This document shows positions 1 through 64,000 of a stretch of DNA of 64,000 nucleotides, one piece after another. Each line of letters begins with the position of its first letter. Position 1 is the stretch's first letter. Source of the stretch: Nostoc sp. CENA543 (GTDB lineage Bacteria; Cyanobacteriota; Cyanobacteriia; Cyanobacteriales; Nostocaceae); assembly GCF_002896875.1 (NCBI RefSeq), contig NZ_CP023278.1, forward strand, positions 2,294,001 to 2,358,000, written 5' to 3'. Both the position numbers and the translations under genes were made by a program. The notes below the pieces were generated by a model. The model ran no database searches. It was given only the letters and a program-made list of their open reading frames with translations, and was not told the DNA's origin.

Positions 1-112
1 ATTCCAAATTAGCAGGCGATCGCTACATTGCATCTATACAAAATTTTACAAAGCAGTTTTTTGACTGTTGACTGTTAAGCATTAACAGTCAACGCGTCGC
101 ATTGTGACAAAT

Positions 113-1711
113 CTAAGCTTCTGGTGGTAAATCTACACTGTATAGAACTTGTCCAGCTAAATCACGTATTGATACGGTCATCACTTTGGTGACACCATTG
201 ATTTTAACCGCACCAAAGAATTGTAAACCTGCACTTGGGGGTCGATTTGCTCTTGTACCCAGGGGAAGGCTTTGGAAAATCAACTGTGGCCCAAAAGTAT
301 TTTCTAATTGGTTCGGCCCGAATGTCCCAGCGTGGAGAGGCCCGGCGACAAATTCCCAAAAAGGTCTGAAGTCTTGAAACTGCGCTTTATTGGGGTCGTA
401 ATAGTGGGCTGCTGCATAATGAACATCAGCAGTTATCCACACTACGTTTTTGATATTCTGCTGTTTGATAAACCGCAGTAAATCAGCAATTTCTAATTCT
501 CTCCCTAAAGGTATGCCGTTGTCAGCGTTAGCCCAAGCCTCAAAGTCTGTGCTACCATCCCGCACTATTAATCCTAGCGGCATATCACTGGAAATAACTT
601 TCCATGTAGCTTTAGATGTGAGCAGTTGACGTTTAATCCATTGTATTTGTTTGCTACCCAGCATATCAGTATCTGGGCCGGGTACTGGTTGATTATTGGG
701 AGTATTTCGTCCTCTATAGGTGCGTTCATCGAGCATGAAAATATCTAACAAAGGGCCATAATTAAAGGCGCGATAAATTCTCGCTTGCTCGGTGTTATTG
801 GTTGTATAGCCAATGGGCATATATTCTAAAAAGGCTTGTCTTGCTCTTTGCACTAGCAAGTTCACATCCTTAACTGCATAACGGGCATCAGTAAGGATTT
901 CCCCAGGGTACCAGTTATTAGTCACTTCGTGGTCGTCCCATTGTGCCAACATGGGAACTTCGGCGTTAAACCGCTTCACATTTTCATCTAGTAAGTTGTA
1001 TTGATAGTTCCCACGAAATTCTTTGAGTGTTTCTGCAACTTTCGATTTTTCTTCTGTGGTGATATTTTTCCAGATGCTACCATCATCTAGGGTTACTTGT
1101 GCAGAAATTGGGTTATCAGCGTAAATCGTATCACCGCAATGGACAAAAAAGTCGGGTTGGAGTTGGCGCATAGTTTCGTAAATTCTCATCCCGCCAAATT
1201 CAGGATTTATACCCCATCCTTGACCGGCGGTATCTCCACCCCAAACAAATAGTATGTCTCTATTGGTAATAGCGGGAGTGCGAAAGCTACCGTTTACAGG
1301 TTCACTATAGGTATCTTGATTTAAATCTTGGAACAGCACCCGATAAAAAATTTGTTGGTTGGGTGGTAGATTTCTTAAGTTTAATCTGGCTGTAAAGTCT
1401 GTGTTTCCTAAAGCTTGAGGCCCTAAAACACGCTGCACACTACTAAAAGAGGGGTTTGTGGAATATTCTACGATCATTCTGGAGGCGCGATCGCTCTTAC
1501 TCCAAATCACCACATTATTACTAGTAATATCCCCAGTCGCTACACCATAGGGTATTGTAGGACGCATTTTATCGGAGGTAATAATTGCTGGTGCTTGTCC
1601 AAAAACTGGAGATTTCGATAAAACATTTGTGGTGATAATTCCACCTGCTGTTACTGCTGAATTGAGCAAAAATCGGCGGCGATTTAGCTTTAAAGGATGA
1701 TGAGATTCCAT
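113..1711 (-). CDS. phoD: PhoD-like alkaline phosphatase, Tat-exported
   Basis: Calcium/iron-type phosphodiesterase-phosphomonoesterase of the PhoD family, expected to release phosphate from organic esters outside the cytoplasm. The protein (532 aa) begins with a twin-arginine signal: basic N-terminus, NRRRFLLN at residues 10-17, then a hydrophobic stretch. PhoD motifs seen in order are WGGDTAG, HCGDTIYAD, QWDDHEVTNNW and TADVHYAAAHYY, which supply the metal ligands. An upstream ATG-less extension is open for 23 more codons, but the ATG at 1711 places the Tat motif at the N-terminus as expected. It is divergent from the PEP-CTERM gene. A second, signal-less PhoD-like protein lies at 58162-60435. 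No PHO box was identified by eye. Family assignment is firm; substrate is inferred. Confidence 0.93.
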   Translation of the reverse strand: MESHHPLKLNRRRFLLNSAVTAGGIITTNVLSKSPVFGQAPAIITSDKMRPTIPYGVATGDITSNNVVIWSKSDRASRMIVEYSTNPSFSSVQRVLGPQALGNTDFTARLNLRNLPPNQQIFYRVLFQDLNQDTYSEPVNGSFRTPAITNRDILFVWGGDTAGQGWGINPEFGGMRIYETMRQLQPDFFVHCGDTIYADNPISAQVTLDDGSIWKNITTEEKSKVAETLKEFRGNYQYNLLDENVKRFNAEVPMLAQWDDHEVTNNWYPGEILTDARYAVKDVNLLVQRARQAFLEYMPIGYTTNNTEQARIYRAFNYGPLLDIFMLDERTYRGRNTPNNQPVPGPDTDMLGSKQIQWIKRQLLTSKATWKVISSDMPLGLIVRDGSTDFEAWANADNGIPLGRELEIADLLRFIKQQNIKNVVWITADVHYAAAHYYDPNKAQFQDFRPFWEFVAGPLHAGTFGPNQLENTFGPQLIFQSLPLGTRANRPPSAGLQFFGAVKINGVTKVMTVSIRDLAGQVLYSVDLPPEA

Positions 1712-2048
1712 ACTAATTAATAGAATATCCAGCGAACGTTTGACAGGATCAGTGTTTACCACACGCTGTGATGGCAACAAGTAAAGATAGAGTTATCTAG
1801 TGGTTAATAAAAATTACTTTAGAATACTTTATATAATTTAATATCTCTGCTAATAATATCATTTTACCTGCTATTAAATTTTGCTTAAACTAGCTGCCAA
1901 AAAATACGACTAAATCTAAACATCTGTGCTGACACCACCAGTAAAAAAAAACAGTATTTTTCGTAAATTTATTGAGGAAAAACAACCGTTTTACTTCTGC
2001 ACCCGATGTTGACAAATTTAACCAAAATTTAATTTGAAGGTAACTGAG
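1712..2048. other. divergent intergenic region, no gene seen
   Basis: AT-rich spacer between the divergent phoD-like and PEP-CTERM genes. It must hold both promoters but I cannot point to convincing -35/-10 pairs. It contains a run of nine A's near 1945. No open frame of note. Confidence 0.5.
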
Positions 2049-2588
2049 ATGAAATTGTGGAAAAATTTAGTTTTAGCTACTGCTAGCCTGGCTGTAGGGC
2101 TTTCTGCTGTTAATATTGAAACCGCATCTGCGGCGATTGTGAACTATGCTTTCACTGTTGAAAGTTCTATCAAAACTGGTAAAGGATTTTTTAGTTTTGA
2201 TGATGAAACTTTCAGCGATAGTATTTTTCCAGGAACAGTAGTTAAGTCCTTATCTTTCCAATTTGACGGCGACATTAATGTTTACACAGAACAAGATGAT
2301 ATTGCCTATCCTGATTTTCCTATGGTATATTTAGTGTCTTCTAGCAATGGTAAGCCATCTGTAGAATTAAGTTATTTCTTCTTTGATAAAACTAATCCGG
2401 CTGAATTTTATTATGAAATTGTGGGAGAAGATTTGACAATTTTAGATGCTAATTTTCAAAATACTGAAATTGGTTTTGGTAAGGTAACTTATACAAAAGT
2501 ACCTGAACCTGCTACTGTGTTTGGTGCTGTCGTTGTTCTAGGTACTAGTTTGATTATCAATAAAAAATCAAGATTGCTCAAACAATAA
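2049..2588 (+). CDS. PEP-CTERM sorting domain protein
   Basis: Exported protein of unknown function, 179 aa. It has an N-terminal signal peptide (MKLWKN, hydrophobic core, cleavage probably after ASA near residue 28) and a C-terminal PEP-CTERM tail: VPEPAT, a hydrophobic helix and a basic end (KKSRLLKQ). PEP-CTERM proteins are handled by an exosortase/EpsH system in other bacteria; no exosortase is in this window. The start chosen is ATG 2049, preceded by AAGGTAACTGAG as ribosome-binding site, rather than the in-frame TTG at 2034 that overlaps it. The mature part is rich in acidic and aromatic residues and matches no enzyme motif I recognise. Confidence 0.85.
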   Translation: MKLWKNLVLATASLAVGLSAVNIETASAAIVNYAFTVESSIKTGKGFFSFDDETFSDSIFPGTVVKSLSFQFDGDINVYTEQDDIAYPDFPMVYLVSSSNGKPSVELSYFFFDKTNPAEFYYEIVGEDLTILDANFQNTEIGFGKVTYTKVPEPATVFGAVVVLGTSLIINKKSRLLKQ

Positions 2589-2616
2589 ACGTTTAATTTT
2601 GTGGTCAACTCGCAAA

Positions 2617-2653
2617 CTAGATCCCCGACTTCTTTGAGAAGTCGGGGATCTAG
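2617..2653. repeat. perfect palindromic hairpin between convergent genes
   Basis: A 17-bp perfect inverted repeat (CTAGATCCCCGACTTCT and its complement) around a TTG loop. It sits between the convergent PEP-CTERM and FkbM genes and could terminate both transcripts, but no T tract follows on either strand, so it may instead be an interspersed palindrome. Confidence 0.6.
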
Positions 2654-2712
2654 ACACCGCAAATTTGTTAATAGAAGATATGCCAGCAGGGTTGATGATA
2701 GCTATTGAAAGA

Positions 2713-3447
2713 TTAGCGAATAAATAATAATTCGTTGACATAGCGTTTTTTAGGATCAAGATAAAAACCTTGATCAGCTAATTTACTCTCCACGAATTTA
2801 GTTTTTTCTGATCCTAGAATATGGGAATGCAGTTCAATACATATTTTGCGTACATTGTGTAAATTGGCATATTTAAATAATTCATATTCACCACCTTCAA
2901 TATCGAGAATCAGAAAAGTTGGGTCAATTATTTGCATCTCTTGATTGAAGCTAATTACAGGGACTTGAATCTTTTGATCATCAGGTTTGCGTTGAATAGT
3001 TGAAGAAGACCAAAAGCTTTTAGCAACATAAAAATCTTGCATTCCTGGAGTTTCACCTAACAAGCAATTATGGAAATGGGGATTGACATTATTTACCGCA
3101 AAAGTCTGTCGGATAAAAGGTTCTAAGGCTGGATTTGCTTCATAGGTAAATACATTATCCGAACCTAATTTTTGCGCGCAGTAACTGGCCAATAAACCTA
3201 AACCAGTTCCCAGTTCCATGACTCGATCATGTTTTTCTAAATTGGCTTGAATGATTTTTAACTCAGACGCTTCATAATAACCGGCATAGAGGGCTTCTAG
3301 TGGCCCTCGACTGATGTTGGGTGGAATAGGCAACTTAATACCAGCAATTTCCACAATCTGTGGTTTGGTAAATTCTCTGATTTTGAGCCTTAACTGACCA
3401 GCTAACCTGTTGATTCGATACTCTACTTTTTGCATGGATGAATACAT
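2713..3447 (-). CDS. FkbM family methyltransferase
   Basis: SAM-dependent O-methyltransferase of the FkbM type, 244 aa, probably acting on a sugar, polyketide or other small molecule. The SAM-binding motif I is VMELGTGLGLLASYC near residues 76-90, followed by an acidic residue ending strand 2 (TYEANP). The family motif LILDIEGGEYELF lies near residues 177-189. No signal peptide or membrane segment. The start at 3447 is chosen; an in-frame Met four residues later (3435) is an alternative. It is flanked by the AI-2E permease on the same strand, but gene spacing gives no clear operon. Substrate unknown. Confidence 0.85.
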   Translation of the reverse strand: MYSSMQKVEYRINRLAGQLRLKIREFTKPQIVEIAGIKLPIPPNISRGPLEALYAGYYEASELKIIQANLEKHDRVMELGTGLGLLASYCAQKLGSDNVFTYEANPALEPFIRQTFAVNNVNPHFHNCLLGETPGMQDFYVAKSFWSSSTIQRKPDDQKIQVPVISFNQEMQIIDPTFLILDIEGGEYELFKYANLHNVRKICIELHSHILGSEKTKFVESKLADQGFYLDPKKRYVNELLFIR

Positions 3448-3501
3448 AAGATTTGTATCTAGTAAAAGGGTAAAATGTCTGTCCTCAGTCTGGCGTAGCT
3501 C

Positions 3502-4602
3502 TTATTTATGGGTGATGACTACTTCACCTGTAACTTTTGCTGAATCTGATGATACGTTATCTGCTTGCTCAAATTCTCCAGTCCGCCATGAATCAGTTAT
3601 ATCTTTAATAAAACTAGCTGTGGGGATAGCCACTAATAAACCTAAAACGCCGCCTAATTTCGCACCTAATAGTAAAGAAACTACAACCCAAACCGGATTT
3701 AAGCCAGTCAAGTTACCGAGAATTCGAGGTGCAACAAAGTTAGAGTTAATTTGGTCAATAGCTACAGCTACTCCCAAAACTTCCACGCCTAGCCAAAAGT
3801 TTTCTAAAGCAACCAATAAACTAACAATAGTAATCCCGATACCTGTACCAAAGGGAAATAGGGAGAAAAAACCGATACCAATACCGAATAATAACGCTAG
3901 AGGAATTCGCAAAGCGACGAACGCCAAAGTGACTGTTACCGCTAATATTGCGCCTAACGTTGCCTGACCAATAAAGTAATTATGGAAATCCTCCCGCAGT
4001 AGTTGGCGGACTTTCACACCGATGTTTGTAGGAAACCACTGGTAGAGACCATCCCACAAGCGATCGCCATTTAATACCATATAAATAGTCAGCACTACCG
4101 TCAGCAGCACATTTACCACCACACCGATAGTATCGAACGCCAAACCCAAAATTTTGCCAGTGACAGCCTGTAATTGATTAGACAATCTTTCTATCAGTTG
4201 TGTGAATAAACTACTCAAATTTACAGGTAAAGTTTGGGTAGCAATCCAATTTTGGAAAGCGTCAAGCTGTTGTGAGCCAGAATCAATCCAATTAGGCAAA
4301 ATATTCACTAATTCATTGAGCTGTTCAATAATCAGTGGAACTAAAGTCAGACCTAAAGCCACTAAAATCACCACAGCCAACAATAACACCCCACCAATCG
4401 CCAAGTTACGTTTCACCCCACGGCTTTGAAAAAATTGGATGGGATAATCTAAAACAAAAGCCAGCAGTACAGCCGATGCAAAAACACTCACCAAGGGTTG
4501 AAAATACTGCACAACCTGAAGTAATAACCAACCGTTAAGAATCACAACAGGAAACGCCAGCCCCACAGTTAACCATCGTGGCAATTTATTTAATGATTGC
4601 AT
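3502..4602 (-). CDS. AI-2E family transporter (PerM-like permease)
   Basis: Polytopic inner-membrane protein of the AI-2E/PerM (UPF0118) family, 366 aa from the chosen start. About seven to eight hydrophobic segments are visible, with the family's soluble insertion after the first pair (LVNILPNWIDSGSQQLDAFQNW region) and a C-terminal cluster of glycine-rich helices ending in VAIPTASFIKDI. Family members export autoinducer-like or other small molecules or act as sodium/proton antiporters; the substrate here is unknown. The ATG at 4602 is preferred over 4620 because TGGAGTCACC precedes it as a ribosome-binding site. The C-terminal tail after the last helix is acidic. Confidence 0.88.
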   Translation of the reverse strand: MQSLNKLPRWLTVGLAFPVVILNGWLLLQVVQYFQPLVSVFASAVLLAFVLDYPIQFFQSRGVKRNLAIGGVLLLAVVILVALGLTLVPLIIEQLNELVNILPNWIDSGSQQLDAFQNWIATQTLPVNLSSLFTQLIERLSNQLQAVTGKILGLAFDTIGVVVNVLLTVVLTIYMVLNGDRLWDGLYQWFPTNIGVKVRQLLREDFHNYFIGQATLGAILAVTVTLAFVALRIPLALLFGIGIGFFSLFPFGTGIGITIVSLLVALENFWLGVEVLGVAVAIDQINSNFVAPRILGNLTGLNPVWVVVSLLLGAKLGGVLGLLVAIPTASFIKDITDSWRTGEFEQADNVSSDSAKVTGEVVITHK

Positions 4603-4710
4603 TGAATGGTGACTCCACATGAACTATAACTTTATTTTGCCTGCTCGATGGTAATTGGGCATGGAGCATCGGGAAGACGAGGGAAAGCAGGGTAAGGAAG
4701 AGTAGTGAGT

Positions 4711-4750
4711 GCTGTTAGCGGAAGCGGGGCGTTTAGCCCGTGCTGAGTAA
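4711..4750. repeat. interspersed repeat R1, copy 1
   Basis: GCTGTTAGCGGAAGCGGGGC followed by GTTTAGCCCGTGCTGAGT. Near-identical copies lie at 7960-8000 and 15822-15860. GGGC-GTTTA-GCCC can form a small hairpin. The repeat runs directly into the heptamer tract that follows. Confidence 0.75.
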
Positions 4751-4827
4751 TGAGTAATGAGTAATGAGTAATGAGTTGTGACTAATGACTAATGACTAAT
4801 GACTATTGACTATTGACTAATGACTAT
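4743..4827. repeat. heptamer short tandem repeats
   Basis: Tandem GAGTAAT units followed by GACTAAT/GACTATT units, about 85 bp, ending just downstream of the Nudix gene stop. This is the class of short tandemly repeated sequence known from heterocystous cyanobacteria. Confidence 0.9.
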
Positions 4828-5249
4828 TTCCCCATAAAGTCTAATAAAATTTTCTGGACTACAGACCCTAGAGGTTTTACTTCACCTAGATTTTGAGAAT
4901 AAGCTTTACCTGCGTGAATATCTTCTGGTGTTACTAAAGCCATATCCGCCCCTTCATTTAACTCTAGCTGATGCAATTCCACTAGCAAAGGCGCATGAAA
5001 AACATGACGGACAACTGTCTCACTAGGATAACAACCAAATTCAGAGAATGAGGGGAGTTTGTAAGCGATTTCTTCTAAAATTTCTCTTTGTACCGCTTCT
5101 GCTGGTGTTTCTCCTGGTTCGATGTGACCACCAAACAACGCCCAGTGACCAGGATAGGGAATATTCGGAATATCATCCCGCAGCTGCATTAAAAATTTAT
5201 TGTCTCGATAAAGAATAGCGATCGCTACATGGACTTGTTCGTTATTCAT
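4824..5249 (-). CDS. Nudix hydrolase
   Basis: Pyrophosphohydrolase of 141 aa that would cleave a nucleoside diphosphate linked to another moiety. The Nudix box is complete at residues 41-63: GHIEPGETPAEAVQREILEE, matching G-x5-E-x7-R-E-x2-E-E, and would bind the catalytic Mg2+. N-terminal beta strands (VHVAIAILYRDNKFLMQLR) match the fold. No targeting signal. The start ATG at 5249 gives the usual length for a single-domain Nudix protein. It is followed by, and possibly co-transcribed with, nothing obvious; the upstream lipoprotein gene is on the same strand 31 bp away. Substrate not predictable. Confidence 0.92.
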   Translation of the reverse strand: MNNEQVHVAIAILYRDNKFLMQLRDDIPNIPYPGHWALFGGHIEPGETPAEAVQREILEEIAYKLPSFSEFGCYPSETVVRHVFHAPLLVELHQLELNEGADMALVTPEDIHAGKAYSQNLGEVKPLGSVVQKILLDFMGK

Positions 5250-5280
5250 AAAACTTTATAGAAAATCTATGTCATCAATA

Positions 5281-5652
5281 TTACTCCTCTTCTAAATAAA
5301 CTTCCCCAAATTCCTGATTAGCTATAGGAATGCTTTGGTATAGTATTTTGCCCCTCATCACAAATGATTCCCCCTCTTTGACGTTATTTTGATTAGTCAC
5401 AATCCAGATTTTGCCCGTGGAATCATTAATTAAATATGCTTGACGTTGTAATAAGGGGACTTTTCTTTCTACCTTCCCTTGGACATAAACAGTACCAAGT
5501 TTTTCTCGCTTTGCTTGAATTGTCTTGATTTCTGTGACATTACTCCCAAAACCAAATTTATTACCTTGTAAGTTAGACGAGTTTAAAGAACCACACCCAC
5601 AAAGCAGCAGCATCAAAAGTAAGCTAATACCAATTTTTAGTTTGTAATTCAT
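5281..5652 (-). CDS. small lipoprotein of unknown function
   Basis: 123-aa predicted lipoprotein. Residues 1-19 form a lipoprotein signal peptide with lipobox LLLCGC, Cys19 or nearby being the acylation site. The mature part contains a stretch (TVYVQGKVERKVPLLQRQAY through EVYLEEE) with the alternating pattern of an OB-fold-like beta barrel, as in other small bacterial OB-fold periplasmic proteins; this is an inference from pattern only. It lies upstream of the Nudix gene on the same strand with a 31-bp gap, so the two may be co-transcribed. Function unknown. Confidence 0.75.
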   Translation of the reverse strand: MNYKLKIGISLLLMLLLCGCGSLNSSNLQGNKFGFGSNVTEIKTIQAKREKLGTVYVQGKVERKVPLLQRQAYLINDSTGKIWIVTNQNNVKEGESFVMRGKILYQSIPIANQEFGEVYLEEE

Positions 5653-5665
5653 AATTCCAATTCAA

Positions 5666-5727
5666 CAATCAGTCAATGGTCAATAGTCAATAGTCAACAG
5701 TCAACAGTCAGCAGTCAACAGTCAACC
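5666..5727. repeat. AGTCAAT/AGTCAAC short tandem repeats
   Basis: About nine tandem heptamers (AGTCAAT, AGTCAAC, AGTCAGC) in the region upstream of the lipoprotein gene. Confidence 0.85.
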
Positions 5728-5837
5728 ACCACTCAGTTTTTCTTCTCCCAACTCCAAAATCCCTAATTCTCCATCCTTGATATGAGAAGATAGACAATCG
5801 GACAGCAACGCCATAATAATCTACAAACAAGAGTTCT

Positions 5838-5911
5838 TGACTAATGACTAATGACTAATGACTAATGACTAATGACTAATGACTAATGACTATTGACTAT
5901 TGACTATTGAC
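5838..5911. repeat. GACTAAT/GACTATT short tandem repeats upstream of folD
   Basis: About ten tandem TGACTAA/TGACTAT heptamers ending 19 bp before the folD ATG. An in-frame TTG at 5900 falls inside this tract and makes the open frame look longer than the gene. Confidence 0.9.
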
Positions 5912-5929
5912 CAAACTTTAGGAATTCCT

Positions 5930-6829
5930 ATGGAAACCAAAATTGCCCAAACTTTAGACGGAAAAGCTTTAGCGGAAAAAATCCAAGCAGAATTAGCTGA
6001 CCAAATTAAGGAATTACAAACTGAAATCGGTCGTCCTCCAGGGTTAGCAGTGCTGATGGTGGGAGATAACCCAGCTTCTGCGGCTTATGTGCGAAATAAG
6101 GAAAAATCTTGCGCTAAGGTGGGTATTGCTTCTTTTGGTAAGCATTTCCCCAAAGAAACCACCCAAGAAGAGTTAGAAGCGGTGATTGCTGCACTCAATG
6201 AAGATGAACAAGTTGATGGTATTCTTGTGCAGTTACCTCTACCAGAACATTTAGATTCTGTCAAGTTATTGCATCAAATTGCCCCAGATAAAGACGCTGA
6301 CGGACTGCATCCAGTGAATTTAGGGCGACTAGTGAGAGAAGAAGCAGGGTTACGCAGTTGCACCCCCGCAGGAGTAATGCGGTTATTGGCAGAATATCAC
6401 ATCCCCTTAGCTGGAAAAAATGCCGTAGTTATAGGACGCAGCATTTTAGTAGGTAAACCTATGGCCTTGATGCTCTTGGCAGCTGATGCTACGGTGACTG
6501 TAGCTCACTCGCGATCGCAAGACCTCCCCAGTATCACCAAAAACGCTGACATTCTCGTTGTAGCCGCAGGTATCCCCGGATTAATTACTGCTGACATGGT
6601 GAAACCTGGTGCTGTTGTGGTAGATGTGGGGATAAATCGCATCACTGATCATAGCGGCAAAAGTCGCTTAGTTGGTGATGTGGAATTTGCCGCGATCGCT
6701 AATGTCGCGTCCTATCTCACTCCCGTTCCTGGCGGTGTCGGCCCCATGACCGTAGCTCTGCTGTTAGAAAATACATTCGTCAGCTATTTGAAAGCAGCAA
6801 AGGAGAAAGGAATCTTAATTGATAAATGA
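5930..6829 (+). CDS. folD: bifunctional methylenetetrahydrofolate dehydrogenase/cyclohydrolase
   Basis: Converts 5,10-methylene-THF to 10-formyl-THF through methenyl-THF using NADP+, supplying one-carbon units for purines and formyl-methionine. 299 aa, normal for FolD. Motifs seen: [16 protein letters not shown] (catalytic Tyr and Lys region), [29 protein letters not shown], the Rossmann element [11 protein letters not shown] and the C-terminal [21 protein letters not shown] 5930 is chosen, with TTTAGGAATTCCT as ribosome-binding site; a TTG 30 bp upstream lies in repeat DNA. It is followed 148 bp later by crtE on the same strand, an order I recall from other Nostocales. Confidence 0.97.
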
Positions 6830-6977
6830 AAAATTATGAAAATTAACATAACTCATCATTTATCATTTAACTTCCATAATTACTCAAGTATTAGTTAATC
6901 TTTTCGCTCCAGAGCATCTTAAAATTGTGACGTGTACGACAAACAGCCAAAAGCCAAAAATTTAAGGAATTATAAGG

Positions 6978-7907
6978 ATGGTAGCAGCTGATAACCTTCA
7001 GAAGATGCCAGAAACAGCCTCATTTAACCTAGCCGCTTATCTACAAGAACGCAAAAAACTTTGTGAAGCTGCTCTAGATGAGTCTCTTCCTGTGGTTTAT
7101 CCAGAAAAAATTTATGAATCAATGCGCTACTCGCTATTAGCTGGAGGTAAGCGTCTGCGTCCCATTCTGTGCCTAGCTACCTGCGAAATGATAGGCGGGA
7201 CAATTGAAATGGCTATGCCTACAGCTTGTGCAGTCGAAATGATTCATACCATGTCATTGATTCATGATGACCTGCCAGCAATGGATAATGACGATTACCG
7301 TCGTGGCAGACTCACCAATCACAAAGTTTATGGTGAAGACATTGCCATTCTATCTGGCGATGGCTTACTGGCTTATGCTTTTGAATTGGTTGCCCTTCGC
7401 ACACCTGAAAGTGTAGCCAGAGAAAGGGTATTACAGGTAATTGTCCATCTAGGGCGAGCATCAGGGGCTGCTGGCTTAGTTGGTGGACAAGTAGTAGATT
7501 TAGAATCTGAAGGTAAATCTGATATTCCCTTAGAAACCCTCAACTTCATCCATAACCACAAAACAGCAGCCCTGCTAGAAGCCTGCGTTGTCTGTGGTGG
7601 AATTCTCGCTGGCGCATCACCAGAAGATGTGCAAAGACTCTCACGCTACGCCCAAAATATCGGACTAGCATTCCAAATTATTGATGATATTCTCGATATC
7701 ACTTCTACCCAAGAGCAATTAGGTAAAACCGCAGGTAAAGACCTTGTAGCCCAAAAAGTTACTTATCCTAGTCTGTGGGGTATCGAAAAATCCCGTGCCA
7801 AAGCCCAAGAATTGATTGAATCAGCCTGTGCAGAACTAGAACCATTTGGGGAATCAGCACAGCCACTCAAAGCTCTGGCTCAGTTTATCACCAGCCGCAA
7901 TCATTAA
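6978..7907 (+). CDS. crtE: geranylgeranyl diphosphate synthase
   Basis: Short-chain trans-prenyltransferase (309 aa) that builds GGPP/FPP from IPP and DMAPP for carotenoids, phytyl chains and quinones. Substrate-binding GGKRLRP is at residues 56-62. The first aspartate-rich motif DDLPAMD is at 97-103, the second DDILD at 236-240, and [10 protein letters not shown] lies between. The spacing and the two-residue insertion in the first motif fit bacterial/plant-type GGPP or FPP synthases; product length cannot be decided from motifs alone. ATG 6978 is preceded by AAGGAATTATAAGG. It sits between folD and the DUF212 gene, all on the plus strand. Confidence 0.95.
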
Positions 7908-7959
7908 GATTTGTATCTGGAAAAATTCAAAATCAATAGTGAAGTGCTAAGTGCTGGGT

Positions 7960-8000
7960 GCTGTTAGCGGAAGCGCGGCGTTTAGCCGGTGCTGAGTAAT
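7960..8000. repeat. interspersed repeat R1, copy 2
   Basis: GCTGTTAGCGGAAGCGCGGC then GTTTAGCCGGTGCTGAGT, differing from copy 1 by compensating changes in the hairpin arms (GCGC/CCGG against GGGC/GCCC region). Confidence 0.75.
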
Positions 8001-8029
8001 CAATTTTTGAATTTTGAATTTTGAATTTT

Positions 8030-8056
8030 GTAGGCGCAAGCCTACCCGTAAGGGTA
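8030..8056. repeat. two interlocked GNRA-loop hairpins
   Basis: GTAGGC-GCAA-GCCTAC (8030-8045) and TACCC-GTAA-GGGTA (8043-8056) overlap by three bases. Both would form RNA hairpins with GNRA tetraloops. They are flanked by TTGAATTT tandem repeats between crtE and the DUF212 gene. Confidence 0.7.
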
Positions 8057-8154
8057 TTTTGAATTGAAGAGTAGCGACAGTGGCTTTTGGGTTGCATCTC
8101 AATCTCAAACCAACACTAACTACTGCTAACTTTGACTAACCGAACCAAAAGACC

Positions 8155-8622
8155 ATGCAGGACATAGGCGAAATTTTAGACAACCGGGTGCTACTGGTTG
8201 CCCTAGTAGCTTGTTTTTTAGCTCAAGCATTGAAGTTAGTAATTGAGCTAGTTCAACACCGCAAACTGAATGTCCGCGTTTTAGTAACGACTGGAGGTAT
8301 GCCCAGCGCGCATTCAGCCTTGGTGACAGCTTTGGCAACCGGTGTAGGACAAACCCTGGGTTGGGCATCGCCTGACTTTGCCTTAGCCACAGTTTTTGCC
8401 ATTATTGTCATGTATGATGCCGCAGGGGTGCGTCAAGCCGCAGGCAAACAAGCCCGCATCCTCAATCAAATGATTGATGAACTCTTCCATGAAAAACCAG
8501 ACTTCAGCCAAGACCGCCTCAAAGAATTGCTAGGACACACACCTGTACAAGTCATAGCAGGTTCAGCTCTAGGCATCACAATTTCTTTATTGGCTAGGTC
8601 TTTATTAGTGATTAATCGGTAG
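8155..8622 (+). CDS. divergent PAP2 family membrane protein (DUF212)
   Basis: 155-aa membrane protein related to the phosphatidic acid phosphatase/vanadium haloperoxidase superfamily (DUF212). Conserved elements visible are the N-terminal helix, GGMPSAHSALVTALATGVG at residues 47-65 (the PSAH phosphatase-like motif), and VMYDAAGVRQAAGKQA, then a final hydrophobic helix. About four membrane segments. The family's reaction is not established; a lipid- or prenyl-diphosphate phosphatase role is plausible because crtE lies just upstream on the same strand, but 247 bp of repeat-rich DNA separates them. Confidence 0.9.
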   Translation: MQDIGEILDNRVLLVALVACFLAQALKLVIELVQHRKLNVRVLVTTGGMPSAHSALVTALATGVGQTLGWASPDFALATVFAIIVMYDAAGVRQAAGKQARILNQMIDELFHEKPDFSQDRLKELLGHTPVQVIAGSALGITISLLARSLLVINR

Positions 8623-8637
8623 TTAATGGTTGATAGA

Positions 8638-8758
8638 CAGGAGACAGAAGAGGCAGGGGGGCAGGAACAAGAGGCAGGGGGGCAGGGGGCAGGGAGCAGG
8701 GGGAGAAAAAACAATGCCCAATGCCCAATTCCCCATGCCCAACTACCAATGCCCAATA
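8638..8758. repeat. G-rich and TGCCCAA-type simple repeats
   Basis: GGCAGGGGG-type units (8650-8706) followed by ATGCCCA/ATTCCCC units (8713-8757) between two convergent genes. Open frames through this tract on both strands are low-complexity artefacts. Confidence 0.85.
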
Positions 8759-8760
8759 AC

Positions 8761-9417
8761 TTACTGTGCTGCTACAGTCGATCGCAATAGCGTTACTCTC
8801 CGACTATCTACTAGCACAGCAGAAAAACCGCGATCGTTGAGTTTCCTTAATGCGTTGTAAGCTTCTTGTTGGTTAGTCGTGTAGACTGCCAGCAAATAGT
8901 GTCTTTGTCCATAGGATGCCAAACCAACTTGACTACCCATCGCTTGCTGTACACTATTGGCGAGTTCTGGACGATTGTAATAATCCACCAAAACAGCAAA
9001 ACCTTCTCCTAGTATTTGCGGATTATAGGTAATTTGGGGTGGCTGCTGCTGGGGCGACTGGGGTGCTTCCCCTGGTCTTGTGCTGATAATAGCCGACAAC
9101 CCGACAATAGTTTGAATATACCTAGCCCAACGGTTAGCATCATCAATCTTGCGAAAACCTCCTATCCTTGTCACCGTATCCTTTAAATATTGACAGGTAG
9201 TGGTTTTAATTTCATTGGGTAAGGCGTTACGTAACTGCTTCTGATTTTCTGCCGTGGGTGAGACTACTAGTAACAGATACTCCCCAGCAGTGGGAGGCTG
9301 GCAAACAGGTAAAGGGTTTTGGGCTGTGGCGGAATTTATGCCCCCCATCAACCCCGCGATCGCTAGTCCACATACACTGGATAAAGTGGCAAATTTCTGC
9401 ACAGAACTGGGACGCAT
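8761..9417 (-). CDS. secreted protein with SPOR-like segments
   Basis: 218-aa exported protein of unknown function. It has a signal peptide (cleavage probably after ATAQ near residue 33). The mature part holds two similar segments, one around YLLLVVSPTAENQKQLRNAL and one around FAVLVDYYNRPELANSVQQA...YLLAVYTTNQQEAYNALRKL, separated by a Pro/Gln-rich linker (APQSPQQQPPQ). The pattern strand-helix with residue pairs such as AYNALRKLNDRGFSAVLV resembles SPOR (peptidoglycan-binding) domains, but this is inference from pattern. It lies upstream of Ycf54 in a same-strand series without clear operon linkage. Confidence 0.75.
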   Translation of the reverse strand: MRPSSVQKFATLSSVCGLAIAGLMGGINSATAQNPLPVCQPPTAGEYLLLVVSPTAENQKQLRNALPNEIKTTTCQYLKDTVTRIGGFRKIDDANRWARYIQTIVGLSAIISTRPGEAPQSPQQQPPQITYNPQILGEGFAVLVDYYNRPELANSVQQAMGSQVGLASYGQRHYLLAVYTTNQQEAYNALRKLNDRGFSAVLVDSRRVTLLRSTVAAQ

Positions 9418-9574
9418 AAGTAAGTTTTATTAAAATTTTTTAGCAATTAGTCAATAGTTCCTAGTCAATAGTAAACGAGCTAATGACTAGTAACTAATGT
9501 ACGGGCGGGTTTAACTAGAATATCCGTTTTTTAGGGTGAATATCTCACATAACCCGCCCCTACTGACTAATTAC

Positions 9575-9910
9575 TCAAGATACAGGAGCTAAAGATGCTA
9601 ATGGATTGGGTATTGTTGCAGAAGGAGCTTGGAATTCTCCGGTAATTACGTATTCTAAGCGGAGTTTGAGCCAAGTAATAAATTGGGAATTGGTAGAAAT
9701 AATCGCAGCTGCGGGTTGAGGACATTTAGCCTTGATATCAGCCATCTCCGGTGCTTCTAAAAAAGCAGGTTGTGCTACCAACCAAAAATCAATTTCTTTT
9801 TCTTGTTCGTGGTAGTGGCGGGTGCGTTCTTTCAGCACTTCCTCCATCGGCTCCTCTTGTAACAAAAAGCGTCGGCTAGCTAAAACGTAATAGTATGTTT
9901 GCATCGTCAT
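9575..9910 (-). CDS. ycf54: Ycf54 family protein (Mg-protoporphyrin ester cyclase assembly factor)
   Basis: 111-aa cyanobacterial/plastid protein required for normal activity or assembly of the aerobic Mg-protoporphyrin IX monomethyl ester oxidative cyclase in chlorophyll synthesis. The sequence matches the family closely: TYYYVLASRRFLLQEEPMEE, EKEIDFWLVAQPAFLEAPE, and WLKLRLEYVITGEFQAPS with terminal IPNPLASL. The start may be the second Met (MQTYYY); the upstream one two residues earlier is equally possible. No cyclase (AcsF/ChlE) gene is nearby. Assignment rests on recalled similarity to Ycf54 proteins. Confidence 0.92.
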   Translation of the reverse strand: MTMQTYYYVLASRRFLLQEEPMEEVLKERTRHYHEQEKEIDFWLVAQPAFLEAPEMADIKAKCPQPAAAIISTNSQFITWLKLRLEYVITGEFQAPSATIPNPLASLAPVS

Positions 9911-9967
9911 CTTAATGATTACTAACTAATAATTTTAAAGCTAACCCTTACCGAATGCTGACTAAAT

Positions 9968-10130
9968 AAGTGGGGCATGGGGCATAGGGAATTGGGCATT
10001 GGGAATTGGGAAGATGGGGAAGTGTGGGGAGAGAGGGGGGAAAGATTTCTTCCCTATCCTCCCACACCTCCCACCCCTCCCACACTTCCTTCTTGCCCCC
10101 TGCACCCTGCACCCTGCCCCCTGCCTCATC
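9968..10130. repeat. simple repeats (GGGCATT, CCCACACCT, CCCTGCA units)
   Basis: Low-complexity G-rich then C-rich tract between ycf54 and the SnoaL-like gene; the two halves are roughly reverse-complementary and could fold back. Overlapping open frames on both strands are composed of Pro/Leu/Gly runs and are not genes. Confidence 0.85.
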
Positions 10131-10846
10131 TAACTCTTGGGGGATTTCTTGAACCAAGAACTAAAGGGACAACTTTTTGCTGCGGCTTCTGTAGAGACTT
10201 TACCGCCTGCTGTTAATTTTTCTAAAAACAGCGTGTTGTCAAAGTAATGTTCCAAAGAGATGATTCTCAAATCATCGGTGACATGAGCCACACTCAAGCC
10301 GATAATTTCTACTGTTTCGCCAGTTGGCGCGTAATCTTTATACGCACCTTTGAAATGTCCCCAGTGTCGCCACTTGAAGGTTACTGTTGGGGGGCCAGAG
10401 TAAACTTCTAGCACTTCCCAGGGGAAACCTTGGGGAAATGTCGTGTGAAAGAGTTTAGCAGATGTTTCAAAGCTTTCTTCAGAAGCCTTGTAATGGTCTG
10501 AATCACCCATAAATATGTTGTAAGTCCCTTGGGCGGATACATCTGCGGCGGTGAACTCCTGACCCCCATTAGTAGTGATGCGAAACTGATCATTTACAAC
10601 TGACAACCACTGCTGCGGGTTGGTTTTGAAAGATACCTCCATCTCAAAGGTTCTCACCAAATTCTGCACGATCGCCTCTAGCGAACCTTCAAGATGGTTA
10701 CGTGTACTCTCTTTCGCTAGATTCTCCTTAGAACGAGTATAGTCTGGCGCAGTACCGTAACGCCACTCAACATTCGTACTTTCAGCAATAACGCTATCTC
10801 TGTCTTGTACCCAAAGCGGCAGTTCGTTAGATTGTGTTGCGCTCAT
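10130..10846 (-). CDS. SnoaL-like / nuclear transport factor 2-fold protein
   Basis: 238-aa soluble protein. The central part (HLEGSLEAIVQNLVRTFEMEVSF..., AQGTYNIFMGD, TFKWRHWGHFKGAYKDYAPTGETVEIIGLSVAHVTDDLRI) has the pattern of an NTF2-like cone barrel of the SnoaL-like type, which includes polyketide cyclases and many proteins of unknown role. The end (SCPFSSWFKKSPKS) is variable. Start at MSATQ (10846); a Met two codons upstream is also possible. Neighbouring genes give no pathway. Function unknown. Confidence 0.7.
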   Translation of the reverse strand: MSATQSNELPLWVQDRDSVIAESTNVEWRYGTAPDYTRSKENLAKESTRNHLEGSLEAIVQNLVRTFEMEVSFKTNPQQWLSVVNDQFRITTNGGQEFTAADVSAQGTYNIFMGDSDHYKASEESFETSAKLFHTTFPQGFPWEVLEVYSGPPTVTFKWRHWGHFKGAYKDYAPTGETVEIIGLSVAHVTDDLRIISLEHYFDNTLFLEKLTAGGKVSTEAAAKSCPFSSWFKKSPKS

Positions 10847-11038
10847 AACCATTTAAAATTCGTAATTCACAATTGGGAAAATCATCAGCATGAGGTGTCC
10901 TGAATGTTCCAAACCACTTCTGAAACATTCCACCACACCAACAATTTTCGAGATTACGCAGTCACAACCCCTCTAAGGTAAAAGGCAAAATTCAAAAGTC
11001 AAAAACTCTTTAATTTTGAATTTTGAATTTTGAATTGA

Positions 11039-11779
11039 TTACTCTCCTCGTATCGCTTGTTTCATTTCTCGGACGGCTCTTTCCATACCGACTAAGGCAG
11101 CCCGGCTAATAATGGTATGACCTATGTTTAGCTCTTCCATACCAGGCAATGCAGCCACAGGATATACATTCCAATAAGTCAAACCATGACCAGCATTGAC
11201 GCGCAAACCCGCTTGAATAGCTTGTGAACATCCTTGAGCTAACAAGGTTAGTTCTTGACGACAACTGGTTTCGTCGCTGGCTTCTGCATATCTACCAGTG
11301 TGCAGTTCAATAAACTTTGCTTGCACCTTGACAGAAGCCTCTATTTGTGCAGGTTCGGCATCAATAAACAAGCTAACAGGAATGCCAGCACCCTGCAATT
11401 TATCGACGATATCACCTATTCTAGCAATTTGCCCGACTATATCTAAACCTCCTTCTGTAGTTACTTCTTCCCGCTTTTCCGGTACCAAAGTCACATAATC
11501 GGGTTTAATGTCAAGGGCAATTCCCAACATTTCTTCTGTAGCAGCCATTTCCAAGTTCAAGTGCGTCCGTACTGTCTGACGCAGTAAGCGGACATCCCTG
11601 TCTTGAATGTGCCGTCTATCTTCCCGCAAATGCACTGTAATTCCATCTGCACCAGCTAATTCGGCTAATACCGCCGCCGCCACCGGATCTGGTTCTACCG
11701 TCCGCCGCGCTTGGCGAATAGTGGCTATATGGTCTATGTTTACACCCAGTGTAGGCAACCCCAGTATCTCCCTATCCAC
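11039..11779 (-). CDS. pdxJ: pyridoxine 5'-phosphate synthase
   Basis: Condenses 1-deoxyxylulose 5-phosphate with 3-amino-2-oxopropyl phosphate to pyridoxine 5'-phosphate, the last ring-forming step of DXP-dependent vitamin B6 synthesis. 246 aa, typical. Motifs: [15 protein letters not shown] at the N-terminus, [16 protein letters not shown] (phosphate/substrate loop), [30 protein letters not shown] and [12 protein letters not shown] near the C-terminus. The ATG at 11779 is the first of the frame. Divergent from the hybrid kinase gene. Confidence 0.97.
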
Positions 11780-12151
11780 AACAGAAATTTATCTTACCTG
11801 AAATTGTTAACAAAATTATTGGTTAAGAATGTTTAAATCATTATTCATAAGTAATGATTAAAGAGGCAAGAGCAAGACAAACAGAATAAAAATTTTCAAC
11901 CTCATCATTAAATATATGTAAGCTATGTTAATGATGATTGTGGGTGAGTATAATGACGGGCTAAGTCCCAGCATAGGTAAGCGTGAGCAATCAAAGGCAA
12001 AAAAATTACACCTTTGCCTTATGTTTGTACAATGACCCGTTTGTGTAAGCTTTAATCATAAAAAACAATTTTTGTGGCTGAATAGTTTCTGGACAAGTTA
12101 TTTAAATAGTTTTACTAAGTTACTAAACTCAGGGCATTTGTTTTAAAGACT
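11780..12151. other. intergenic region with a possible small transcript
   Basis: 372-bp spacer between pdxJ and the divergent hybrid kinase. A good -10 (TATAAT, 11949-11954) with a weak -35 (TGTTAA 17 bp upstream) precedes a stretch ending in a stem AAGGCAAA/TTTGCCTT (11995-12020 region). It could encode an RNA of about 60 nt, or be the leader of the kinase gene. Support is weak. Confidence 0.3.
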
Positions 12152-14275
12152 ATGGCAGAATTGTGGACTTATTTGTTTAATGGTGGGCCATTCGTTCCCC
12201 ACGGACACTGTTATTTATGGAATACAGAATTAGTTTGGTTACATTTAATTTCAGACACAATAATTGCCACAGCTTATTATTCTATTCCTACAACACTTTT
12301 TTATTTTGTTCGTAAGCGGCAAGATTTACCTTTTCATTGGATATTCTTATTATTTAGCGGGTTTATTGTCGCTTGCGGTACGACTCACATTTTAGAAGTT
12401 TGGACAATTTGGCATCCTACTTATTGGTTATCAGGATTTGTCAAGGCTTTGACAGCTGGTATTTCTTTACTGACAGCCATAGAACTCATCCCTCTAGTAC
12501 CCAAGGCTTTAGCACTGCCTAGTCCGGCTCAATTAGAACAGGCTAACCAACAATTACAAACAGAAATTAGGGAACGTTTACTAATAGAAGCAGAACTCAG
12601 AAGATATCAAAATCAATTAGAAGAATTGGTGGCACAACGTACCAATGAAATTACTAAAACCAACGAGCAATTACATCAAGAAATTGCCGAACGTCAACGT
12701 CTTTTAGAAGTTGTTAGACAGAGTGAAGAACGTTATCGTTATTTAGCCGATGCGATTCCGCAACTGGTGTGGACTGCTAACGCTCAGGGAGAGTGTGATT
12801 ATTTTAATCAAAATTGGTGTAATTACACTGGCTTAACATTAGAGGAGTCATTGGGTACAGGCTGGGTAGCAGCTTTACATCCAGATGATGTACAAAAAAC
12901 CTATGATGTCTGGACTAATGCTGTCAGGAACAGCACTATTTACGAAAATGAGTATCGGTTTAAACGGGCTGTAGATGGTTCTTATCGTTGGCAATTAGCG
13001 CGAGGCTTACCACTAAAAGACAAACAAGGTTATGTAGTTAAGTGGTTCGGTACTTGTACAGATATCCATGAACAAAAACAAATACTAGAACAACGAGCGC
13101 ATTTACTGGAATTAGAGCAAGCAGCACGAGCCAAGGCGGAAACAGCAAATCGCATCAAAGATGAATTTCTTGCAGTTCTTTCCCATGAGTTACGCACACC
13201 CTTAAATTCAATTTTGGGTTGGTCTAAATTGTTGCAAAGTCAAAAGCTCAATCAAGCCAGAACATCCCAAGCACTAGCTACCATTGAACGCAACGCGATA
13301 TTGCAGGTGCAACTTATAGAAGATTTACTAGATGTCTCTAGAATTTTGCAAGGTAAACTAGTGCTGAATATTACAAGAGTGAACTTGCAGGCTGTAGTTT
13401 CGGCTGCACTAGAAACCATGCGTCTAGCAGCAGAAACAAAGATGATTCAGATAGTAACAGTCTTTGATGCAGATATTCAGTCAATTAGGGGTGATGCGGC
13501 TCGTTTGCAACAGGTAGTCTGGAATTTACTTTCCAATGCTGTAAAATTTTCCCCCCAAGGAGGGCAAGTAGAGGTAAGGTTAGAACAAATCAATGGACTA
13601 GCTCAGATTACTGTTAGTGATCAAGGTAGGGGAATCAGTCCTGATTTTTTACCCTATGTTTTTGATTATTTTCGGCAAGCAGATAGCAGTTCTACCAGGA
13701 AGTTTGGTGGCTTAGGGCTAGGACTAGCAATTGTCCGTAAAATTGTAGAGATTCATGGGGGTACAGTCACAGCCGCTAGTCCTGGTGAGGAACAAGGGGC
13801 AACATTTACAGTTAGACTACCACTGCTTGTGGAAGATGACTGGAATACTACAGGTGATAAAAATTACCTTTCATTATCAAAATCTCTGTCTTCACAACTA
13901 GTTGGGATCAAAGTTTTAGTGGTTGATGATGACCTGGATTCCAGAGATTTCTTAGCCTACATTCTAGAACAAGAAGGGGCTGAGGTGAGAGTAGCCGCTT
14001 CTGCGTGGGAAGCTTTACAAATCTTAGCTCAGTCCCCATTAGATTTGTTAGTCAGTGATATCAGTATGCCTGACATGGATGGCTATATGATGATTCGAGA
14101 AATCAGAACTTGGGTAGAACAGGAGAATGGAACAATTCCCGCGATCGCTCTGACTGCCTTTGCTAGACAATACGATCAAGAACAAGCCCTAGCAGCTGGC
14201 TTTCAGATTCATTTACCTAAACCTATTCACGCTGAAGAATTAATTACCGCCGTGACTAGGTTGATTGTGAAATGA
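12152..14275 (+). CDS. ethylene-receptor-like hybrid histidine kinase
   Basis: 707-aa membrane sensor. Residues 28-110 form three transmembrane helices closely matching the ethylene-binding domain of plant ETR1 and Synechocystis Slr1212: LISDTIIATAYYSIP with Asp35 and Tyr42, and FIVACGTTHILEVW with Cys75 and His79, the copper(I) ligands. A coiled coil (about 125-190) leads to a PAS domain (192-310; WFGTCTDIHEQK end). HisKA has phospho-acceptor His345 in SHELRTPLNS; the ATPase has N462, DQGRGI and GGLGLGLAIV. A receiver follows (585-705; DDD 592-594, Asp636, Lys690). The Slr1212 partner genes I recall are not adjacent. Ethylene binding is inferred; kinase assignment is certain. Confidence 0.93.
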   Translation: MAELWTYLFNGGPFVPHGHCYLWNTELVWLHLISDTIIATAYYSIPTTLFYFVRKRQDLPFHWIFLLFSGFIVACGTTHILEVWTIWHPTYWLSGFVKALTAGISLLTAIELIPLVPKALALPSPAQLEQANQQLQTEIRERLLIEAELRRYQNQLEELVAQRTNEITKTNEQLHQEIAERQRLLEVVRQSEERYRYLADAIPQLVWTANAQGECDYFNQNWCNYTGLTLEESLGTGWVAALHPDDVQKTYDVWTNAVRNSTIYENEYRFKRAVDGSYRWQLARGLPLKDKQGYVVKWFGTCTDIHEQKQILEQRAHLLELEQAARAKAETANRIKDEFLAVLSHELRTPLNSILGWSKLLQSQKLNQARTSQALATIERNAILQVQLIEDLLDVSRILQGKLVLNITRVNLQAVVSAALETMRLAAETKMIQIVTVFDADIQSIRGDAARLQQVVWNLLSNAVKFSPQGGQVEVRLEQINGLAQITVSDQGRGISPDFLPYVFDYFRQADSSSTRKFGGLGLGLAIVRKIVEIHGGTVTAASPGEEQGATFTVRLPLLVEDDWNTTGDKNYLSLSKSLSSQLVGIKVLVVDDDLDSRDFLAYILEQEGAEVRVAASAWEALQILAQSPLDLLVSDISMPDMDGYMMIREIRTWVEQENGTIPAIALTAFARQYDQEQALAAGFQIHLPKPIHAEELITAVTRLIVK

Positions 14276-14329
14276 AAAAGCAGGGGAGCCGGGAGAAAAA
14301 TCACACCACTTGCGGGTGTTAGGGTACCT

Positions 14330-14370
14330 GGAGGGGAAGCAAGCTACGCGTAGCGTCTCGTAGAGAAGCA
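14330..14370. repeat. palindrome-containing interspersed repeat
   Basis: Contains the perfect 12-bp palindrome GCTACGCGTAGC (14343-14354) followed by GTCTCGTAGAGAAGC. A similar CTACGCGTAGCGTCTCGTAG element is familiar from Nostoc intergenic regions. Confidence 0.55.
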
Positions 14371-14436
14371 GAACATAGTTCGGTTTGTACCTTTAGTTCC
14401 CCCTGCTCCCTGCCCCCTGCCCCCTGCCTCTTATGA

Positions 14437-15774
14437 CTATTGCCGTAACTGATTTACTACCCGATCTAAGCCTACAGAATGAGCAGCTTTGAATAATAAG
14501 CGATCGCCTGCTTGCATAAATGTTTTTAATCTTTCCACTAATTCGCTATGGCTAGTAAAGCATTCGGAGGGGATACCTACAGCACTTTTGGCGATAGTTG
14601 CAGCATCTTGCCCGTCAACTAATACTAGCAAAGCATCTAGTTTTAAATCTCGCACTGTTTCGCCAACGCGTTGGTGTAATTGCAGCGATCGCTCCCCTAA
14701 TTCTTTCATCGCTCCTAACACCGCAATTTTACGTTTTCCTGGTGTGTCTGCTAATAACTGTAATGCTGCTAGCATGGCTTCTGGTGCAGCATTATAAGTC
14801 TCATCTAAAATTAATACATCATTGGGTAAGCTAAAACGCTGGGATCTACCAGTAGGCATATTGACATTTACGCCCTCTTGTAATTTTGTCCAATCGATAC
14901 CCAAAACTTGAGCCACGGCTAAGGCGGCTAGAAAATTCGTCGCATTGTGTCGCCCAGGTAAAGGTAAAGGTAGCTTGATTCCTCCCACCTCAATAGTTTC
15001 ACTATCAATAAGTCTTCCTTGAATGTCGCCACCATCTAAGCCATAGGTTAATACTTTCCCCTGCCAAACTTTGGCGGCTGTGGCTAATAACAGGGGATTG
15101 TCATGATTGAGGATAGCAATACTATCTTGAGGCATTTCGGCTAATAACTCACATTTAGCCTCAGCGATCGCGGCTTCTGAACCCAATAACTCAATATGCG
15201 CTGTCCCTACATTAGTAATTACACCAATTGTGGGATGTGCAATGTGTGTGAGTTCGGCAATTTGTCCCCTTCCCCGCATCGCCATCTCAATGACAGCATA
15301 GTTGTGTTCGGGACTTAATTCTAAGAGGGTTTTAGGTACACCGATTTCGTTATTAAAATTGCCAAAGGTTTTATGAACTTTCCCCTGTGTACTCAAAACG
15401 GCGGCGATCAGTTCCTTGGTGGTGGTTTTACCGACAGAACCCGTCACCCCAATCACTGGAATTTGAAAGCGATCGCGCCACCATCGCCCAATTTTTTGAT
15501 AAGCCTCTAGAGTATTGTTAACTTGTAATACAGGCAATCCAGAGTTTTCATATTCAAAATCAACAATAGCCGCGATCGCACCTTTCGCGATCGCACCAGA
15601 GACAAACTCATGTCCATCAAACTTTTCCCCGCGTAAAGCCACAAACACTTCACCAGGTTTAATGATGCGACTATCTGTTTGAATACCAATACTGACTTGA
15701 GCTAAATCAACCGTACTTAAATTTACAGGCTGTGCTAAAAGAACTTCTACTAGTTGAGTGAGAGTAATAGACAT
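14437..15774 (-). CDS. murF: UDP-N-acetylmuramoyl-tripeptide--D-Ala-D-Ala ligase
   Basis: Cytoplasmic Mur ligase adding D-Ala-D-Ala to UDP-MurNAc-tripeptide, completing the peptidoglycan precursor. 445 aa, normal length. The ATP loop GVTGSVGKTTTKELIAAVL lies near residue 111; KTFGNFNNEIGVPKTLL, the central EMAMRGRGQI and GVITNVGTAHIELLGS, and LDETYNAAPEAMLAAL are all family hallmarks. The N-terminal domain has VSIGIQTDSRIIKPGEVFVALRGEKFDGH. Start at 15774 (MSITLTQLVEVLL). It converges with the hybrid kinase gene across a repeat-rich 160-bp spacer. Confidence 0.97.
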   Translation of the reverse strand: MSITLTQLVEVLLAQPVNLSTVDLAQVSIGIQTDSRIIKPGEVFVALRGEKFDGHEFVSGAIAKGAIAAIVDFEYENSGLPVLQVNNTLEAYQKIGRWWRDRFQIPVIGVTGSVGKTTTKELIAAVLSTQGKVHKTFGNFNNEIGVPKTLLELSPEHNYAVIEMAMRGRGQIAELTHIAHPTIGVITNVGTAHIELLGSEAAIAEAKCELLAEMPQDSIAILNHDNPLLLATAAKVWQGKVLTYGLDGGDIQGRLIDSETIEVGGIKLPLPLPGRHNATNFLAALAVAQVLGIDWTKLQEGVNVNMPTGRSQRFSLPNDVLILDETYNAAPEAMLAALQLLADTPGKRKIAVLGAMKELGERSLQLHQRVGETVRDLKLDALLVLVDGQDAATIAKSAVGIPSECFTSHSELVERLKTFMQAGDRLLFKAAHSVGLDRVVNQLRQ

Positions 15775-15821
15775 AATAATTCAAAATTATCTTGAGAGTG
15801 CTGAGTGCTGAGTCATGAGTA

Positions 15822-15860
15822 GTGTTAGCGGAAGCGGGGCGTTTAGCCCGTGCTGAGTAG
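15822..15860. repeat. interspersed repeat R1, copy 3
   Basis: GTGTTAGCGGAAGCGGGGC then GTTTAGCCCGTGCTGAGT, nearly identical to the copy at 4711, upstream of murF. Confidence 0.75.
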
Positions 15861-15937
15861 TGAGTTAAAAAATAAAATCTACCTTGTCTACCTTGTCCCC
15901 CTTGTCCCTCATTCCCAGTCCCCAATCCCCCCTATAA

Positions 15938-15974
15938 AAGTGTGCCAAAGCAGTTTAACTACTTTGGCACACTT
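15938..15974. terminator. inverted repeat, possible terminator
   Basis: AAGTGTGCCAAAG and CTTTGGCACACTT, a perfect 13-bp inverted repeat around an 11-base loop, downstream of the TerB-like gene (which reads leftwards) and upstream of murF. No strong T tract, so termination is not certain. Confidence 0.5.
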
Positions 15975-16076
15975 AAGTATATATGCTATTTGAAATTGGT
16001 TAATGGTTAAAATTGCTATTCAGGGGTGAACCGAAAATTAAAGCAATCTCCAATCCCTAGTCAAGAATCCCCCAAC

Positions 16077-16523
16077 TCATGCCTGATATTTGATGGCAGT
16101 TGCTTGTAAAATCTGTATTGCTAAATCACGAGAAATATCTAAAGCTTGATAAAAATCGTTTAAGAAATTTTTTTCTTCATCGGTTACTGAGGCTTCACCC
16201 AGAACTAGATCAGCAGATAACGCGAAGGCGGCTATTCGTAATTCAGGGGATAAGGACTCTTTAGCTAAATTAAATAAGGCGTTAAAGCCATCTTGCCTAA
16301 GAATATCTAAAACTTTGTGCAGTAACTTATGGATCGTATCTGGAGAACAACCTCTCAAGGGCTTGGAATGGGAGAGGATATAGGAAATGTGACGCTCTTG
16401 CTCATTAGTTAAATAACTATCTGACACTGTGGCCAGTAAAACAATTGCCGCAAAAGCTTCTGATTCGCCGAGTAATTCTGGTGTGGGAATTTCCGCGTCC
16501 AGAACTGTGTCTAGTAAATTCAT
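16077..16523 (-). CDS. TerB-like (tellurite resistance family) protein
   Basis: 148-aa all-helical soluble protein. Pattern and motifs (ESEAFAAIVLLATVSDSYLTNEQE, then a second half with AAFALSADLVLGEASVTDEEKNFL) match TerB-like domains, in which acidic helix turns repeat about every 50-60 residues and may bind metal. Such proteins are widespread in cyanobacteria with unknown physiological role; tellurite resistance is only a family name. ATG 16523 is preceded by GGAGCAACTATC on the minus strand. A 45-residue membrane miniprotein is encoded 181 bp upstream on the same strand. Confidence 0.82.
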   Translation of the reverse strand: MNLLDTVLDAEIPTPELLGESEAFAAIVLLATVSDSYLTNEQERHISYILSHSKPLRGCSPDTIHKLLHKVLDILRQDGFNALFNLAKESLSPELRIAAFALSADLVLGEASVTDEEKNFLNDFYQALDISRDLAIQILQATAIKYQA

Positions 16524-16704
16524 GATAGTTGCTCCTGGATGGGGTGTCTCAATAGCGTACAGTCACTTGACAGTTTTTAACCTAATCTGGCAACTTGCAA
16601 CGCTGTGAGACTTCATATTTTAGTGTTCCCAGGATTTTTGGACAGTGAACACCTTGGATCTATATGGTTTTAGCCAGATGTACAGTGTCAGATTATTAAT
16701 TTAT

Positions 16705-16842
16705 CTATCGTTGCCCGGTTTTTTCAATAGTTTCAATAACTGCTAGCCCAATCCCAGATGCTGCAATTAAAAGTATAGCTGACAGCAAGTAGGCGTTGGT
16801 TAACATCCGAAGGGCTTCATCAAAGAAAATATAGGTGGTCAT
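16705..16842 (-). CDS. predicted 45-aa single-helix membrane protein
   Basis: Small open frame, too short for most gene callers. The product starts MTTYIFFDEALRMLTNAYLL, has one continuous hydrophobic helix at about residues 17-36 and ends in the charged tail ETIEKTGQR. An excellent ribosome-binding site, AAAGGTGAAGCT, precedes the ATG (16842). The hydrophobic helix plus short amphipathic ends is the layout of small photosynthetic or respiratory complex subunits, but it matches none that I can name. It lies upstream of the TerB-like gene on the same strand. Confidence 0.6.
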   Translation of the reverse strand: MTTYIFFDEALRMLTNAYLLSAILLIAASGIGLAVIETIEKTGQR

Positions 16843-17752
16843 AGCTTCACCTTTTGAACTATGTGCTGCTAGTGTTGTTTATTTCTCCACCTGCGGAGTA
16901 GGAAATTCCGTTGATAAACTGCTAGCACTTGCATCTTAACAAAACTTTAGCTCTTCTAGGAAATGAATAAGATTTTTTCTTTCTGAAGATTCGATGAAAA
17001 TAAGCTGAATTTGGTTGCAGAGAATACGGAAAAATTTTTTATGGAGGATTTTTGAGACTTAAACTACCTTTTGCAGAACTTTTATGATGTTATTCCTAGC
17101 ACCAATAAGTGTTTTCTGACCTGAGATAGATTAAATCTGTAAAAACTTGATTTTAAAGAGCAATCCTAATTTTTTTCTCATCAACTTCAGTAAATTTTCT
17201 GAAAGTTTTTAATTTGGAGAATATTAATATCACACAATTTCAATCAGTAAATAAAATTTAGGAATTTTTTTATATGATCTAGCTAAAAACAGGAAGAGTA
17301 GATTGATGTTATTTAACCACTCACTGTTAGATTAAGAAAAGTAAAGAGTGCCTATATATACTTAATAAACAGAATTTTTTACTGTTATCGAAACCCACGA
17401 AATGAAATTATTGTTTGTAATCCAAAAAAAAACAACCTTTATGAGACTTATTGCAGCATTAAACTTATAGCAATATATTTTTACATAAACATTTGTTTTA
17501 AGTATTTATATTGGTAAATTGTTTTCGAGCATCATCAAAAATCATCTCAAATTCTTTACATTACTTAATATTTTAATTTATAGGAAATAGGGACTGTTTG
17601 TGACGAAAAATTTCAGCAAGCCTCAAGACTTACCACCTCACCTATAGGTGGTAGACTCAAACCCTGTTCGGTGGGGAAAACGAACAAATGGACTTTTCTG
17701 TTGCCCGTTGTCTGTTCCCTTTTCCCCCTCCCGCAGGGAATTCAAACTAGTT
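16843..17752. other. long AT-rich intergenic region
   Basis: About 900 bp between the miniprotein and the aldolase start. Strongly AT-rich to about 17625, with no convincing open frame on either strand. A perfect 12-bp palindrome CACCTATAGGTG (17639-17650) within a TACCACCT/AGGTGGTA inverted repeat lies near the right end, and may be a regulatory site for the aldolase gene. Confidence 0.45.
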
Positions 17753-18412
17753 ATGCTGTCATACATGGATTGGTTATCAAAATTGCAACAACAGCGATCG
17801 CTGGCAGTGATTCGCGCCCCCAAACTGGAACTAGGATTAGAAATGGCGATGGCTGTAGCATCTGGGGGAATGAAGTTAATTGAAATTACCTGGAATAGCG
17901 ATCGCGCCGGAGAATTAATCACCCAACTCCGTAGTCAATTACCCGAATGTACGATTGGGACAGGGACATTATTTAATGTGCAGCAATTACAAGCGGCGAT
18001 CGCAGCTGGGGCGCAATTTTTGTTCACTCCCCACGTTAATCCGGCAATGATTCAAGCAGCAGTAGCCGCACAAACACCTATCATCCCCGGTGCGCTAACC
18101 CCAACAGAAATTATTACAGCTTGGTCTTGTGGTGCTAGCTGCGTCAAAGTCTTCCCTGTGCAAGCAGTGGGGGGTGCTAGTTATATCAAGAGTTTGCAAG
18201 GGCCACTTGGTCATATTCCCTTAATTCCCACAGGGGGAGTCACCCTAGAAAACGCGTCAGCTATGATTCAAGCAGGTGCGATCGCAGTTGGCTTAAGTGG
18301 CGAGTTATTTCCTAAACAGTTAGTAGCACAAAGAGACTGGGAAGCGATCGCCCAACTAGCCAGTAATTTACTCCGCAACTTAGCTGAATTTAACATAGAC
18401 AATAGGAGCTAG
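17753..18412 (+). CDS. eda: KDPG / 4-hydroxy-2-oxoglutarate aldolase
   Basis: Class I aldolase of the KDPG/KHG family, 219 aa. It would cleave 2-keto-3-deoxy-6-phosphogluconate to pyruvate and glyceraldehyde 3-phosphate, the last step of the Entner-Doudoroff route. Motifs: SLAVIRAPKLELGLEMA, KLIEITWNS (catalytic Glu region), GTGTLFNVQQLQAAIAAGAQF, and CVKVFPVQAVGGASYIKSL with the Schiff-base lysine in KVFP, then PTGGVTLENA. The frame is open 35 codons further upstream but that part is unlike the family; ATG 17753 (or 17765) is chosen. Eda is established; relative KHG activity is unknown. Confidence 0.92.
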   Translation: MLSYMDWLSKLQQQRSLAVIRAPKLELGLEMAMAVASGGMKLIEITWNSDRAGELITQLRSQLPECTIGTGTLFNVQQLQAAIAAGAQFLFTPHVNPAMIQAAVAAQTPIIPGALTPTEIITAWSCGASCVKVFPVQAVGGASYIKSLQGPLGHIPLIPTGGVTLENASAMIQAGAIAVGLSGELFPKQLVAQRDWEAIAQLASNLLRNLAEFNIDNRS

Positions 18413-18569
18413 GAACATCATGTTCCCTGTCCCCTGTAATACCAATTCATCAACATTCAGCCACGAGTTCAAAATTTATTTGGAATTTTGAATTGCTCTA
18501 ACTTGTGGTGTTGTCCGTATACAGCCCACAATAATAACTTGTTAAGCTCAAAGATAAGACGACAATGCC

Positions 18570-19430
18570 ATGATCATGTCCATACTACGCAAATTTACTG
18601 TTTTTCTTTTAGCTGTAAGTTTGTGCTTGACAACTGTCGCTTGTGGAGGCGGAAACCAAACCACCCCAAGCAATCGCAACGTCAGCCAAACCGCTACACC
18701 CACTAAATTAAGTGACGGTCAATATCAAGTCCAACAAGCCACCTATGACGATGGTTCAGGGGAGTACACTTTATTTTTACTCAACAGTACACCTCCAACC
18801 TTTGCCACCGAAAACTTGCAAATGGCTAGGCTAACTGATGATGAAATCAAAGAAGGTAAGAAAACTTATCTCAAAGTAGACAACGGACAACCAGTTTTAT
18901 ATTTGACAGAAGACTTTAAAATTGAGTACGTCCACAACGTCACCGAAACCAAAACCAACCCCAACACCGGACAGCAAGAAACCGTCGTAGTTCGTCGAGA
19001 AAGTGGTTTTTGGGCTCCCTTTACTGGTGCGTTAGCTGGTCAAGCAATAGGTAGCTTATTGTTTAGACCCCAATATTATGTACCTCCTGTATATCAACCA
19101 GGCGCAGGATTAATTACTGGCTACGGTGGTTATGGTACAACCTATGACCAAGCCGTTAATAGTTACCGCACCCGCTATAATTCAGCACCAGCAGCCGTAA
19201 GAAATCGCACTGCTTTCAGAACCACAGGAACAATCAGAAGATCATCTGGTAATTCTACTGTCCGTTCTACAACACGCACCAACCGACCCTCTGGTTCAGG
19301 TTTTGGTACCAGCACCTTAAGATCCTCTGGTAGATCAACTACCACCAGACGCAGCCCCAGCAGCAGCAGTTTTGGTAGTGGTCGTTCTCCAGCCCGTCGT
19401 AGCACAGGTTTTGGTAGTAGAAGACGCTAA
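18570..19430 (+). CDS. lipoprotein with Arg/Ser-rich tail
   Basis: 286-aa predicted lipoprotein of unknown function. The signal peptide ends in lipobox LTTVAC, with acylated Cys near residue 25 (CGGGNQ). The middle part (SDGQYQVQQATYDDGSGEYTLFLL, then FKIEYVHNVTETKTN) appears folded. A hydrophobic Gly-rich segment (GFWAPFTGALAGQAIGSLLF) precedes a Tyr/Pro stretch and a low-complexity basic C-terminus of Arg, Ser, Thr and Gly (about residues 205-286). The basic tail could bind polyanions such as cell-wall polymers; this is a guess. A terminator follows at 19550. Confidence 0.8.
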   Translation: MIMSILRKFTVFLLAVSLCLTTVACGGGNQTTPSNRNVSQTATPTKLSDGQYQVQQATYDDGSGEYTLFLLNSTPPTFATENLQMARLTDDEIKEGKKTYLKVDNGQPVLYLTEDFKIEYVHNVTETKTNPNTGQQETVVVRRESGFWAPFTGALAGQAIGSLLFRPQYYVPPVYQPGAGLITGYGGYGTTYDQAVNSYRTRYNSAPAAVRNRTAFRTTGTIRRSSGNSTVRSTTRTNRPSGSGFGTSTLRSSGRSTTTRRSPSSSSFGSGRSPARRSTGFGSRRR

Positions 19431-19549
19431 TTAATTGCGAATTTAATACCGAGTTGCCGTCAAATTTTGGAGTAGAGATTTGGAATATTGATTCTGAAAA
19501 ACTTCTCTGTTGATGTTGTTGAAATCAACTAAATATAATTCAAAACTAT

Positions 19550-19571
19550 AGGGGCATTTAGCCCCTTTTTT
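19550..19571 (+). terminator. rho-independent terminator
   Basis: GGGGC-ATTTA-GCCCC stem-loop followed directly by TTTTTT, 120 bp downstream of the lipoprotein stop and before the DUF4157 gene. The best intrinsic terminator in the window. Confidence 0.85.
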
Positions 19572-19693
19572 ATTATTTGACTCTATGACAAATAGTAGCG
19601 ATCGCTAACACCCCTCTGATGTTTCGTGTAATGATGATCACTAGCTATATCTGGACGACGAAGCACGCCGGAAATTACTGGGAGGGTGAATAA

Positions 19694-21433
19694 ATGTGTA
19701 GTAGACAATACAAGGCACGTAAAATATTTAGCAAGTCCTCCGATACACCAGCGTCAAATCCATTGGAATTACGCCCCTTTGTCGTCCAGCCCCGACCACA
19801 AACACCAGAGTTACAGGCTCAGGAAGAGAAATTAGCACAGTCTGATAGTTTGTTGAGGAATATATCAACTTTTCGTCCAGGCTATGAACCACCGCCACCA
19901 CCACGTATTCAGACTCAGTTAACAATTGGTGAGCCAGGGGATAAATATGAGCAAGAAGCCGATCGGGTAGCAGCAGATGTAGTGCAAAGAATTAATGCAC
20001 CTCAAATGTCTCCGGTTCAGCGATCGCAAGTTATAGAAGATGAAAATGAGCTGCAAGCGAAACCACTGGTACAGCGTATGTCGAATGTAGGTAGTATGGC
20101 TGCACCACCCGATTTAGAAGCATCCATCCAAGGGTTAAAGGGTAGTGGACAGCCACTAGTAGACAGTATCCGAGAACCAATGGAACAGGCATTTGGGGCT
20201 AATTTCAGTGGGGTGAAAGTCCACACAGATTCTCAATCTGACCAATTGAATCAATCAATTCAGGCAAAAGCTTTTACCACAGGGCAGGATATCTTTTTTC
20301 GGCAAGGCGCATACAACCCCAGTAGCAATGGAGGACAAGAGTTAATTGCCCATGAGTTAACTCACGTTGTGCAACAGAATGGAGGTGCAGTACAGAGATC
20401 ACCGCAACCCTCAGAGCAAAACGCCTCAATGTCGTTTACAGCTAACCCTGAACACTCCATTCAACGTCATCCCGTACACTGGGAAAGGTCTCAAGACGTG
20501 CAGAACTTCCTCGGTGTCAACCCTGGTTGGGCATTTTTCGGTAAGACAAAACTAGGAAGATGTCAAAAAGCGATCCGTGAGTATCAAAGTCTCCCAGAAG
20601 ATGGATTTGCTGCCAGAAAACAAAAATTGACTGCGATCGAAAAAGAACTGGTGGCATGGCAGGCGAAGTATGGAGTTACCAAAAAAGATAGTGAAGCAGC
20701 ACGGCTAATTCCGGTCATACAGAAGATGGTCAACTATGAGAGAGAAGAAATCGATTTATCAGAAAAAAGAGCATCTGGAGAGATAGACCCAGATAAACCA
20801 TCTTCATGGCGGCAGGCGCGAGACTTTCCCACTAATGCTGAATACGAGATTACATTTAGAGCTTTAATGAAGTTAAATCTCGGAAAAACAGGGATAGATG
20901 TTCCTAGATTGGGAGAGATGGATGCACAGGATAAAAAGAGTTTTCAACAGGCAACACCGGACGCTGTATGTAATTACGCAAATACAGGTGCAAATATATC
21001 TGCTAGCCGCAGTTTTAAATTTACAAATCAGATAGCAGCTAAGTCTTCATCAAAAGGCAAATCTAATTTGATAGTGGTGCAAGTTATACGTCCCGGATAT
21101 GCAATCGATGTAGAGCAGAATGCTTACAATGAGGAGGAGCAACTAGGTATTGATAGTGGCATCACAGAAAAAGATAAGCGGAAAGCCAGAGAGGCTAAAG
21201 AGATCGCAACGCTGAAAAATCCGCCAGAACTGATTCTTGGCTGGGTAGAATTTCCGACAGATGTCATAAATGAGGCAGGTAGTCTAGAAGATGCAGTGCG
21301 AAATAACTTGATCAAATTCGTATTTAACCCTGCCTATGGCAAGGGGGAACTGGGGGAAGACTTACCAGAACTCAGTGAGATGAAAAACTTTGATGAATTG
21401 TCACTTATGTGGGCAACATACCCACCAACCTGA
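19694..21433 (+). CDS. eCIS core domain (DUF4157) protein, candidate injection-system cargo
   Basis: 579-aa protein. A Pro-rich N-terminus (QPRPQTPELQ, PPPPPR at 66-71) precedes LTIGEPGDKYEQEADRVA (residues 76-93) and the DUF4157 domain at about 140-232: PLVDSIREPMEQAFGANFSGVKVHTD, AFTTGQDIFFRQG, and ELIAHELTHVVQQ, where HELTH (220-224) is a zinc-metalloprotease-type HExxH. DUF4157 is the hallmark of proteins loaded on extracellular contractile injection systems. Residues 260-579 match nothing I recognise and would be the cargo or toxin part. Ribosome-binding site GGAGGGTGA is strong and fixes the start. No sheath, tube or baseplate genes are in the window; no immunity gene is evident. Confidence 0.88.
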   Translation: MCSRQYKARKIFSKSSDTPASNPLELRPFVVQPRPQTPELQAQEEKLAQSDSLLRNISTFRPGYEPPPPPRIQTQLTIGEPGDKYEQEADRVAADVVQRINAPQMSPVQRSQVIEDENELQAKPLVQRMSNVGSMAAPPDLEASIQGLKGSGQPLVDSIREPMEQAFGANFSGVKVHTDSQSDQLNQSIQAKAFTTGQDIFFRQGAYNPSSNGGQELIAHELTHVVQQNGGAVQRSPQPSEQNASMSFTANPEHSIQRHPVHWERSQDVQNFLGVNPGWAFFGKTKLGRCQKAIREYQSLPEDGFAARKQKLTAIEKELVAWQAKYGVTKKDSEAARLIPVIQKMVNYEREEIDLSEKRASGEIDPDKPSSWRQARDFPTNAEYEITFRALMKLNLGKTGIDVPRLGEMDAQDKKSFQQATPDAVCNYANTGANISASRSFKFTNQIAAKSSSKGKSNLIVVQVIRPGYAIDVEQNAYNEEEQLGIDSGITEKDKRKAREAKEIATLKNPPELILGWVEFPTDVINEAGSLEDAVRNNLIKFVFNPAYGKGELGEDLPELSEMKNFDELSLMWATYPPT

Positions 21434-21513
21434 GTCGCTCAATGCACCTTGAAGAGCGATCGCCCTTCCCGTCAGCTTGCTAAACTAAAACCATCCCGCA
21501 GCCTTCAGGAGCT

Positions 21514-22077
21514 ATGAACTCTACAACTACCCAAAAACCAAGCTTAGAAGAGTTTCTCAAGCTCCCAGAAACAAAACCAGCTAGTGAATATATCAATGGT
21601 GAAATTTGGCAAAAACCTATGCCAAAAGGTAGACACAGTCGCTTGCAAGGTAAACTGATTGAGGTTATTAATCAAGTTAGTGAGGCGCAGAAAATCGCCT
21701 ACGGATTTCCTGAATTACGGTGTACTTTCGGTAATCGCTCAATTGTTCCTGATTTAGCTGTATTTCAATGGAAACGTATCCCATTCACTATTAATGGTGA
21801 TGTACCTGATAATTTTCAAATACCACCAGACTGGACGATTGAGATCCTCTCACCTGAGCAAAAACCTAACAAAGTAATTGGTGATATTCTTCACTGTCTC
21901 CAATATGGTAGCCGTCTAGGATGGTTTCTTGACCCAGATGACTTCAGTATTTTGATCTTTTTACCAGAAAAACAGCCAGCCTTACTTCAAGGAGAAGATT
22001 CCTTACCTGTCTTACATGAAATTCCACTGACGCTAACTGTCAATCAAGTTTTTGCATGGCTAAAAATGGGTACTTGA
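21514..22077 (+). CDS. Uma2 family endonuclease-like protein (DUF820)
   Basis: 187-aa protein of the PD-(D/E)XK superfamily, Uma2/DUF820 branch, greatly expanded in cyanobacteria with unknown role. Core elements: SEYINGEIWQKPMPKGRHS (residues 24-43, with the conserved Glu), IVPDLAVFQW (Asp of the active site), PPDWTIEILSPEQKPNKVIGDILHCLQ (Glu-X-Leu motif and downstream Lys), and GWFLDPDDFSILIF. All catalytic positions appear present. ATG 21514 is preceded by CAGGAG. It follows the DUF4157 gene by 80 bp on the same strand; a functional link is not supported. Confidence 0.9.
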   Translation: MNSTTTQKPSLEEFLKLPETKPASEYINGEIWQKPMPKGRHSRLQGKLIEVINQVSEAQKIAYGFPELRCTFGNRSIVPDLAVFQWKRIPFTINGDVPDNFQIPPDWTIEILSPEQKPNKVIGDILHCLQYGSRLGWFLDPDDFSILIFLPEKQPALLQGEDSLPVLHEIPLTLTVNQVFAWLKMGT

Positions 22078-22171
22078 GCCTAACCACTGAAATTATACAG
22101 TCATGACAGCGATCGCTTCTTTTATAAAAAATCATATCAATGGAGGCGATCGCTATTTGTGCATCTGCATT

Positions 22172-22735
22172 TTATTTTTTAGGGCGATCGCCTGGGGGAC
22201 GAGATGGAACACCCAACGCCTCAATTAATTGTTGTTCACTCACACCCAATTTTGCGGCTGCACTTTTGAAATCAGGGCGGGGAGGTGGGCCTGATGGTCT
22301 TTCAGAGGGCGGATTTTGGGGAACTCCTAAAGCTTGTTTTAATTGAGTTTCACTGACTCCTAATTTTTGGGCGGCTGCTGCAAAATTGGGAGGCTGGCGA
22401 TCGCCTGGAGGTTGGGGTGGAACACCCAAAGCCTCCATTAACTTTTCTTCACTCACACCCAATTTAGCTGCTGCACCTTTGAAATCAGGACGGGGAGGTG
22501 GGCCTGATGGTCGTTCAGAGGGCGGATTCGCTGGAACTCCTAAAGCTTGTTTTAATTCAGCCTCACTCACCCCCAGCTTTTGCGCCGCCGCCGCAAAATT
22601 AGGTCTGGGTGGTCTTTGTTGTTGATTCGGTGTTGGTGAATTTTGGGCTACCGTCGTAGATTGATTAGCGATTAAACCAAAAGTCCCAATAGCTAACGGT
22701 AGACTAGCAGTAATGAAAAGCCGCTTAATACGCAT
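22172..22735 (-). CDS. secreted protein built from duplicated helical repeats
   Basis: 187-aa exported protein. The signal peptide (MRIKRLFITASLPLAIGTFG...) ends near residue 30 (TVAQ). The rest is four copies of a 23-residue unit of the form F-x-A/S-AAAxKLGVSExxLxxALGVP at 46-68, 84-106, 117-139 and 155-177, joined by Pro-rich linkers. The units form two 71-residue blocks (long linker PPSERPSGPPPRP, then short linker PPxxPPGDR), and at DNA level the blocks match with a 213-bp period. It is divergent from the response regulator/sensor kinase pair 310 bp away, so it may be its target. Function unknown. Confidence 0.8.
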   Translation of the reverse strand: MRIKRLFITASLPLAIGTFGLIANQSTTVAQNSPTPNQQQRPPRPNFAAAAQKLGVSEAELKQALGVPANPPSERPSGPPPRPDFKGAAAKLGVSEEKLMEALGVPPQPPGDRQPPNFAAAAQKLGVSETQLKQALGVPQNPPSERPSGPPPRPDFKSAAAKLGVSEQQLIEALGVPSRPPGDRPKK

Positions 22736-23044
22736 AAAACCCTTCCCTGAAGATAAATTTCGTGTGGTCTATGTTTCGATTAAGCCAACTCAAAATTACA
22801 ATTCTATATTCTCTTAAATTACAGTTTTGTCATCAGCCAAGAGTGCCAATTAATTCACCATAGAAGAGAATAGAGATATTTATACTAATCCGACTCGATT
22901 ATTGAAATTACTTACGTAAGTAGAGCAAGGTGAATAGATAACAGAAGTATATTTACCTTCGCGGAAGTCAAATATACTTCCCAATATTCAATATTTTCAA
23001 CTATTACCCATTCCCGATTCCCAATTCCCCATTCCCTTGATTTT
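22736..23044. other. divergent promoter region
   Basis: 309-bp spacer between the secreted repeat protein and the response regulator. AT-rich, ending with CCCATTCCC/CCAATTCCCC repeats that abut the response-regulator ATG. No gene seen. Confidence 0.5.
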
Positions 23045-23713
23045 ATGCACATTCTCTTTGTCGAAGACGAACTAAAAATTGCTAGCTTTGTGCAAGCTGG
23101 TTTAAAAGAGCAAGGATTTACCGTTGATTACTCTGATAATGGTGATGAGGGATATCTGCGCGCAATAGAACAAGAATATGATGCCATTGTCTTAGACATC
23201 ATGCTGCCAGGGAAAGACGGGTTAGCGATTTTAAAAAGTTTACGACAAAGAAAAAAGAATACTCCAGTCATTTTATTAACGGCGCGCAACGAACTAGACG
23301 ATCGCCTCGCCGGATTGAATTTAGGCGCAGATGACTATATAGCCAAACCCTTTTTTGTAGAGGAATTAGTGGCGCGTCTTCATGCTGTGGTTCGTCGGAG
23401 TAGCGGCGATCGCCAAAATCTACTTTCAGTTAGTGGATTACAGTTAGATAGAATCTCACGAGAAGTTAAATGTAATGGGGAGATAGTAGAACTAACTAGC
23501 CGTGAGTTTAACCTTTTAGAATATTTAATGCGATCGCCCGGAAGAGTTTTTACCCGCACACAAATTTTAGAACACGTTTGGGGTTACGACTTCAACCCCA
23601 ATACCAATATTGTTGATGTTTGTATTCAAAGAATTCGCAAAAAAATCGAAATCGTAGGTGGTTGGGGTCTAATTGAAAGCGTGCGCGGCGTAGGATACAG
23701 GTTTAAGAATTAG
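23045..23713 (+). CDS. OmpR/PhoB-type response regulator
   Basis: 222-aa DNA-binding response regulator. Receiver domain at 1-117: acidic pocket EDE (7-9), phospho-acceptor Asp51 in VLDIMLPGKDG, Thr79 and Lys101 in DDYIAKPF. The C-terminal winged helix (about 125-222) has LTSREFNLLEYLMRSPGRVF, TQILEHVWGYDFNPNTNIVDVCIQRIRKKIE and VRGVGYRF. It resembles the RppA/NrsR/CopR-like regulators of cyanobacteria. It is followed by its probable cognate kinase after 117 bp of tandem repeats, so the two may share a transcript. Confidence 0.96.
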   Translation: MHILFVEDELKIASFVQAGLKEQGFTVDYSDNGDEGYLRAIEQEYDAIVLDIMLPGKDGLAILKSLRQRKKNTPVILLTARNELDDRLAGLNLGADDYIAKPFFVEELVARLHAVVRRSSGDRQNLLSVSGLQLDRISREVKCNGEIVELTSREFNLLEYLMRSPGRVFTRTQILEHVWGYDFNPNTNIVDVCIQRIRKKIEIVGGWGLIESVRGVGYRFKN

Positions 23714-23830
23714 TCAATAGTCAATAGTCATTAGTCAATAGTCATTAGTCATTAGTCATTAGTTTTTGCTACCTTGTCTACCTTGTCTACCTTGTCCCCA
23801 ATCCCCAATCCCCAATCCCCAATCAATCCC
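23714..23830. repeat. three kinds of simple tandem repeat filling the regulator-kinase spacer
   Basis: TAGTCAA/TAGTCAT heptamers (23713-23763), then TACCTTGTC 9-mers (23770-23798), then CCCCAAT heptamers (23797-23829), ending one base before the kinase ATG. No Shine-Dalgarno sequence remains in front of the kinase start. Confidence 0.9.
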
Positions 23831-25276
23831 ATGTCCCAATTTCGACTCCGTGTTGCTTTGTTGTCTGCGGCTTTAGCTGGTGGTGCTTTAGTTGGTTTTG
23901 GATTTGTGTCTTGGTGGTTAATTTATGACGCTAAACTCACCCGCCTAAATGCTCAATTAGAAGCTCAATTGATGAGACCACCTATAAAAGATTTTTGGCG
24001 TTTTCCTCGACCTGAATTAGCAAAAGAATTAGATATCAAGGGGGAAATGTCGAATTCTTTGTTAGTTACAAATAACAGTGGTCAAATTATCTATAAATCT
24101 ACTACATGGCCAGATGAATTGAATTTAAAGGGTTTGTTCCGTCAATATCCACCGCTATCACCATCAGCAAAAGTTCCGCCGAAAATTCCCCCAGATGTTC
24201 AGGGTTTTTTAGGTCAACATCCACCACCCCCTCCCCCGCGTTTACCGCCTTTACGTCCACGATTATTAACGCAGCAGACAAAAACGGGGACTTGGCGTTT
24301 TGGTGTGATGAGTTTTCCTGAATATCAGGTGGCGATCGCTGTTAGTTTACAAACAATTGATCGGGAAATGAATCTCATCCGTGATGTGTTTGTAATTGCG
24401 ATACCTGTCCTACTTTTTTTGGTGTCTGGTGGCGCGTGGATAGTATCAGGAAATGCTTTAAATCCGATTCGTCAATTAGTGGTTGCTATTCGCCAAGTCA
24501 CGGCTACAGGATTGGATCAAAGAATTCCTATCGGTGCTACAGATGTGGAATTTATGGAACTAATTCAGGTGTTTAACCAAATGTTGGAACGTCTGAAACA
24601 TAGTTTTAAACAAGCATCCCGCTTTAGTGGCGATGCAGCACATGAACTTAAAACACCATTAGCAATTCTCCAAGGAGAACTAGAACGCAGTCTCCAACAG
24701 GCTGAACCAGGTTCAGAAATGCAGCAAAGTTTGGGTAATTTGCTAGATGAAGTCCGCCGACTGAGTGGGATTGTCCGCAAGCTGTTGTTACTGTCTTTAG
24801 CTGACGCAGGACAAATGAGTTTACATCGTGTGGAAGTGGATATTTCCCAGATGTTAGTCCAAATGTTGGAGGACATCGAACTTTTAGCACCCCATCTGCA
24901 AGTCGAGATCAAAATTACACCTGGATTGCAGGTTGATGGCGATCGCGATTTGCTCAACCAAGTTTTACAAAACCTCTTGAGTAACGCTATCAAGTACAAT
25001 CTCCCAGAGGGTTGGATACAAATTGAGGCTCGACAACGAGGAAAAATCGTCTACATCACTATCAGCAACGCTTCTCAAGATATCCCAATTGGCGATCGCG
25101 ATCGTCTCTTTGAGCGATTCTATCGCGGCGATCTCTCCAGAAATCGAAAAGTTGACGGTACAGGATTGGGACTTAGCCTAGCTAGAGAAATTACCATCGC
25201 ACACGGTGGGGAACTTTATCTAGAACCTACTGTGTTGGGTCAAACTGCTTTCACCTTACGCTTACCCAATAATTAA
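23831..25276 (+). CDS. two-component sensor histidine kinase
   Basis: 481-aa inner-membrane kinase, partner of the preceding regulator. TM1 is at about 8-31, then a periplasmic region (32-182) with a Pro-rich loop (HPPPPPPRLPPLRPR near 130-144), TM2 at about 186-206, and HAMP to about 258. HisKA contains His271 in GDAAHELKTPLAIL; the ATPase has N384 (LLSNAIKYN), and GTGLGLSLA. ATG 23831 gives the right TM1; the frame is open upstream only through repeat DNA starting at a TTG. The signal sensed is unknown; metals or membrane redox state are sensed by related cyanobacterial kinases. Confidence 0.94.
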   Translation: MSQFRLRVALLSAALAGGALVGFGFVSWWLIYDAKLTRLNAQLEAQLMRPPIKDFWRFPRPELAKELDIKGEMSNSLLVTNNSGQIIYKSTTWPDELNLKGLFRQYPPLSPSAKVPPKIPPDVQGFLGQHPPPPPPRLPPLRPRLLTQQTKTGTWRFGVMSFPEYQVAIAVSLQTIDREMNLIRDVFVIAIPVLLFLVSGGAWIVSGNALNPIRQLVVAIRQVTATGLDQRIPIGATDVEFMELIQVFNQMLERLKHSFKQASRFSGDAAHELKTPLAILQGELERSLQQAEPGSEMQQSLGNLLDEVRRLSGIVRKLLLLSLADAGQMSLHRVEVDISQMLVQMLEDIELLAPHLQVEIKITPGLQVDGDRDLLNQVLQNLLSNAIKYNLPEGWIQIEARQRGKIVYITISNASQDIPIGDRDRLFERFYRGDLSRNRKVDGTGLGLSLAREITIAHGGELYLEPTVLGQTAFTLRLPNN

Positions 25277-25488
25277 ACCATGAATATCTAGTCTTAAAAC
25301 TTGGTAAAGCACCCAGAAATCTAACTAATACTGAAAACCGACAAAAAACTGATCAAATCAGCCTTATTTACTATTAAATTTTGCCTTTTTATGGGGGTTA
25401 GGGGCGAAAATCCTCCCAATTTATCGATGCTTTCTTCTGCACCCTCACAACCTACATACCCCTTTACCCATCACTCTCGACATACACC

Positions 25489-25725
25489 TTAAATCGCTGC
25501 TTCTTCACGCTGACAATCAAAAACCACCATAAAAGAAGCATTAGGAACTACTTGGCATAGATGCTGCATATAACCATCAGCATCGGAACGACTGCGAAAA
25601 CGGGCAACAATCTCACGCTTGGCATCGGGAAGTAAACGTGCGATCGCCCAGGAATTGAGGCGTTGTTTATAGCCTTTAGACGGAGTTTCAGAGATGGTTG
25701 CTTTGTATTCAGAATTTTGTGGCAT
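25489..25725 (-). CDS. conserved small protein of unknown function
   Basis: 78-aa soluble protein: basic middle (LLPDAKREIVARFRSRSDADGYMQHLCQVVP) and a hydrophobic strand (ASFMVVFDC) at the end. The arrangement strand-helix-strand resembles small cyanobacterial proteins I have seen without function. The start at 25725 follows AAGATAATC on the minus strand. Convergent with the kinase gene. Confidence 0.65.
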   Translation of the reverse strand: MPQNSEYKATISETPSKGYKQRLNSWAIARLLPDAKREIVARFRSRSDADGYMQHLCQVVPNASFMVVFDCQREEAAI

Positions 25726-26293
25726 GATTATCTTAACCGTATTAAGTTTCAGTAAAGGCGATGGTGAATATCTTGAAGATATTCACTACTCCTTTTTTAT
25801 ATTTCTGCCACCTTGTTATTCGATTATTTATAAATTGTCAACACCGAATGATATATTTGAGACTACACCAAGACTTAAATGATCATTTAGTCTGAACCAG
25901 CAGTTATTTACTTAATAAAAGCTTAAGTAGTCAAGTTATAATTTAAACAACATAAATTTATTAAAGTAAAGTAACACTAGTATTTAATTAGACTTATTTT
26001 CTCATTTACATTACATAGCAGACAGTTTTGAGCAATTATGAAAGCTGTGTTCTTCAATATGAAGAAAAATCACAACTTGCAGCACAGTTGACACAAAACT
26101 CTAGCTTGAGCAAGTCAGCAATGATTTACGAAATCTAACATTTTGACTAGTTTTTGAGCATATTACTTCATAAAACGTGATTAACTCAATCTGGATTAAA
26201 TATTTAAGACTTTACTAAAAATATCGAATCGGTTGACCAATAGTTGTAGGTTAGTTAAAATCTTGGCAACAAATTATACTTGCAAAACATAAA
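25726..26293. other. AT-rich region upstream of ATP-grasp gene
   Basis: 568 bp, strongly AT-rich. A short open frame rightwards from 25694 overlaps the divergent 78-aa gene and looks spurious. CTTGAAGATATTCA-like and TATTCA repeats occur but no clear element. No gene supported. Confidence 0.45.
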
Positions 26294-27295
26294 ATGGCAT
26301 TAGTAACGTCAATAATTCAAAAAATTGCGCCCCAAATTGGTGCGGTAGTCGTTCTAGATCCAGAGTATCAATTAGTAGGTCATATTACTTTTAAAAATGG
26401 ACATAAAGCATTTTTCAGCACTACAAAATTAAATATTAATGGTTTTGGATCAGCAGAAATAGCTAAAGACAAGGGTTATTCAAACTTTTTTCTCAAACAT
26501 TTTGGGTATAAAGTGACCGAAGGAAAAACATTTTTTAGTCATAAATTCTGCGAGAAAATTGGTAATGATAGAAATATTGATGTCGGGTTTGAATACGCTA
26601 AAAGCTTAGGATTCCCTGTAATTGTTAAACCTATTAATCTTAGTCAAGGAAAATTAGTCACCAAAGTTCATAATAAAACTGAGTATTATCAAGTAGCAAA
26701 AAAAATTTTGCGAATCAATACAGGATTAATTGTAGAAAAATTTTATTGTGGTAAAGACTACAGGGTTGTCGTTATCGATAATGAAGTAATAGCAGCTTAT
26801 CAAAGAATGCCTTTATCAGTGATTGGTGATGGACAATCAACAATTTTAGAGTTGTTAGTGCAGAAACAAGAGAACTTTCTTCAGAGTGGTAGAAAAAAGA
26901 TTATAGATACTGATGATTTCCGTATTAAACAGAAGCTAAAAAAACAAAGTCTCAACTTAAACAGTATTATTCCCAATGGTAAGGTAATCTATCTTTTAGA
27001 CAATGCTAATTTATCTAGCGGTGGAGAGGCTGTGGATGTCACTGAAAGTATCCATCCAGACTTTCAAAAACTGGCGTTAAATGTTGCTAAAGATATGGGG
27101 TTGAGGCTAATCGGTTTAGATATTATTACCCACGACATAACCAGGCCAATGGTAGATTATGTGATCATCGAAGTGAATGGTTCCCCTAGCTTAACTCACT
27201 ATGCTGCTATTGGAGATATCCAAACTCAAAGAGTTGAACGTCTATACTTAAAAATTCTGCAAGCCTTAGAAAGAGATTACAATAACCAAAATTAA
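26294..27295 (+). CDS. ATP-grasp ligase, cyanophycin-synthetase-like domain
   Basis: 333-aa stand-alone ATP-grasp protein. It resembles the central ligase domain of cyanophycin synthetase (CphA) and GshAB: GFPVIVKPINLSQGKLVTKV (ATP-binding lysine), VEKFYCGKDYRVVVIDNEVIAAYQR, VIGDGQSTILELL, GGEAVDVTESIHPDFQ, and GLRLIGLDIIT...VIIEVNGSPSLTHY with the metal-binding Glu and Asn. It lacks the CphA N-terminal elongation-type domain and the C-terminal Mur-ligase domain, so it would join an amino acid or peptide to an unknown carboxylate acceptor. The next gene is a sensor kinase. Substrate unknown. Confidence 0.85.
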   Translation: MALVTSIIQKIAPQIGAVVVLDPEYQLVGHITFKNGHKAFFSTTKLNINGFGSAEIAKDKGYSNFFLKHFGYKVTEGKTFFSHKFCEKIGNDRNIDVGFEYAKSLGFPVIVKPINLSQGKLVTKVHNKTEYYQVAKKILRINTGLIVEKFYCGKDYRVVVIDNEVIAAYQRMPLSVIGDGQSTILELLVQKQENFLQSGRKKIIDTDDFRIKQKLKKQSLNLNSIIPNGKVIYLLDNANLSSGGEAVDVTESIHPDFQKLALNVAKDMGLRLIGLDIITHDITRPMVDYVIIEVNGSPSLTHYAAIGDIQTQRVERLYLKILQALERDYNNQN

Positions 27296-27312
27296 GTAAG
27301 AAATCATACCTC

Positions 27313-27407
27313 ATACCATTTCACAGAAATCACGATCTACAGAGATTGGTGGTAATAGTTGAGAACTCTGATTTTCTTTGTGTCTCATAAATTAAGTGAA
27401 ATGGTAT
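27313..27407. mobile_element. MITE-like palindromic element
   Basis: 95-bp segment bounded by a perfect 12-bp inverted repeat, ATACCATTTCAC and GTGAAATGGTAT. It lies between the ATP-grasp gene and the downstream kinase. It encodes nothing; the end sequence resembles common Nostoc intergenic repeat ends, from memory. Confidence 0.5.
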
Positions 27408-27580
27408 TACCGATGATAACTAAACATAAATTTCAACTGTAAATTGAAAATATCTATCATAGTGATCATACTTAATTTATAAAAATCTTTTTAACTTCTA
27501 TTCTGTGTAGTTTCTGTCTTGTATAGGGAAAATATTATCAATATTATGGTACACGCCGAAAACTGACTTAAAACTATCAA

Positions 27581-29266
27581 ATGCGTAGAATTGTAATTCG
27601 ACCACAATTGAAACCTATAAACAAAGTATTTCCGGCTTTTATGAAATGGTTATTAACGGCTAAGTGGTACCACATTTACTACGCACTCGCAATATTTAAT
27701 ATACTAACTGTTTTCAGTAGCTTGTACCTGAATCATCAGATGATGACTAGTTATTCAAATTCAGTAGAAGTGAATCGGTACTGGGCTGAAAGTATACAAA
27801 TATATTCAGAAGCTAATCAATTGTTAGCAGCGATTAATGCTCCAGGAAATAACGTTTTTGAATCGCTAGATGTTGAGTCAGAAAAGAAAAATTTAAGTTC
27901 AGCCCAAGCTACTTTTGATAAACTGATCAAATTCATCCGAGCCGAATTAAAAACTCAAGTTCCTCCAGATAGATTACAAATATTACTGCAAAGTTTAGAT
28001 GAGTTGGAAATCGTCAAAATAGAAATGGTAGGTGAGGTGAAACTTATTTTTTTTCATCTCCAAAACCAAAAACCGGAGCTAGCTGCTAAACACATGGCGA
28101 AAATGGATCAAAAATATCAGCAAGGTAATAAAATAATAGCTAGATTCCGTAGAGATGTTAGCCAAATTCAACAGCAGATTTTAGAGCAGCAAAAAGTCAA
28201 GGCTAGAATATTCCTTGTCTATGAGATTGCGATCGCAATAGCAATGCTGTTCATGGTATTCAGTGTGACTTACTATGGACATCAGTTGGCTATAAAAATG
28301 AAGTTAGATGATCAAGCAAAAGAAAAATCAATCAGAGATTTACAAGCAGCAGAATCCTTGTTAAAGGAGCAAAAACATCAGCTACAAGTAACCTTAGACC
28401 ATCTCCAGAAAACGCAGTTACAACTAATTCAAAGTGAAAAGATGTCGAGTTTAGGTCAGCTTGTATCTGGTATTGCCCATGAAGTCAATAACCCTGTTAA
28501 TTTTATCCATGCTAACTTACCATATATTCGAGATTATTCCTCTAATCTTCTGACTTTAGTGCGACTTTATCAAGAGTTTTATCCTCATACTGTAGAAGAA
28601 ATTCAAGCGCATCAAAATAATATTGATCTAGAGTTTTTGTCTGAGGATCTAATGAGCATCATGAATTCTATGCAACTGGGGACAGAACGCATTCGTCAGA
28701 TAGTCTTATCGCTGCGTAATTTCTCACGCATAGACGAAGCCGAATATAAAGCTGTGGATATTCATGAAGGCCTTGAGAACACATTACTAATTTTGCAACA
28801 TCGTTTACAAGTTACTAATACCCGTCCAGAAATTACCGTACACAAAAATTATATGAATCTGCCACCAGTAGAATGCTATGCTGGACAGATTAATCAGGTT
28901 TTTTTGAATATTCTAATTAATGCTATTGATGCTATAGAGGAATTACATAAACAGCAAGCTTGTAAGGTGATGCCACAAGAGCCATATCATATTTATATTG
29001 CTACATCACTTGTTGATTCGGATTGGTTGAATATCATTATTGCTGATAATGGAATTGGCATTCCTGAATCTATTCAACAGCGTATTTTTGATCCATTCTT
29101 CACCACTAAACCTGTAGGTGCAGGGACAGGTATGGGTCTTTCTATTAGTTATCAAATTATTACTGAACAACACGGTGGCAAGTTAGACTGTTTTTCTCTA
29201 CCAAGTCAGGGAACAAAGTTTGTGATTCAGATTCCCATGAAGAAAACAGCTATTGCATATGTCTAA
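27581..29266 (+). CDS. membrane sensor histidine kinase
   Basis: 561-aa kinase. TM1 at about 32-52, an extracytoplasmic all-helical region (55-205, four-helix-bundle type), TM2 at about 210-232, then a coiled coil (245-285). The kinase core has His300 in SGIAHEVNNPVNFIH, the ATPase N-box QVFLNILINAIDAIEE, and ADNGIGIP, FDPFFTTKPVGAGTGMGLSIS. The HEVNNP form is the family-4 type common in cyanobacteria. No response regulator is adjacent, so it is an orphan. ATG 27581 has no clear ribosome-binding site; Met21 is an alternative. A weak stem-loop follows at 29434. Confidence 0.93.
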   Translation: MRRIVIRPQLKPINKVFPAFMKWLLTAKWYHIYYALAIFNILTVFSSLYLNHQMMTSYSNSVEVNRYWAESIQIYSEANQLLAAINAPGNNVFESLDVESEKKNLSSAQATFDKLIKFIRAELKTQVPPDRLQILLQSLDELEIVKIEMVGEVKLIFFHLQNQKPELAAKHMAKMDQKYQQGNKIIARFRRDVSQIQQQILEQQKVKARIFLVYEIAIAIAMLFMVFSVTYYGHQLAIKMKLDDQAKEKSIRDLQAAESLLKEQKHQLQVTLDHLQKTQLQLIQSEKMSSLGQLVSGIAHEVNNPVNFIHANLPYIRDYSSNLLTLVRLYQEFYPHTVEEIQAHQNNIDLEFLSEDLMSIMNSMQLGTERIRQIVLSLRNFSRIDEAEYKAVDIHEGLENTLLILQHRLQVTNTRPEITVHKNYMNLPPVECYAGQINQVFLNILINAIDAIEELHKQQACKVMPQEPYHIYIATSLVDSDWLNIIIADNGIGIPESIQQRIFDPFFTTKPVGAGTGMGLSISYQIITEQHGGKLDCFSLPSQGTKFVIQIPMKKTAIAYV

Positions 29267-29340
29267 CTAACACCAATTCTCCAAAATCAAGCAACAGATG
29301 CAGACCTGAAAACCCAGATAATACCTGACTTTACTTAATT

Positions 29341-29372
29341 GCGTAAAGCCTGCGGCATAGCTGCGCTTAGAG
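29341..29372. repeat. interspersed repeat R2, copy 1
   Basis: GCGTAAAGCCTGCGGCATAG then CTGCGCTTAGAG, 31 of 32 bases identical to 33540-33571. Followed by a G-rich stretch. The surrounding 300-bp spacer (29267-29566) holds no gene. Confidence 0.75.
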
Positions 29373-29433
29373 CGGAGCGGGGCGGGAGCATCGTTGCGAA
29401 TTGGTATAATTCCAGTTGTGATTGAAAAGAAAT

Positions 29434-29454
29434 CTGGTCTCAGTTCAAGACCAG
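29434..29454 (+). terminator. possible terminator after sensor kinase
   Basis: CTGGTCT-N7-AGACCAG stem followed by TTCTTT. Weak. Confidence 0.4.
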
Positions 29455-29566
29455 TTCTTTGAGTTGATTTTGTACAGGTTACAGGTTAACTTATACCTCA
29501 TCCAATTTGAATAATGATGGCGACAAAGAGATTGCTTTACTATTCAAACAATCCAAAATCCAGCTA

Positions 29567-30253
29567 TTACAGCCTTTGCAATAGACTTAAACCGTGGGTA
29601 TCCGTACCACAAGTATTGAACAGGTGATATTGTTCAGCTAGTTGCTGTACCTGCTGCGATTCTGTAGCACTCGGTTTCCAGGGGTTAGGGTTGTTGTAAG
29701 CATAGAACGCTTCGACACCATCAATCCCGTATTCTACGGCTGCGGGAATTAGCTCAAAATGCGATCGCTTATAACGTGCAGGATGCGCTAACACAGCTAA
29801 TCCTCCAGCAGCATGAATCGCCGCAATCACGTTACCAGCCTCATATTCTTTTCCTGTAGTTACCCTTTTTTGTAAATAAGGTCTCATACTCAAGTGTTCT
29901 GGTTGAAAACCATAGGCTAAAATATGAACGTCCACATTTAATAAATTAGCGTTAACTTCTACACCACTCCACAGGTAGGGGGTAAATGCGCCAGGATTGT
30001 TCCACTTCCAGTCTTCTAGCCAACTTTGGGCTGCTTCATAGCCGCCAATAGTATGATGATCTGTAATCGCCAAACCTTTTAAACCAATCGCGATCGCTTG
30101 TTCCATCAACACATTTGGCTGTAATTTCCCGTCTGAGTAGACGGTGTGCATATGAAAATTAAATAACCTCGGACAACTTTGGGCATCTATATTCTGGAAC
30201 ACTTCTTCTAAGAGTTCACAATTAACAGATGTCCGGGCAAAATTTACAACCAT
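29567..30253 (-). CDS. PHP domain metal-dependent phosphoesterase
   Basis: 228-aa hydrolase of the polymerase-and-histidinol-phosphatase superfamily, related to RNase AM/YciV-type enzymes. Metal-binding motifs: LFNFHMHTVYSDGKLQPN (HxH), LAITDHHTIGGYE (DHH), SGVEVNAN, VLAHPARYKR and CGTDTH at the C-terminus. Start chosen at ATG 30253, preceded by AGAGGGGGTT; the frame continues upstream 27 codons without family similarity. Likely substrates are 3',5'-nucleotide phosphates or short RNA; inferred from family only. Confidence 0.88.
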   Translation of the reverse strand: MVVNFARTSVNCELLEEVFQNIDAQSCPRLFNFHMHTVYSDGKLQPNVLMEQAIAIGLKGLAITDHHTIGGYEAAQSWLEDWKWNNPGAFTPYLWSGVEVNANLLNVDVHILAYGFQPEHLSMRPYLQKRVTTGKEYEAGNVIAAIHAAGGLAVLAHPARYKRSHFELIPAAVEYGIDGVEAFYAYNNPNPWKPSATESQQVQQLAEQYHLFNTCGTDTHGLSLLQRL

Positions 30254-30592
30254 AACCCCCTCTGAATAAAAATACGTGACTCCTTCACACCAACACGCCA
30301 AATCCAGAAATGAGTACCTTGCAGCACTTGTCACTAGTGCCGAAAGCTATTTTCTCAGTTTTATCAGTCAGATTTTTTCAATATGTTAAGACTACGTTAG
30401 CAAATCTAAATGCTAACGGTCATGAGTATATTCAATTGCCATCATAAGTAGTAGTAACAAATGTTTGTTTCTCTGGTTTTACTTACTGAAACAATACCTG
30501 ACGTAATTCTTACTGTGTAAGTATTACAGTAGGACTATCCTGCCCTAACATTGAGTATTTCAGGAATTTTTTGGTATCAAAATTAACTTTTA
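30254..30592. other. intergenic region, no gene seen
   Basis: 339 bp between the PHP protein and purM, both on the minus strand. Moderately AT-rich, no repeats of note. Must include the promoter of the PHP gene and the end of purM. Confidence 0.45.
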
Positions 30593-31615
30593 TTACAACC
30601 CTACTAACGTCCCTTCACCAGCTATGACTTCACCAATAGCAAAAGCTGAAATATCCTTGGCGGCAAAAAATGCAATTGTCTGTTCTACTTGCTGGGGTGG
30701 GATGAGTAGTACAAAACCAACTCCCATATTGAAAGTGTTATACATCGCTTCCGCACTTACGGAGCCAGCCTGAGCCAACCATTGAAAAATCGGGGGAATC
30801 GTCCAACTTTTGGGGTTAATTTGAATCGATTGACCTTGAGCCAAACACCTGGGTAAATTTTCTGGTAAACCCCCACCTGTAATATGTGCCATCCCGTGAA
30901 TGTCTATACCTGCTTGTCGTGCAGCTAACACAGGTTTCACATAGATGCGTGTAGGTTCTATAAATGTGGCACCGATAGTTGCACCACCTAACAATTCTGG
31001 TGTGTCCTCCCAGCTAAAACCGCCATCTTGGACAATCTTTCTAACTAAGCTTAAACCATTACTATGGACACCGGAACTAGCCAGTGCGATCGCCACATCT
31101 CCCACTTGCACTTGAGAACCGTTAAGCATTTGGCTTTTTTCTACGATTCCCACACAAAAACCCGCCAAGTCATATTCTCCCACCGAGTAGAAACCAGGCA
31201 TTTCCGCCGTTTCTCCTCCCAATAAAGCACAACCAGCCAGTTGACACCCTGATGCAATTCCCGCTACTACCTGCGTTAGTTGCTCTTTATCTAACTTACC
31301 TGTGGCGACATAATCAAGGAAAAATAAAGGTTCAGCCCCTGATGTCAACACATCATTGACACACATAGCCACTAAATCAATCCCAACGCTGTCATGACGG
31401 TTGAGAACTTGAGCAATTTTGAGCTTTGTTCCCACACCATCGGTACCAGAAACTAGTACAGGTTGTTTGTAACCACCAGGGATTTCAAAACAACCCCCAA
31501 AACCACCCAACCCCCCAATTACTTCTGGTCTAAAAGTGCTGTGAACTAAATTGCGAATTTGATCAACAAAAGCTCTACCAGCTTCTACATCAACACCTGC
31601 GTCCCGATAATCCAT
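30593..31615 (-). CDS. purM: phosphoribosylformylglycinamidine cyclo-ligase (AIR synthetase)
   Basis: Makes aminoimidazole ribotide from FGAM with ATP in de novo purine synthesis. 340 aa, typical. Motifs: [101 protein letters not shown] and [17 protein letters not shown] 31615 begins MDYRDAG, as in other cyanobacterial PurM; the upstream TTG codon belongs to a tandem repeat. The DNA before the start is entirely AATAGTC/CATTAGT heptamers, with no recognisable ribosome-binding site. Confidence 0.97.
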
Positions 31616-31738
31616 AGTCAATAGTCAATAGTCAATAGTCAATAGTCAATAGTCATTAGTCATTAGTCATTAGTCATTAGTCATTAGTTTTTCTCCCTTG
31701 TCTACCTTGTCTCCCTAATCCCCAGTCCCCAGTCCCTA
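31616..31738. repeat. tandem heptamers abutting the purM start
   Basis: AGTCAAT x5, then AGTCATT x5 to about 31688, then CTACCTTGTCT and CCCCAGT units to 31738. The tract joins purM directly to the next gene's stop codon. Confidence 0.9.
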
Positions 31739-31942
31739 AAATACTTCTTCCTCAATACCGCGCCACCATTCACCTAAATTCATCAGGTCTTGGTGGATGT
31801 CTGCTAATTCATTGGCGTATTCGTCCTCTGAAATCAAGTCTTTGCGTTCTTGGAGTTTTTTGAGCCGCAATTGCACTAATAACCAGGGTTTGGCTATGCT
31901 ATCGGTGGCTTCCATGTATCTTGCGAGTTCTTGACTGTTCAT
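31736..31942 (-). CDS. conserved small protein of unknown function
   Basis: 68-aa acidic, helical, soluble protein (MNSQELARYMEATDSIAKPW, then LRLKKLQERKDLISEDEYANEL and a Trp-containing end GEWWRGIEEE). Good coding character and an ATG at 31942. I recall similar short proteins in other Nostocales but no function. Lies upstream of purM on the same strand. Confidence 0.7.
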   Translation of the reverse strand: MNSQELARYMEATDSIAKPWLLVQLRLKKLQERKDLISEDEYANELADIHQDLMNLGEWWRGIEEEVF

Positions 31943-32072
31943 TTTAGAGAATTTTCCACTATTTTGTTAATATCAAGGTAATTTTAAGGATTTATAGCGA
32001 TGCTGCGTCCGGTTTTTGGCGATCGCTCAAGGTGAATCCTTAACTATATCGCTATACATTCTAATTAGAGAA

Positions 32073-32102
32073 TAAAACAGCCACGATTTAAGTCGTGACT
32101 GT
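32073..32102 (-). terminator. sodB terminator
   Basis: On the minus strand, ACAGTCACGA and TCGTGGCTGT form a 10-bp stem with one mismatch, followed by TTTTATT. It lies 45 bp beyond the sodB stop. Confidence 0.75.
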
Positions 32103-32146
32103 TGCTTTATGGAAATTTTTAGTAAAACTGCAAAAATTACTGCAAA

Positions 32147-32749
32147 TTAAGCTTTAGCTAAGTTTTCTGCAACAAAGTCCCAGTTTACCAGTTGATCTAA
32201 GAAGTTTTTAATAAATGCTGGACGAGCATTTCTAAAATCAATGTAGTAGGCGTGTTCCCAAACATCTATGGTGAGCAGTGCTTTTTTACCATGAGCTAGA
32301 GGGTTCTCTGCATTTGGTGTTTTCATTACTTTGAGTGTACCACCATCGTCAATCAACCAAGCCCAGCCACTACCAAATTGAGTTGCAGCCGCATTAGAAA
32401 ATTCTTCTTTGAATTTGTCGAAGCTACCAAAATCTCTGTCAATTTTAGCAGCTAAGTCGCCGGTAGGTGCGCCACCACCTGCGGGTTTTAAGGAATTCCA
32501 GAAGAAGGTGTGATTCCAAACTTGTGCGGCGTTGTTGAAAATCCCAGCTTTGGAGGGGTCTTTAAAGGAAATTTGGATGACTTCTTCTAGGGATTTATCA
32601 GCTAAGTCTGTACCTTCGGTCAGCTTGTTGAGGTTATCTACATAAGCTTTGTGATGCTTACCATAGTGATACTCGAAGGTTTCAGCTTTCATACCATATG
32701 GTTCTAAAGCATTAGAGTCGAAAGGTAAGGGGGGTTGAGTGAATGCCAT
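32147..32749 (-). CDS. sodB: iron superoxide dismutase
   Basis: Cytosolic FeSOD converting superoxide to hydrogen peroxide and oxygen. 200 aa. Metal ligands are His28 (EYHYGKHH), His80 (WNHTFFW), Asp162 and His166 (DVWEHAYYID). The Ala/Gln pattern (AAATQFGSGWAWL, GIFNNAAQVWNH) is that of Fe-type rather than Mn-type enzymes. No signal peptide. ATG 32749 starts MAFTQPPLPFD as in other cyanobacterial SodB. A terminator follows on the minus strand at 32073-32102. Confidence 0.97.
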   Translation of the reverse strand: MAFTQPPLPFDSNALEPYGMKAETFEYHYGKHHKAYVDNLNKLTEGTDLADKSLEEVIQISFKDPSKAGIFNNAAQVWNHTFFWNSLKPAGGGAPTGDLAAKIDRDFGSFDKFKEEFSNAAATQFGSGWAWLIDDGGTLKVMKTPNAENPLAHGKKALLTIDVWEHAYYIDFRNARPAFIKNFLDQLVNWDFVAENLAKA

Positions 32750-33686
32750 TTTGTGAAGTCCTCTCTTTACTGTTTTCCAGTTGAAACCTATTGCGGCAGC
32801 TTAGGAAATTACAGGTCTTGTGTCTACCGTTTTTATATCCCTAATACTTAGGATATAAAACTTAACATCGTCATTCTACTACCAAAGTGAATATTCGTAC
32901 CCAATATTTTTTAAATCAGCCGAATTAAGCAAAATATATATTTATAAGGCAATTCTCTTTGATTTTATCAGCAGACCGACTTAGAGAAGGAACTGTTAAG
33001 GAAGAAGGGAAAACAGGAGAGCGATGAAATGGAATTGTGAAGTGCTACTGATACTCTAGTCAAATTTTGCTTATATCTGAAGTATAAAAATCATCCTTTA
33101 GTCAGATGATTTTATCGGCAGAACCTTTAAGATGTTATATACGAAACTTTTTTAAAAGTTAATTAGGGTTGACTCTTCAATTTATGTAACCGTCCACAAC
33201 CATTTGCTTTTATTCCTCAAATTGCTAGTTTGGGTTTTTCGTGGGGAACAGAGAAACGGAGCAGGACAGATAGAGGTGTACTGAATGCGTGAGAAACTCA
33301 AATGCAAACCGCGCCTCTATTCATAGATATGAAAACAGGGAGTAAGTTTTAAATGCCTTACTCCTTAAAATTTCTGATATGGGGGAATGAGGAAAAAGGT
33401 GGAAATTTTTCCTATCATCTCAAAAGTCAACACAATTTTGGATTTTAGATTTGCGATAGCGTAGCGTTAGCGAGGCAGGAGCGTCTTTTTGATTGACCCC
33501 GACCACTCCTTGGGTGCGGGGCTTGGGGATTTTAGGTTGGCGTAAAGCCTGCGACATAGCTGCGCTTAGAGGGTAGCAGACGCAGCGCAGCGAGTATTGT
33601 AGATTTTTCCACCCACGGTGGGGGTTGTAACCCAAAAAATCCAAAATCCAAAATCCAAAATCTAAAATTTGGAGGGTCAACAATTT
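32750..33686. other. long intergenic region with stem-loops and repeats
   Basis: 937 bp without a credible gene. It holds a stem AAATCATC/GATGATTT (33088-33112), an imperfect ATAGAGG/CCTCTAT pair (33274-33320 region), and a stem GGAGTAAG-N10-CTTACTCC (33339-33364) followed by TTAAAATTT. The right third (33418-33676) is repetitive: GGATTTTAGATT units, repeat R2 copy 2, and a CCCAC/GTGGG hairpin. Confidence 0.5.
33418..33676. repeat. composite repeat R3 with R2 copy 2 inside
   Basis: Flanked by GGATTTTAGATT on the left and AAAATCCAAAATCTAAAATT on the right, i.e. inverted simple repeats. The interior has R2 (33540-33571) and AGATTTTTCCACCCACGGTG GGGGTTGTAA-like sequence. A shorter relative is at 50938-51072. 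Confidence 0.65.
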
Positions 33687-35288
33687 TCACTGAGAAAAAC
33701 ATTGCTGATAGTAGTTAACAATCTGTTCTGTCACATCTGAGATACTCAGACCGTCTGTTGACAGTTCGATCGCGTCTGGGGCTTTTTGTAAGGGAGAAAC
33801 TTTGCGGGTGCTGTCTTTCCAATCACGTTCAGCAATGTCTTTTTCTAGTTGTTCCAGACTGACTGTTGGTTGACCTTGTTTTTGGAAATCCTGTAGCCGA
33901 CGACGGGCGCGTTCGCTAACGGAGGCGGTTAAGAAGATTTTGATTTCAGCATCAGGGAAGACATGAGTACCAATGTCTCTACCTTCCGCCACTAACCCGC
34001 CTTTTCTTCCCCAGATTTGCTGCTGTTTGACCAAGGCTTCCCGCACAGCAGTTTGGGCAGCGATCGCGGATACTTGAGAGGTAACAGCAATGGAACGAAT
34101 GGCTTGGGTAACATCATTGCCATCGATCCAAACCCGCACCGGAGATTGTAAATCTGAACTAGGAGTCAGTTCAATGTGACATTGATTTGCTAACTCAGCG
34201 ATCGCGCACTCATCATCAATGGCAATACCTCGTTCTAGAACTAGCCAAGTCATAGCCCGGTACATAGCACCTGTATCTAGATAAACTAGACCCAAATTTG
34301 CTGCCACTTGACGGGCGACTGTGGATTTTCCCGCCCCAGCCGGCCCATCAATAGCGATGATAGGTTGGCGATCGCGCAAAATGATATTATCAATCAATCG
34401 TGTAGAACCAAGACGAGCGGCGATCGCTAGCATTCCTTCCTCCGTAATTTGATTTAAAGACATTAATGTATTTGGTTCAACTAATTCAATATATTCCACT
34501 GCTACTGTACTGACCTTGGCTAATTCCTGTTGTACTGCGGTTATGAGCTGATGGCGATCGCGTATACCTTTTTGAAACGCTACTTGAGCTTGTTGCAAAC
34601 CACGATACAATACTGCTGCTTGCTGTTTTTCCTGGGCAGTCAAATACTGATTACGAGAACTCAAGGCTAAACCAGAAGCTTCACGCACTATCGGACAAGC
34701 AACAATCTCCACTGGCAAATTCAAATCAGTCACCAACTTTTTAATAATAGCTAGCTGCTGACCATCCTTTTGTCCAAAATAGGCTCGGTCAGGTTGTACT
34801 AAGTTCAAAAGCTTAGTCACAATCGTGGCCACACCCTGAAAGTGGCCTGGCCGAGAAAGGCCACACAAGCCAGATATCATAGCAGATGGAGGGATTACTT
34901 GTGTTACTGGAGATTCTTGTATATTATTCTGATTAATTCCCATTTCTTCCGGATCTGGTGCAAAAACTGCATCAACTCCAGCTTGCTCACATAATTTACA
35001 GTCTTGCTCTAGAGTCCGAGGATAGCGCGCAAAATCTTCATTGGGGCCAAATTGCAGGGGATTCACAAAAATACTGACAATCACCGTAGAATTTTCTGGT
35101 CGCGCCCGTGTAATCAAGCTGAAATGGCCTTCATGCAAATTGCCCATAGTTGGTACTAGACCAATGGCTGTGGGATGCCAGTTCATCATTCCCTCTAGGG
35201 CTAGATCATCTGATTCTGTCTGCTGATTTGCCCAGCGATGTTTATTGAGAAAGCAACGTAAAGCTGCAACTGTCTTCAACAGGCGCAC
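33687..35288 (-). CDS. panC/cmk: bifunctional pantothenate synthetase / cytidylate kinase
   Basis: 533-aa fusion typical of cyanobacteria. Residues 1-305 are PanC, joining pantoate and beta-alanine with ATP: GLVPTMGNLHEGHFSLI (HIGH-like), FVNPLQFGPNEDF, LSRPGHFQGVATIVTKL, FGQKDGQQLAII and LSSRNQYL. Residues 309-533 are cytidylate kinase: IAIDGPAGAGKSTVARQVA (P-loop), YLDTGAMYRAMT, AEGRDIGTHVFPDAEIKIFL and AIELSTDGLSI. Both active sites look intact. The fusion links coenzyme A and CTP/dCTP synthesis only genetically, as far as known. Start is the ATG at 35288. Confidence 0.97.
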   Translation of the reverse strand: MRLLKTVAALRCFLNKHRWANQQTESDDLALEGMMNWHPTAIGLVPTMGNLHEGHFSLITRARPENSTVIVSIFVNPLQFGPNEDFARYPRTLEQDCKLCEQAGVDAVFAPDPEEMGINQNNIQESPVTQVIPPSAMISGLCGLSRPGHFQGVATIVTKLLNLVQPDRAYFGQKDGQQLAIIKKLVTDLNLPVEIVACPIVREASGLALSSRNQYLTAQEKQQAAVLYRGLQQAQVAFQKGIRDRHQLITAVQQELAKVSTVAVEYIELVEPNTLMSLNQITEEGMLAIAARLGSTRLIDNIILRDRQPIIAIDGPAGAGKSTVARQVAANLGLVYLDTGAMYRAMTWLVLERGIAIDDECAIAELANQCHIELTPSSDLQSPVRVWIDGNDVTQAIRSIAVTSQVSAIAAQTAVREALVKQQQIWGRKGGLVAEGRDIGTHVFPDAEIKIFLTASVSERARRRLQDFQKQGQPTVSLEQLEKDIAERDWKDSTRKVSPLQKAPDAIELSTDGLSISDVTEQIVNYYQQCFSQ

Positions 35289-35349
35289 AAAAATACCCCT
35301 AGTTCTTCTTTAGCATCTCCTCCGTTAGTTTATCTCTCAAACAGAAGGA

Positions 35350-35430
35350 AGAAACAGAATAACTAGGGGAATTAGGGATGGGGCATGGGGCATTGGGGTA
35401 AAATCTACCCAGTCCCCAATCCCCAGTTTC
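35350..35430. repeat. CCCCAGT/GGGGCAT simple repeats
   Basis: Short tract of GGGGCATGGGGCATT and CCAGTCCCCAATCCCCAGT units between panC/cmk and rlpA. Confidence 0.7.
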
Positions 35431-35435
35431 CAATA

Positions 35436-36476
35436 TCACCGACCTAGAACTTCGATTCTAACTGGTGCAATGCCGCTACCAATCATACCGAGAACTCTAG
35501 CTGCACCAGTCGATAAATCAATCACTCTACCCCGAATGTATGGGCCTCTGTCGTTGATTCGCACTATCACAGAACGACCGTTGCGGGTATTGGTGACGCG
35601 TACTCTTGTACCGAAAGGCAAGCTGCGGTGAGCTGCGGTCATGGCTTCGGAATTGAATCTTTCGCCGGTAGCAGTTGGTCTGCCGTGGAAACCTTGACCG
35701 TAAAAGGAAGCTATCCCTTGGAAGGTGAGTCTAATGTTGCTAGCAATTTGTTGGGGCAAATTGGCTACAGACCTTGATACACCAGAACGAGATGGTAAGT
35801 TAGCAATTTCTGTAAGGGGAGAGGCGTTGCCGATGAGTCTTCTTAGGCGATTTGTTGCTTGCAACGCATCTTTGGCTAAGTCATTGGTGGTATCTGCCAG
35901 GCGGGTGTTTTGATTAATTTCCACCAATTCTTGGTTTTTGATTTTGATAGTGTAGCGATCGCCTGGCTGTTGTTGGTTGGAGACACCTTTGTTCTGGTTT
36001 TGTCCCTTCCAACTGACACTGATTTGATCAGCTTGCACATTATCCCGGATCATTTGGTTGATCCTCGCTGCCATCAGACTGGCTCTCTGCACTGGGTCAT
36101 TTGGTAGCGAGCCGACTAGGATCTTGGCATCCGCTAAATTTCCTGCACTTGCTACCTGAACTGAGTCACTAGCATCGCCAACTGCACCTAATTTCTTTTG
36201 GGTGCCAACGGTCGATTGAGAACTCAAAAAGGTAATAACTGGAATGTTTCGGATATACAGAGTTGCCGCTTTCCGTCCTTCAATGTTGTGAGTATGAATT
36301 CTCGTATTCACAACGTCATCTGAAGATTTTAATTCCCCTACCTTAACCACGTCACCGGCTGTTGCTTTGGATGCAACTAGTGAATCGAGTTTGGTGGTTT
36401 GAGTCCGACCAATTGAGGGTGTCCCCAAAATGGTTACAGACAGGGCGGCAATAGTCCACAAATGTCTTTGATTCAT
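35436..36476 (-). CDS. rlpA: RlpA-like septal ring lytic transglycosylase
   Basis: 346-aa exported protein. N-terminal signal peptide (MNQRHLWTIAALSVTILG, cleavage near GRTQ). A long unknown middle (about 30-250) follows. The C-terminal double-psi beta-barrel is at about 255-345: GIASFYGQGFHGRPTATGERF, MTAAHRSLPFGTRVRVTN, IVRINDRGPYIRGRVIDLS and PVRIEVL. RlpA proteins cleave denuded glycan strands in other bacteria. The middle has no SPOR domain, unlike E. coli RlpA. ATG 36476 is chosen because the signal peptide starts there; the frame is open a further 26 codons. Confidence 0.9.
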   Translation of the reverse strand: MNQRHLWTIAALSVTILGTPSIGRTQTTKLDSLVASKATAGDVVKVGELKSSDDVVNTRIHTHNIEGRKAATLYIRNIPVITFLSSQSTVGTQKKLGAVGDASDSVQVASAGNLADAKILVGSLPNDPVQRASLMAARINQMIRDNVQADQISVSWKGQNQNKGVSNQQQPGDRYTIKIKNQELVEINQNTRLADTTNDLAKDALQATNRLRRLIGNASPLTEIANLPSRSGVSRSVANLPQQIASNIRLTFQGIASFYGQGFHGRPTATGERFNSEAMTAAHRSLPFGTRVRVTNTRNGRSVIVRINDRGPYIRGRVIDLSTGAARVLGMIGSGIAPVRIEVLGR

Positions 36477-37304
36477 GCGTCCGATTTTAAAGCGACTATA
36501 GAACAGCAGTTTCTTAGTTTGTGGGAGTTTGTTTCGTAAGTTACTTATTAGCAAACTCGCCTAAGATGCGAATTCGTTCCGCTTTTACTTTCTGTTTTAT
36601 AACTGCAACAGACTAACACGAACTTTCAGGGTTGGGGATCAGGGTTTTAGCGTAGGAATGACCACCTTTTGAAAATTTAAGTTCCGCCAACAAGGTCAAA
36701 ACCTTGTTCAAATGCGGATTTTGACTATGTATCCTTTTTTTCGGAATACTAGTTTTTTATTTACAAAAGTTTACATTTTTTGGGTTTTGCTTTGTCCTGT
36801 CTTGGCTTTGTATTTTACGTATAAATATTTATCTTACTAGTATTTGTATACACAGATAAATAAAACCTATATTATTTATAATAATTCTATATACTACAAA
36901 ATGACCTCAAGAAAATTACTGAAATGAATTTGCTTTGTATTTTTTTAACATTGTCGCAGAAAGCTTTTAAATTAATGCTCCTGGCTCCTAAAATTCTATC
37001 TTCAGCTATGAATTTATATTTAAATTTATATATTTTTCATGATCCAAAATATGTAATAATACTTTGTATGTAGGTTAAAGATGTAGTTACAGTGACATTA
37101 AACTACAGTAATCATGAGTAACAAAAATTGCTAACACTTGTAGCAGAAGTTTGATTTGCTCACAATGAAGTTAATGTCAAAAAATTGCTTAATCAGCATC
37201 AAAATTATGTAGAGTATTTTTACCTCGTATTAAAATTTACATTTAATCTGTAAATTTGGACGCAATGTTCAGCAAAAGATTGATAAAGTCAAGCTATTAG
37301 CCTC
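36477..37304. other. intergenic region between divergent rlpA and glsA
   Basis: 828 bp, AT-rich, without a gene. It contains a strong stem AACAAGGT-CAAA-ACCTTGTT (36689-36708), extended by TCCGC/GCGGA (36683-36718) and followed by TTTTGAC on the plus strand. This could end an unannotated plus-strand RNA or shape the rlpA leader. No NtcA site (GTA-N8-TAC) was found before glsA. Confidence 0.5.
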
Positions 37305-38270
37305 ATGATTAGCAAAACCAATCAAGGAGATTTAGAAATTATCACCTCTGCACTTAGCGATGTGATTAATGAACTGCATGATAAATACAAGTCATTGCAG
37401 GATGGAATCGTTGCTAACTATATTCCTGAACTCGCAAAAGTCAACCCGGATTTATTTAGTATTTGTATTGTTACAGTAGATGGTCACGTATACGAAGTAG
37501 GCGATTCGCAACAACTATTTACTATTCAATCGATTTCTAAAGTATTTGCTTACGGACTAGCATTAGAGGATCATGGACGAGATTATGTTTTAACCAGGGT
37601 GGGAGTAGAACCCACAGGGGATGCTTTTAACGCCATTATTTTGGACGAGCAATCTAAGCGACCCTATAACCCAATGGTAAACGCCGGAGCGATCGCCACT
37701 ACTAGTTTAATTAAAGGTGCAGGAGCAACCGAACGCCTCAACCGCTTACTAGATATGTTCCGCCGCTACATTGGTCATGACGTATTTGTCGATATTTCCG
37801 TCTTTACCTCCGAACGCAGCACCGGACACCGCAACCGCGCAATGGCGCACCTCATGCTCAACTTTGGCATGATCAACCAAAATATAGAAGAAGCCTTAGA
37901 CCTATATTTTCAACAATGCGCCGTCATGGTGGACTGTCGGGACTTAGCGGTGATGGCGGCGACTTTAGCAAATCGAGGGACAAACCCCATCACAGGGGAA
38001 CAAGCTGTAGATAAACGCTATATAAAAGATATCCTCAGTGTGATGTACACCTGTGGGATGTACAACTTTGCAGGAGAATGGGCTTATAAAGTCGGAATTC
38101 CGGCTAAAAGTGGCGTTTGTGGCGGTATTTTGGCAGTTGTTCCCCATAAGATGGGAATTGCTGTGTTTTCTCCACCCTTAGATCATCGGGGAAACAGTGT
38201 GAGGGGGGTGAAAGTCTGTGAAGAACTATCCCAGCGTTTAGGCTTACATTTATTTGATTGTTCGGTTTAA
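37305..38270 (+). CDS. glsA: glutaminase
   Basis: Serine-dependent beta-lactamase-fold glutaminase releasing ammonia and glutamate from glutamine. 321 aa. Motifs: [41 protein letters not shown] (SxxK nucleophile), [40 protein letters not shown], and [26 protein letters not shown]. No regulatory STAS or cNMP domain. It follows a long AT-rich upstream region. Role is probably nitrogen recycling; the sequence shows no clear regulator site. Confidence 0.96.
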
Positions 38271-38464
38271 TTAGGGGTGTAAGGGTATGAGGGTATGAGG
38301 GTATAGGGGTTGAAAGTGTTGGACGAGGATTATTGGAAAAAAGCCCAGCACGGTTTTGCCCCAATGGGCAAGGCTTTTAACTCTTGGGTCGTTGGCTGCT
38401 CTTTCTTCCCCCTACACCCCTACACCCCTACACCCTTACACCCGCCCCAACGGGGCTTGGTAAT
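38271..38464. repeat. inverted G-rich / C-rich simple repeats between convergent genes
   Basis: GGGTATGAGGGTATGAGGG-type units (38273-38312) and CCCCTACACCCCTACACC-type units (38408-38442) are mutually complementary and could form a long stem. GCCCC-AAC-GGGGC (38444-38456) adds a small hairpin at the end. Confidence 0.75.
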
Positions 38465-39460
38465 TCAGACAGTGTTTAACCAACGTAAAATATTGGCTTT
38501 GCTGTCTGCTAAACCTTTATAAATCAATGACTCTGGCGACATAGACTCAATTGCAGCACACAGCTTAACCCGTAATATTGCATCTTGCTTGAGGGAAGTA
38601 CAATCTCTGAAATAAGTGCGAATCGTAAATAATGCTGTCTTAGACTCTGGTAGACCCCAAATTACTTGTCGCTCAATTCGCAAGTAAAGTTTAGGGTTTT
38701 GGGGGTCAAAACTTCTACCTTCCCACTGGCTAACTAATAAACCAGGTGGTGGTTCAGGGTGGTGATTCAGACGCGTATCTGTACTCAAACCCCAAGCAAA
38801 GCGCACCATTGGTTGACGATAAATCATCGTATTAACGATCGCATCTGCCCGGCGATTAATTTTTTCTATACCCGCCACGGGTGTATGTATTGCAGCAAAG
38901 TCCTTACCGATTTTTTCCTCAGCTGACCAATGGTTGGGATAACACAAATGAATGGCACTCAGCCAATTACGTCCATCATTACCACAGCAAATGACTGTAA
39001 TATCTTCCTGTATCTGTGCTGCTAAAGCATCGAGGGTAGAAGCATAAACAGGAGAAACTGTACTACCCTCGACTCGCTGTAATTCCCAGTTTGCATCTAG
39101 GTAAAGTTTTTCGTTGGTCAGTCGGCTATAAAATATGAAGCTGTTAGCCGTCGATTTTTGGTAGTCAAAGTATTGTGGATGCTCTTGTGTAAGACGCTCA
39201 ACTATCAAACGAGCGATTGCACCTGCTACAGTCTGAGAATAATCATAACTCTGATAGTATTTACTCAATCGTTCTGCACGGGCTAAAAGTTTAGCCTGAC
39301 GGTAATCAGCAAAGTTTTCATCGATTTGAAATACTTGCTTATCAGCTTGACCATTACCGAAACATGAACCAAACGCCATCATCCCTGGCTTGACTTCGTA
39401 GCGTCCATTCATCAGGGGGAAGTAGCAGGCGGGACTATTCAAAGCTGCGGCTTTCTGCAT
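38465..39460 (-). CDS. heme-dependent oxidative N-demethylase-like protein (DUF3445)
   Basis: 331-aa soluble protein of the DUF3445 family, whose characterised members are the heme-containing alpha subunit of enzymes that oxidatively demethylate dimethylamine-type compounds. Conserved-looking stretches: NWELQRVEGS, WLSAIHLCYPNHWSAEEKIGKDFAAIHTPVAG (likely heme-pocket region), VRFAWGLSTD, YLRIERQVIWGLPESKTALFTIRTYF. No partner reductase genes flank it, and its substrate in cyanobacteria is unknown. The start MQKAAALNSPACYFPLMNGRYEV has the first Met at 39460; Met17 or Met27 are alternatives. Confidence 0.82.
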   Translation of the reverse strand: MQKAAALNSPACYFPLMNGRYEVKPGMMAFGSCFGNGQADKQVFQIDENFADYRQAKLLARAERLSKYYQSYDYSQTVAGAIARLIVERLTQEHPQYFDYQKSTANSFIFYSRLTNEKLYLDANWELQRVEGSTVSPVYASTLDALAAQIQEDITVICCGNDGRNWLSAIHLCYPNHWSAEEKIGKDFAAIHTPVAGIEKINRRADAIVNTMIYRQPMVRFAWGLSTDTRLNHHPEPPPGLLVSQWEGRSFDPQNPKLYLRIERQVIWGLPESKTALFTIRTYFRDCTSLKQDAILRVKLCAAIESMSPESLIYKGLADSKANILRWLNTV

Positions 39461-39524
39461 TTTTACAAGCTAGCTATTGTAAAGAAGTGCCATTTATATT
39501 GATGTTTAGGTAAGAGTAGTTGAG

Positions 39525-39887
39525 TTATATCGGCAATTGTCTCACACGGAAATCGCGATCGCTGACGGAAATAATTGCCCCGGTGGCTAAATCTTGCTCA
39601 AACCGATTTAATGCTTCTGCCAATCGTTCATTAATGATTTCATAACTTTCGTTCCCTAATCGAAACAGAATTACGCTTGGTAATGTTGCACCACTCACTG
39701 CTAACAAATAACCAAAATCCAAGTCTACTGTTAATAACACTCGTTCCTCCAAACGAGCTTTTACCAAAATTTCATCATCGGGGAGTGTTTCCAGACCTTC
39801 TTCAACCAGATGTACTGCATCATAACCCGCAGTTTTTAACCAATTGACGGTACGTGGTGAGATCCCCATATCTGCCAGAAATTTCAT
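39525..39887 (-). CDS. DUF5615 PIN-like toxin
   Basis: 120-aa predicted toxin of the PIN-like DUF5615 family, probably a ribonuclease. N-terminal MKFLADMGISPRTVNWLKTAG carries the conserved Asp; LLTVDLDFGYLLAV supplies further acidic residues. It overlaps the end of the DUF433 gene by four bases (ATGA) at its start, the classic layout of a toxin-antitoxin operon with antitoxin first. RNA cleavage is inferred from the fold. Confidence 0.88.
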   Translation of the reverse strand: MKFLADMGISPRTVNWLKTAGYDAVHLVEEGLETLPDDEILVKARLEERVLLTVDLDFGYLLAVSGATLPSVILFRLGNESYEIINERLAEALNRFEQDLATGAIISVSDRDFRVRQLPI

Positions 39888-40123
39888 CCCACTTTCTCAC
39901 CCACTATGGGATAAACTTGTTCGCGTGCCAACCAAGCAGCATACATTAAGGATTGTTGAACATCTTCCGGTTCTAAATAGGGATAATCCTCGATAATTTC
40001 AGTGACAGTTTTGCCATTAGCGACCAAATTCAAAATTAACGAAACTGGAACTCGCATTCCTCGAATACAAGCTTGTCCAGCCATAATGCGGGGGTCAAAT
40101 GTAATGCGGTCGAAACCTAACAT
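39884..40123 (-). CDS. DUF433 antitoxin
   Basis: 79-aa protein of the DUF433 family. Motif RITFDPRIMAGQACIRGMRVPVSLILNLVANG followed by a helix-turn-helix-like part (TVTEIIEDYPYLEPEDVQQSLMYAAWLA). It is translationally coupled by the ATGA overlap to the DUF5615 toxin gene. It should neutralise the toxin and autorepress the operon. ATG 40123 has AGGAGAATTACATA just upstream as ribosome-binding site. Confidence 0.9.
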   Translation of the reverse strand: MLGFDRITFDPRIMAGQACIRGMRVPVSLILNLVANGKTVTEIIEDYPYLEPEDVQQSLMYAAWLAREQVYPIVGEKVG

Positions 40124-40255
40124 TATGTAATTCTCCTGTCGTGTTCAGGTTTAGGGGTGTAGGGGTTGAGCTACTGCCTTTTGACTGAGGGACGCAAAAA
40201 TCAGTGAAATTTCTTAGAATGGGATTAGGTAAATTTGTGAAGTTACCTGAAAGTT

Positions 40256-42139
40256 GTGACAACATCTGCTCCAATCCTACCACTGGTAAAAGACCCAGAA
40301 CGCTTAGAAGCTCGGCTGGTGGAAATTCCTCCAGAACCGGGAGTGTATTTCATGCGCGACGGAAGCGATCGCATCATATATATAGGTAAGTCGCGAAAAT
40401 TGCGATCGCGTGTTCGTTCCTATTTTCGGGACGGTTACAACAAAACTGAACGCATCGCCACAATGGTCAAGCAGGTGACGGATATTGAATTTATCGTCAC
40501 TGATACTGAAGCCGAAGCCTTGGCGTTGGAAGCAAATTTAATTAAGCAGCATCAACCATACTTTAATGTGCTGCTTAAAGATGATAAAAAATATCCCTAC
40601 GTCTGTATTACTTGGTCGGAAGACTATCCCCGCATCTTCATTACTCGCAAACGCCAGCTAGGCAAAGAAAAGGATAAATATTACGGGCCTTACACCGATT
40701 CAGGCTTATTACGCGGTATTTTGCATTTATCTAAGCGGATATTCGCCCTCAGACAGCGACCACAACCACTATTTAAAGACCGTCCCTGCTTAAATTATGA
40801 TATGGGTCGCTGTCCTGGGGTGTGTCAACAGCTGATTTCACCGGAGGAATACCGCAAAACTGTGCAGAAAGTGGCGATGGTATTTCAGGGACGGACGCAG
40901 GAACTCATCGATATTTTGACGGAACAAATGGAAACAGCCGCCACCGCACTTAATTTTGAATCGGCGGCGCGCATTCGTGATCAAATTGCTGGGTTAAAGT
41001 CTTTGAATGCACAGCAGAAAGTTTCCTTACCAGATGATACAGTTTCACGGGATGCCATAGCTTTAGCAGCTGACAATCAACACGCTTGCATTCAATTATT
41101 TCAAATTCGCGCCGGTCAGTTGGTGGGACGTTTGGCGTTTGTGGCGGAATCACAAGCGGAAGCTGGCGCGATTTTGCAACGGGTTTTAGAGGAACATTAT
41201 CAAACGGCTGACTCGGTGGAAATTCCCGCAGAAATTTTAGTCCAGCATGAGTTACCGGATGGGGAAATTTTGGCAGCAGCTTTGACGCAACGCAAGGGAA
41301 GAAAAGTCACAATCTTAGCTCCCCAGCGTCAAACTAAGGCAGAATTAATAGAGATGGTGGAACGTAACGCCCAATATGAACTACAAAGAATGCAAAAATT
41401 GGGCGACTATAATCACGCAGCGATGCAAGATTTAGCCGGAATTCTCGACTTACCAGACTTACCCCATCGCATCGAAGGTTACGACATCTCCCACATTCAA
41501 GGTTCTAACGCCGTCGCTTCCCAGGTAGTATTTATTGATGGCATACCCGCTAAACAATATTATCGTCACTACAAAATTAAAAATCCCACAGTCACTATCG
41601 GACATTCTGATGATTTCGCGAGTTTAGCGGAAGTAATTCAACGACGCTTTCGCAAATACGCCGAAGATCCCAAATTACCACGGGTGGATAATCCTGACTG
41701 GCCTGATGTGGTGATGATAGATGGTGGGAAAGGTCAATTATCGGCTGTGGTTGCAGTTTTGCAAGAGATGAATTTATTAGAAGACTTGCGAGTGGTGAGT
41801 TTAGCCAAGAAGCGAGAAGAGATTTTTTTACCTGGAGAGTCCACACCTTTAACGACTGACAGCGAACAACCAGGAGTGCAATTACTCAGACGACTGCGAG
41901 ACGAAGCCCATAGATTTGCCGTGAGTTTCCATCGTCAACAACGAAGTGATAAATTAAAGCGATCGCGTTTAGACGAAATTCCAGGTTTGGGACACCATCG
42001 TCAAAAGTTGCTGTTAGCTCATTTTCGCTCTATTGATTATATTCGCCAAGCCTCACCCGCACAAATCGCGGAAGTTCCAGGGATTGGGACAAAATTAGCT
42101 CAGGAAATTTACAACTATTTTCATCCTCTAGATACTTGA
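40256..42139 (+). CDS. uvrC: excinuclease ABC subunit C
   Basis: Nuclease making the 3' and 5' incisions of nucleotide excision repair with UvrB. 627 aa. The N-terminal GIY-YIG domain ([29 protein letters not shown]), the Cys-rich part ([14 protein letters not shown]), the UvrB-binding UVR motif ([20 protein letters not shown]), the RNase H-like half ([32 protein letters not shown]) and two C-terminal helix-hairpin-helix units are all present. GTG start at 40256. Divergent from the toxin-antitoxin operon. Complete. Confidence 0.97.
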
Positions 42140-42766
42140 CAAATAGGCTAGTTTTTAGTTACAAGTTCTGTCACCAAAGTATAAAACAGTAATTCCCAGT
42201 TTTTCAGCCGCAAAATTTAGTCATCGGCTGAATCAAAAGCTGATGCAAACTATTAAGAATATATCTTATGGATTTATTTACTTACTGTTACTTGTAACTA
42301 GATAAATTCATGTAGCCAATATCTGAAATTTTGGATATTGGCGATTTGGTGGTGATTAAATGTAGAAATGTTTATGCTAAAAAATATTAACCAAACATTA
42401 AGAAAATCATTTTGTTACCAAAGCTACAGTAATTAACTGATTTTGATATTTGAATACAAAGATATCCTTTTATTTCCTTGAAAATGACTATAAATAGCTT
42501 TGTCTCAAGGAATTAGCAATTGGGATCAGTCGAATTTGCAAATAACGTTGTATACAATAGTAGTTTTATATCTCAAGTAGGATGGTTAAATCACCTGCAA
42601 TTTCAGATAATTACCAAATAATTCTGTTCAATTTTCAAATCTAAAGTTTTGTTTAAAATTAACAGCGAAGTTAATCACTGTTAACAGCTTTCTAGATAAC
42701 TAGAAATTTTTCTAGCTAAATTGGCATTTTTTTTCGCAAATACCAGAATTACAACCGGGGTCAACT
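42140..42766. other. intergenic region after uvrC
   Basis: 627 bp, AT-rich. A stem GCCAATATC-N10-GATATTGGC (42315-42342) lies about 175 bp beyond uvrC; it lacks a T tract. No gene otherwise. Confidence 0.45.
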
Positions 42767-42946
42767 ATGCACATCGTACAAAAAATTTACTGCCCAAACT
42801 GTGGCAGTGCAGCTGAACGTCACTATATTGCTGATAGCCAATTAACTAGAACCCAATGTCATAGTTGTGATTATTTGATGATCTCTTGCACTAAAACTGG
42901 TCGGGTGGTGGAAGCTTACGCACCAGGAATTCATGCGCGGAGGTAG
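42767..42946 (+). CDS. 59-aa zinc-ribbon miniprotein
   Basis: Short open frame below usual gene-caller length. Product begins MHIVQKIYCPNCGSAAERHY, with CPNC (9-12) and CHSC (31-34) spaced 18 residues apart as a zinc ribbon, and ends RVVEAYAPGIHARR. Very similar short cyanobacterial proteins exist, sometimes misannotated as PriA-related; that is recollection, not a search. The ribosome-binding site is weak (CCGGGGTC). It sits in the convergent gap between uvrC and the WD40 gene. Confidence 0.75.
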   Translation: MHIVQKIYCPNCGSAAERHYIADSQLTRTQCHSCDYLMISCTKTGRVVEAYAPGIHARR

Positions 42947-42964
42947 GAATTTTGGATATAAGAA

Positions 42965-45900
42965 TTAATGATCTTGAGGACACAGAGAGCGATCGCTCTG
43001 GGTTAATTTCGAGTTAGTCTGTAAATAATCGTGGAGAAAATGACAACCACGCGTTAGTAGCTGGGCTAGTTTGAAGTCGTCTAAATTGCGGAAAATCACC
43101 CTACCCTTACCGCTACCGACTGCTAAAATTTTGCCATTGGGACTAAAACTGACGCTGGTTAATTCTTCTTTGTCGCCTTTTAAGGAAATTAATGCTGTTC
43201 CTTCTCTGTTCCACAGCTTGATTTTGTCGTCACTACTGGCGGCTAGAGTCCGACCGTCACGGCTAAAACCGATACTGGTAAAATTGTCGCCATCACCGGA
43301 TAGAGTTTTTAGCAGTTGACCGTCCCGACTCCATATTTTCACAGTGCTATCAATACTGGCGGAAGCTAAAATTTGACTATCAGGCGACCAAGCTACACCA
43401 TTAACTGGGCGTTTATGGTCAGCAAGGTTGTGTAAAAGTTGACCATTTAAATCCCAGAGTTTGACGGTTAAATCATCACTCGCAGAAGCCAATAACTTGC
43501 CGTCTGGGCTGAAACTTACCCAGTTGACTGCATCTGTATGGCCTGTAAGAGTATGAATTAATTTACCCTCTCGACTCCATAATTTTACGGTATTGTCTTT
43601 ACTGGCTGAAGCCAAGACTTGATGATTTGGCGACCACGCTACAGCCCAAACTGCATTGGTGTGACCTTTCAAGGTATGGAGTAATTTACCATCTTGACTC
43701 CATAATTTCACCGTTTTATCTTTACTGGCTGAGGCGATGACTTGACCGTCACCAGACCAAGCTACGCCCCAAACTTGGTCATCATGTTTGGGGAAAGTCC
43801 GCAAAATTTTACCATCACTACTAATAATTTTGACTGTATTGTCACGACTAGCAGCAGCCACCATCCGACCGTCAGGACTAAAACTAATGCTAGTTATCCA
43901 ATCATCTTCGTCGGTTTGGGGGTCACGCTGCAATACATCTTGCCAACGCCACAACTTAATAGTTTTATCGCGACTAGTAGAGACTAAGGTTTTACCGTCA
44001 GGACTGAAACTCACACTATTGACCCAGTTGTTATGTCCTTTGAGTGTCCCTAGTAACACACCTTTTAAACTCCAAAGTTTTAAGCTTTCGTCGGTACTAG
44101 CAGATGCAATAGTTTGAGCATCTTGACTAAAACTGACGCTAGTAATTGCCCCAGTATGACCAGTAATACTTCTGACTAGTTTTCCTTGAAGATTCCAGAG
44201 TTTAATTTTTTGGTCTAAACCACCACTAGCAATCATGTCACCTCTAGGCGACCAAGCTACAGTCAAAATTGCACTGTCGTGACCATTCCAAGTTTGCAGC
44301 AATTGACCGTCACGCTTCCATAGTTTAATAGTTCTGTCAGCACTCACAGAAACTAAAGTTTGACCATCAGGCGACCAAGCTAAACTTTGGACGGCTTGTT
44401 GATGTCCCAAGAAAGCTTTGAGTAACTTACCGTCACGACTCCAAAGTTTGATGCTTTTGTCGGTACTAGCAGAAGCGATCGCTTGTCCGTCTGGGCTAAA
44501 ATTAACACTATTGACTCCCGCCTCATGCCCTAAAATGGTATGCTGCAATTCACCTGTGCGACTCCACAGTTTAATTGTTCCGTCTTGACTAGCAGACGCA
44601 ATTATCTGACCATTGGGACTGAAGCTCACACTATTAACTACCTTATTATGTTGTAAGGAAATAGGTAACATTAAACCATCAGCCCGCCAAAGTTTAACGC
44701 TATTATCTGCACTAGCAGAGACAATTAACGACCCATCAGGACTAAAAACTGCACTATTCACGCCAGAAGTATGTCCCTCTAGGCGGTTATATTCTTTCAC
44801 TCCCACCACAGCTTGATATAGTGCTGTTTGTACCTTTTCTCTGGTGTAAGGATCTACCCAAATCGTGGTTTGTAATTTGCGTCCAGCTTTGATTCCTTCT
44901 TTGAGTGCATCAAGGCCTTTTTGGGATGCAAATAACGCTTCACTAGAAACACTCAGGGTTTTAATTTCACTATCTACGGCGATGATAATGGAAACACTCA
45001 ACCCCAAAATCGCTAACGCCGAAGCCGCCAACGCCATTTTTAAGGAACGATTTAATTTGGCTTCACTGAGTCTTTGTTGTTTTTGACTTTCTACAAGTTG
45101 GGCGGTTAACTCTTTTTCTTTGAGTTCGGCGCGGAGTTGTTCCACTTCTAATTGACTGAGTTCTTCTCGCTTGCGTAACTCGCGCAATTCCGCCAGTAAA
45201 TCTAATCCTTGCTGGGGTTGAGGATCTAAGAGTTTGCTGTTTTGCTTTTTTTGGCGGAGTTCTCGCTTGAGTCGTTCAATTTCGGTTTGACTTTGTTCGA
45301 CTTTTTGACGCAGCTGATTAAGTTGGGCTTGGAGACTAGATTCTTGTTCTTGCAAATAACGAATTAAATCTACTAAATAATCATGAATTAATTGATAGCG
45401 TTCTGGAACATCGGGGAACAATACCACTAATCCAGAACTGACTAAAATATTTAAGACTAATTCTAATTTATCGGCATCTTCCAATTCTGCCAATTCTGTT
45501 GCTAATTCGGCACGGGTTTTAAATGGTCTTTGATTACTTTCATCTGTTAATAAGTATAAAACCAGTAAAGCCGCCCGTTCATTTGTGGGGCCGCAATCTT
45601 TGATCAGTTCTTTGATATACCTTTCAATTAATTTATTTGGTCTGTATTGTTGATATTGGGCGAGAGTTGTAATACCTTCATCTTGTAATTGCGCTCCTGC
45701 CACTTGTAGTTCAATAGGGCGAATTTCTCCGGTGTCTCTGGATAAATCATCAACCAAGGCATTAATTAAAGCTGGTTCTAGATTGGAGTGGGAGCGGGCA
45801 GTGAGTTTTTCAATGATGGCTTTGGCGTATTCAGGAGAAAAATTATTTAATTGATAACGAATCTGTTTATCGAGAATGTTATTATTGATTGCTTCGAGAT

Positions 45901-48064
45901 TTGCTAAATGTTTAAATTCTAGAATTTGGTGTAAATAATCTTCTCTCAAAGACATGATGACTTTGACAAAAGGTATATTCAGACAATCACTGACAAACTG
46001 GTCGAATTGCTGTTTTTGGTGGCGGTCAGTACAGCCAAAGAAAAATTCTTCAAATTGGTCAAATATTAAAACCGTAATGAGATGATTATTCGCATTTTGA
46101 TGTAATTTTTCTAAAATGCTGCTAATAGTCACTGGCGTTTCTGTCACTGGTAAAACTTCTGATGTAATAGCTGCGTCACCTTTGAGTTGCGAAATTGCCA
46201 CCTTTAAAGATTTACCCAATTCTCGCACCCAATCTGTATAAACTTGCAATACTACAGGGACAGCAATTTGATCACCAATGGCGTGATTTTGTAAAGCTGG
46301 AACTAAACCAGCCGTCACAGTAGAACTCTTGCCCACCCCAGAGGGGCCGTGAATCACAATTAATTTTTGGTCTGAACGGCTAATTCTGCCAATTAAGTTA
46401 TTAATATCCCGTTCTCGCCCAGAAGCTGCAATTTCTAAAGCAATACTACTACTACCAGAGGCGGACATTAACGCCGGGTTGGTAGCTTGTCTTTGGGGTT
46501 TAAGACGACCTGCACCAATAAAAGCCCGTAAGCCATATTGTTGTTCGATAGAACGGCGTTTTTGGCGGATGCAATAGGCTTCTAAATAACGCCCGGCTTC
46601 AAAATAGAGCGATCGCAGTTTCCGCAACATCCTAATATAACGATGTGCGTCATATTGGTGCGCGCTATTTTCTAAAGCTGGGGTTAATTCCTGGGTGGCT
46701 TTATCTAGATAGGCTTGGGCTACAGCGTTTTCACCCAATTTTTGTTGGGCTTTAGCTAAGACTAAATAATAAATCTGCGCTAACAGCAGGGGAAATAAAC
46801 AATCATGGGGTATGGTGTCTTGCTGTTGGGCTTCGTCTAACTTGAGTAAGGACACATGGGCTAAAATACTCGCCTGTAACCACCGCGAAGCTTGAACGGC
46901 GACTTGGGCTAAAAAACCATAGTCACAAGCTAACTGAATTTGACTCCCGTAGATTTGATGTAACTCTAGGGAATGTTGGGCGACTTTTTGTAATTCATCC
47001 CATTGTTGCAGATGTTCCAAAACCTCTGCTAGTTGACCGATAAATTCTGCTGCAATATCCGGTCGGCGCGCCAATTCTAAGATTTCTATGCTTTGTTGTA
47101 AAGAAGATTTCGCCTGTTCCCAATATTCACGGTTATCTAGTTGATTTTGTGCCGCTAACCGACAATATGACAAGCCTAGATAAAACAGTAATACACTCTG
47201 TCTTAAAAGTGGGGAAGATGGGGGAGTCGGGCGGGGAAAAGTTGAGATTTCCGCTTCAGTTGGCTTTTCTGTGGATGACTGAGTCACAAGTTTTTGCCAA
47301 ATCAGCAAACTTTGTTGAAAATGATCTAAGGCGGGATGAATGCGATCGCTAATATAATTATCTAAACCAAAAACGAACTTTAAACTGGCGTTTAATTCTG
47401 GTTCTAGGGTAATTCCCCTCTCATGCAATTCACCGATAGCTGAATGTAGTTCGTCGCTATATTCCCACACTTGCGTTAGGGTGGGATAATTTGGGGCGAG
47501 TTTTGCTTGTCGCCGTTGTCCATGTTCGTTGGTTAAGACTTTGGCGAATAAAGCATCGGTTTCTTGACGCAGAAATTCTAATAATTCTGGTGTCGTCATG
47601 GTAAACCGAATCGGTGTCGCCGCCCAACTGGCAAAATCGGGGGCTAAACGCACGACTTTTTGTAGTATTTCCTCATTTACCCAAAAAATCATCGGAAATG
47701 AATGCTGTTTAGGCAATTCATCCCGAATATGATTAATTGACCTGAGTAAATCGTCAATTTCTTCGACGGTTTCTAAACCCAAAACCATCAACGCCGATGG
47801 GGGTTGATTATCTGTCTCTAACTGAAAATGCAAAGCTGAGTAAAGACTTCTGGTGTTTGGGGGTAAAACTACCTTGTGAATGCGCGCCACTCCCACCGCT
47901 AATTTATCTAGTGATTGCAGCACTCGCTCCTGTAACACACGATAATTACAGCAGACTACCACTACAGAAAAGTGACCACAAGATAGGGTAATCGCTCGCC
48001 ATAAACTTTGTAAAGCCTTACCGTTGGCTGTTTTAATATCTACTGGGAATTGTCCTTCAACCAT
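42965..48064 (-). CDS. TPR / STAND-type ATPase / WD40 protein
   Basis: 1699-aa multidomain protein. Residues 1-175 resemble a NTPase fold without a P-loop (SVVVVCCNYRVLQERVL; PMIFWVNEEIL). Residues 180-515 are helical with TPR-like repeats. A STAND-type (nSTAND1-like) ATPase occupies about 545-900: Walker A GPSGVGKSS (573-581), Walker B IFDQFEEFF (667-675). A coiled coil (905-1000) leads to one transmembrane helix (1010-1030), then 14 WD40 repeats (about 1094-1670), enough for two seven-bladed propellers (units such as GHTxxVNSVxFSPDGxxxAS...KLW). The upstream ATPase gene overlaps its start by 25 bp, so the two are translationally coupled. Likely a sensor switch; ligand unknown. Confidence 0.92.
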   Translation of the reverse strand: MVEGQFPVDIKTANGKALQSLWRAITLSCGHFSVVVVCCNYRVLQERVLQSLDKLAVGVARIHKVVLPPNTRSLYSALHFQLETDNQPPSALMVLGLETVEEIDDLLRSINHIRDELPKQHSFPMIFWVNEEILQKVVRLAPDFASWAATPIRFTMTTPELLEFLRQETDALFAKVLTNEHGQRRQAKLAPNYPTLTQVWEYSDELHSAIGELHERGITLEPELNASLKFVFGLDNYISDRIHPALDHFQQSLLIWQKLVTQSSTEKPTEAEISTFPRPTPPSSPLLRQSVLLFYLGLSYCRLAAQNQLDNREYWEQAKSSLQQSIEILELARRPDIAAEFIGQLAEVLEHLQQWDELQKVAQHSLELHQIYGSQIQLACDYGFLAQVAVQASRWLQASILAHVSLLKLDEAQQQDTIPHDCLFPLLLAQIYYLVLAKAQQKLGENAVAQAYLDKATQELTPALENSAHQYDAHRYIRMLRKLRSLYFEAGRYLEAYCIRQKRRSIEQQYGLRAFIGAGRLKPQRQATNPALMSASGSSSIALEIAASGRERDINNLIGRISRSDQKLIVIHGPSGVGKSSTVTAGLVPALQNHAIGDQIAVPVVLQVYTDWVRELGKSLKVAISQLKGDAAITSEVLPVTETPVTISSILEKLHQNANNHLITVLIFDQFEEFFFGCTDRHQKQQFDQFVSDCLNIPFVKVIMSLREDYLHQILEFKHLANLEAINNNILDKQIRYQLNNFSPEYAKAIIEKLTARSHSNLEPALINALVDDLSRDTGEIRPIELQVAGAQLQDEGITTLAQYQQYRPNKLIERYIKELIKDCGPTNERAALLVLYLLTDESNQRPFKTRAELATELAELEDADKLELVLNILVSSGLVVLFPDVPERYQLIHDYLVDLIRYLQEQESSLQAQLNQLRQKVEQSQTEIERLKRELRQKKQNSKLLDPQPQQGLDLLAELRELRKREELSQLEVEQLRAELKEKELTAQLVESQKQQRLSEAKLNRSLKMALAASALAILGLSVSIIIAVDSEIKTLSVSSEALFASQKGLDALKEGIKAGRKLQTTIWVDPYTREKVQTALYQAVVGVKEYNRLEGHTSGVNSAVFSPDGSLIVSASADNSVKLWRADGLMLPISLQHNKVVNSVSFSPNGQIIASASQDGTIKLWSRTGELQHTILGHEAGVNSVNFSPDGQAIASASTDKSIKLWSRDGKLLKAFLGHQQAVQSLAWSPDGQTLVSVSADRTIKLWKRDGQLLQTWNGHDSAILTVAWSPRGDMIASGGLDQKIKLWNLQGKLVRSITGHTGAITSVSFSQDAQTIASASTDESLKLWSLKGVLLGTLKGHNNWVNSVSFSPDGKTLVSTSRDKTIKLWRWQDVLQRDPQTDEDDWITSISFSPDGRMVAAASRDNTVKIISSDGKILRTFPKHDDQVWGVAWSGDGQVIASASKDKTVKLWSQDGKLLHTLKGHTNAVWAVAWSPNHQVLASASKDNTVKLWSREGKLIHTLTGHTDAVNWVSFSPDGKLLASASDDLTVKLWDLNGQLLHNLADHKRPVNGVAWSPDSQILASASIDSTVKIWSRDGQLLKTLSGDGDNFTSIGFSRDGRTLAASSDDKIKLWNREGTALISLKGDKEELTSVSFSPNGKILAVGSGKGRVIFRNLDDFKLAQLLTRGCHFLHDYLQTNSKLTQSDRSLCPQDH

Positions 48065-49371
48065 GACTTAAATTTTGGTGTCTCGGCTAAAACTGGATTG
48101 ACAGCAAACCAAACCCCTTGATGGTCGCGGTATTCAAAGACAAATAAACTACGCAATAAGGTATGGTATTCTATATCTCCCCTAACCCGTTGTTGTTTGA
48201 CCACTTGGAAGATTAACTCCCACTCTTGGCTATCGATAGGGTTAGCGCGGTAGTCTCGTTGTCTTTGAATGACTAACTCGACACATGCTTTTTCAAAGGG
48301 TGGATCTTGTTCTCGCAGACAGTCAAACAGCAACCCCAATAAATCGCGCACATGACCACCACTGATCAGGCACAATCTATCTAGTGTTTCTAAATTATCG
48401 AATACCTCTGTAATTAAGCTTAAGCGATCGCTCGGTTGAATGTCAGGGAAAGCCCTAGCTAAAACCATTTGACGCATCAAATCTAAGCCTTGCTGGAAAA
48501 TCTCCCCAGAACGTAACCTGACGGGAATCATCGGTAATACCTTCGGTGCGACTCCACCACCTAAACGGTGTTGTAGTTCCGCGCTGTCGTTGGAAAAGGT
48601 TAAAGCTAAGGGGATGGTGTAAACTACATGACAATGGAGCTTACGCAATTGTTCACCCCTATCGATAAATAAATATTCTGGCAGCGATCGCCCCGATGGT
48701 AAAGGACGAATGGCGACTCTATCTAAGTTATCGACAATTACAACTAGGCCTTTTTTCCCCTTGGCTTTGAGTTCCTTATCAGCCCGTTCTAAGAGTTCTT
48801 GGTTAATTGATTGCAAAATTCCCTGGGTGCGGGGTTCGAGGTAATCTCGCAAACGGCGACGCAATTGGGGACTTTCTTTTGTTTTGGCGGTAATTTTGGC
48901 AATTCCCACTGATAATTCCGCTTCTACCCCCAAATCAATGGGAGTTTGCAGAAAATCCATCACCTCACTAAATAACTTAGTAAAGTAGTTAGGCTTGAGG
49001 CGGATTTTCATTGCTTCCAGACTTTCGCTCACCTGTCCAGCGATCGCTAGTAAAATATCAGTGACATCCACATCCGCCATTTCTAGGACATGGGTAGACT
49101 CAAAGTACACTACATGAAATTGCGCCTCTTCTAACTCCGCCTTCAAGCGCAATAGTTCCGTAGATTTACCGCAACCCAAGTGTCCTGTAAATAACTGACA
49201 GGTGGGTGAATTGGGAGAAATGCGAGTAATAGTACGCAGCAGTGCTTCAATAATTTTACCGCCCCGCACCGATGCAAAATCAATATAGTATCGGCGATCG
49301 CTGTTATTTCCCATCATCAACGGTCTGCTGGGATTACAAGCCTGATAGAATTTTTCTAAATCTAAGGGCAT
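48040..49371 (-). CDS. P-loop ATPase, partner of the WD40 protein
   Basis: 443-aa AAA-like ATPase. Walker A GHLGCGKST at 63-71, Walker B VIVDNLDR at 211-218, followed by YTIPLALTFS (sensor-1 position). No signal peptide, membrane helix or DNA-binding motif was recognised. The N-terminal part (DLEKFYQACNPSRPL, RRYYIDFASVRGGKII) and FTGHLGCGKSTELLRL are, from memory, typical of a cyanobacterial family found next to large TPR or WD40 genes. Its last 25 bp overlap the WD40 gene start. A palindromic MITE-like element lies 36-174 bp upstream of its ATG. Biochemical role unknown. Confidence 0.88.
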   Translation of the reverse strand: MPLDLEKFYQACNPSRPLMMGNNSDRRYYIDFASVRGGKIIEALLRTITRISPNSPTCQLFTGHLGCGKSTELLRLKAELEEAQFHVVYFESTHVLEMADVDVTDILLAIAGQVSESLEAMKIRLKPNYFTKLFSEVMDFLQTPIDLGVEAELSVGIAKITAKTKESPQLRRRLRDYLEPRTQGILQSINQELLERADKELKAKGKKGLVVIVDNLDRVAIRPLPSGRSLPEYLFIDRGEQLRKLHCHVVYTIPLALTFSNDSAELQHRLGGGVAPKVLPMIPVRLRSGEIFQQGLDLMRQMVLARAFPDIQPSDRLSLITEVFDNLETLDRLCLISGGHVRDLLGLLFDCLREQDPPFEKACVELVIQRQRDYRANPIDSQEWELIFQVVKQQRVRGDIEYHTLLRSLFVFEYRDHQGVWFAVNPVLAETPKFKSWLKDNSQ

Positions 49372-49406
49372 ATTGGGATTTTGGATTTGGGATTTGGGAT
49401 TTTGGA

Positions 49407-49545
49407 TTAGGGGCTTCCAACTAAAAAATATTCCATCTGTAGGGTGCGTCAGCGTGAGAAACCTTCGCTATATCTAGATATTCTTTATACTGACGTACCC
49501 TACGAACAGTCAATTTGGGATAATTTAATTTTTGGAAGTCCCTTA
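49407..49545. mobile_element. MITE-like element with TWAGGGRCTTCCAA ends
   Basis: 139-bp element. Ends TTAGGGGCTTCCAA and (reverse complement) TAAGGGACTTCCAA match at 12 of 14. Inside is a second inverted repeat, GTAGGGTGCGTCAG (49439-49452) against CTGACGTACCCTAC (49490-49503). It carries no gene. A solo end of the same sequence is at 54188-54201. It lies upstream of the ATPase/WD40 operon. Confidence 0.65.
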
Positions 49546-50025
49546 CAGCATGGTTTCATGTGAGCAATCACTGAAAATCGGTGAAAAGTCGCAGAAATTT
49601 CTTCCTTTTGCCGTTTGCCTTTTTACCTTTACCTTTTTACTAGATGCTTATCGTTAATTAATCATCGTTTTTACAGTCTCAAGCCCTTAGACTCTCGCTT
49701 CACATTGAAAATACGTTGCTTTTTGACAACTTATGCGTTGATTTCAGCACTTATTACCCAAATTACTCAATAATTTAGCAGTATTCAGGATATTTTTCCC
49801 ATCAGGTTGTAGTTTTATACACAATTGTCACAGTTGTAAATTTTACAAAAGTATAAATAAATCAAACAATGGTTTGTTCAAATTCCCGACGTTTGGAAAG
49901 AGTCGGCGGGATATGACTGATCATAAATTTGTGTGGCGGACTACCAGCATGATTGAAAATAGCTATTAATTAATAAAGATAGTAACTAGTAGTGGTGTGG
50001 CAAACCTTAAATGATGAATTAGGCC

Positions 50026-50121
50026 TAGGTTGGGTTGAGGCTTTGCGTTCGCCCTTGGCGTTCCCGTAGGGTAGCCCAACGCTATAAACAATGTTGGGTT
50101 TCCTAACGTCAACCCAACCTA
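50026..50121. mobile_element. palindromic repeat element
   Basis: 96 bp bounded by a perfect 13-bp inverted repeat, TAGGTTGGGTTGA and TCAACCCAACCTA, with GCGTTCGCCCTTGGCGTTCC in the interior. Such AACCCAACCTA-ended palindromes are common in Nostocales intergenic DNA. Confidence 0.65.
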
Positions 50122-50300
50122 CAATTTTTTCGCACTATTTTAGTCTAGACAGTCCACTACACATACTGAGATTTTTTTCAGAAATCAAATCGGATGCCTA
50201 TACTATTATAAATATTAAGAAGATCTCACAAATTAAAATGTACTTAACAGTACCTTTTGAATTTATTTTTCGTGTATTAAATAGTTTAATATCTTAAATT

Positions 50301-50331
50301 AGAACCTCGATTTGACTCAAATCGAGGTTCT
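50301..50331. repeat. 31-bp palindrome
   Basis: AGAACCTCGATTTGA and its exact complement around a single central C. Would form a tight RNA hairpin. It is in the gap before the 69-aa gene, and no T tract is evident. Confidence 0.6.
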
Positions 50332-50447
50332 GAATTTGTTTATAAATAATTTAGAATTCACAGAGAGTCAAACCAGTTAATTTTTCTAGACTGACTGGCT
50401 TTTAGTCAGTGATTGAGCCTCTTAAAAGGAACACAGAGCATGAGAAA

Positions 50448-50657
50448 CTATATTGTACACTCTCGCCTAATCAAACAATCTTCAGGCTGTTGCTCTCTAC
50501 CAGCTATTTGCCATGAATTGATAGTTTTCTGAGCAAAATGAGACTCTATAGGAAAGGTTTCTGGTTGAAATACTTCCCTATAAATAATCTGATTGACACC
50601 AGCATTATATAAAAAGATAGGTAATGCAATGATGCCTAAATAAATCCTCCTGAACAT
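50448..50657 (-). CDS. possible small membrane-anchored protein
   Basis: 69-aa frame beginning MFRRIYLGIIALPIFLYNAG, a plausible signal anchor (basic then hydrophobic), followed by a polar tail with EVFQPETFPIESHFAQ. ATG 50657 is preceded by CTGAGGTTATC, a good ribosome-binding site. No family recognised; there is no gene near it on the same strand. Coding potential is moderate. Confidence 0.45.
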   Translation of the reverse strand: MFRRIYLGIIALPIFLYNAGVNQIIYREVFQPETFPIESHFAQKTINSWQIAGREQQPEDCLIRRECTI

Positions 50658-51238
50658 GATAACCTCAGTTCAAAACTTCCGATTGTGCTACTTTGTAGAT
50701 GCCACCTGATGAATCGGAATTTCCACACGGAGTATGACATATTTAACTTGTAGTTTCGTATGTTTACTCAATGCTACTACCCGCAAAGACGTGATAAACC
50801 AATCACCTTTTCCAGTGTGATTGTGTCAGCCATCTTTAACTACATTGTGAATATATAAGTTTTCCTGGATTGACGCAAAAATTGACTGTTGAAGCTGAAT
50901 TACAGGAACTTTCGTGTTGCAAGTCAATCAATTTTAGATTATGGATTTTAGATTTTAGATTGACTGCACCCATAAAGGGATACAGCTTAGGGATTTTGGA
51001 TTGAATATTTTAGATTTTTTCCGCCCACGGTGGGGTTTGTACCAAAAACAATCCAAAATTTAAAATCTAAAATTCCGAGATCCCCATATATTATTTTCGC
51101 ATACTCGGTGATGTTTCAAAATAGGAAATAATAGGAAAATAAACAGTGCTGAGTTAAAAAACCGGTCACAAGGTTCAGGGCTGGTATCAAATACATAATT
51201 GATGAGTATTTCTTCTCACTCAGCACCGATGTTTCCCA
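50658..51238. other. intergenic region, repeat R3 relative
   Basis: About 580 bp. The stretch 50938-51072 resembles 33418-33676: GGATTTTAGATTTT units, TTTTTTCCGCCCACGGTGGG and an inverted AAATCCAAAATTTAAAATC end. The remainder must hold the UPF0182 promoter; no gene. Confidence 0.5.
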
Positions 51239-54190
51239 ATGCCGAAAGTTATGTTCAAAAAATGGTTTGTTAAATTACTGATAGTATTCTTGGGGCTGTG
51301 GCTATTGGCGGATATAGGTGCGCGCTTGGGTGCAGAAATTTTCTGGTTTCAGGAAGTTGGTTATGTCCGAGTGTTTTTAGTCAGGCTGGTGACACGCGGT
51401 GGTTTATGGTTGTTGATTACTGGGCTAACTGCTGCTTATCTGCTGGGAAATCTCACCTTGGCGCAACGACTCAAGTATCCCCAGTCTGCGAAAGTTGAGG
51501 AAGTACAACCAGAATTGGTGAGTTTGAGTAGTAAATTACAAAAAATGCTCAGTCCAGGATATACCCAACATCCTCAAACCCACCCCAGAGAAGACAAAAA
51601 TCTTTACCCGTTAAAATTAAGGTTTTTATTACCTCTAGCTTTAATCTTGAGTTTATTAGTCGGTTTAATGCTAGTCCACTATAGTCAAATTGCTTTTGGC
51701 TATTGGTTTGGAACTGACAAAAACCAGATGATTCTTCCGGTGAGACTGGAAACACTTTGGCAATTGGGAATAGAGATTTTCAGTCAGCCTTTATATTTAG
51801 GTTTAGTAATCGGTGGCGCGATCGCTATTTTAATTTACTCTCGTTTTTTATTAACTGCGATCGCTCTCCTGTTCAGTGTTGGCTTAGGCAGTATCATGTA
51901 CCACAACTGGGCTAAGGTGCTGCAATACTTCCAGCCGACAGCTTTTAACAGCACAGATCCCCTATTTGGCTTAGATATCAAGTTTTTTATCTTTTCTCTT
52001 CCCTTTTGGGAACTCTTAGAAATCTGGCTGATGGGGATGTTTTTATATGGTTTTGTCGCTGTGTGTCTCACCTATCTTTTATCAGCAGATAGTCTGAGTC
52101 AAGGTATATTCCCTGGTTTCTCATCTCCACAGCAGCGTCATTTATATGGGATGGGTGGCTTGTTCATGCTGCTGGTGAGTTTTAGTTATTGGTTGAGTCG
52201 CTATGAGTTGGTTTATTCTCCCCGTGGGGTGAGTTATGGCGCAAGTTACACTGATGTTTATGTTCAATTGCCAGTTTACAACGGTTTGTGCGGTTTAGCG
52301 TTGGCGATCGCCACCTACCTATTATGGCGGACTATCTTTTGGCGTGCGGCTTCCCGCTATCGTCCGTTTTTCTTCTATGGCGTAGGTTTATATTTACTAT
52401 TTGTGGGAGTAGCCGGTTATATCCTACCCACAATCGTGCAGTATTTGGTTGTGCAACCCAACGAACTGCAACGGGAAGAACCCTATATTCAACGTACTAT
52501 CGCCCTCACCAGAGAAGCATTTGGTTTAGAAGCAATTGACGCGCAAACATTCAACCCCCAAGGAAAACTCACAGAGGCGGCTCTCAAAGCCAATGATTTG
52601 ACGATTCGTAACATTCGCCTTTGGGATCAGCGTCCACTTTTGGACACTAACCGCCAATTACAACAATTTCGCCCCTATTATCGCTTTCCTGATGCGGATA
52701 TTGACCGCTACACCCTCCAAGAACAACCAAACCCCATCAAACGCCAGGTATTAATTGCAGCTAGGGAATTAGACTATAGTGCTGTTCCCCAACAGGCACA
52801 AACTTGGGTAAACCAACATTTAATTTATACCCACGGTTACGGGTTTACCATGAGTCCGGTGAATACAGTCGCAGCCGGAGGTTTACCAGAATATTTTGTC
52901 AAAGATATTGGTAGTAATGAACAAGGCGCACTGACTACAGCCAACGCAGCTGTGCGCGAGAGTATACCCATTGGACAGCCCCGCATTTATTACGGTGAAA
53001 TTACTAATACATATGTAATGACGGGAACAAGAGTGAGAGAGTTAGACTATCCTAGTGGTAGTGATAATGCTTACAATACCTATAATGGCTTGGGTGGTGT
53101 CAGGATAGGTGCGCCGTGGCGGAGGGCGTTATTTTCCCTATATTTAAGAGATTGGCAGATGTTATTTACACGGGACTTTTTACCAGATACTAAGGTATTG
53201 TTCCGGCGGAATATCAAACGCAGAATCCAGGCGATCGCACCGTTTTTAAGATATGATAGTGACCCCTATTTAGTCGCCGCTAACGCTAACAGTGAATTTC
53301 CAGGGGAAAATAATCGTCTATTTTGGATAGTGGATGCTTACACAACTAGCGATCGCTATCCTTACTCAGACCCCAACAATAACGGTATCAATTACATTCG
53401 TAACTCTGTCAAAGTCGTAATTGATGCGTATAACGGCACAGTGAAATTTTATATCGCTGACCCACAAGATCCCATCATCACCACTTGGTCTAGGATATTT
53501 CCCGACTTGTTCCAACCCCTCAAAAATATGCCTGTGACTCTCCAAAGTCATATCCGTTATCCCCTAGATTTCTTTACCATTCAATCAGAACGGTTAATGA
53601 CCTACCACATGACCGACCCGCAGGTATTTTACAACCGGGAAGACCAATGGCAAATACCCAATGAAATCTATGGTAGTCAAGCGCGTTTAGTCGAACCTTA
53701 TTATTTGATTACCAGTCTTCCCACCGTTCCCTTTGAAGAATTTCTCTTATTTTTACCCTACACACCCAAAGAACGGACTAACCTGATTGCTTGGTTAGCG
53801 GCGCGATCGGATGGGGAAAATTACGGTAAATTACTGTTATATAACTTCCCCAAAGAACGCCTAGTATACGGGCCAGAACAAATAGAAGCGCGAATTAATC
53901 AAGACCCAGTCATTTCACAACAAATTTCTCTGTGGAATCGTCAAGGGTCGAGAGCCATTCAAGGGAATTTACTAGTGATTCCCATTGAACAATCATTATT
54001 GTATGTTGAACCGATTTATCTAGAAGCCACCCAAAATAGTCTTCCTACCTTAGTGAGAGTAGTGGTAGCCTACGAAAACCGCATCGTCATGGCGCAAACC
54101 TTAGAACAAGCCTTGCGGGGAATTTTCCAACCAGAAGTCACACCCGCACCAGCTATTATTCGTCCTGTAGAAGAACCTCCGGCAAGTTAA
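51239..54190 (+). CDS. UPF0182 membrane protein
   Basis: 983-aa protein of the UPF0182 family. The N-terminal third (to about 400) has around seven transmembrane helices (for example [61 protein letters not shown]). The remainder is soluble, with typical family stretches [30 protein letters not shown] and [20 protein letters not shown]. The topology suggests a large extracytoplasmic domain. Function unknown. Its stop codon TAA at 54188 is also the first bases of a solo MITE end. Confidence 0.93.
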
Positions 54191-54201
54191 GGGACTTCCA
54201 A
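54188..54201. repeat. solo MITE end overlapping the UPF0182 stop codon
   Basis: TAAGGGACTTCCAA, identical to the right end of the 49407-49545 element. No matching second end was found nearby. Confidence 0.5.
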
Positions 54202-54322
54202 TTAAAAAAATATACTATTTTGTTGATGGCAAGGGGGCAGGGGGCAGGGGGAAAAACAGTTGTTTTGAAGAAGATAAATTTGGATAGTTTATTTTCTGAA
54301 CGTTCCTAACTGCATCTGGGAA

Positions 54323-54360
54323 GTAAAAAGGCAAAAGGTTTTTTTCTTTTGCCTTTTTAC
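54323..54360. terminator. bidirectional terminator
   Basis: Perfect 15-bp stem GTAAAAAGGCAAAAG / CTTTTGCCTTTTTAC with an 8-base GTTTTTTT loop, T-rich on both outgoing strands, between the convergent UPF0182 and SDR genes. Confidence 0.8.
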
Positions 54361-54379
54361 TTTTTACTTTTTCCTTCTT

Positions 54380-55138
54380 TCACGCATTCATGCCGCCATC
54401 AACATCGATGGTTGCACCGGTGATATAAGAAGCTTCTGGACTGGCGAGGAAAGCTACTACAGCTGCGATTTCCTCTGGTTTACCGTAGCGTCCCAAGGGA
54501 ATGAAAGACTTTTGTTGGGCAGCAAAATCAGTGTCTGATGGATTCATATCAGTCTCAATTGAACCAGGCTGCACGATATTGACTGTAATTCCTTTGCTAC
54601 CAAGGTCACGCGCCCAGCCTCTGGTATAACCTGTGAGGGCTGCTTTAGTTCCTGAATAATCAGAGATTTGCGAAAAAAGGGAGTGAGTTCCCAAACAAGA
54701 ACCGATGGAAATAATTCTTCCACCTGCACCCATCAAAGGTACAGCAGTACGCACAGCAGTCACTACACCGCCTACATTGATAGCCCACTGACGATCTAAA
54801 GCCGCAGTATCGATTGCAGAGTCTCCTACGGAGCCACGAACGAGTACGCCCGCATTATTCACCAGAATGTCGAGACGACCAAAATGGGCAGCAACCTGCT
54901 TGACTAAATTCTCGACCTGCACAGGATCAGCTTGGTCAGCTTGGAAGCCTAGGGATTTAACTCCCTGTGCTTCTATTTCTTGAACCAGACTTTCAGCTTT
55001 GGCGACTGAGTTGGCGTAACTAATGGCGACATTTGCACCATCTTCCGCCAGACGCTTGGCGATCGCTGCACCAATACCCCTTGAAGCACCTGTGACCAAG
55101 GCCACCTTACCTAAGAGTTTTCGAGGGTTCTGATTCAT
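54380..55138 (-). CDS. SDR family oxidoreductase
   Basis: 252-aa short-chain dehydrogenase/reductase. Cofactor motif VTGASRGIGAAIA (about 16-28), NNAG in LVNNAGVLVRGS, catalytic Ser in IISIGSC, and YSGTK with Tyr and Lys, then QPGSIETDMNP. The C-terminal VAFLASPEASYITGATIDVDGGMNA is standard for classical SDRs such as glucose dehydrogenase and 3-oxoacyl-ACP reductase homologues. Substrate not predictable. ATG 55138 starts MNQNPRKLLGKVALV; the frame is open a further 28 codons without similarity. Confidence 0.93.
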   Translation of the reverse strand: MNQNPRKLLGKVALVTGASRGIGAAIAKRLAEDGANVAISYANSVAKAESLVQEIEAQGVKSLGFQADQADPVQVENLVKQVAAHFGRLDILVNNAGVLVRGSVGDSAIDTAALDRQWAINVGGVVTAVRTAVPLMGAGGRIISIGSCLGTHSLFSQISDYSGTKAALTGYTRGWARDLGSKGITVNIVQPGSIETDMNPSDTDFAAQQKSFIPLGRYGKPEEIAAVVAFLASPEASYITGATIDVDGGMNA

Positions 55139-55465
55139 AAATGCGTTAATTGTATTTTTACTGAAATAGTGCTGATCCCAATTCTCGATGAAAACGTGCT
55201 TAATTATTTGAGAAAATAGCAACTTATCTAAAAAAATTTCTCTGTGTACCTTTGCCCTAACCTCTGCATACCTGAGCGTTAAAAAAGTGCAGATTTGACC
55301 AACATTGGTTTTTTATTGCTGTTTCTGTTCTATACCTCTAAATCCCCGCACTAGATACTTGATGCTTGATTGTTGGGTGTAATGAAAATGTCATATTTTA
55401 GTTTTCGTTTCGATTTTTACTGAGCAATTCAATATACAATCTAGAACTTAAAATCTGGAATCACC

Positions 55466-56857
55466 ATGACGAACCTAACTCCTAATTCTAGTTTTAGTGT
55501 GACCCTGCGGTTGCAAATCCCTAATCGGGTGGGGATGTTGGCAGCGATCGCCCAAGCTATTGCTACCACTGGCGGTAATATCGGTACAATCGATTTGATT
55601 GAGCAAACCCGTCAAGTTTCCATCCGTGACTTGAATGTGGATGCAGCTAGCACTGAACACGCAGAGACAATTGTGCAAGCTGTCAAAGCTATCCCTGATA
55701 TTAAACTGATCAGTGTTTACGATCGCACCTTTAACTTACACCGTGGTGGCAAAATCAGCATTGCCAGCCGCATCCCCCTGAAGAGTGTGTCTGACTTGGC
55801 AATGGCTTACACTCCTGGTGTGGGACGCATTTGTACAGCGATCGCCCAAGACCCAGCAGAAGTATATAATTTAACTATCAAACAAAATACCGTCGCTATT
55901 GTCACTGATGGCAGTGCCGTTTTAGGTTTGGGTAATCTCGGCCCCCATGCCGCTTTACCAGTGATGGAAGGTAAAGCGATGCTATTTAAGGAATTTGCGG
56001 GGTTGGACGCGTTTCCGATTTGCTTGGATACCCAAGATACAGAGGAGATTATCAAAGCCGTAAAAAATATTGCACCTGTATTTGGCGGTGTCAACTTAGA
56101 AGATATCGCAGCTCCCCGATGCTTTGAAATTGAACGGCGATTGCGTCAAGAATTAGATATACCAGTATTTCATGACGACCAACACGGCACAGCAATCGTT
56201 ACCTTAGCGGCATTATTTAACGCGCTGAAATTAGTGCAGAAACCCATTGCAGACATCCGCATTGTAATTAATGGGGCTGGTGCGGCGGGAGTAGCGATCG
56301 CCCGTCTCCTTAAAAAAGCGGGAGCAGAAAAAATTTGGATGTGCGATTCTAAGGGGATTATCTCTACTAGTCGCACCGACTTAAACGAAGAAAAACAAGA
56401 ATTTGCTGTCAAAGCCCAAGGTACACTAGCCGGTGCAGTCCAAGGTGCGGATGTGTTTATTGGTGTGAGTGCGCCAGGGGTATTAACACCAGAAATGGTG
56501 AAATCGATGGCTAAAGACCCCATTGTCTTTGCAATGGCGAACCCCATCCCAGAAATTCAACCGGAATTAGTCAGTAAAGATGTAGCGGTGATTGCTACCG
56601 GACGCAGTGACTACCCCAACCAAATTAATAACGTCTTAGCCTTCCCTGGTGTCTTTCGGGGTGCTTTAGATTGTCGGGCGCAGACAATCACCACCACCAT
56701 GTATTTACAAGCAGCAATAGCGATCGCTTCTTTGGTGAGTCCTGCCGAGTTAAATCGAGAACACATCATTCCTTCCGTATTTGATCCGCGCGTTGTTACG
56801 GCTGTAGCGGCGGCTGTACAGCAAGCAGCCCGTGAAGAAGGAATTGCTAGGAGTTAA
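55466..56857 (+). CDS. malic enzyme with N-terminal ACT domain
   Basis: 463-aa oxidoreductase decarboxylating malate to pyruvate. Residues 8-85 are ACT-like (LRLQIPNRVGMLAAIAQAIATTGGNIGTIDLIEQ), probably binding an amino-acid effector. The enzyme part follows: MAYTPGVGRIC (catalytic Tyr), VTDGSAVLGLGNLGPHAALPVMEGKAMLFK, FGGVNLEDIAAPRCFEIE, FHDDQHGTAIVTLAAL, and INGAGAAGVAIARLL (NAD(P) site), then MANPIPEI. The ACT-fused form is known in cyanobacteria. NAD versus NADP is not decided. Confidence 0.95.
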   Translation: MTNLTPNSSFSVTLRLQIPNRVGMLAAIAQAIATTGGNIGTIDLIEQTRQVSIRDLNVDAASTEHAETIVQAVKAIPDIKLISVYDRTFNLHRGGKISIASRIPLKSVSDLAMAYTPGVGRICTAIAQDPAEVYNLTIKQNTVAIVTDGSAVLGLGNLGPHAALPVMEGKAMLFKEFAGLDAFPICLDTQDTEEIIKAVKNIAPVFGGVNLEDIAAPRCFEIERRLRQELDIPVFHDDQHGTAIVTLAALFNALKLVQKPIADIRIVINGAGAAGVAIARLLKKAGAEKIWMCDSKGIISTSRTDLNEEKQEFAVKAQGTLAGAVQGADVFIGVSAPGVLTPEMVKSMAKDPIVFAMANPIPEIQPELVSKDVAVIATGRSDYPNQINNVLAFPGVFRGALDCRAQTITTTMYLQAAIAIASLVSPAELNREHIIPSVFDPRVVTAVAAAVQQAAREEGIARS

Positions 56858-56937
56858 TTAAGCTCAATAGGGGATGGAGTAAGTCTTCCATCCCAGAGTT
56901 TTAAAATGAAACTAATCTCTGATATAGAATCAAACTT

Positions 56938-57168
56938 ATGATCATTGCTGAACAAATTTATGCAATTGTCAAAGGCCTTCCTGAAGAACAAGCCAACGAA
57001 GTTCTCTCATTTGCAGAATTCATTCTTGCTAAACATTTAATGACTCACCAATCAGCAAAGACATTAGATACTCCTGTTGCTTGGAAAGAACTGGTTGATT
57101 CACTAGCTGGGGCTTGGGAAGATGACTTCCCTTCTTTGGAAGAAATTCGTACCGCATCAGGATATTAA
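56938..57168 (+). CDS. small antitoxin-like protein
   Basis: 76-aa acidic protein. The N-terminus (MIIAEQIYAIVKGLPEEQANEVLSFAEFILAKHLM) resembles DUF2281-type or other small cyanobacterial antitoxin-like proteins, with the pattern LPEEQxxEVLxFxEFI. The C-terminus (WEDDFPSLEEIRTASGY) has the look of a toxin-binding tail. No toxin gene adjoins it. Assignment is from pattern only. Confidence 0.72.
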   Translation: MIIAEQIYAIVKGLPEEQANEVLSFAEFILAKHLMTHQSAKTLDTPVAWKELVDSLAGAWEDDFPSLEEIRTASGY

Positions 57169-57230
57169 CGAATTTTCTAGAGTTTCGGGACTAGCGATCG
57201 CAGATTGGTATTGATTACCTAACTTTAATC

Positions 57231-57344
57231 TTAAGTTTCACTAGTCATCAACAACTCAGTACACCATTCAGTTAATATTTCTCTGGCTAAATTGACACCG
57301 CGAATTCTCACAAATCGGATAGGATTGCTATATAAAGCTTGAAC
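57231..57344 (-). pseudogene. possible gene remnant
   Basis: A 37-codon minus-strand frame without start codon (an in-frame TAA lies just upstream) ending in TAA. Its translation, containing SNPIRFVRIRGVNLAREILT and EWCTELLMTSET, looks protein-like and not random. It lies downstream of the 87-aa gene. It may be a decayed gene; support is limited. Confidence 0.3.
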
Positions 57345-57369
57345 ATTAAATTAATTTAATGATCAATCT

Positions 57370-57633
57370 CTATCTTAATTGCACATCTTGCTCAAAAACT
57401 AACACACAATCGTTGACGGTTTTTTTGTACTGAAAACCATAATCTAACAAAGCCTGTTTTAAAACTTGCACTTCCCACTCGTTGAAAATATTTTTATTAG
57501 GAGCTATCTCAATAGCCTCATCATTGACAGTAAAGTTGAAAGCTTCTTTAAATTGTTGATAATCCCAGTTTAATTTTCTAGCTGCATTTAACTCGATAGC
57601 AGCTAATGTCTGATCAAATTTGTTCGTAAGCAT
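57370..57633 (-). CDS. small protein of unknown function
   Basis: 87-aa soluble protein (MLTNKFDQTLAAIELNAARK, ..., EWEVQVLKQALLDYGFQYKKTVNDCVLVFEQDVQLR) with good amino-acid balance. The start at 57633 is preceded by AGAGAAAAGGTTATGCTT, with AAAGG as ribosome-binding site. No family recognised. Confidence 0.6.
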   Translation of the reverse strand: MLTNKFDQTLAAIELNAARKLNWDYQQFKEAFNFTVNDEAIEIAPNKNIFNEWEVQVLKQALLDYGFQYKKTVNDCVLVFEQDVQLR

Positions 57634-58161
57634 AACCTTTTCTCTGCATTAGCTTACCGATATCTTAACAAGTACAAGCAATAACAAACTAAAGTAAGTT
57701 CTTAATGATGAGCTGATAACTAAGAAAAATCATTTGCTCAATGTTTCAAAAATCAACCTCTTGGTAAATGTTTAAAAGAACGTCATATGCTAGTTATTTC
57801 TAGTTACCAAAAGATAATTAATCGAATGAAACAAAATTTAACCAAAATCATTCCAATCTTGGGTAATATTACAGAGAATAATCAAAAAATTAAACAATAT
57901 ATTGTGCTATTTTATTAATCTAGGATACACTCCCTTGATTGTTGTATTCATCAAATGTGCAACTGGTAGCGTTACAGAAAGTCGCTCACTCAAAAAGTCA
58001 ATGGGAATAGTTTGAATTCACCATGTTAATAAGAGGTGCGACTTATTATTTCGTTACAAAGGTTGGGCAGATAAACTAGGGAGGTTATAGAAAGTGTTTG
58101 AACATATTAACCTCTCCAGTTCGATGAACTTGTTACCGAATATTAATTTGCACATTGCCTA
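57634..58161. other. AT-rich divergent spacer
   Basis: 528 bp between the 87-aa protein and the second phosphatase gene. No open frame, repeat or clear promoter seen. Confidence 0.45.
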
Positions 58162-60435
58162 ATGAATAACCAAACTGTAAGCTTTTTGGATAATCTGCCA
58201 ATAATTTTGGCAGGGCCAATACTGAAACATACTGACTCAAAATCAGTAACTGTACTGGTGGTACTCAAACAAGCTTGTCAGGTGGTACTTAAGGTTTATG
58301 ACACCATAGATGATGGTGAAAGGCTAAATAATTGCTTACTCATCGGGCAACGTTATACAGTTGCGCTGGGAAAACATTTACACGTTGTAGCGGTTACGGC
58401 TGTGTCTGGCAATGGGGAAAATTTAACGAGCCATCGCATCTACGCCTATGATTTAGAATTTACCCTACCAAACAAAACTACACTCAGCCTCGAACAAGCT
58501 TTATCTTCTCCCCGTTTTCCTTACGTTAGTATTAGTTACTTCCAACATCAAAAACCAACTTTCATTCTCCCACCACACCGCCTCGAAGATTTACATATTA
58601 TCCATGCGTCCTGTCGGAAACCCCAAGGTCACGGATTTGATGCTTTACCAATTTTAGATAGCTTAATTGCCACCACCAAACAAATTCGCGATCGCCCCCA
58701 GCAACTATTCCTCACAGGTGATCAAATTTATGGTGATGATGTCGCAGATGCTTTTTTGTGGTACGCCAGCCCCTTGGGAGATACTTTACTAGGATGGGAA
58801 GAACAACTACCCATCGGTCAAACTGATCGTACACCCCAAGAATTACCAGCCGGAACCAGAGCGACAATAGCCACAGTCAACGCAGGCTTTACGGCGGGAT
58901 TACACAATAAATCAGAGAAAGTCTCTAGCCATCTTTTCAGTTTGGGTGAATACTACGCTGCTTATATCCTTGCTTGGTCGCCAGTCTGCTGGCCGGATAC
59001 TTTTCCCGATGCCCACACCATTACTCAAGACCCTGATGTGATCAAGTTTTGGCAAGAGTCCGTTAAATATCTCCGTCAATTCATGGCCACACTACCACAA
59101 GTCCGCCGTGTCTTGGCGAATATTCCCACATACACTATTTTTGATGACCATGATGTCAGTGATGATTGGAACTTAAATCAGGCTTGGTGTTTGCGGGTGT
59201 TGGGAAATCCTCTAGGGCGAAGAGTAGTCCAGAATGCTTTATTAGCCTATGCAGTGTTTCAGGCTTGGGGGAATACACCAGAACGATTTGCTAAGGGTGA
59301 AAACGGCGAAAATTTACTGAAAGCGGCTGCGGCTTGGTCACATTTTCAAGGCAAGAACGAAAACGCAGAGAAAGCGATCGCCCGCTATGTCGGTATACCC
59401 AGTATTAATCCCCACACTAATTTACCTAATTTTGTCTTAGAAGATGGAGTATTTACCTTAGAACGCGATCCCCAAGTTTTGACTTGGAATTATACCGTCA
59501 CCAGCAATTGTCACCAAGTCATTGTTTTAGACACCAGGACTTGGCGGGGATATCCAGCCGATGCCAAACCCATCGCCCCACCAATGTTATTGTCTCCCAG
59601 CGCGATGCAACAACAATTACAAGCACCTTTACAACAAACAGCACACCATCAACATCTCACCTCATTTGTGATCGCGCCTACCAATGTTTTTGGTTTGCAA
59701 GTCATTGATTGGATTCACCACTGGCAATTAAAACGCGAAAAAGTGTTTTCTACAGATGTAGGGGATGCTTGGAATATTCATTTTCCCGCATTAGCAAGAC
59801 TATTAACAACTCTGTGTGAACAACGCCAAAAACTGGTCATTCTTTCTGGTGATATTCACTATAGTTGCACAGCTAAGTTATCTTATACCAAGACTCGTAA
59901 TCCTCAACAACCATCTGTTTTAGTACAGTTAACTGCCAGTGCCTTAAAAAATGAAGAACCAATCACTAGAATCATTCACACCAAATTGAAAAATTGGTTA
60001 TTACCAGAAAAAAAGAGATATTGGATAGGCTGGAATCAACCACCGAATCTACAAGAAATTTCAGCCAGAAAACTGCGTCATCATCAAGCTAAAAATCATC
60101 CTGATTGGTATTGTTTATTAGAATGGATACCAAAACAAAACAGAAGAAATTTCCACCAGCTTACAGATATATCTGGTTTAGTACCTGCCCACAAACCTAC
60201 TATCAACCCTAAATGGCGATGGTTAGAACCTTTCATGTTTTGGCGATCGCGCTGGTTTCAAGATGGTAGAGAAGTAGTAGGTGTAAATAACATCGCCTCA
60301 GTGCATTTTGATTTAACAGAAGTAGAAAATGACTACCAAGTTATTCATGATGTTTATTGGTTTGATTCCATCTGCTCCAATCAAGTTGTCTACAGTCGTT
60401 TTACCACTAACTTTCGACCAAATAACAAATCTTAG
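58162..60435 (+). CDS. PhoD-like metallophosphatase, no signal peptide
   Basis: 757-aa protein. After an N-terminal beta-rich region (to about 150), PhoD-type motifs occur: [54 protein letters not shown] and [11 protein letters not shown]. Unlike the protein at 113-1711 there is no Tat or Sec signal, so it is probably cytoplasmic. The long spacing between the first two and the last motif includes a helical insert. The substrate is unknown; several PhoD-like proteins are unassigned. A simple repeat tract follows the stop. Confidence 0.9.
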
Positions 60436-60572
60436 GGTATAGGGCATGGGGCATGGGGCATTGGGCATTGGGCATAGGAGTAAAATCTACCTTATCTACC
60501 TTGTCTTCCCCGATTCCCAATTCCCAATTCCCGATTCCCAATTCCCGATTCCCAATCCCCAATCCCCAACCC
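60436..60572. repeat. simple repeats of GGGCATT, ATTCCCA and CCCCAAT
   Basis: GGGCATGGGGCATT units, then CTACCTTATCTACCTTGTCT, then repeated ATTCCCAATTCCCGATTCCC and CCCCAAT units, joining the phosphatase stop to the creatininase stop. Confidence 0.85.
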
Positions 60573-60573
60573 C

Positions 60574-61326
60574 TCACTCCACTTTGACAAACTCTAAATA
60601 CCCTTGACTAAGTTCTTGCACAGCTAAGTCATAAAATTGTTTACCATGTTCTGGTGTAGCTAAGGCGGGATTAGAACCCATACGCCCATCTGGGTAACGT
60701 AATCTAAAATCTGTGGCACTATAAATTTTATGTCCAGAGGCTACATTTGGGTCTAAATATGCTTGTTTAATCGCTTCTGGATAGACGTATTGGGTAACAG
60801 CTACTTCACTGGGAGTTGCATGAGAACCTTCTTGATCCCCATATAATTCTTTGGCTAGTTTATATACGGAACTGCACATAAACCAATTAGCAATTTGACA
60901 TTGCACATTTTGAGCATTTTTAATTTGCAAGTCTTCTAAATGTGCGTAGGTTTCTGAAAATGCAGCTTTGAGGGTGGCGATATTTCCGCCGTGTCCGTTG
61001 ATAAAGTAGAACTTAGTAAAACCTGCTTTAGCAAGACAAGTTACATAGTCGCGGATCACTTGAATTAAGGTGCTGGGACGCAGACTCATAGAACCAGGAA
61101 AAGCAGTATGATGTAATGCCATCCCTACATTGATTGTAGGGGCAACCATCGCACCTGTCACTTCACCCACACCACGGGCGATCGCTTCTGCACAAATCGC
61201 ATCAGTTCCTATTAAACCAGTGGGGCCATGTTGTTCTGTAGAACCAATAGGAAAAATAATCCCTGTGGAAGTTTGCAAATAACTTTCCACTTCTGGCCAT
61301 GTGCTTAGATGTAATAGCATTTTCAA
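60574..61326 (-). CDS. creatininase family protein
   Basis: 250-aa metal-dependent amidohydrolase of the creatininase/mycofactocin-related family. Ligand motifs: [17 protein letters not shown] (Glu31, His33, Asp42), [15 protein letters not shown] (His112) and [15 protein letters not shown] (Glu). All metal ligands appear present. Homologues also act as formamidase-type ring-opening enzymes, so the substrate is unknown. Start at 61326 (MKMLLHL); the second Met (61320) is an alternative. Confidence 0.93.
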
Positions 61327-61724
61327 TAAAAGTTCCTTTCAATAGCCAATATGAGATTCTATCGTGTTTGGTAAAATCTCACTGGCTAAATGTAGGATTT
61401 GTATGATCTTCTAGTCTGCTTTCTACTCACACTTGGGCTGGACGCTACATTTTAACCAAACACCACAAACTCTTAACCGCTAGTTTGGTAATCTTAGCAA
61501 TCTGACATGAAACTATTCATTTTTACAAATATTGTTTAGGGGATGGAGTCGCTACGAGTTTTGAGAGATAAGGATACAAACTATATTACCGATACTACTA
61601 CTCTAACCTATGACACTCGCTGCGAGACTCCATGCAATGTTTAACTCATGAGTGAGATTACTGTTGTCAGAAAATTTGAGGAGACGAGAATACAAGGGAA
61701 ATAACCCTGATGCTCAACTTTTGA
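61327..61724. other. intergenic region, no gene seen
   Basis: 398 bp between creatininase and cupin genes. ATGGAGTC (61543-61550) and GACTCCAT (61626-61633) form an inverted repeat enclosing 75 bases, possibly a small repeat element. Confidence 0.4.
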
Positions 61725-61997
61725 TTAATCAAAAGAATAATGTTTTTTGACTGCGCTTTTAATTTCCCATGTACAGGACATTCCAGCCGGGAAGGTCACT
61801 AAATCCCCTTTACCCATCTGTACTGGTTTACCGCCATCCGGCGTAACAATTACATCACCTTCTAAAAAATAACAAGTTTCTTGAGTATCATAAGTCCAAG
61901 GAAATTTAGAGATTTCTTTTTGCCAAATTCCCCATTGGAACACACCTAAATTCTCTAGTGTTTCTTGACTTGGTTGATGCTCAATTTTAATTTCCAT
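61725..61997 (-). CDS. small cupin protein (DUF861)
   Basis: 90-aa single-domain cupin of the DUF861/(S)-ureidoglycine aminohydrolase-like type. Motifs: ETCYFLEGDVIVTPDGG and GKGDLVTFPAGMSCTWEI. Some metal-binding histidines of classic cupins are missing, as usual in this family. It could bind or convert a small molecule; the role is unknown. It follows the Mo-nitrogenase domain gene on the same strand with a 23-bp gap, so they may be co-transcribed. Confidence 0.88.
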   Translation of the reverse strand: MEIKIEHQPSQETLENLGVFQWGIWQKEISKFPWTYDTQETCYFLEGDVIVTPDGGKPVQMGKGDLVTFPAGMSCTWEIKSAVKKHYSFD

Positions 61998-62020
61998 TGC
62001 TCACTTTCTGATTTTGTGAC

Positions 62021-62371
62021 TTAGCAGTAGGATTGGATATCCTCTCCACATTTATCTACTAAATAACACAAGGCGCGAAAACGCAAGCCTACAAATTGAT
62101 CATATAGGGGGTTAAGTTTGCACATGGGAGGAATGTGAGCAATTTTCCGCCCAAATAATACAATGTCACGCTCGAAAGGACATTGAGCCGGAATTAATTT
62201 GGCGATAAAGTACGCTAGTTGACGATTTTGGATTTCTAGGTCGTCCAGCCACTGACGCAGGGGTTTCAACAGATCAAATTTTTTGCGTCTACCTGCTTGT
62301 GTAGAAATATCCATAGGTTGGATGAAAGCGGATAGAACAATATCTTGATGATCTTGATGAATGACACTCAT
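62021..62371 (-). CDS. Mo-dependent nitrogenase C-terminal domain protein
   Basis: 116-aa protein matching the cyanobacterial Mo-dependent nitrogenase C-terminal domain family: LKPLRQWLDDLEIQNRQLAYFIAKLIPAQCPFERDIVLFG, then HIPPMCKLNPLYDQFVGLRFRALCYLVDKCGED. Members are stand-alone small proteins rather than nitrogenase subunits, with Cys in conserved positions that might bind a metal or cluster. ATG 62371 (MSVIHQDHQ) is preferred to the upstream 26-codon extension, with AAAAGGTAAAAAC as ribosome-binding site. Its occurrence suits a diazotroph. A cupin gene is 23 bp downstream. Confidence 0.9.
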   Translation of the reverse strand: MSVIHQDHQDIVLSAFIQPMDISTQAGRRKKFDLLKPLRQWLDDLEIQNRQLAYFIAKLIPAQCPFERDIVLFGRKIAHIPPMCKLNPLYDQFVGLRFRALCYLVDKCGEDIQSYC

Positions 62372-63125
62372 AAGCAAGTTTTTACCTTTTAGATAAAGAT
62401 TTGGTGAATTTTGTCGATTGTGCAACCTACCATACATTTTTTTTAGCAAAAACTATCCCCCGTGCAGATAGATTAAGAACTGCACAAGTAAAGGTTAATT
62501 TTTAGAAAATTTGTAGGTAAATTAGGGGACTAATTGATATTTAAACTGACTGCATAGTCAAGAACTGTCCCGTTAAATACAAAATAACAAAGAAAAAATA
62601 AAAGTGGTATTTCTTTAACTTATCGATTTCTGATATTGCAGATAGCAATCCCATATAGTAAGTTAAAATCTCCGGTTTTGAAACTATACAGTATGTAGAG
62701 ATGTTATTTTACCTGTAAAAGTTCCGAGATACTGATGTCTCAGCTATGTTTATTAGGTTTTAACCTCTACGGACAACTGATTGTATGATACGCAGTAGCG
62801 AATAAATTGTGCTGTACGCTACATAAATTCCCCTGAATATTATTTAATAAGTTACTACCCACTGTTTGATAAGCAGAAACTAATCTTCAGCCGCAAGTGC
62901 AGGATTAACTTCTGAGGAAAGTTGATTTTATTCCCAGAATAAAATACCCTTTTCTGCTATAAAAATATCAAACGAGCGGAAGAAAAAAGTTATTAGTCAT
63001 TAGTTATTAGTCATTAGTCATTAGGGAACAGTTTTTCTCATCTCCTACCTTGTCTCCCCCTACCCCCTGCACACCTGTACCCCTGCACCCTGCACCCTGC
63101 CCTGCGCCCCTGCATCCTTACACCC
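62372..63125. other. intergenic region with simple repeats
   Basis: 754 bp. No gene is seen. The right part has AGTCATT heptamers (62993-63025), then CCCCTGCACCC-type units (63056-63125) ending at the protease stop. Confidence 0.5.
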
Positions 63126-64000
63126 CTACGCCTCTAACTTCTCCTTTCCTCCGAGGGCTAACAGCCAAACTAAGACGACAACCCAGTGTATGAGGACAAT
63201 TATCCAAAAACAGCCGGTGAGGGCGTAGGCGACTGTGCAGCATAGCCCTAAAAGTCCGGCTAGAGTAAGGAAAATGGGGTGTAAGAAGGTGGGGGAACCT
63301 TGGGGGAAGAAGGTTTTGGCGTTGAGGGGATGATAAATGATAAACAGAAAGATGATGAATATTGCCCACAATGCCCATATGTACCAGTTGATGACTTCTA
63401 TGGGGTGGGGAAGGGATAAAACTCGAAAGACTAATTCTTCGGAGATGGCTGGGAAAAACAGGGCTTGTAGGGCGATCGCTATCTGCTCTATTCTCTCAGA
63501 TGGGCTGAAACTCCAATGCAGAAAGCCGAATTTCCAACCCAAAGGTATGGCGATCGCCCCGTAAACTATTAATATCACTCCCATCACTAGCCAATCTTGG
63601 GCGCGGGGAAGTACCAAGGACGCAAGTAAGCGATTGAGCAAAATGGTAATGGGTGCAATGTTGGTACCAGGAATAGTGAGATATCCTAAGCCCATTGTCG
63701 GTGCGAGGGGGGCAATATCGGGATTTGTACCGCCAATTTGATTGGTTCTGAGAAACCACAGTTTTGCACCATGTTTTAAGAATAAAGCGGCTAGTTCGTC
63801 GTGGGCTTGTCTGGGTAGCATTGTCCGCCAACTGGTTAATGCCGCCCAAATACTGCGATCTCGTTCTGTTGGTTTTCTTTCACCAGTACCCATTAAATAA
63901 TCTGCACTACTTTGCCAGTCAGCGCGGACAATTCCCAATGGTGTTAATTGTCTTTCTAAGGCTTGACCAAGATGCACTAATTTTTGAAAGCGTAATGTCT
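63126..64000 (-). CDS. CPBP-type intramembrane protease-like protein, 5' end outside window
   Basis: At least 283 aa of a membrane protein; the open frame continues through the window edge with no stop, so the N-terminus is missing. Several hydrophobic helices are visible, for example WLVMGVILIVYGAIAIPLGW, WALWAIFIIFLFIIYHPL and WIIVLIHWVVVLVWLLALGG. SEELVFRVLSLP carries the Glu-Glu of CPBP/CAAX-protease-like enzymes, and LIHWVVVL may supply the catalytic His. The early part (QALERQLTPLGIVRADWQSS) is soluble. A GTG at 63977 could be a start, but the frame probably begins upstream. Confidence 0.8.
   Translation of the reverse strand, partial: TLRFQKLVHLGQALERQLTPLGIVRADWQSSADYLMGTGERKPTERDRSIWAALTSWRTMLPRQAHDELAALFLKHGAKLWFLRTNQIGGTNPDIAPLAPTMGLGYLTIPGTNIAPITILLNRLLASLVLPRAQDWLVMGVILIVYGAIAIPLGWKFGFLHWSFSPSERIEQIAIALQALFFPAISEELVFRVLSLPHPIEVINWYIWALWAIFIIFLFIIYHPLNAKTFFPQGSPTFLHPIFLTLAGLLGLCCTVAYALTGCFWIIVLIHWVVVLVWLLALGGKEKLEA

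Follow-up and report, generated by a model that had tools for sequence, protein, structure and literature searches.

The window (the whole stretch of 64,000 nucleotides from Nostoc sp. CENA543 that was analysed) carries two overlapping genes on its minus strand, flanked by uvrC and a UPF0182 gene. The first (48040..49371) encodes a KAP/STAND-like P-loop ATPase of 443 aa with no membrane helix, and the second (42965..48064) a partner of 1699 aa. The two reading frames overlap by 25 bp (48040..48064), and orthologous gene pairs repeatedly show an overlap of 25 or 31 bp. Immediately before the ATPase start codon lies a heptamer repeat (49373..49412, no strand assigned). The ORF coordinates and the sequence confirm the two genes and the overlap given in an earlier note on this DNA.

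The ATPase scores 33.1 bits against KAP_NTPase (PF07693; cut-off 20), and its paralogues 21.2–25.2 bits. The Walker motifs that the note had claimed are present and fall in invariant columns: Walker A, GHLGCGKS, at residues 63–70 (49162..49185) and Walker B, VVIVDNLDR, at residues 210–218 (48718..48744). The anatomy described for the partner was largely recovered as well. Pfam identifies a divergent nSTAND1 NTPase domain at residues 549–924 (PF20703; 45293..46420; 119.9 bits, cut-off 27.1), in which the sequence places Walker A at 573–580 and Walker B at 666–673. It is followed by a coiled-coil-like region at about residues 900–1010 (45035..45367), judged by eye only, one strongly hydrophobic segment predicted to be a membrane helix at residues 1011–1030 (44975..45034; hydropathy 2.52 over 19 residues), and 14 WD40 stretches above the Pfam cut-off at about residues 1095–1664 (43073..44782). 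The claim of TPR-like helices holds in part. The helical region at residues 190–545 (46430..47497) aligns as weakly TPR-like, but its best TPR_12 match (residues 190–544) reaches 25.5 bits and stays below the cut-off of 30.1; clear TPRs are present in sister partners.

A conserved N-terminal domain of the partner, residues 14–174 (47543..48025), had been overlooked. This N-domain is delimited by conservation and lacks a Walker A motif. Searches of Pfam, NCBIfam, PADLOC and PDB sequences yielded nothing credible for it, the PADLOC matches being chance matches to single members. Searched alone against Pfam, it gave no STAND match and no nSTAND2 at E 10. Profile comparison did not reveal kinship with the ATPase (probability 0.2 percent), and a mixed ring of related subunits therefore finds no support. 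An eroded P-loop domain, suggested by the strand pattern seen by eye, received no computed support either.

Recurrence of the pair and variability of the partner

The pair turns up in other genomes far more often than chance would allow. In 16 related genomes, with all 59 ATPase and 69 N-domain matches listed (fragments and one split gene included), an N-domain lies directly downstream of 54/59 ATPase matches; of the 56 N-domain ORFs that reach 250 aa, 53 have an ATPase upstream. All 12 short proteins consisting of the N-domain only are without a neighbouring ATPase. Similarly, a set of 81 regions contains 83 ATPase ORFs, of which 79 are paired with an N-domain protein, two ATPase fragments cut by the region's end (L103, L108) being left out, and the other four are complete ATPases with no partner nearby. 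A first count had covered only the 78 that have another ORF on their own strand at most 400 bp away, leaving out five that lack one (L064, L074, L090, L093, L112). The ATPase gene comes first in these 79 pairs, and the frames overlap in 49. Among the best 80 of 559 relatives, all with cyanobacterial titles so that the figure speaks for cyanobacteria only, 72 named loci carry the pair and eight do not, two of the latter at a contig end. The note's proposal of a defined two-gene module is supported by all four counts, none of which bears out its own refuting case of homologues usually found apart. Its emphasis on the TPR/STAND/WD40 part was misplaced, since the constant unit is the ATPase plus the N-domain and the remainder is variable.

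The remainder of the partner can be nSTAND1-WD40 (the window and L098, the latter with 14 WD40 stretches by Pfam), nSTAND1-TPR (L097) or TPR alone (seven of the ten partners scanned). A further architecture, nSTAND1 alone, was dropped; in its example, L100, the gene is closely followed by WD40-like ORFs and therefore looks like an eroded nSTAND1-WD40. Rough motif classes had misfiled at least L098, so the class counts (41/10/23) and the changes of label along the tree are only rough; the tree also carries a warning of long branches meeting.

Copy numbers of the two elements match in tandem loci. Each of the three known (L057, L099 and L203, of two arrangement types) combines two ATPase genes with a partner that has two N-domains; all remaining N-domain ORFs of the 81 regions contain a single one. 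Cognate order within the tandem loci is clear in L057, not clear in L099 and mixed in L203. With these three loci kept out, ATPase and N-domain distances correlate at r 0.937 over 73 pairs. For the 50 partners with a STAND domain, the correlations are 0.91 (ATPase and N-domain), 0.886 (ATPase and STAND) and 0.912 (N-domain and STAND). The mirror-tree comparison is uninformative as evidence of interaction, because the STAND distances correlate nearly as well and co-inheritance suffices.

Residues 549–1695 of the window partner can be aligned to five further giant proteins from its own genome, and residues 1–545 cannot. In three of the five (L208, L209 and L212), all nSTAND1-WD40 proteins, a caspase-like Peptidase_C14 domain occupies the slot in front that the N-domain holds in the window partner. 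Three nSTAND1 domains of this genome are divergent, with 95–124 bits against 364–425 for six others, and these are exactly the three that belong to partners. The ATPase can itself be fused to other modules. Relatives are joined to TIR in L099 and L203, and an EAD-like domain suspected behind the TIR was not found by Pfam. In L206 (Nostoc sp. C057) a family member is fused behind SAV_2336_NTERM and adjoins VMAP and MoxR; this ATPase, which has no N-domain with it, sits C-terminally in the SAV_2336 protein, the effector position of the VMAP-MoxR system, in a single case.

Genomic addresses, distribution and selection

Many copies are found at fixed addresses, next to ftsQ-ftsZ or next to tatC; the window copy lies at neither. 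By Pfam, FtsQ is encoded divergently upstream of the ATPase in 36/160 loci and TatC in 35/160; a Rieske motif is near many of the TatC loci. Record titles at the FtsZ address include both Nostocales and Microcoleaceae/Trichocoleaceae. The family is present in 67 of 292 cyanobacteria sampled and absent from most, with 1 to 8 copies in positive relatives (E 1e-10). Some members are on plasmids; one of them, in Acaryochloris, lies between recombinases, together with a NACHT gene and HicAB. A relative from outside cyanobacteria is a gene on an Acidisarcina plasmid (27 percent identity; family profile 5e-30), which is followed by a TPR gene with no detectable N-domain. Viral contigs gave 0/43 candidates and phage records no match. 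Selection looks purifying, also in the WD40 part: mean dN/dS is 0.046 for the ATPase against 0.088–0.136 for the partner segments, as computed from pairs with dS of 0.02–1.5 (15 to 49 of 66) whose mean dS of about 1.2 is near saturation.

A mobile defence island is unlikely for the bulk of the loci because of the many fixed addresses and the apparent purifying selection, and it was rejected there, the Acaryochloris plasmid excepted. The anti-phage or apoptosis-like role considered in the note found no support, and no recognisable defence genes stand beside the window copy. By PADLOC, neither protein is assigned to a known anti-phage system: the ATPase has weak partial matches only (best PDC-S20, 25.4 bits), and of the matches of the partner the one to HEAT-ARM_XIII is driven by the WD40 repeats and the others are weak. 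Links to defence or apoptosis-type systems are seen in the TIR fusions, the caspase-like domains in the same slot and the one VMAP-MoxR locus.

Proposed mechanism and competing explanations

The near-constant co-occurrence of ATPase and N-domain suggests a signalling device of two proteins that has not been described before. We give a probability of about 0.45 to a unit in which a STAND-type receptor docks its own ATPase through the N-domain as relay or output. The large protein would be a receptor tethered to the membrane, with WD40 propellers that sense and an nSTAND1 domain that serves as NTP switch. Each N-domain would dock one copy of the separately encoded ATPase; assembly of the receptor would then bring the docked ATPases together and trigger the relay or output. 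The ATPase would act at the place that a caspase-like domain fills in sister receptors of this genome. With TIR and SAV_2336_NTERM as fusion partners, the ATPase looks more like a signalling or output module.

Alternatively, the signal may run in the opposite direction, with the ATPase as an upstream regulator that remodels the N-domain or sets a threshold, holding or releasing the receptor as MoxR may do beside vWA proteins. The ATPase is the most constrained part, its gene precedes that of its target with frames that often overlap, and TPR-only partners without STAND still own an ATPase, all in agreement with such a regulator. Nevertheless, the TIR-fused ATPases and the C-terminal one at the VMAP locus resemble an output module, and we hold this direction to be rather unlikely, at little more than half the weight of the docking model.

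A housekeeping role in filamentous cyanobacteria, in division, the septum or the photosynthetic membrane and not in conflict, is slightly less probable again. The FtsQ and TatC neighbours, the breadth of the FtsZ address and the constraint on the WD40 part would fit it. The adjacency is divergent, however, and hence does not imply co-function; the patchy distribution, the variable copy number, the plasmid copies and the window's own position away from both addresses also speak against it.

Membership in the nSTAND2 two-gene system, the nearest published design, is not supported, and even a divergent member is very improbable. That system, as described in section 15 and Fig. 6C of Kaur et al. 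(2021, PMC8195603), pairs an active STAND with an eroded STAND fused to variable modules. The shared logic is a two-gene operon with one active NTPase, in which the constant domain of the second protein is fused to variable modules. In the description both nSTAND2 proteins carry nSTAND2, whereas neither the window ATPase nor the N-domain matches it; at E 1 no match was obtained in the complete list for the ATPase or, among the best 25 of 66 families, for the partner. A genome search gave no match, though its controls were also empty. The N-domain shows neither a STAND match nor kinship to the ATPase. The modules described there are GT4 or HEPN, neither of which was found among the ten partners scanned (five of them by the best 25 families), and those seen here are nSTAND1-WD40 and TPR. 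Least credible of all is a pair of mere neighbours, an operon co-inherited with no mutual action of its proteins: co-inheritance explains the distance correlations, but several ATPase lineages have the pair, with C-termini and surroundings that differ, and copy numbers match in the tandem loci.

In a further-reaching view, which we regard as rather doubtful, ATPase and N-domain would form a portable and hitherto undescribed relay cassette of bacterial receptors. Used like the caspase or TIR outputs of NLR-type receptors and long settled beside ftsQ-ftsZ and tatC in filamentous cyanobacteria, it could link NLR-like signalling to the state of the septum or membrane. Such a cassette could be tuned by free N-domain proteins acting as competitors.

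Relation to known systems

In filamentous cyanobacteria, the usual annotation of giant proteins with WD40 or TPR repeats is 'WD40 repeat protein' or 'ribosome assembly protein 4'. If the docking model is true, this class gains a partner as well as a mechanism that can be tested, in which a separately encoded ATPase is the output of a STAND receptor. A docking domain would be added to the known routes from bacterial NLR-like receptors to effectors, and with the fixed ftsQ-ftsZ and tatC positions one could test, in a multicellular bacterium, whether such receptors are linked to ordinary cell biology.

In agreement with the note, which could name no characterised system with this exact architecture, none was found in the portions of the literature searched. 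The VMAP-MoxR-vWA ternary system (2020, PMC7159879) brings MoxR, vWA and VMAP genes together, a grouping seen at L206. Its likeness to the present family is the fusion at that locus, and it differs from the window pair, around which the ORF lists show no gene for MoxR, vWA or VMAP. KAP NTPases typically have membrane helices inserted in the P-loop domain. The window ATPase resembles them by its score above the KAP_NTPase cut-off, but such helices are lacking in its family, where hydropathy of at least 1.8 over 19 residues was found in 0/22 members. The caspase-like giants of the same genome share nSTAND1, coil, membrane helix and WD40 repeats with the window partner. Their nSTAND1 is canonical (386–425 bits) and that of the window partner divergent (124 bits), and where they carry a caspase-like domain in front, the window partner carries the N-domain with a separate ATPase.

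The gene pair and an additional domain of the partner

The ATPase gene (P0002, 443 aa, 48040–49371) and its partner gene (P0001, 1699 aa, 42965–48064) both lie on the minus strand of the window, and their reading frames overlap by 25 bp, in agreement with the earlier note. The KAP_NTPase model of Pfam scores above its cut-off for the ATPase. The note had also assigned to the partner a STAND-type ATPase, 14 WD40 repeats and a transmembrane helix; these are found again as an nSTAND1 match at residues 549–924, 14 stretches of WD40 (both by Pfam) and one strong hydrophobic segment between STAND and WD40 (by hydropathy). The TPR-like helices that it proposed are weak, the best model seen, TPR_12, scoring below cut-off.

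A conserved domain at partner residues 14–174 (N-domain) was overlooked in that first reading. Four N-domains give no Pfam match at E 10. Across a set of 29 N-domains, any one NCBIfam model matches two members at most (best E 0.0048) and any one PADLOC model a single member at most (best E 0.01); the best match of the N-domain profile among PDB sequences reaches only E 0.87. The alignment keeps the motifs G-L-E, A-P-D-[FL], an N-x-x-R-[DE] helix and one tryptophan; R107, D136 and W140 (numbering of the aligned segment) are invariant, and Walker A is absent. Profile comparison gives no kinship between N-domain and ATPase.

The pair is flanked by uvrC and UPF0182. These flanks are common to only L041–L043 among 24 orthologous loci, plus L121, by which the window's copy has changed location. 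A tandem array of 5.7 heptamer copies (consensus TTGGGAT, 49373–49412) lies immediately before the ATPase start codon. The long gap upstream of the ATPase contains an inverted repeat of 16 bp whose loop has 3 bases (50299–50333). A small plus-strand ORF of 59 codons (42767–42946), located between uvrC and the pair and showing two CxxC pairs by eye, may encode a zinc-ribbon protein.

Pairing and equal copy numbers of ATPase and N-domain

Of 59 related genomes, 47 contain relatives of P0002. In an even sample of the phylum, comprising 292 cyanobacterial genomes with at most five candidates scored in each, the family profile finds matches in 67. Pairing was counted in three ways, not independent of each other because both sets of loci have species in common: for 79 of the 83 ATPase ORFs with 300 aa or more in 81 regions (80 plus the window), a same-strand N-domain ORF follows within 3 kb; 72 of 80 loci (the best 80 of 559 relatives) carry an N-domain ORF, that of L169 at a distance of 3.7 kb; and a search of 16 genomes with both profiles places an N-domain within 2 kb downstream of 54 of the 59 ATPase matches. 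The frames overlap in 49 of the 79 pairs. The exceptions in the 81 regions are L064, L072, L090 and L091; two of the eight loci lacking the N-domain stop at a contig end, and four of the five unpaired matches in the 16 genomes are fragments. Conversely, these genomes have 56 N-domain matches in frames of 250 aa or longer, and an ATPase lies upstream of 53 of them. Three ATPases with long N-terminal extensions (L171 8239–10329, L170 7480–10332, L173 1–2364) belong to loci without an N-domain partner.

All four ATPase genes of the window's own genome have an N-domain ORF downstream, one of which is broken. The broken partner, that of the third pair, consists of ORFs of 302 and 867 aa (L077 8148–11852), and its ATPase is intact.

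Copy numbers are equal in tandem loci. Three loci hold two consecutive ATPase genes (L057, L099 and L203, the last on a Calothrix plasmid), and in all three the partner has two N-domains; no other ORF in the 81 regions besides those of L057 and L099 has a second one. Because the second ATPase is fused to TIR in both L099 and L203 (TIR_2, E 1.2e-31 and 1.5e-33), these two look like one arrangement, and the tandem loci represent two independent types. Similarity profiles assign each ATPase to its N-domain clearly in L057 only.

The N-domain also occurs as a free protein, in 12 matches in frames of 167–204 aa from 11 of the 16 genomes with no ATPase upstream, for instance G000:C1:2804723–2805166 (L008 1456–1953, L215 4691–5188), to which the 11 others are similar. 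Such proteins may compete with the docked form. The one in genome G004 has internal stops.

The variable remainder of the partner

Pfam scans of ten partners find nSTAND1 with TPRs in L097, with WD40 in L098 and without WD40 in L100, and TPRs in the remaining seven, nSTAND1 being absent among the matches listed. L100 is probably an eroded partner, since WD40-like ORFs come directly after it. In the ATPase tree, made by a quick method and subject to a long-branch warning, the 54 rows with nSTAND1 partners group as a single set, and those with TPR-only partners split into two sets, of 11 and 7 rows, and one long row by itself. G010 and G018 each have a TPR-type pair and a WD40-type pair about 13 kb or less apart.

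P0001 residues 549–1695, the WD40–STAND–membrane chassis, align with five other giant proteins of the same genome at 30–35 percent identity, much of it within the WD40 part. Residues 1–188 and 190–545 align to none of them, and three of the five have a Peptidase_C14 (caspase-like) domain ahead of nSTAND1 in the same frame; the N-domain and the helical region (190–545) therefore occupy the protease's place. Two of these three match metacaspases among PDB sequences (E 0.01). The genome's nSTAND1 domains score 364–425 bits (six), 95–124 bits (three) or lower, and the middle three are those found in the three ATPase pairs whose partner contains STAND.

Proposed mechanism and comparison with known systems

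Most likely, the partner would be a membrane-tethered STAND receptor, its N-domain the docking site that binds the ATPase, and the ATPase the relay or output of the receptor. The anatomy, the pairing, the matching copy numbers and the sister proteins with caspase-like domains are observed; binding, signal direction, ATPase action and the membrane side of the WD40 propellers form the conjectural part of this reading. The ATPase might instead be an upstream regulator, which we consider unlikely though the strongest alternative. In Nostoc sp. C057, a gene row (L206) encodes VMAP-M1/VMAP-C, MoxR and SAV_2336_NTERM, and the SAV_2336 protein, presumably the vWA component, ends C-terminally in an ATPase of P0002's family (profile E 1.2e-58). 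According to Kaur et al., effectors sit at the C terminus of the vWA protein. This row lies on plasmid p057_J (3066–14467), and next come genes for a hydrophobic protein of 164 aa and a HEAT/FGE-sulfatase protein.

A housekeeping role, somewhat less probable still, is the reading to which fixed addresses and selection point. FtsQ, identified by Pfam as is TatC, is present in 39 of 160 loci and divergent upstream of the ATPase in 36; TatC is so placed in 35. Record titles of FtsZ-linked loci name Nostocales families and Microcoleaceae. FtsQ and FtsZ also accompany the TPR-type pairs of L103, L104, L107 and L108. Over twelve orthologous pairs with dS near saturation, the ATPase has a mean dN/dS of 0.046 and segments of the partner 0.088–0.136, with no sign of a rapidly evolving sensor. 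Only 8 of 72,556 plasmid records match, and phage records give no match. Nevertheless, besides the TIR fusions and L206, a further link to conflict systems is seen on the conjugative Acaryochloris plasmid pREC1, where two tyrosine recombinases enclose the pair, with HicAB genes and one NACHT gene close by.

That ATPase and partner are mere neighbours is the least credible reading beside the pairing counts and the tandem loci. The available portions of the literature searched, mainly open-access and including PMC8195603, PMC7159879, PMC10907252 and PMC5587647, do not describe the pair, although an unnamed mention is possible in the supplementary tables of Kaur et al. Among published designs, the nSTAND2 two-gene system (PMC8195603, section 15), likewise a two-gene operon, comes closest; that the pair is a divergent form of it is very improbable, only slightly less so than mere neighbourhood.
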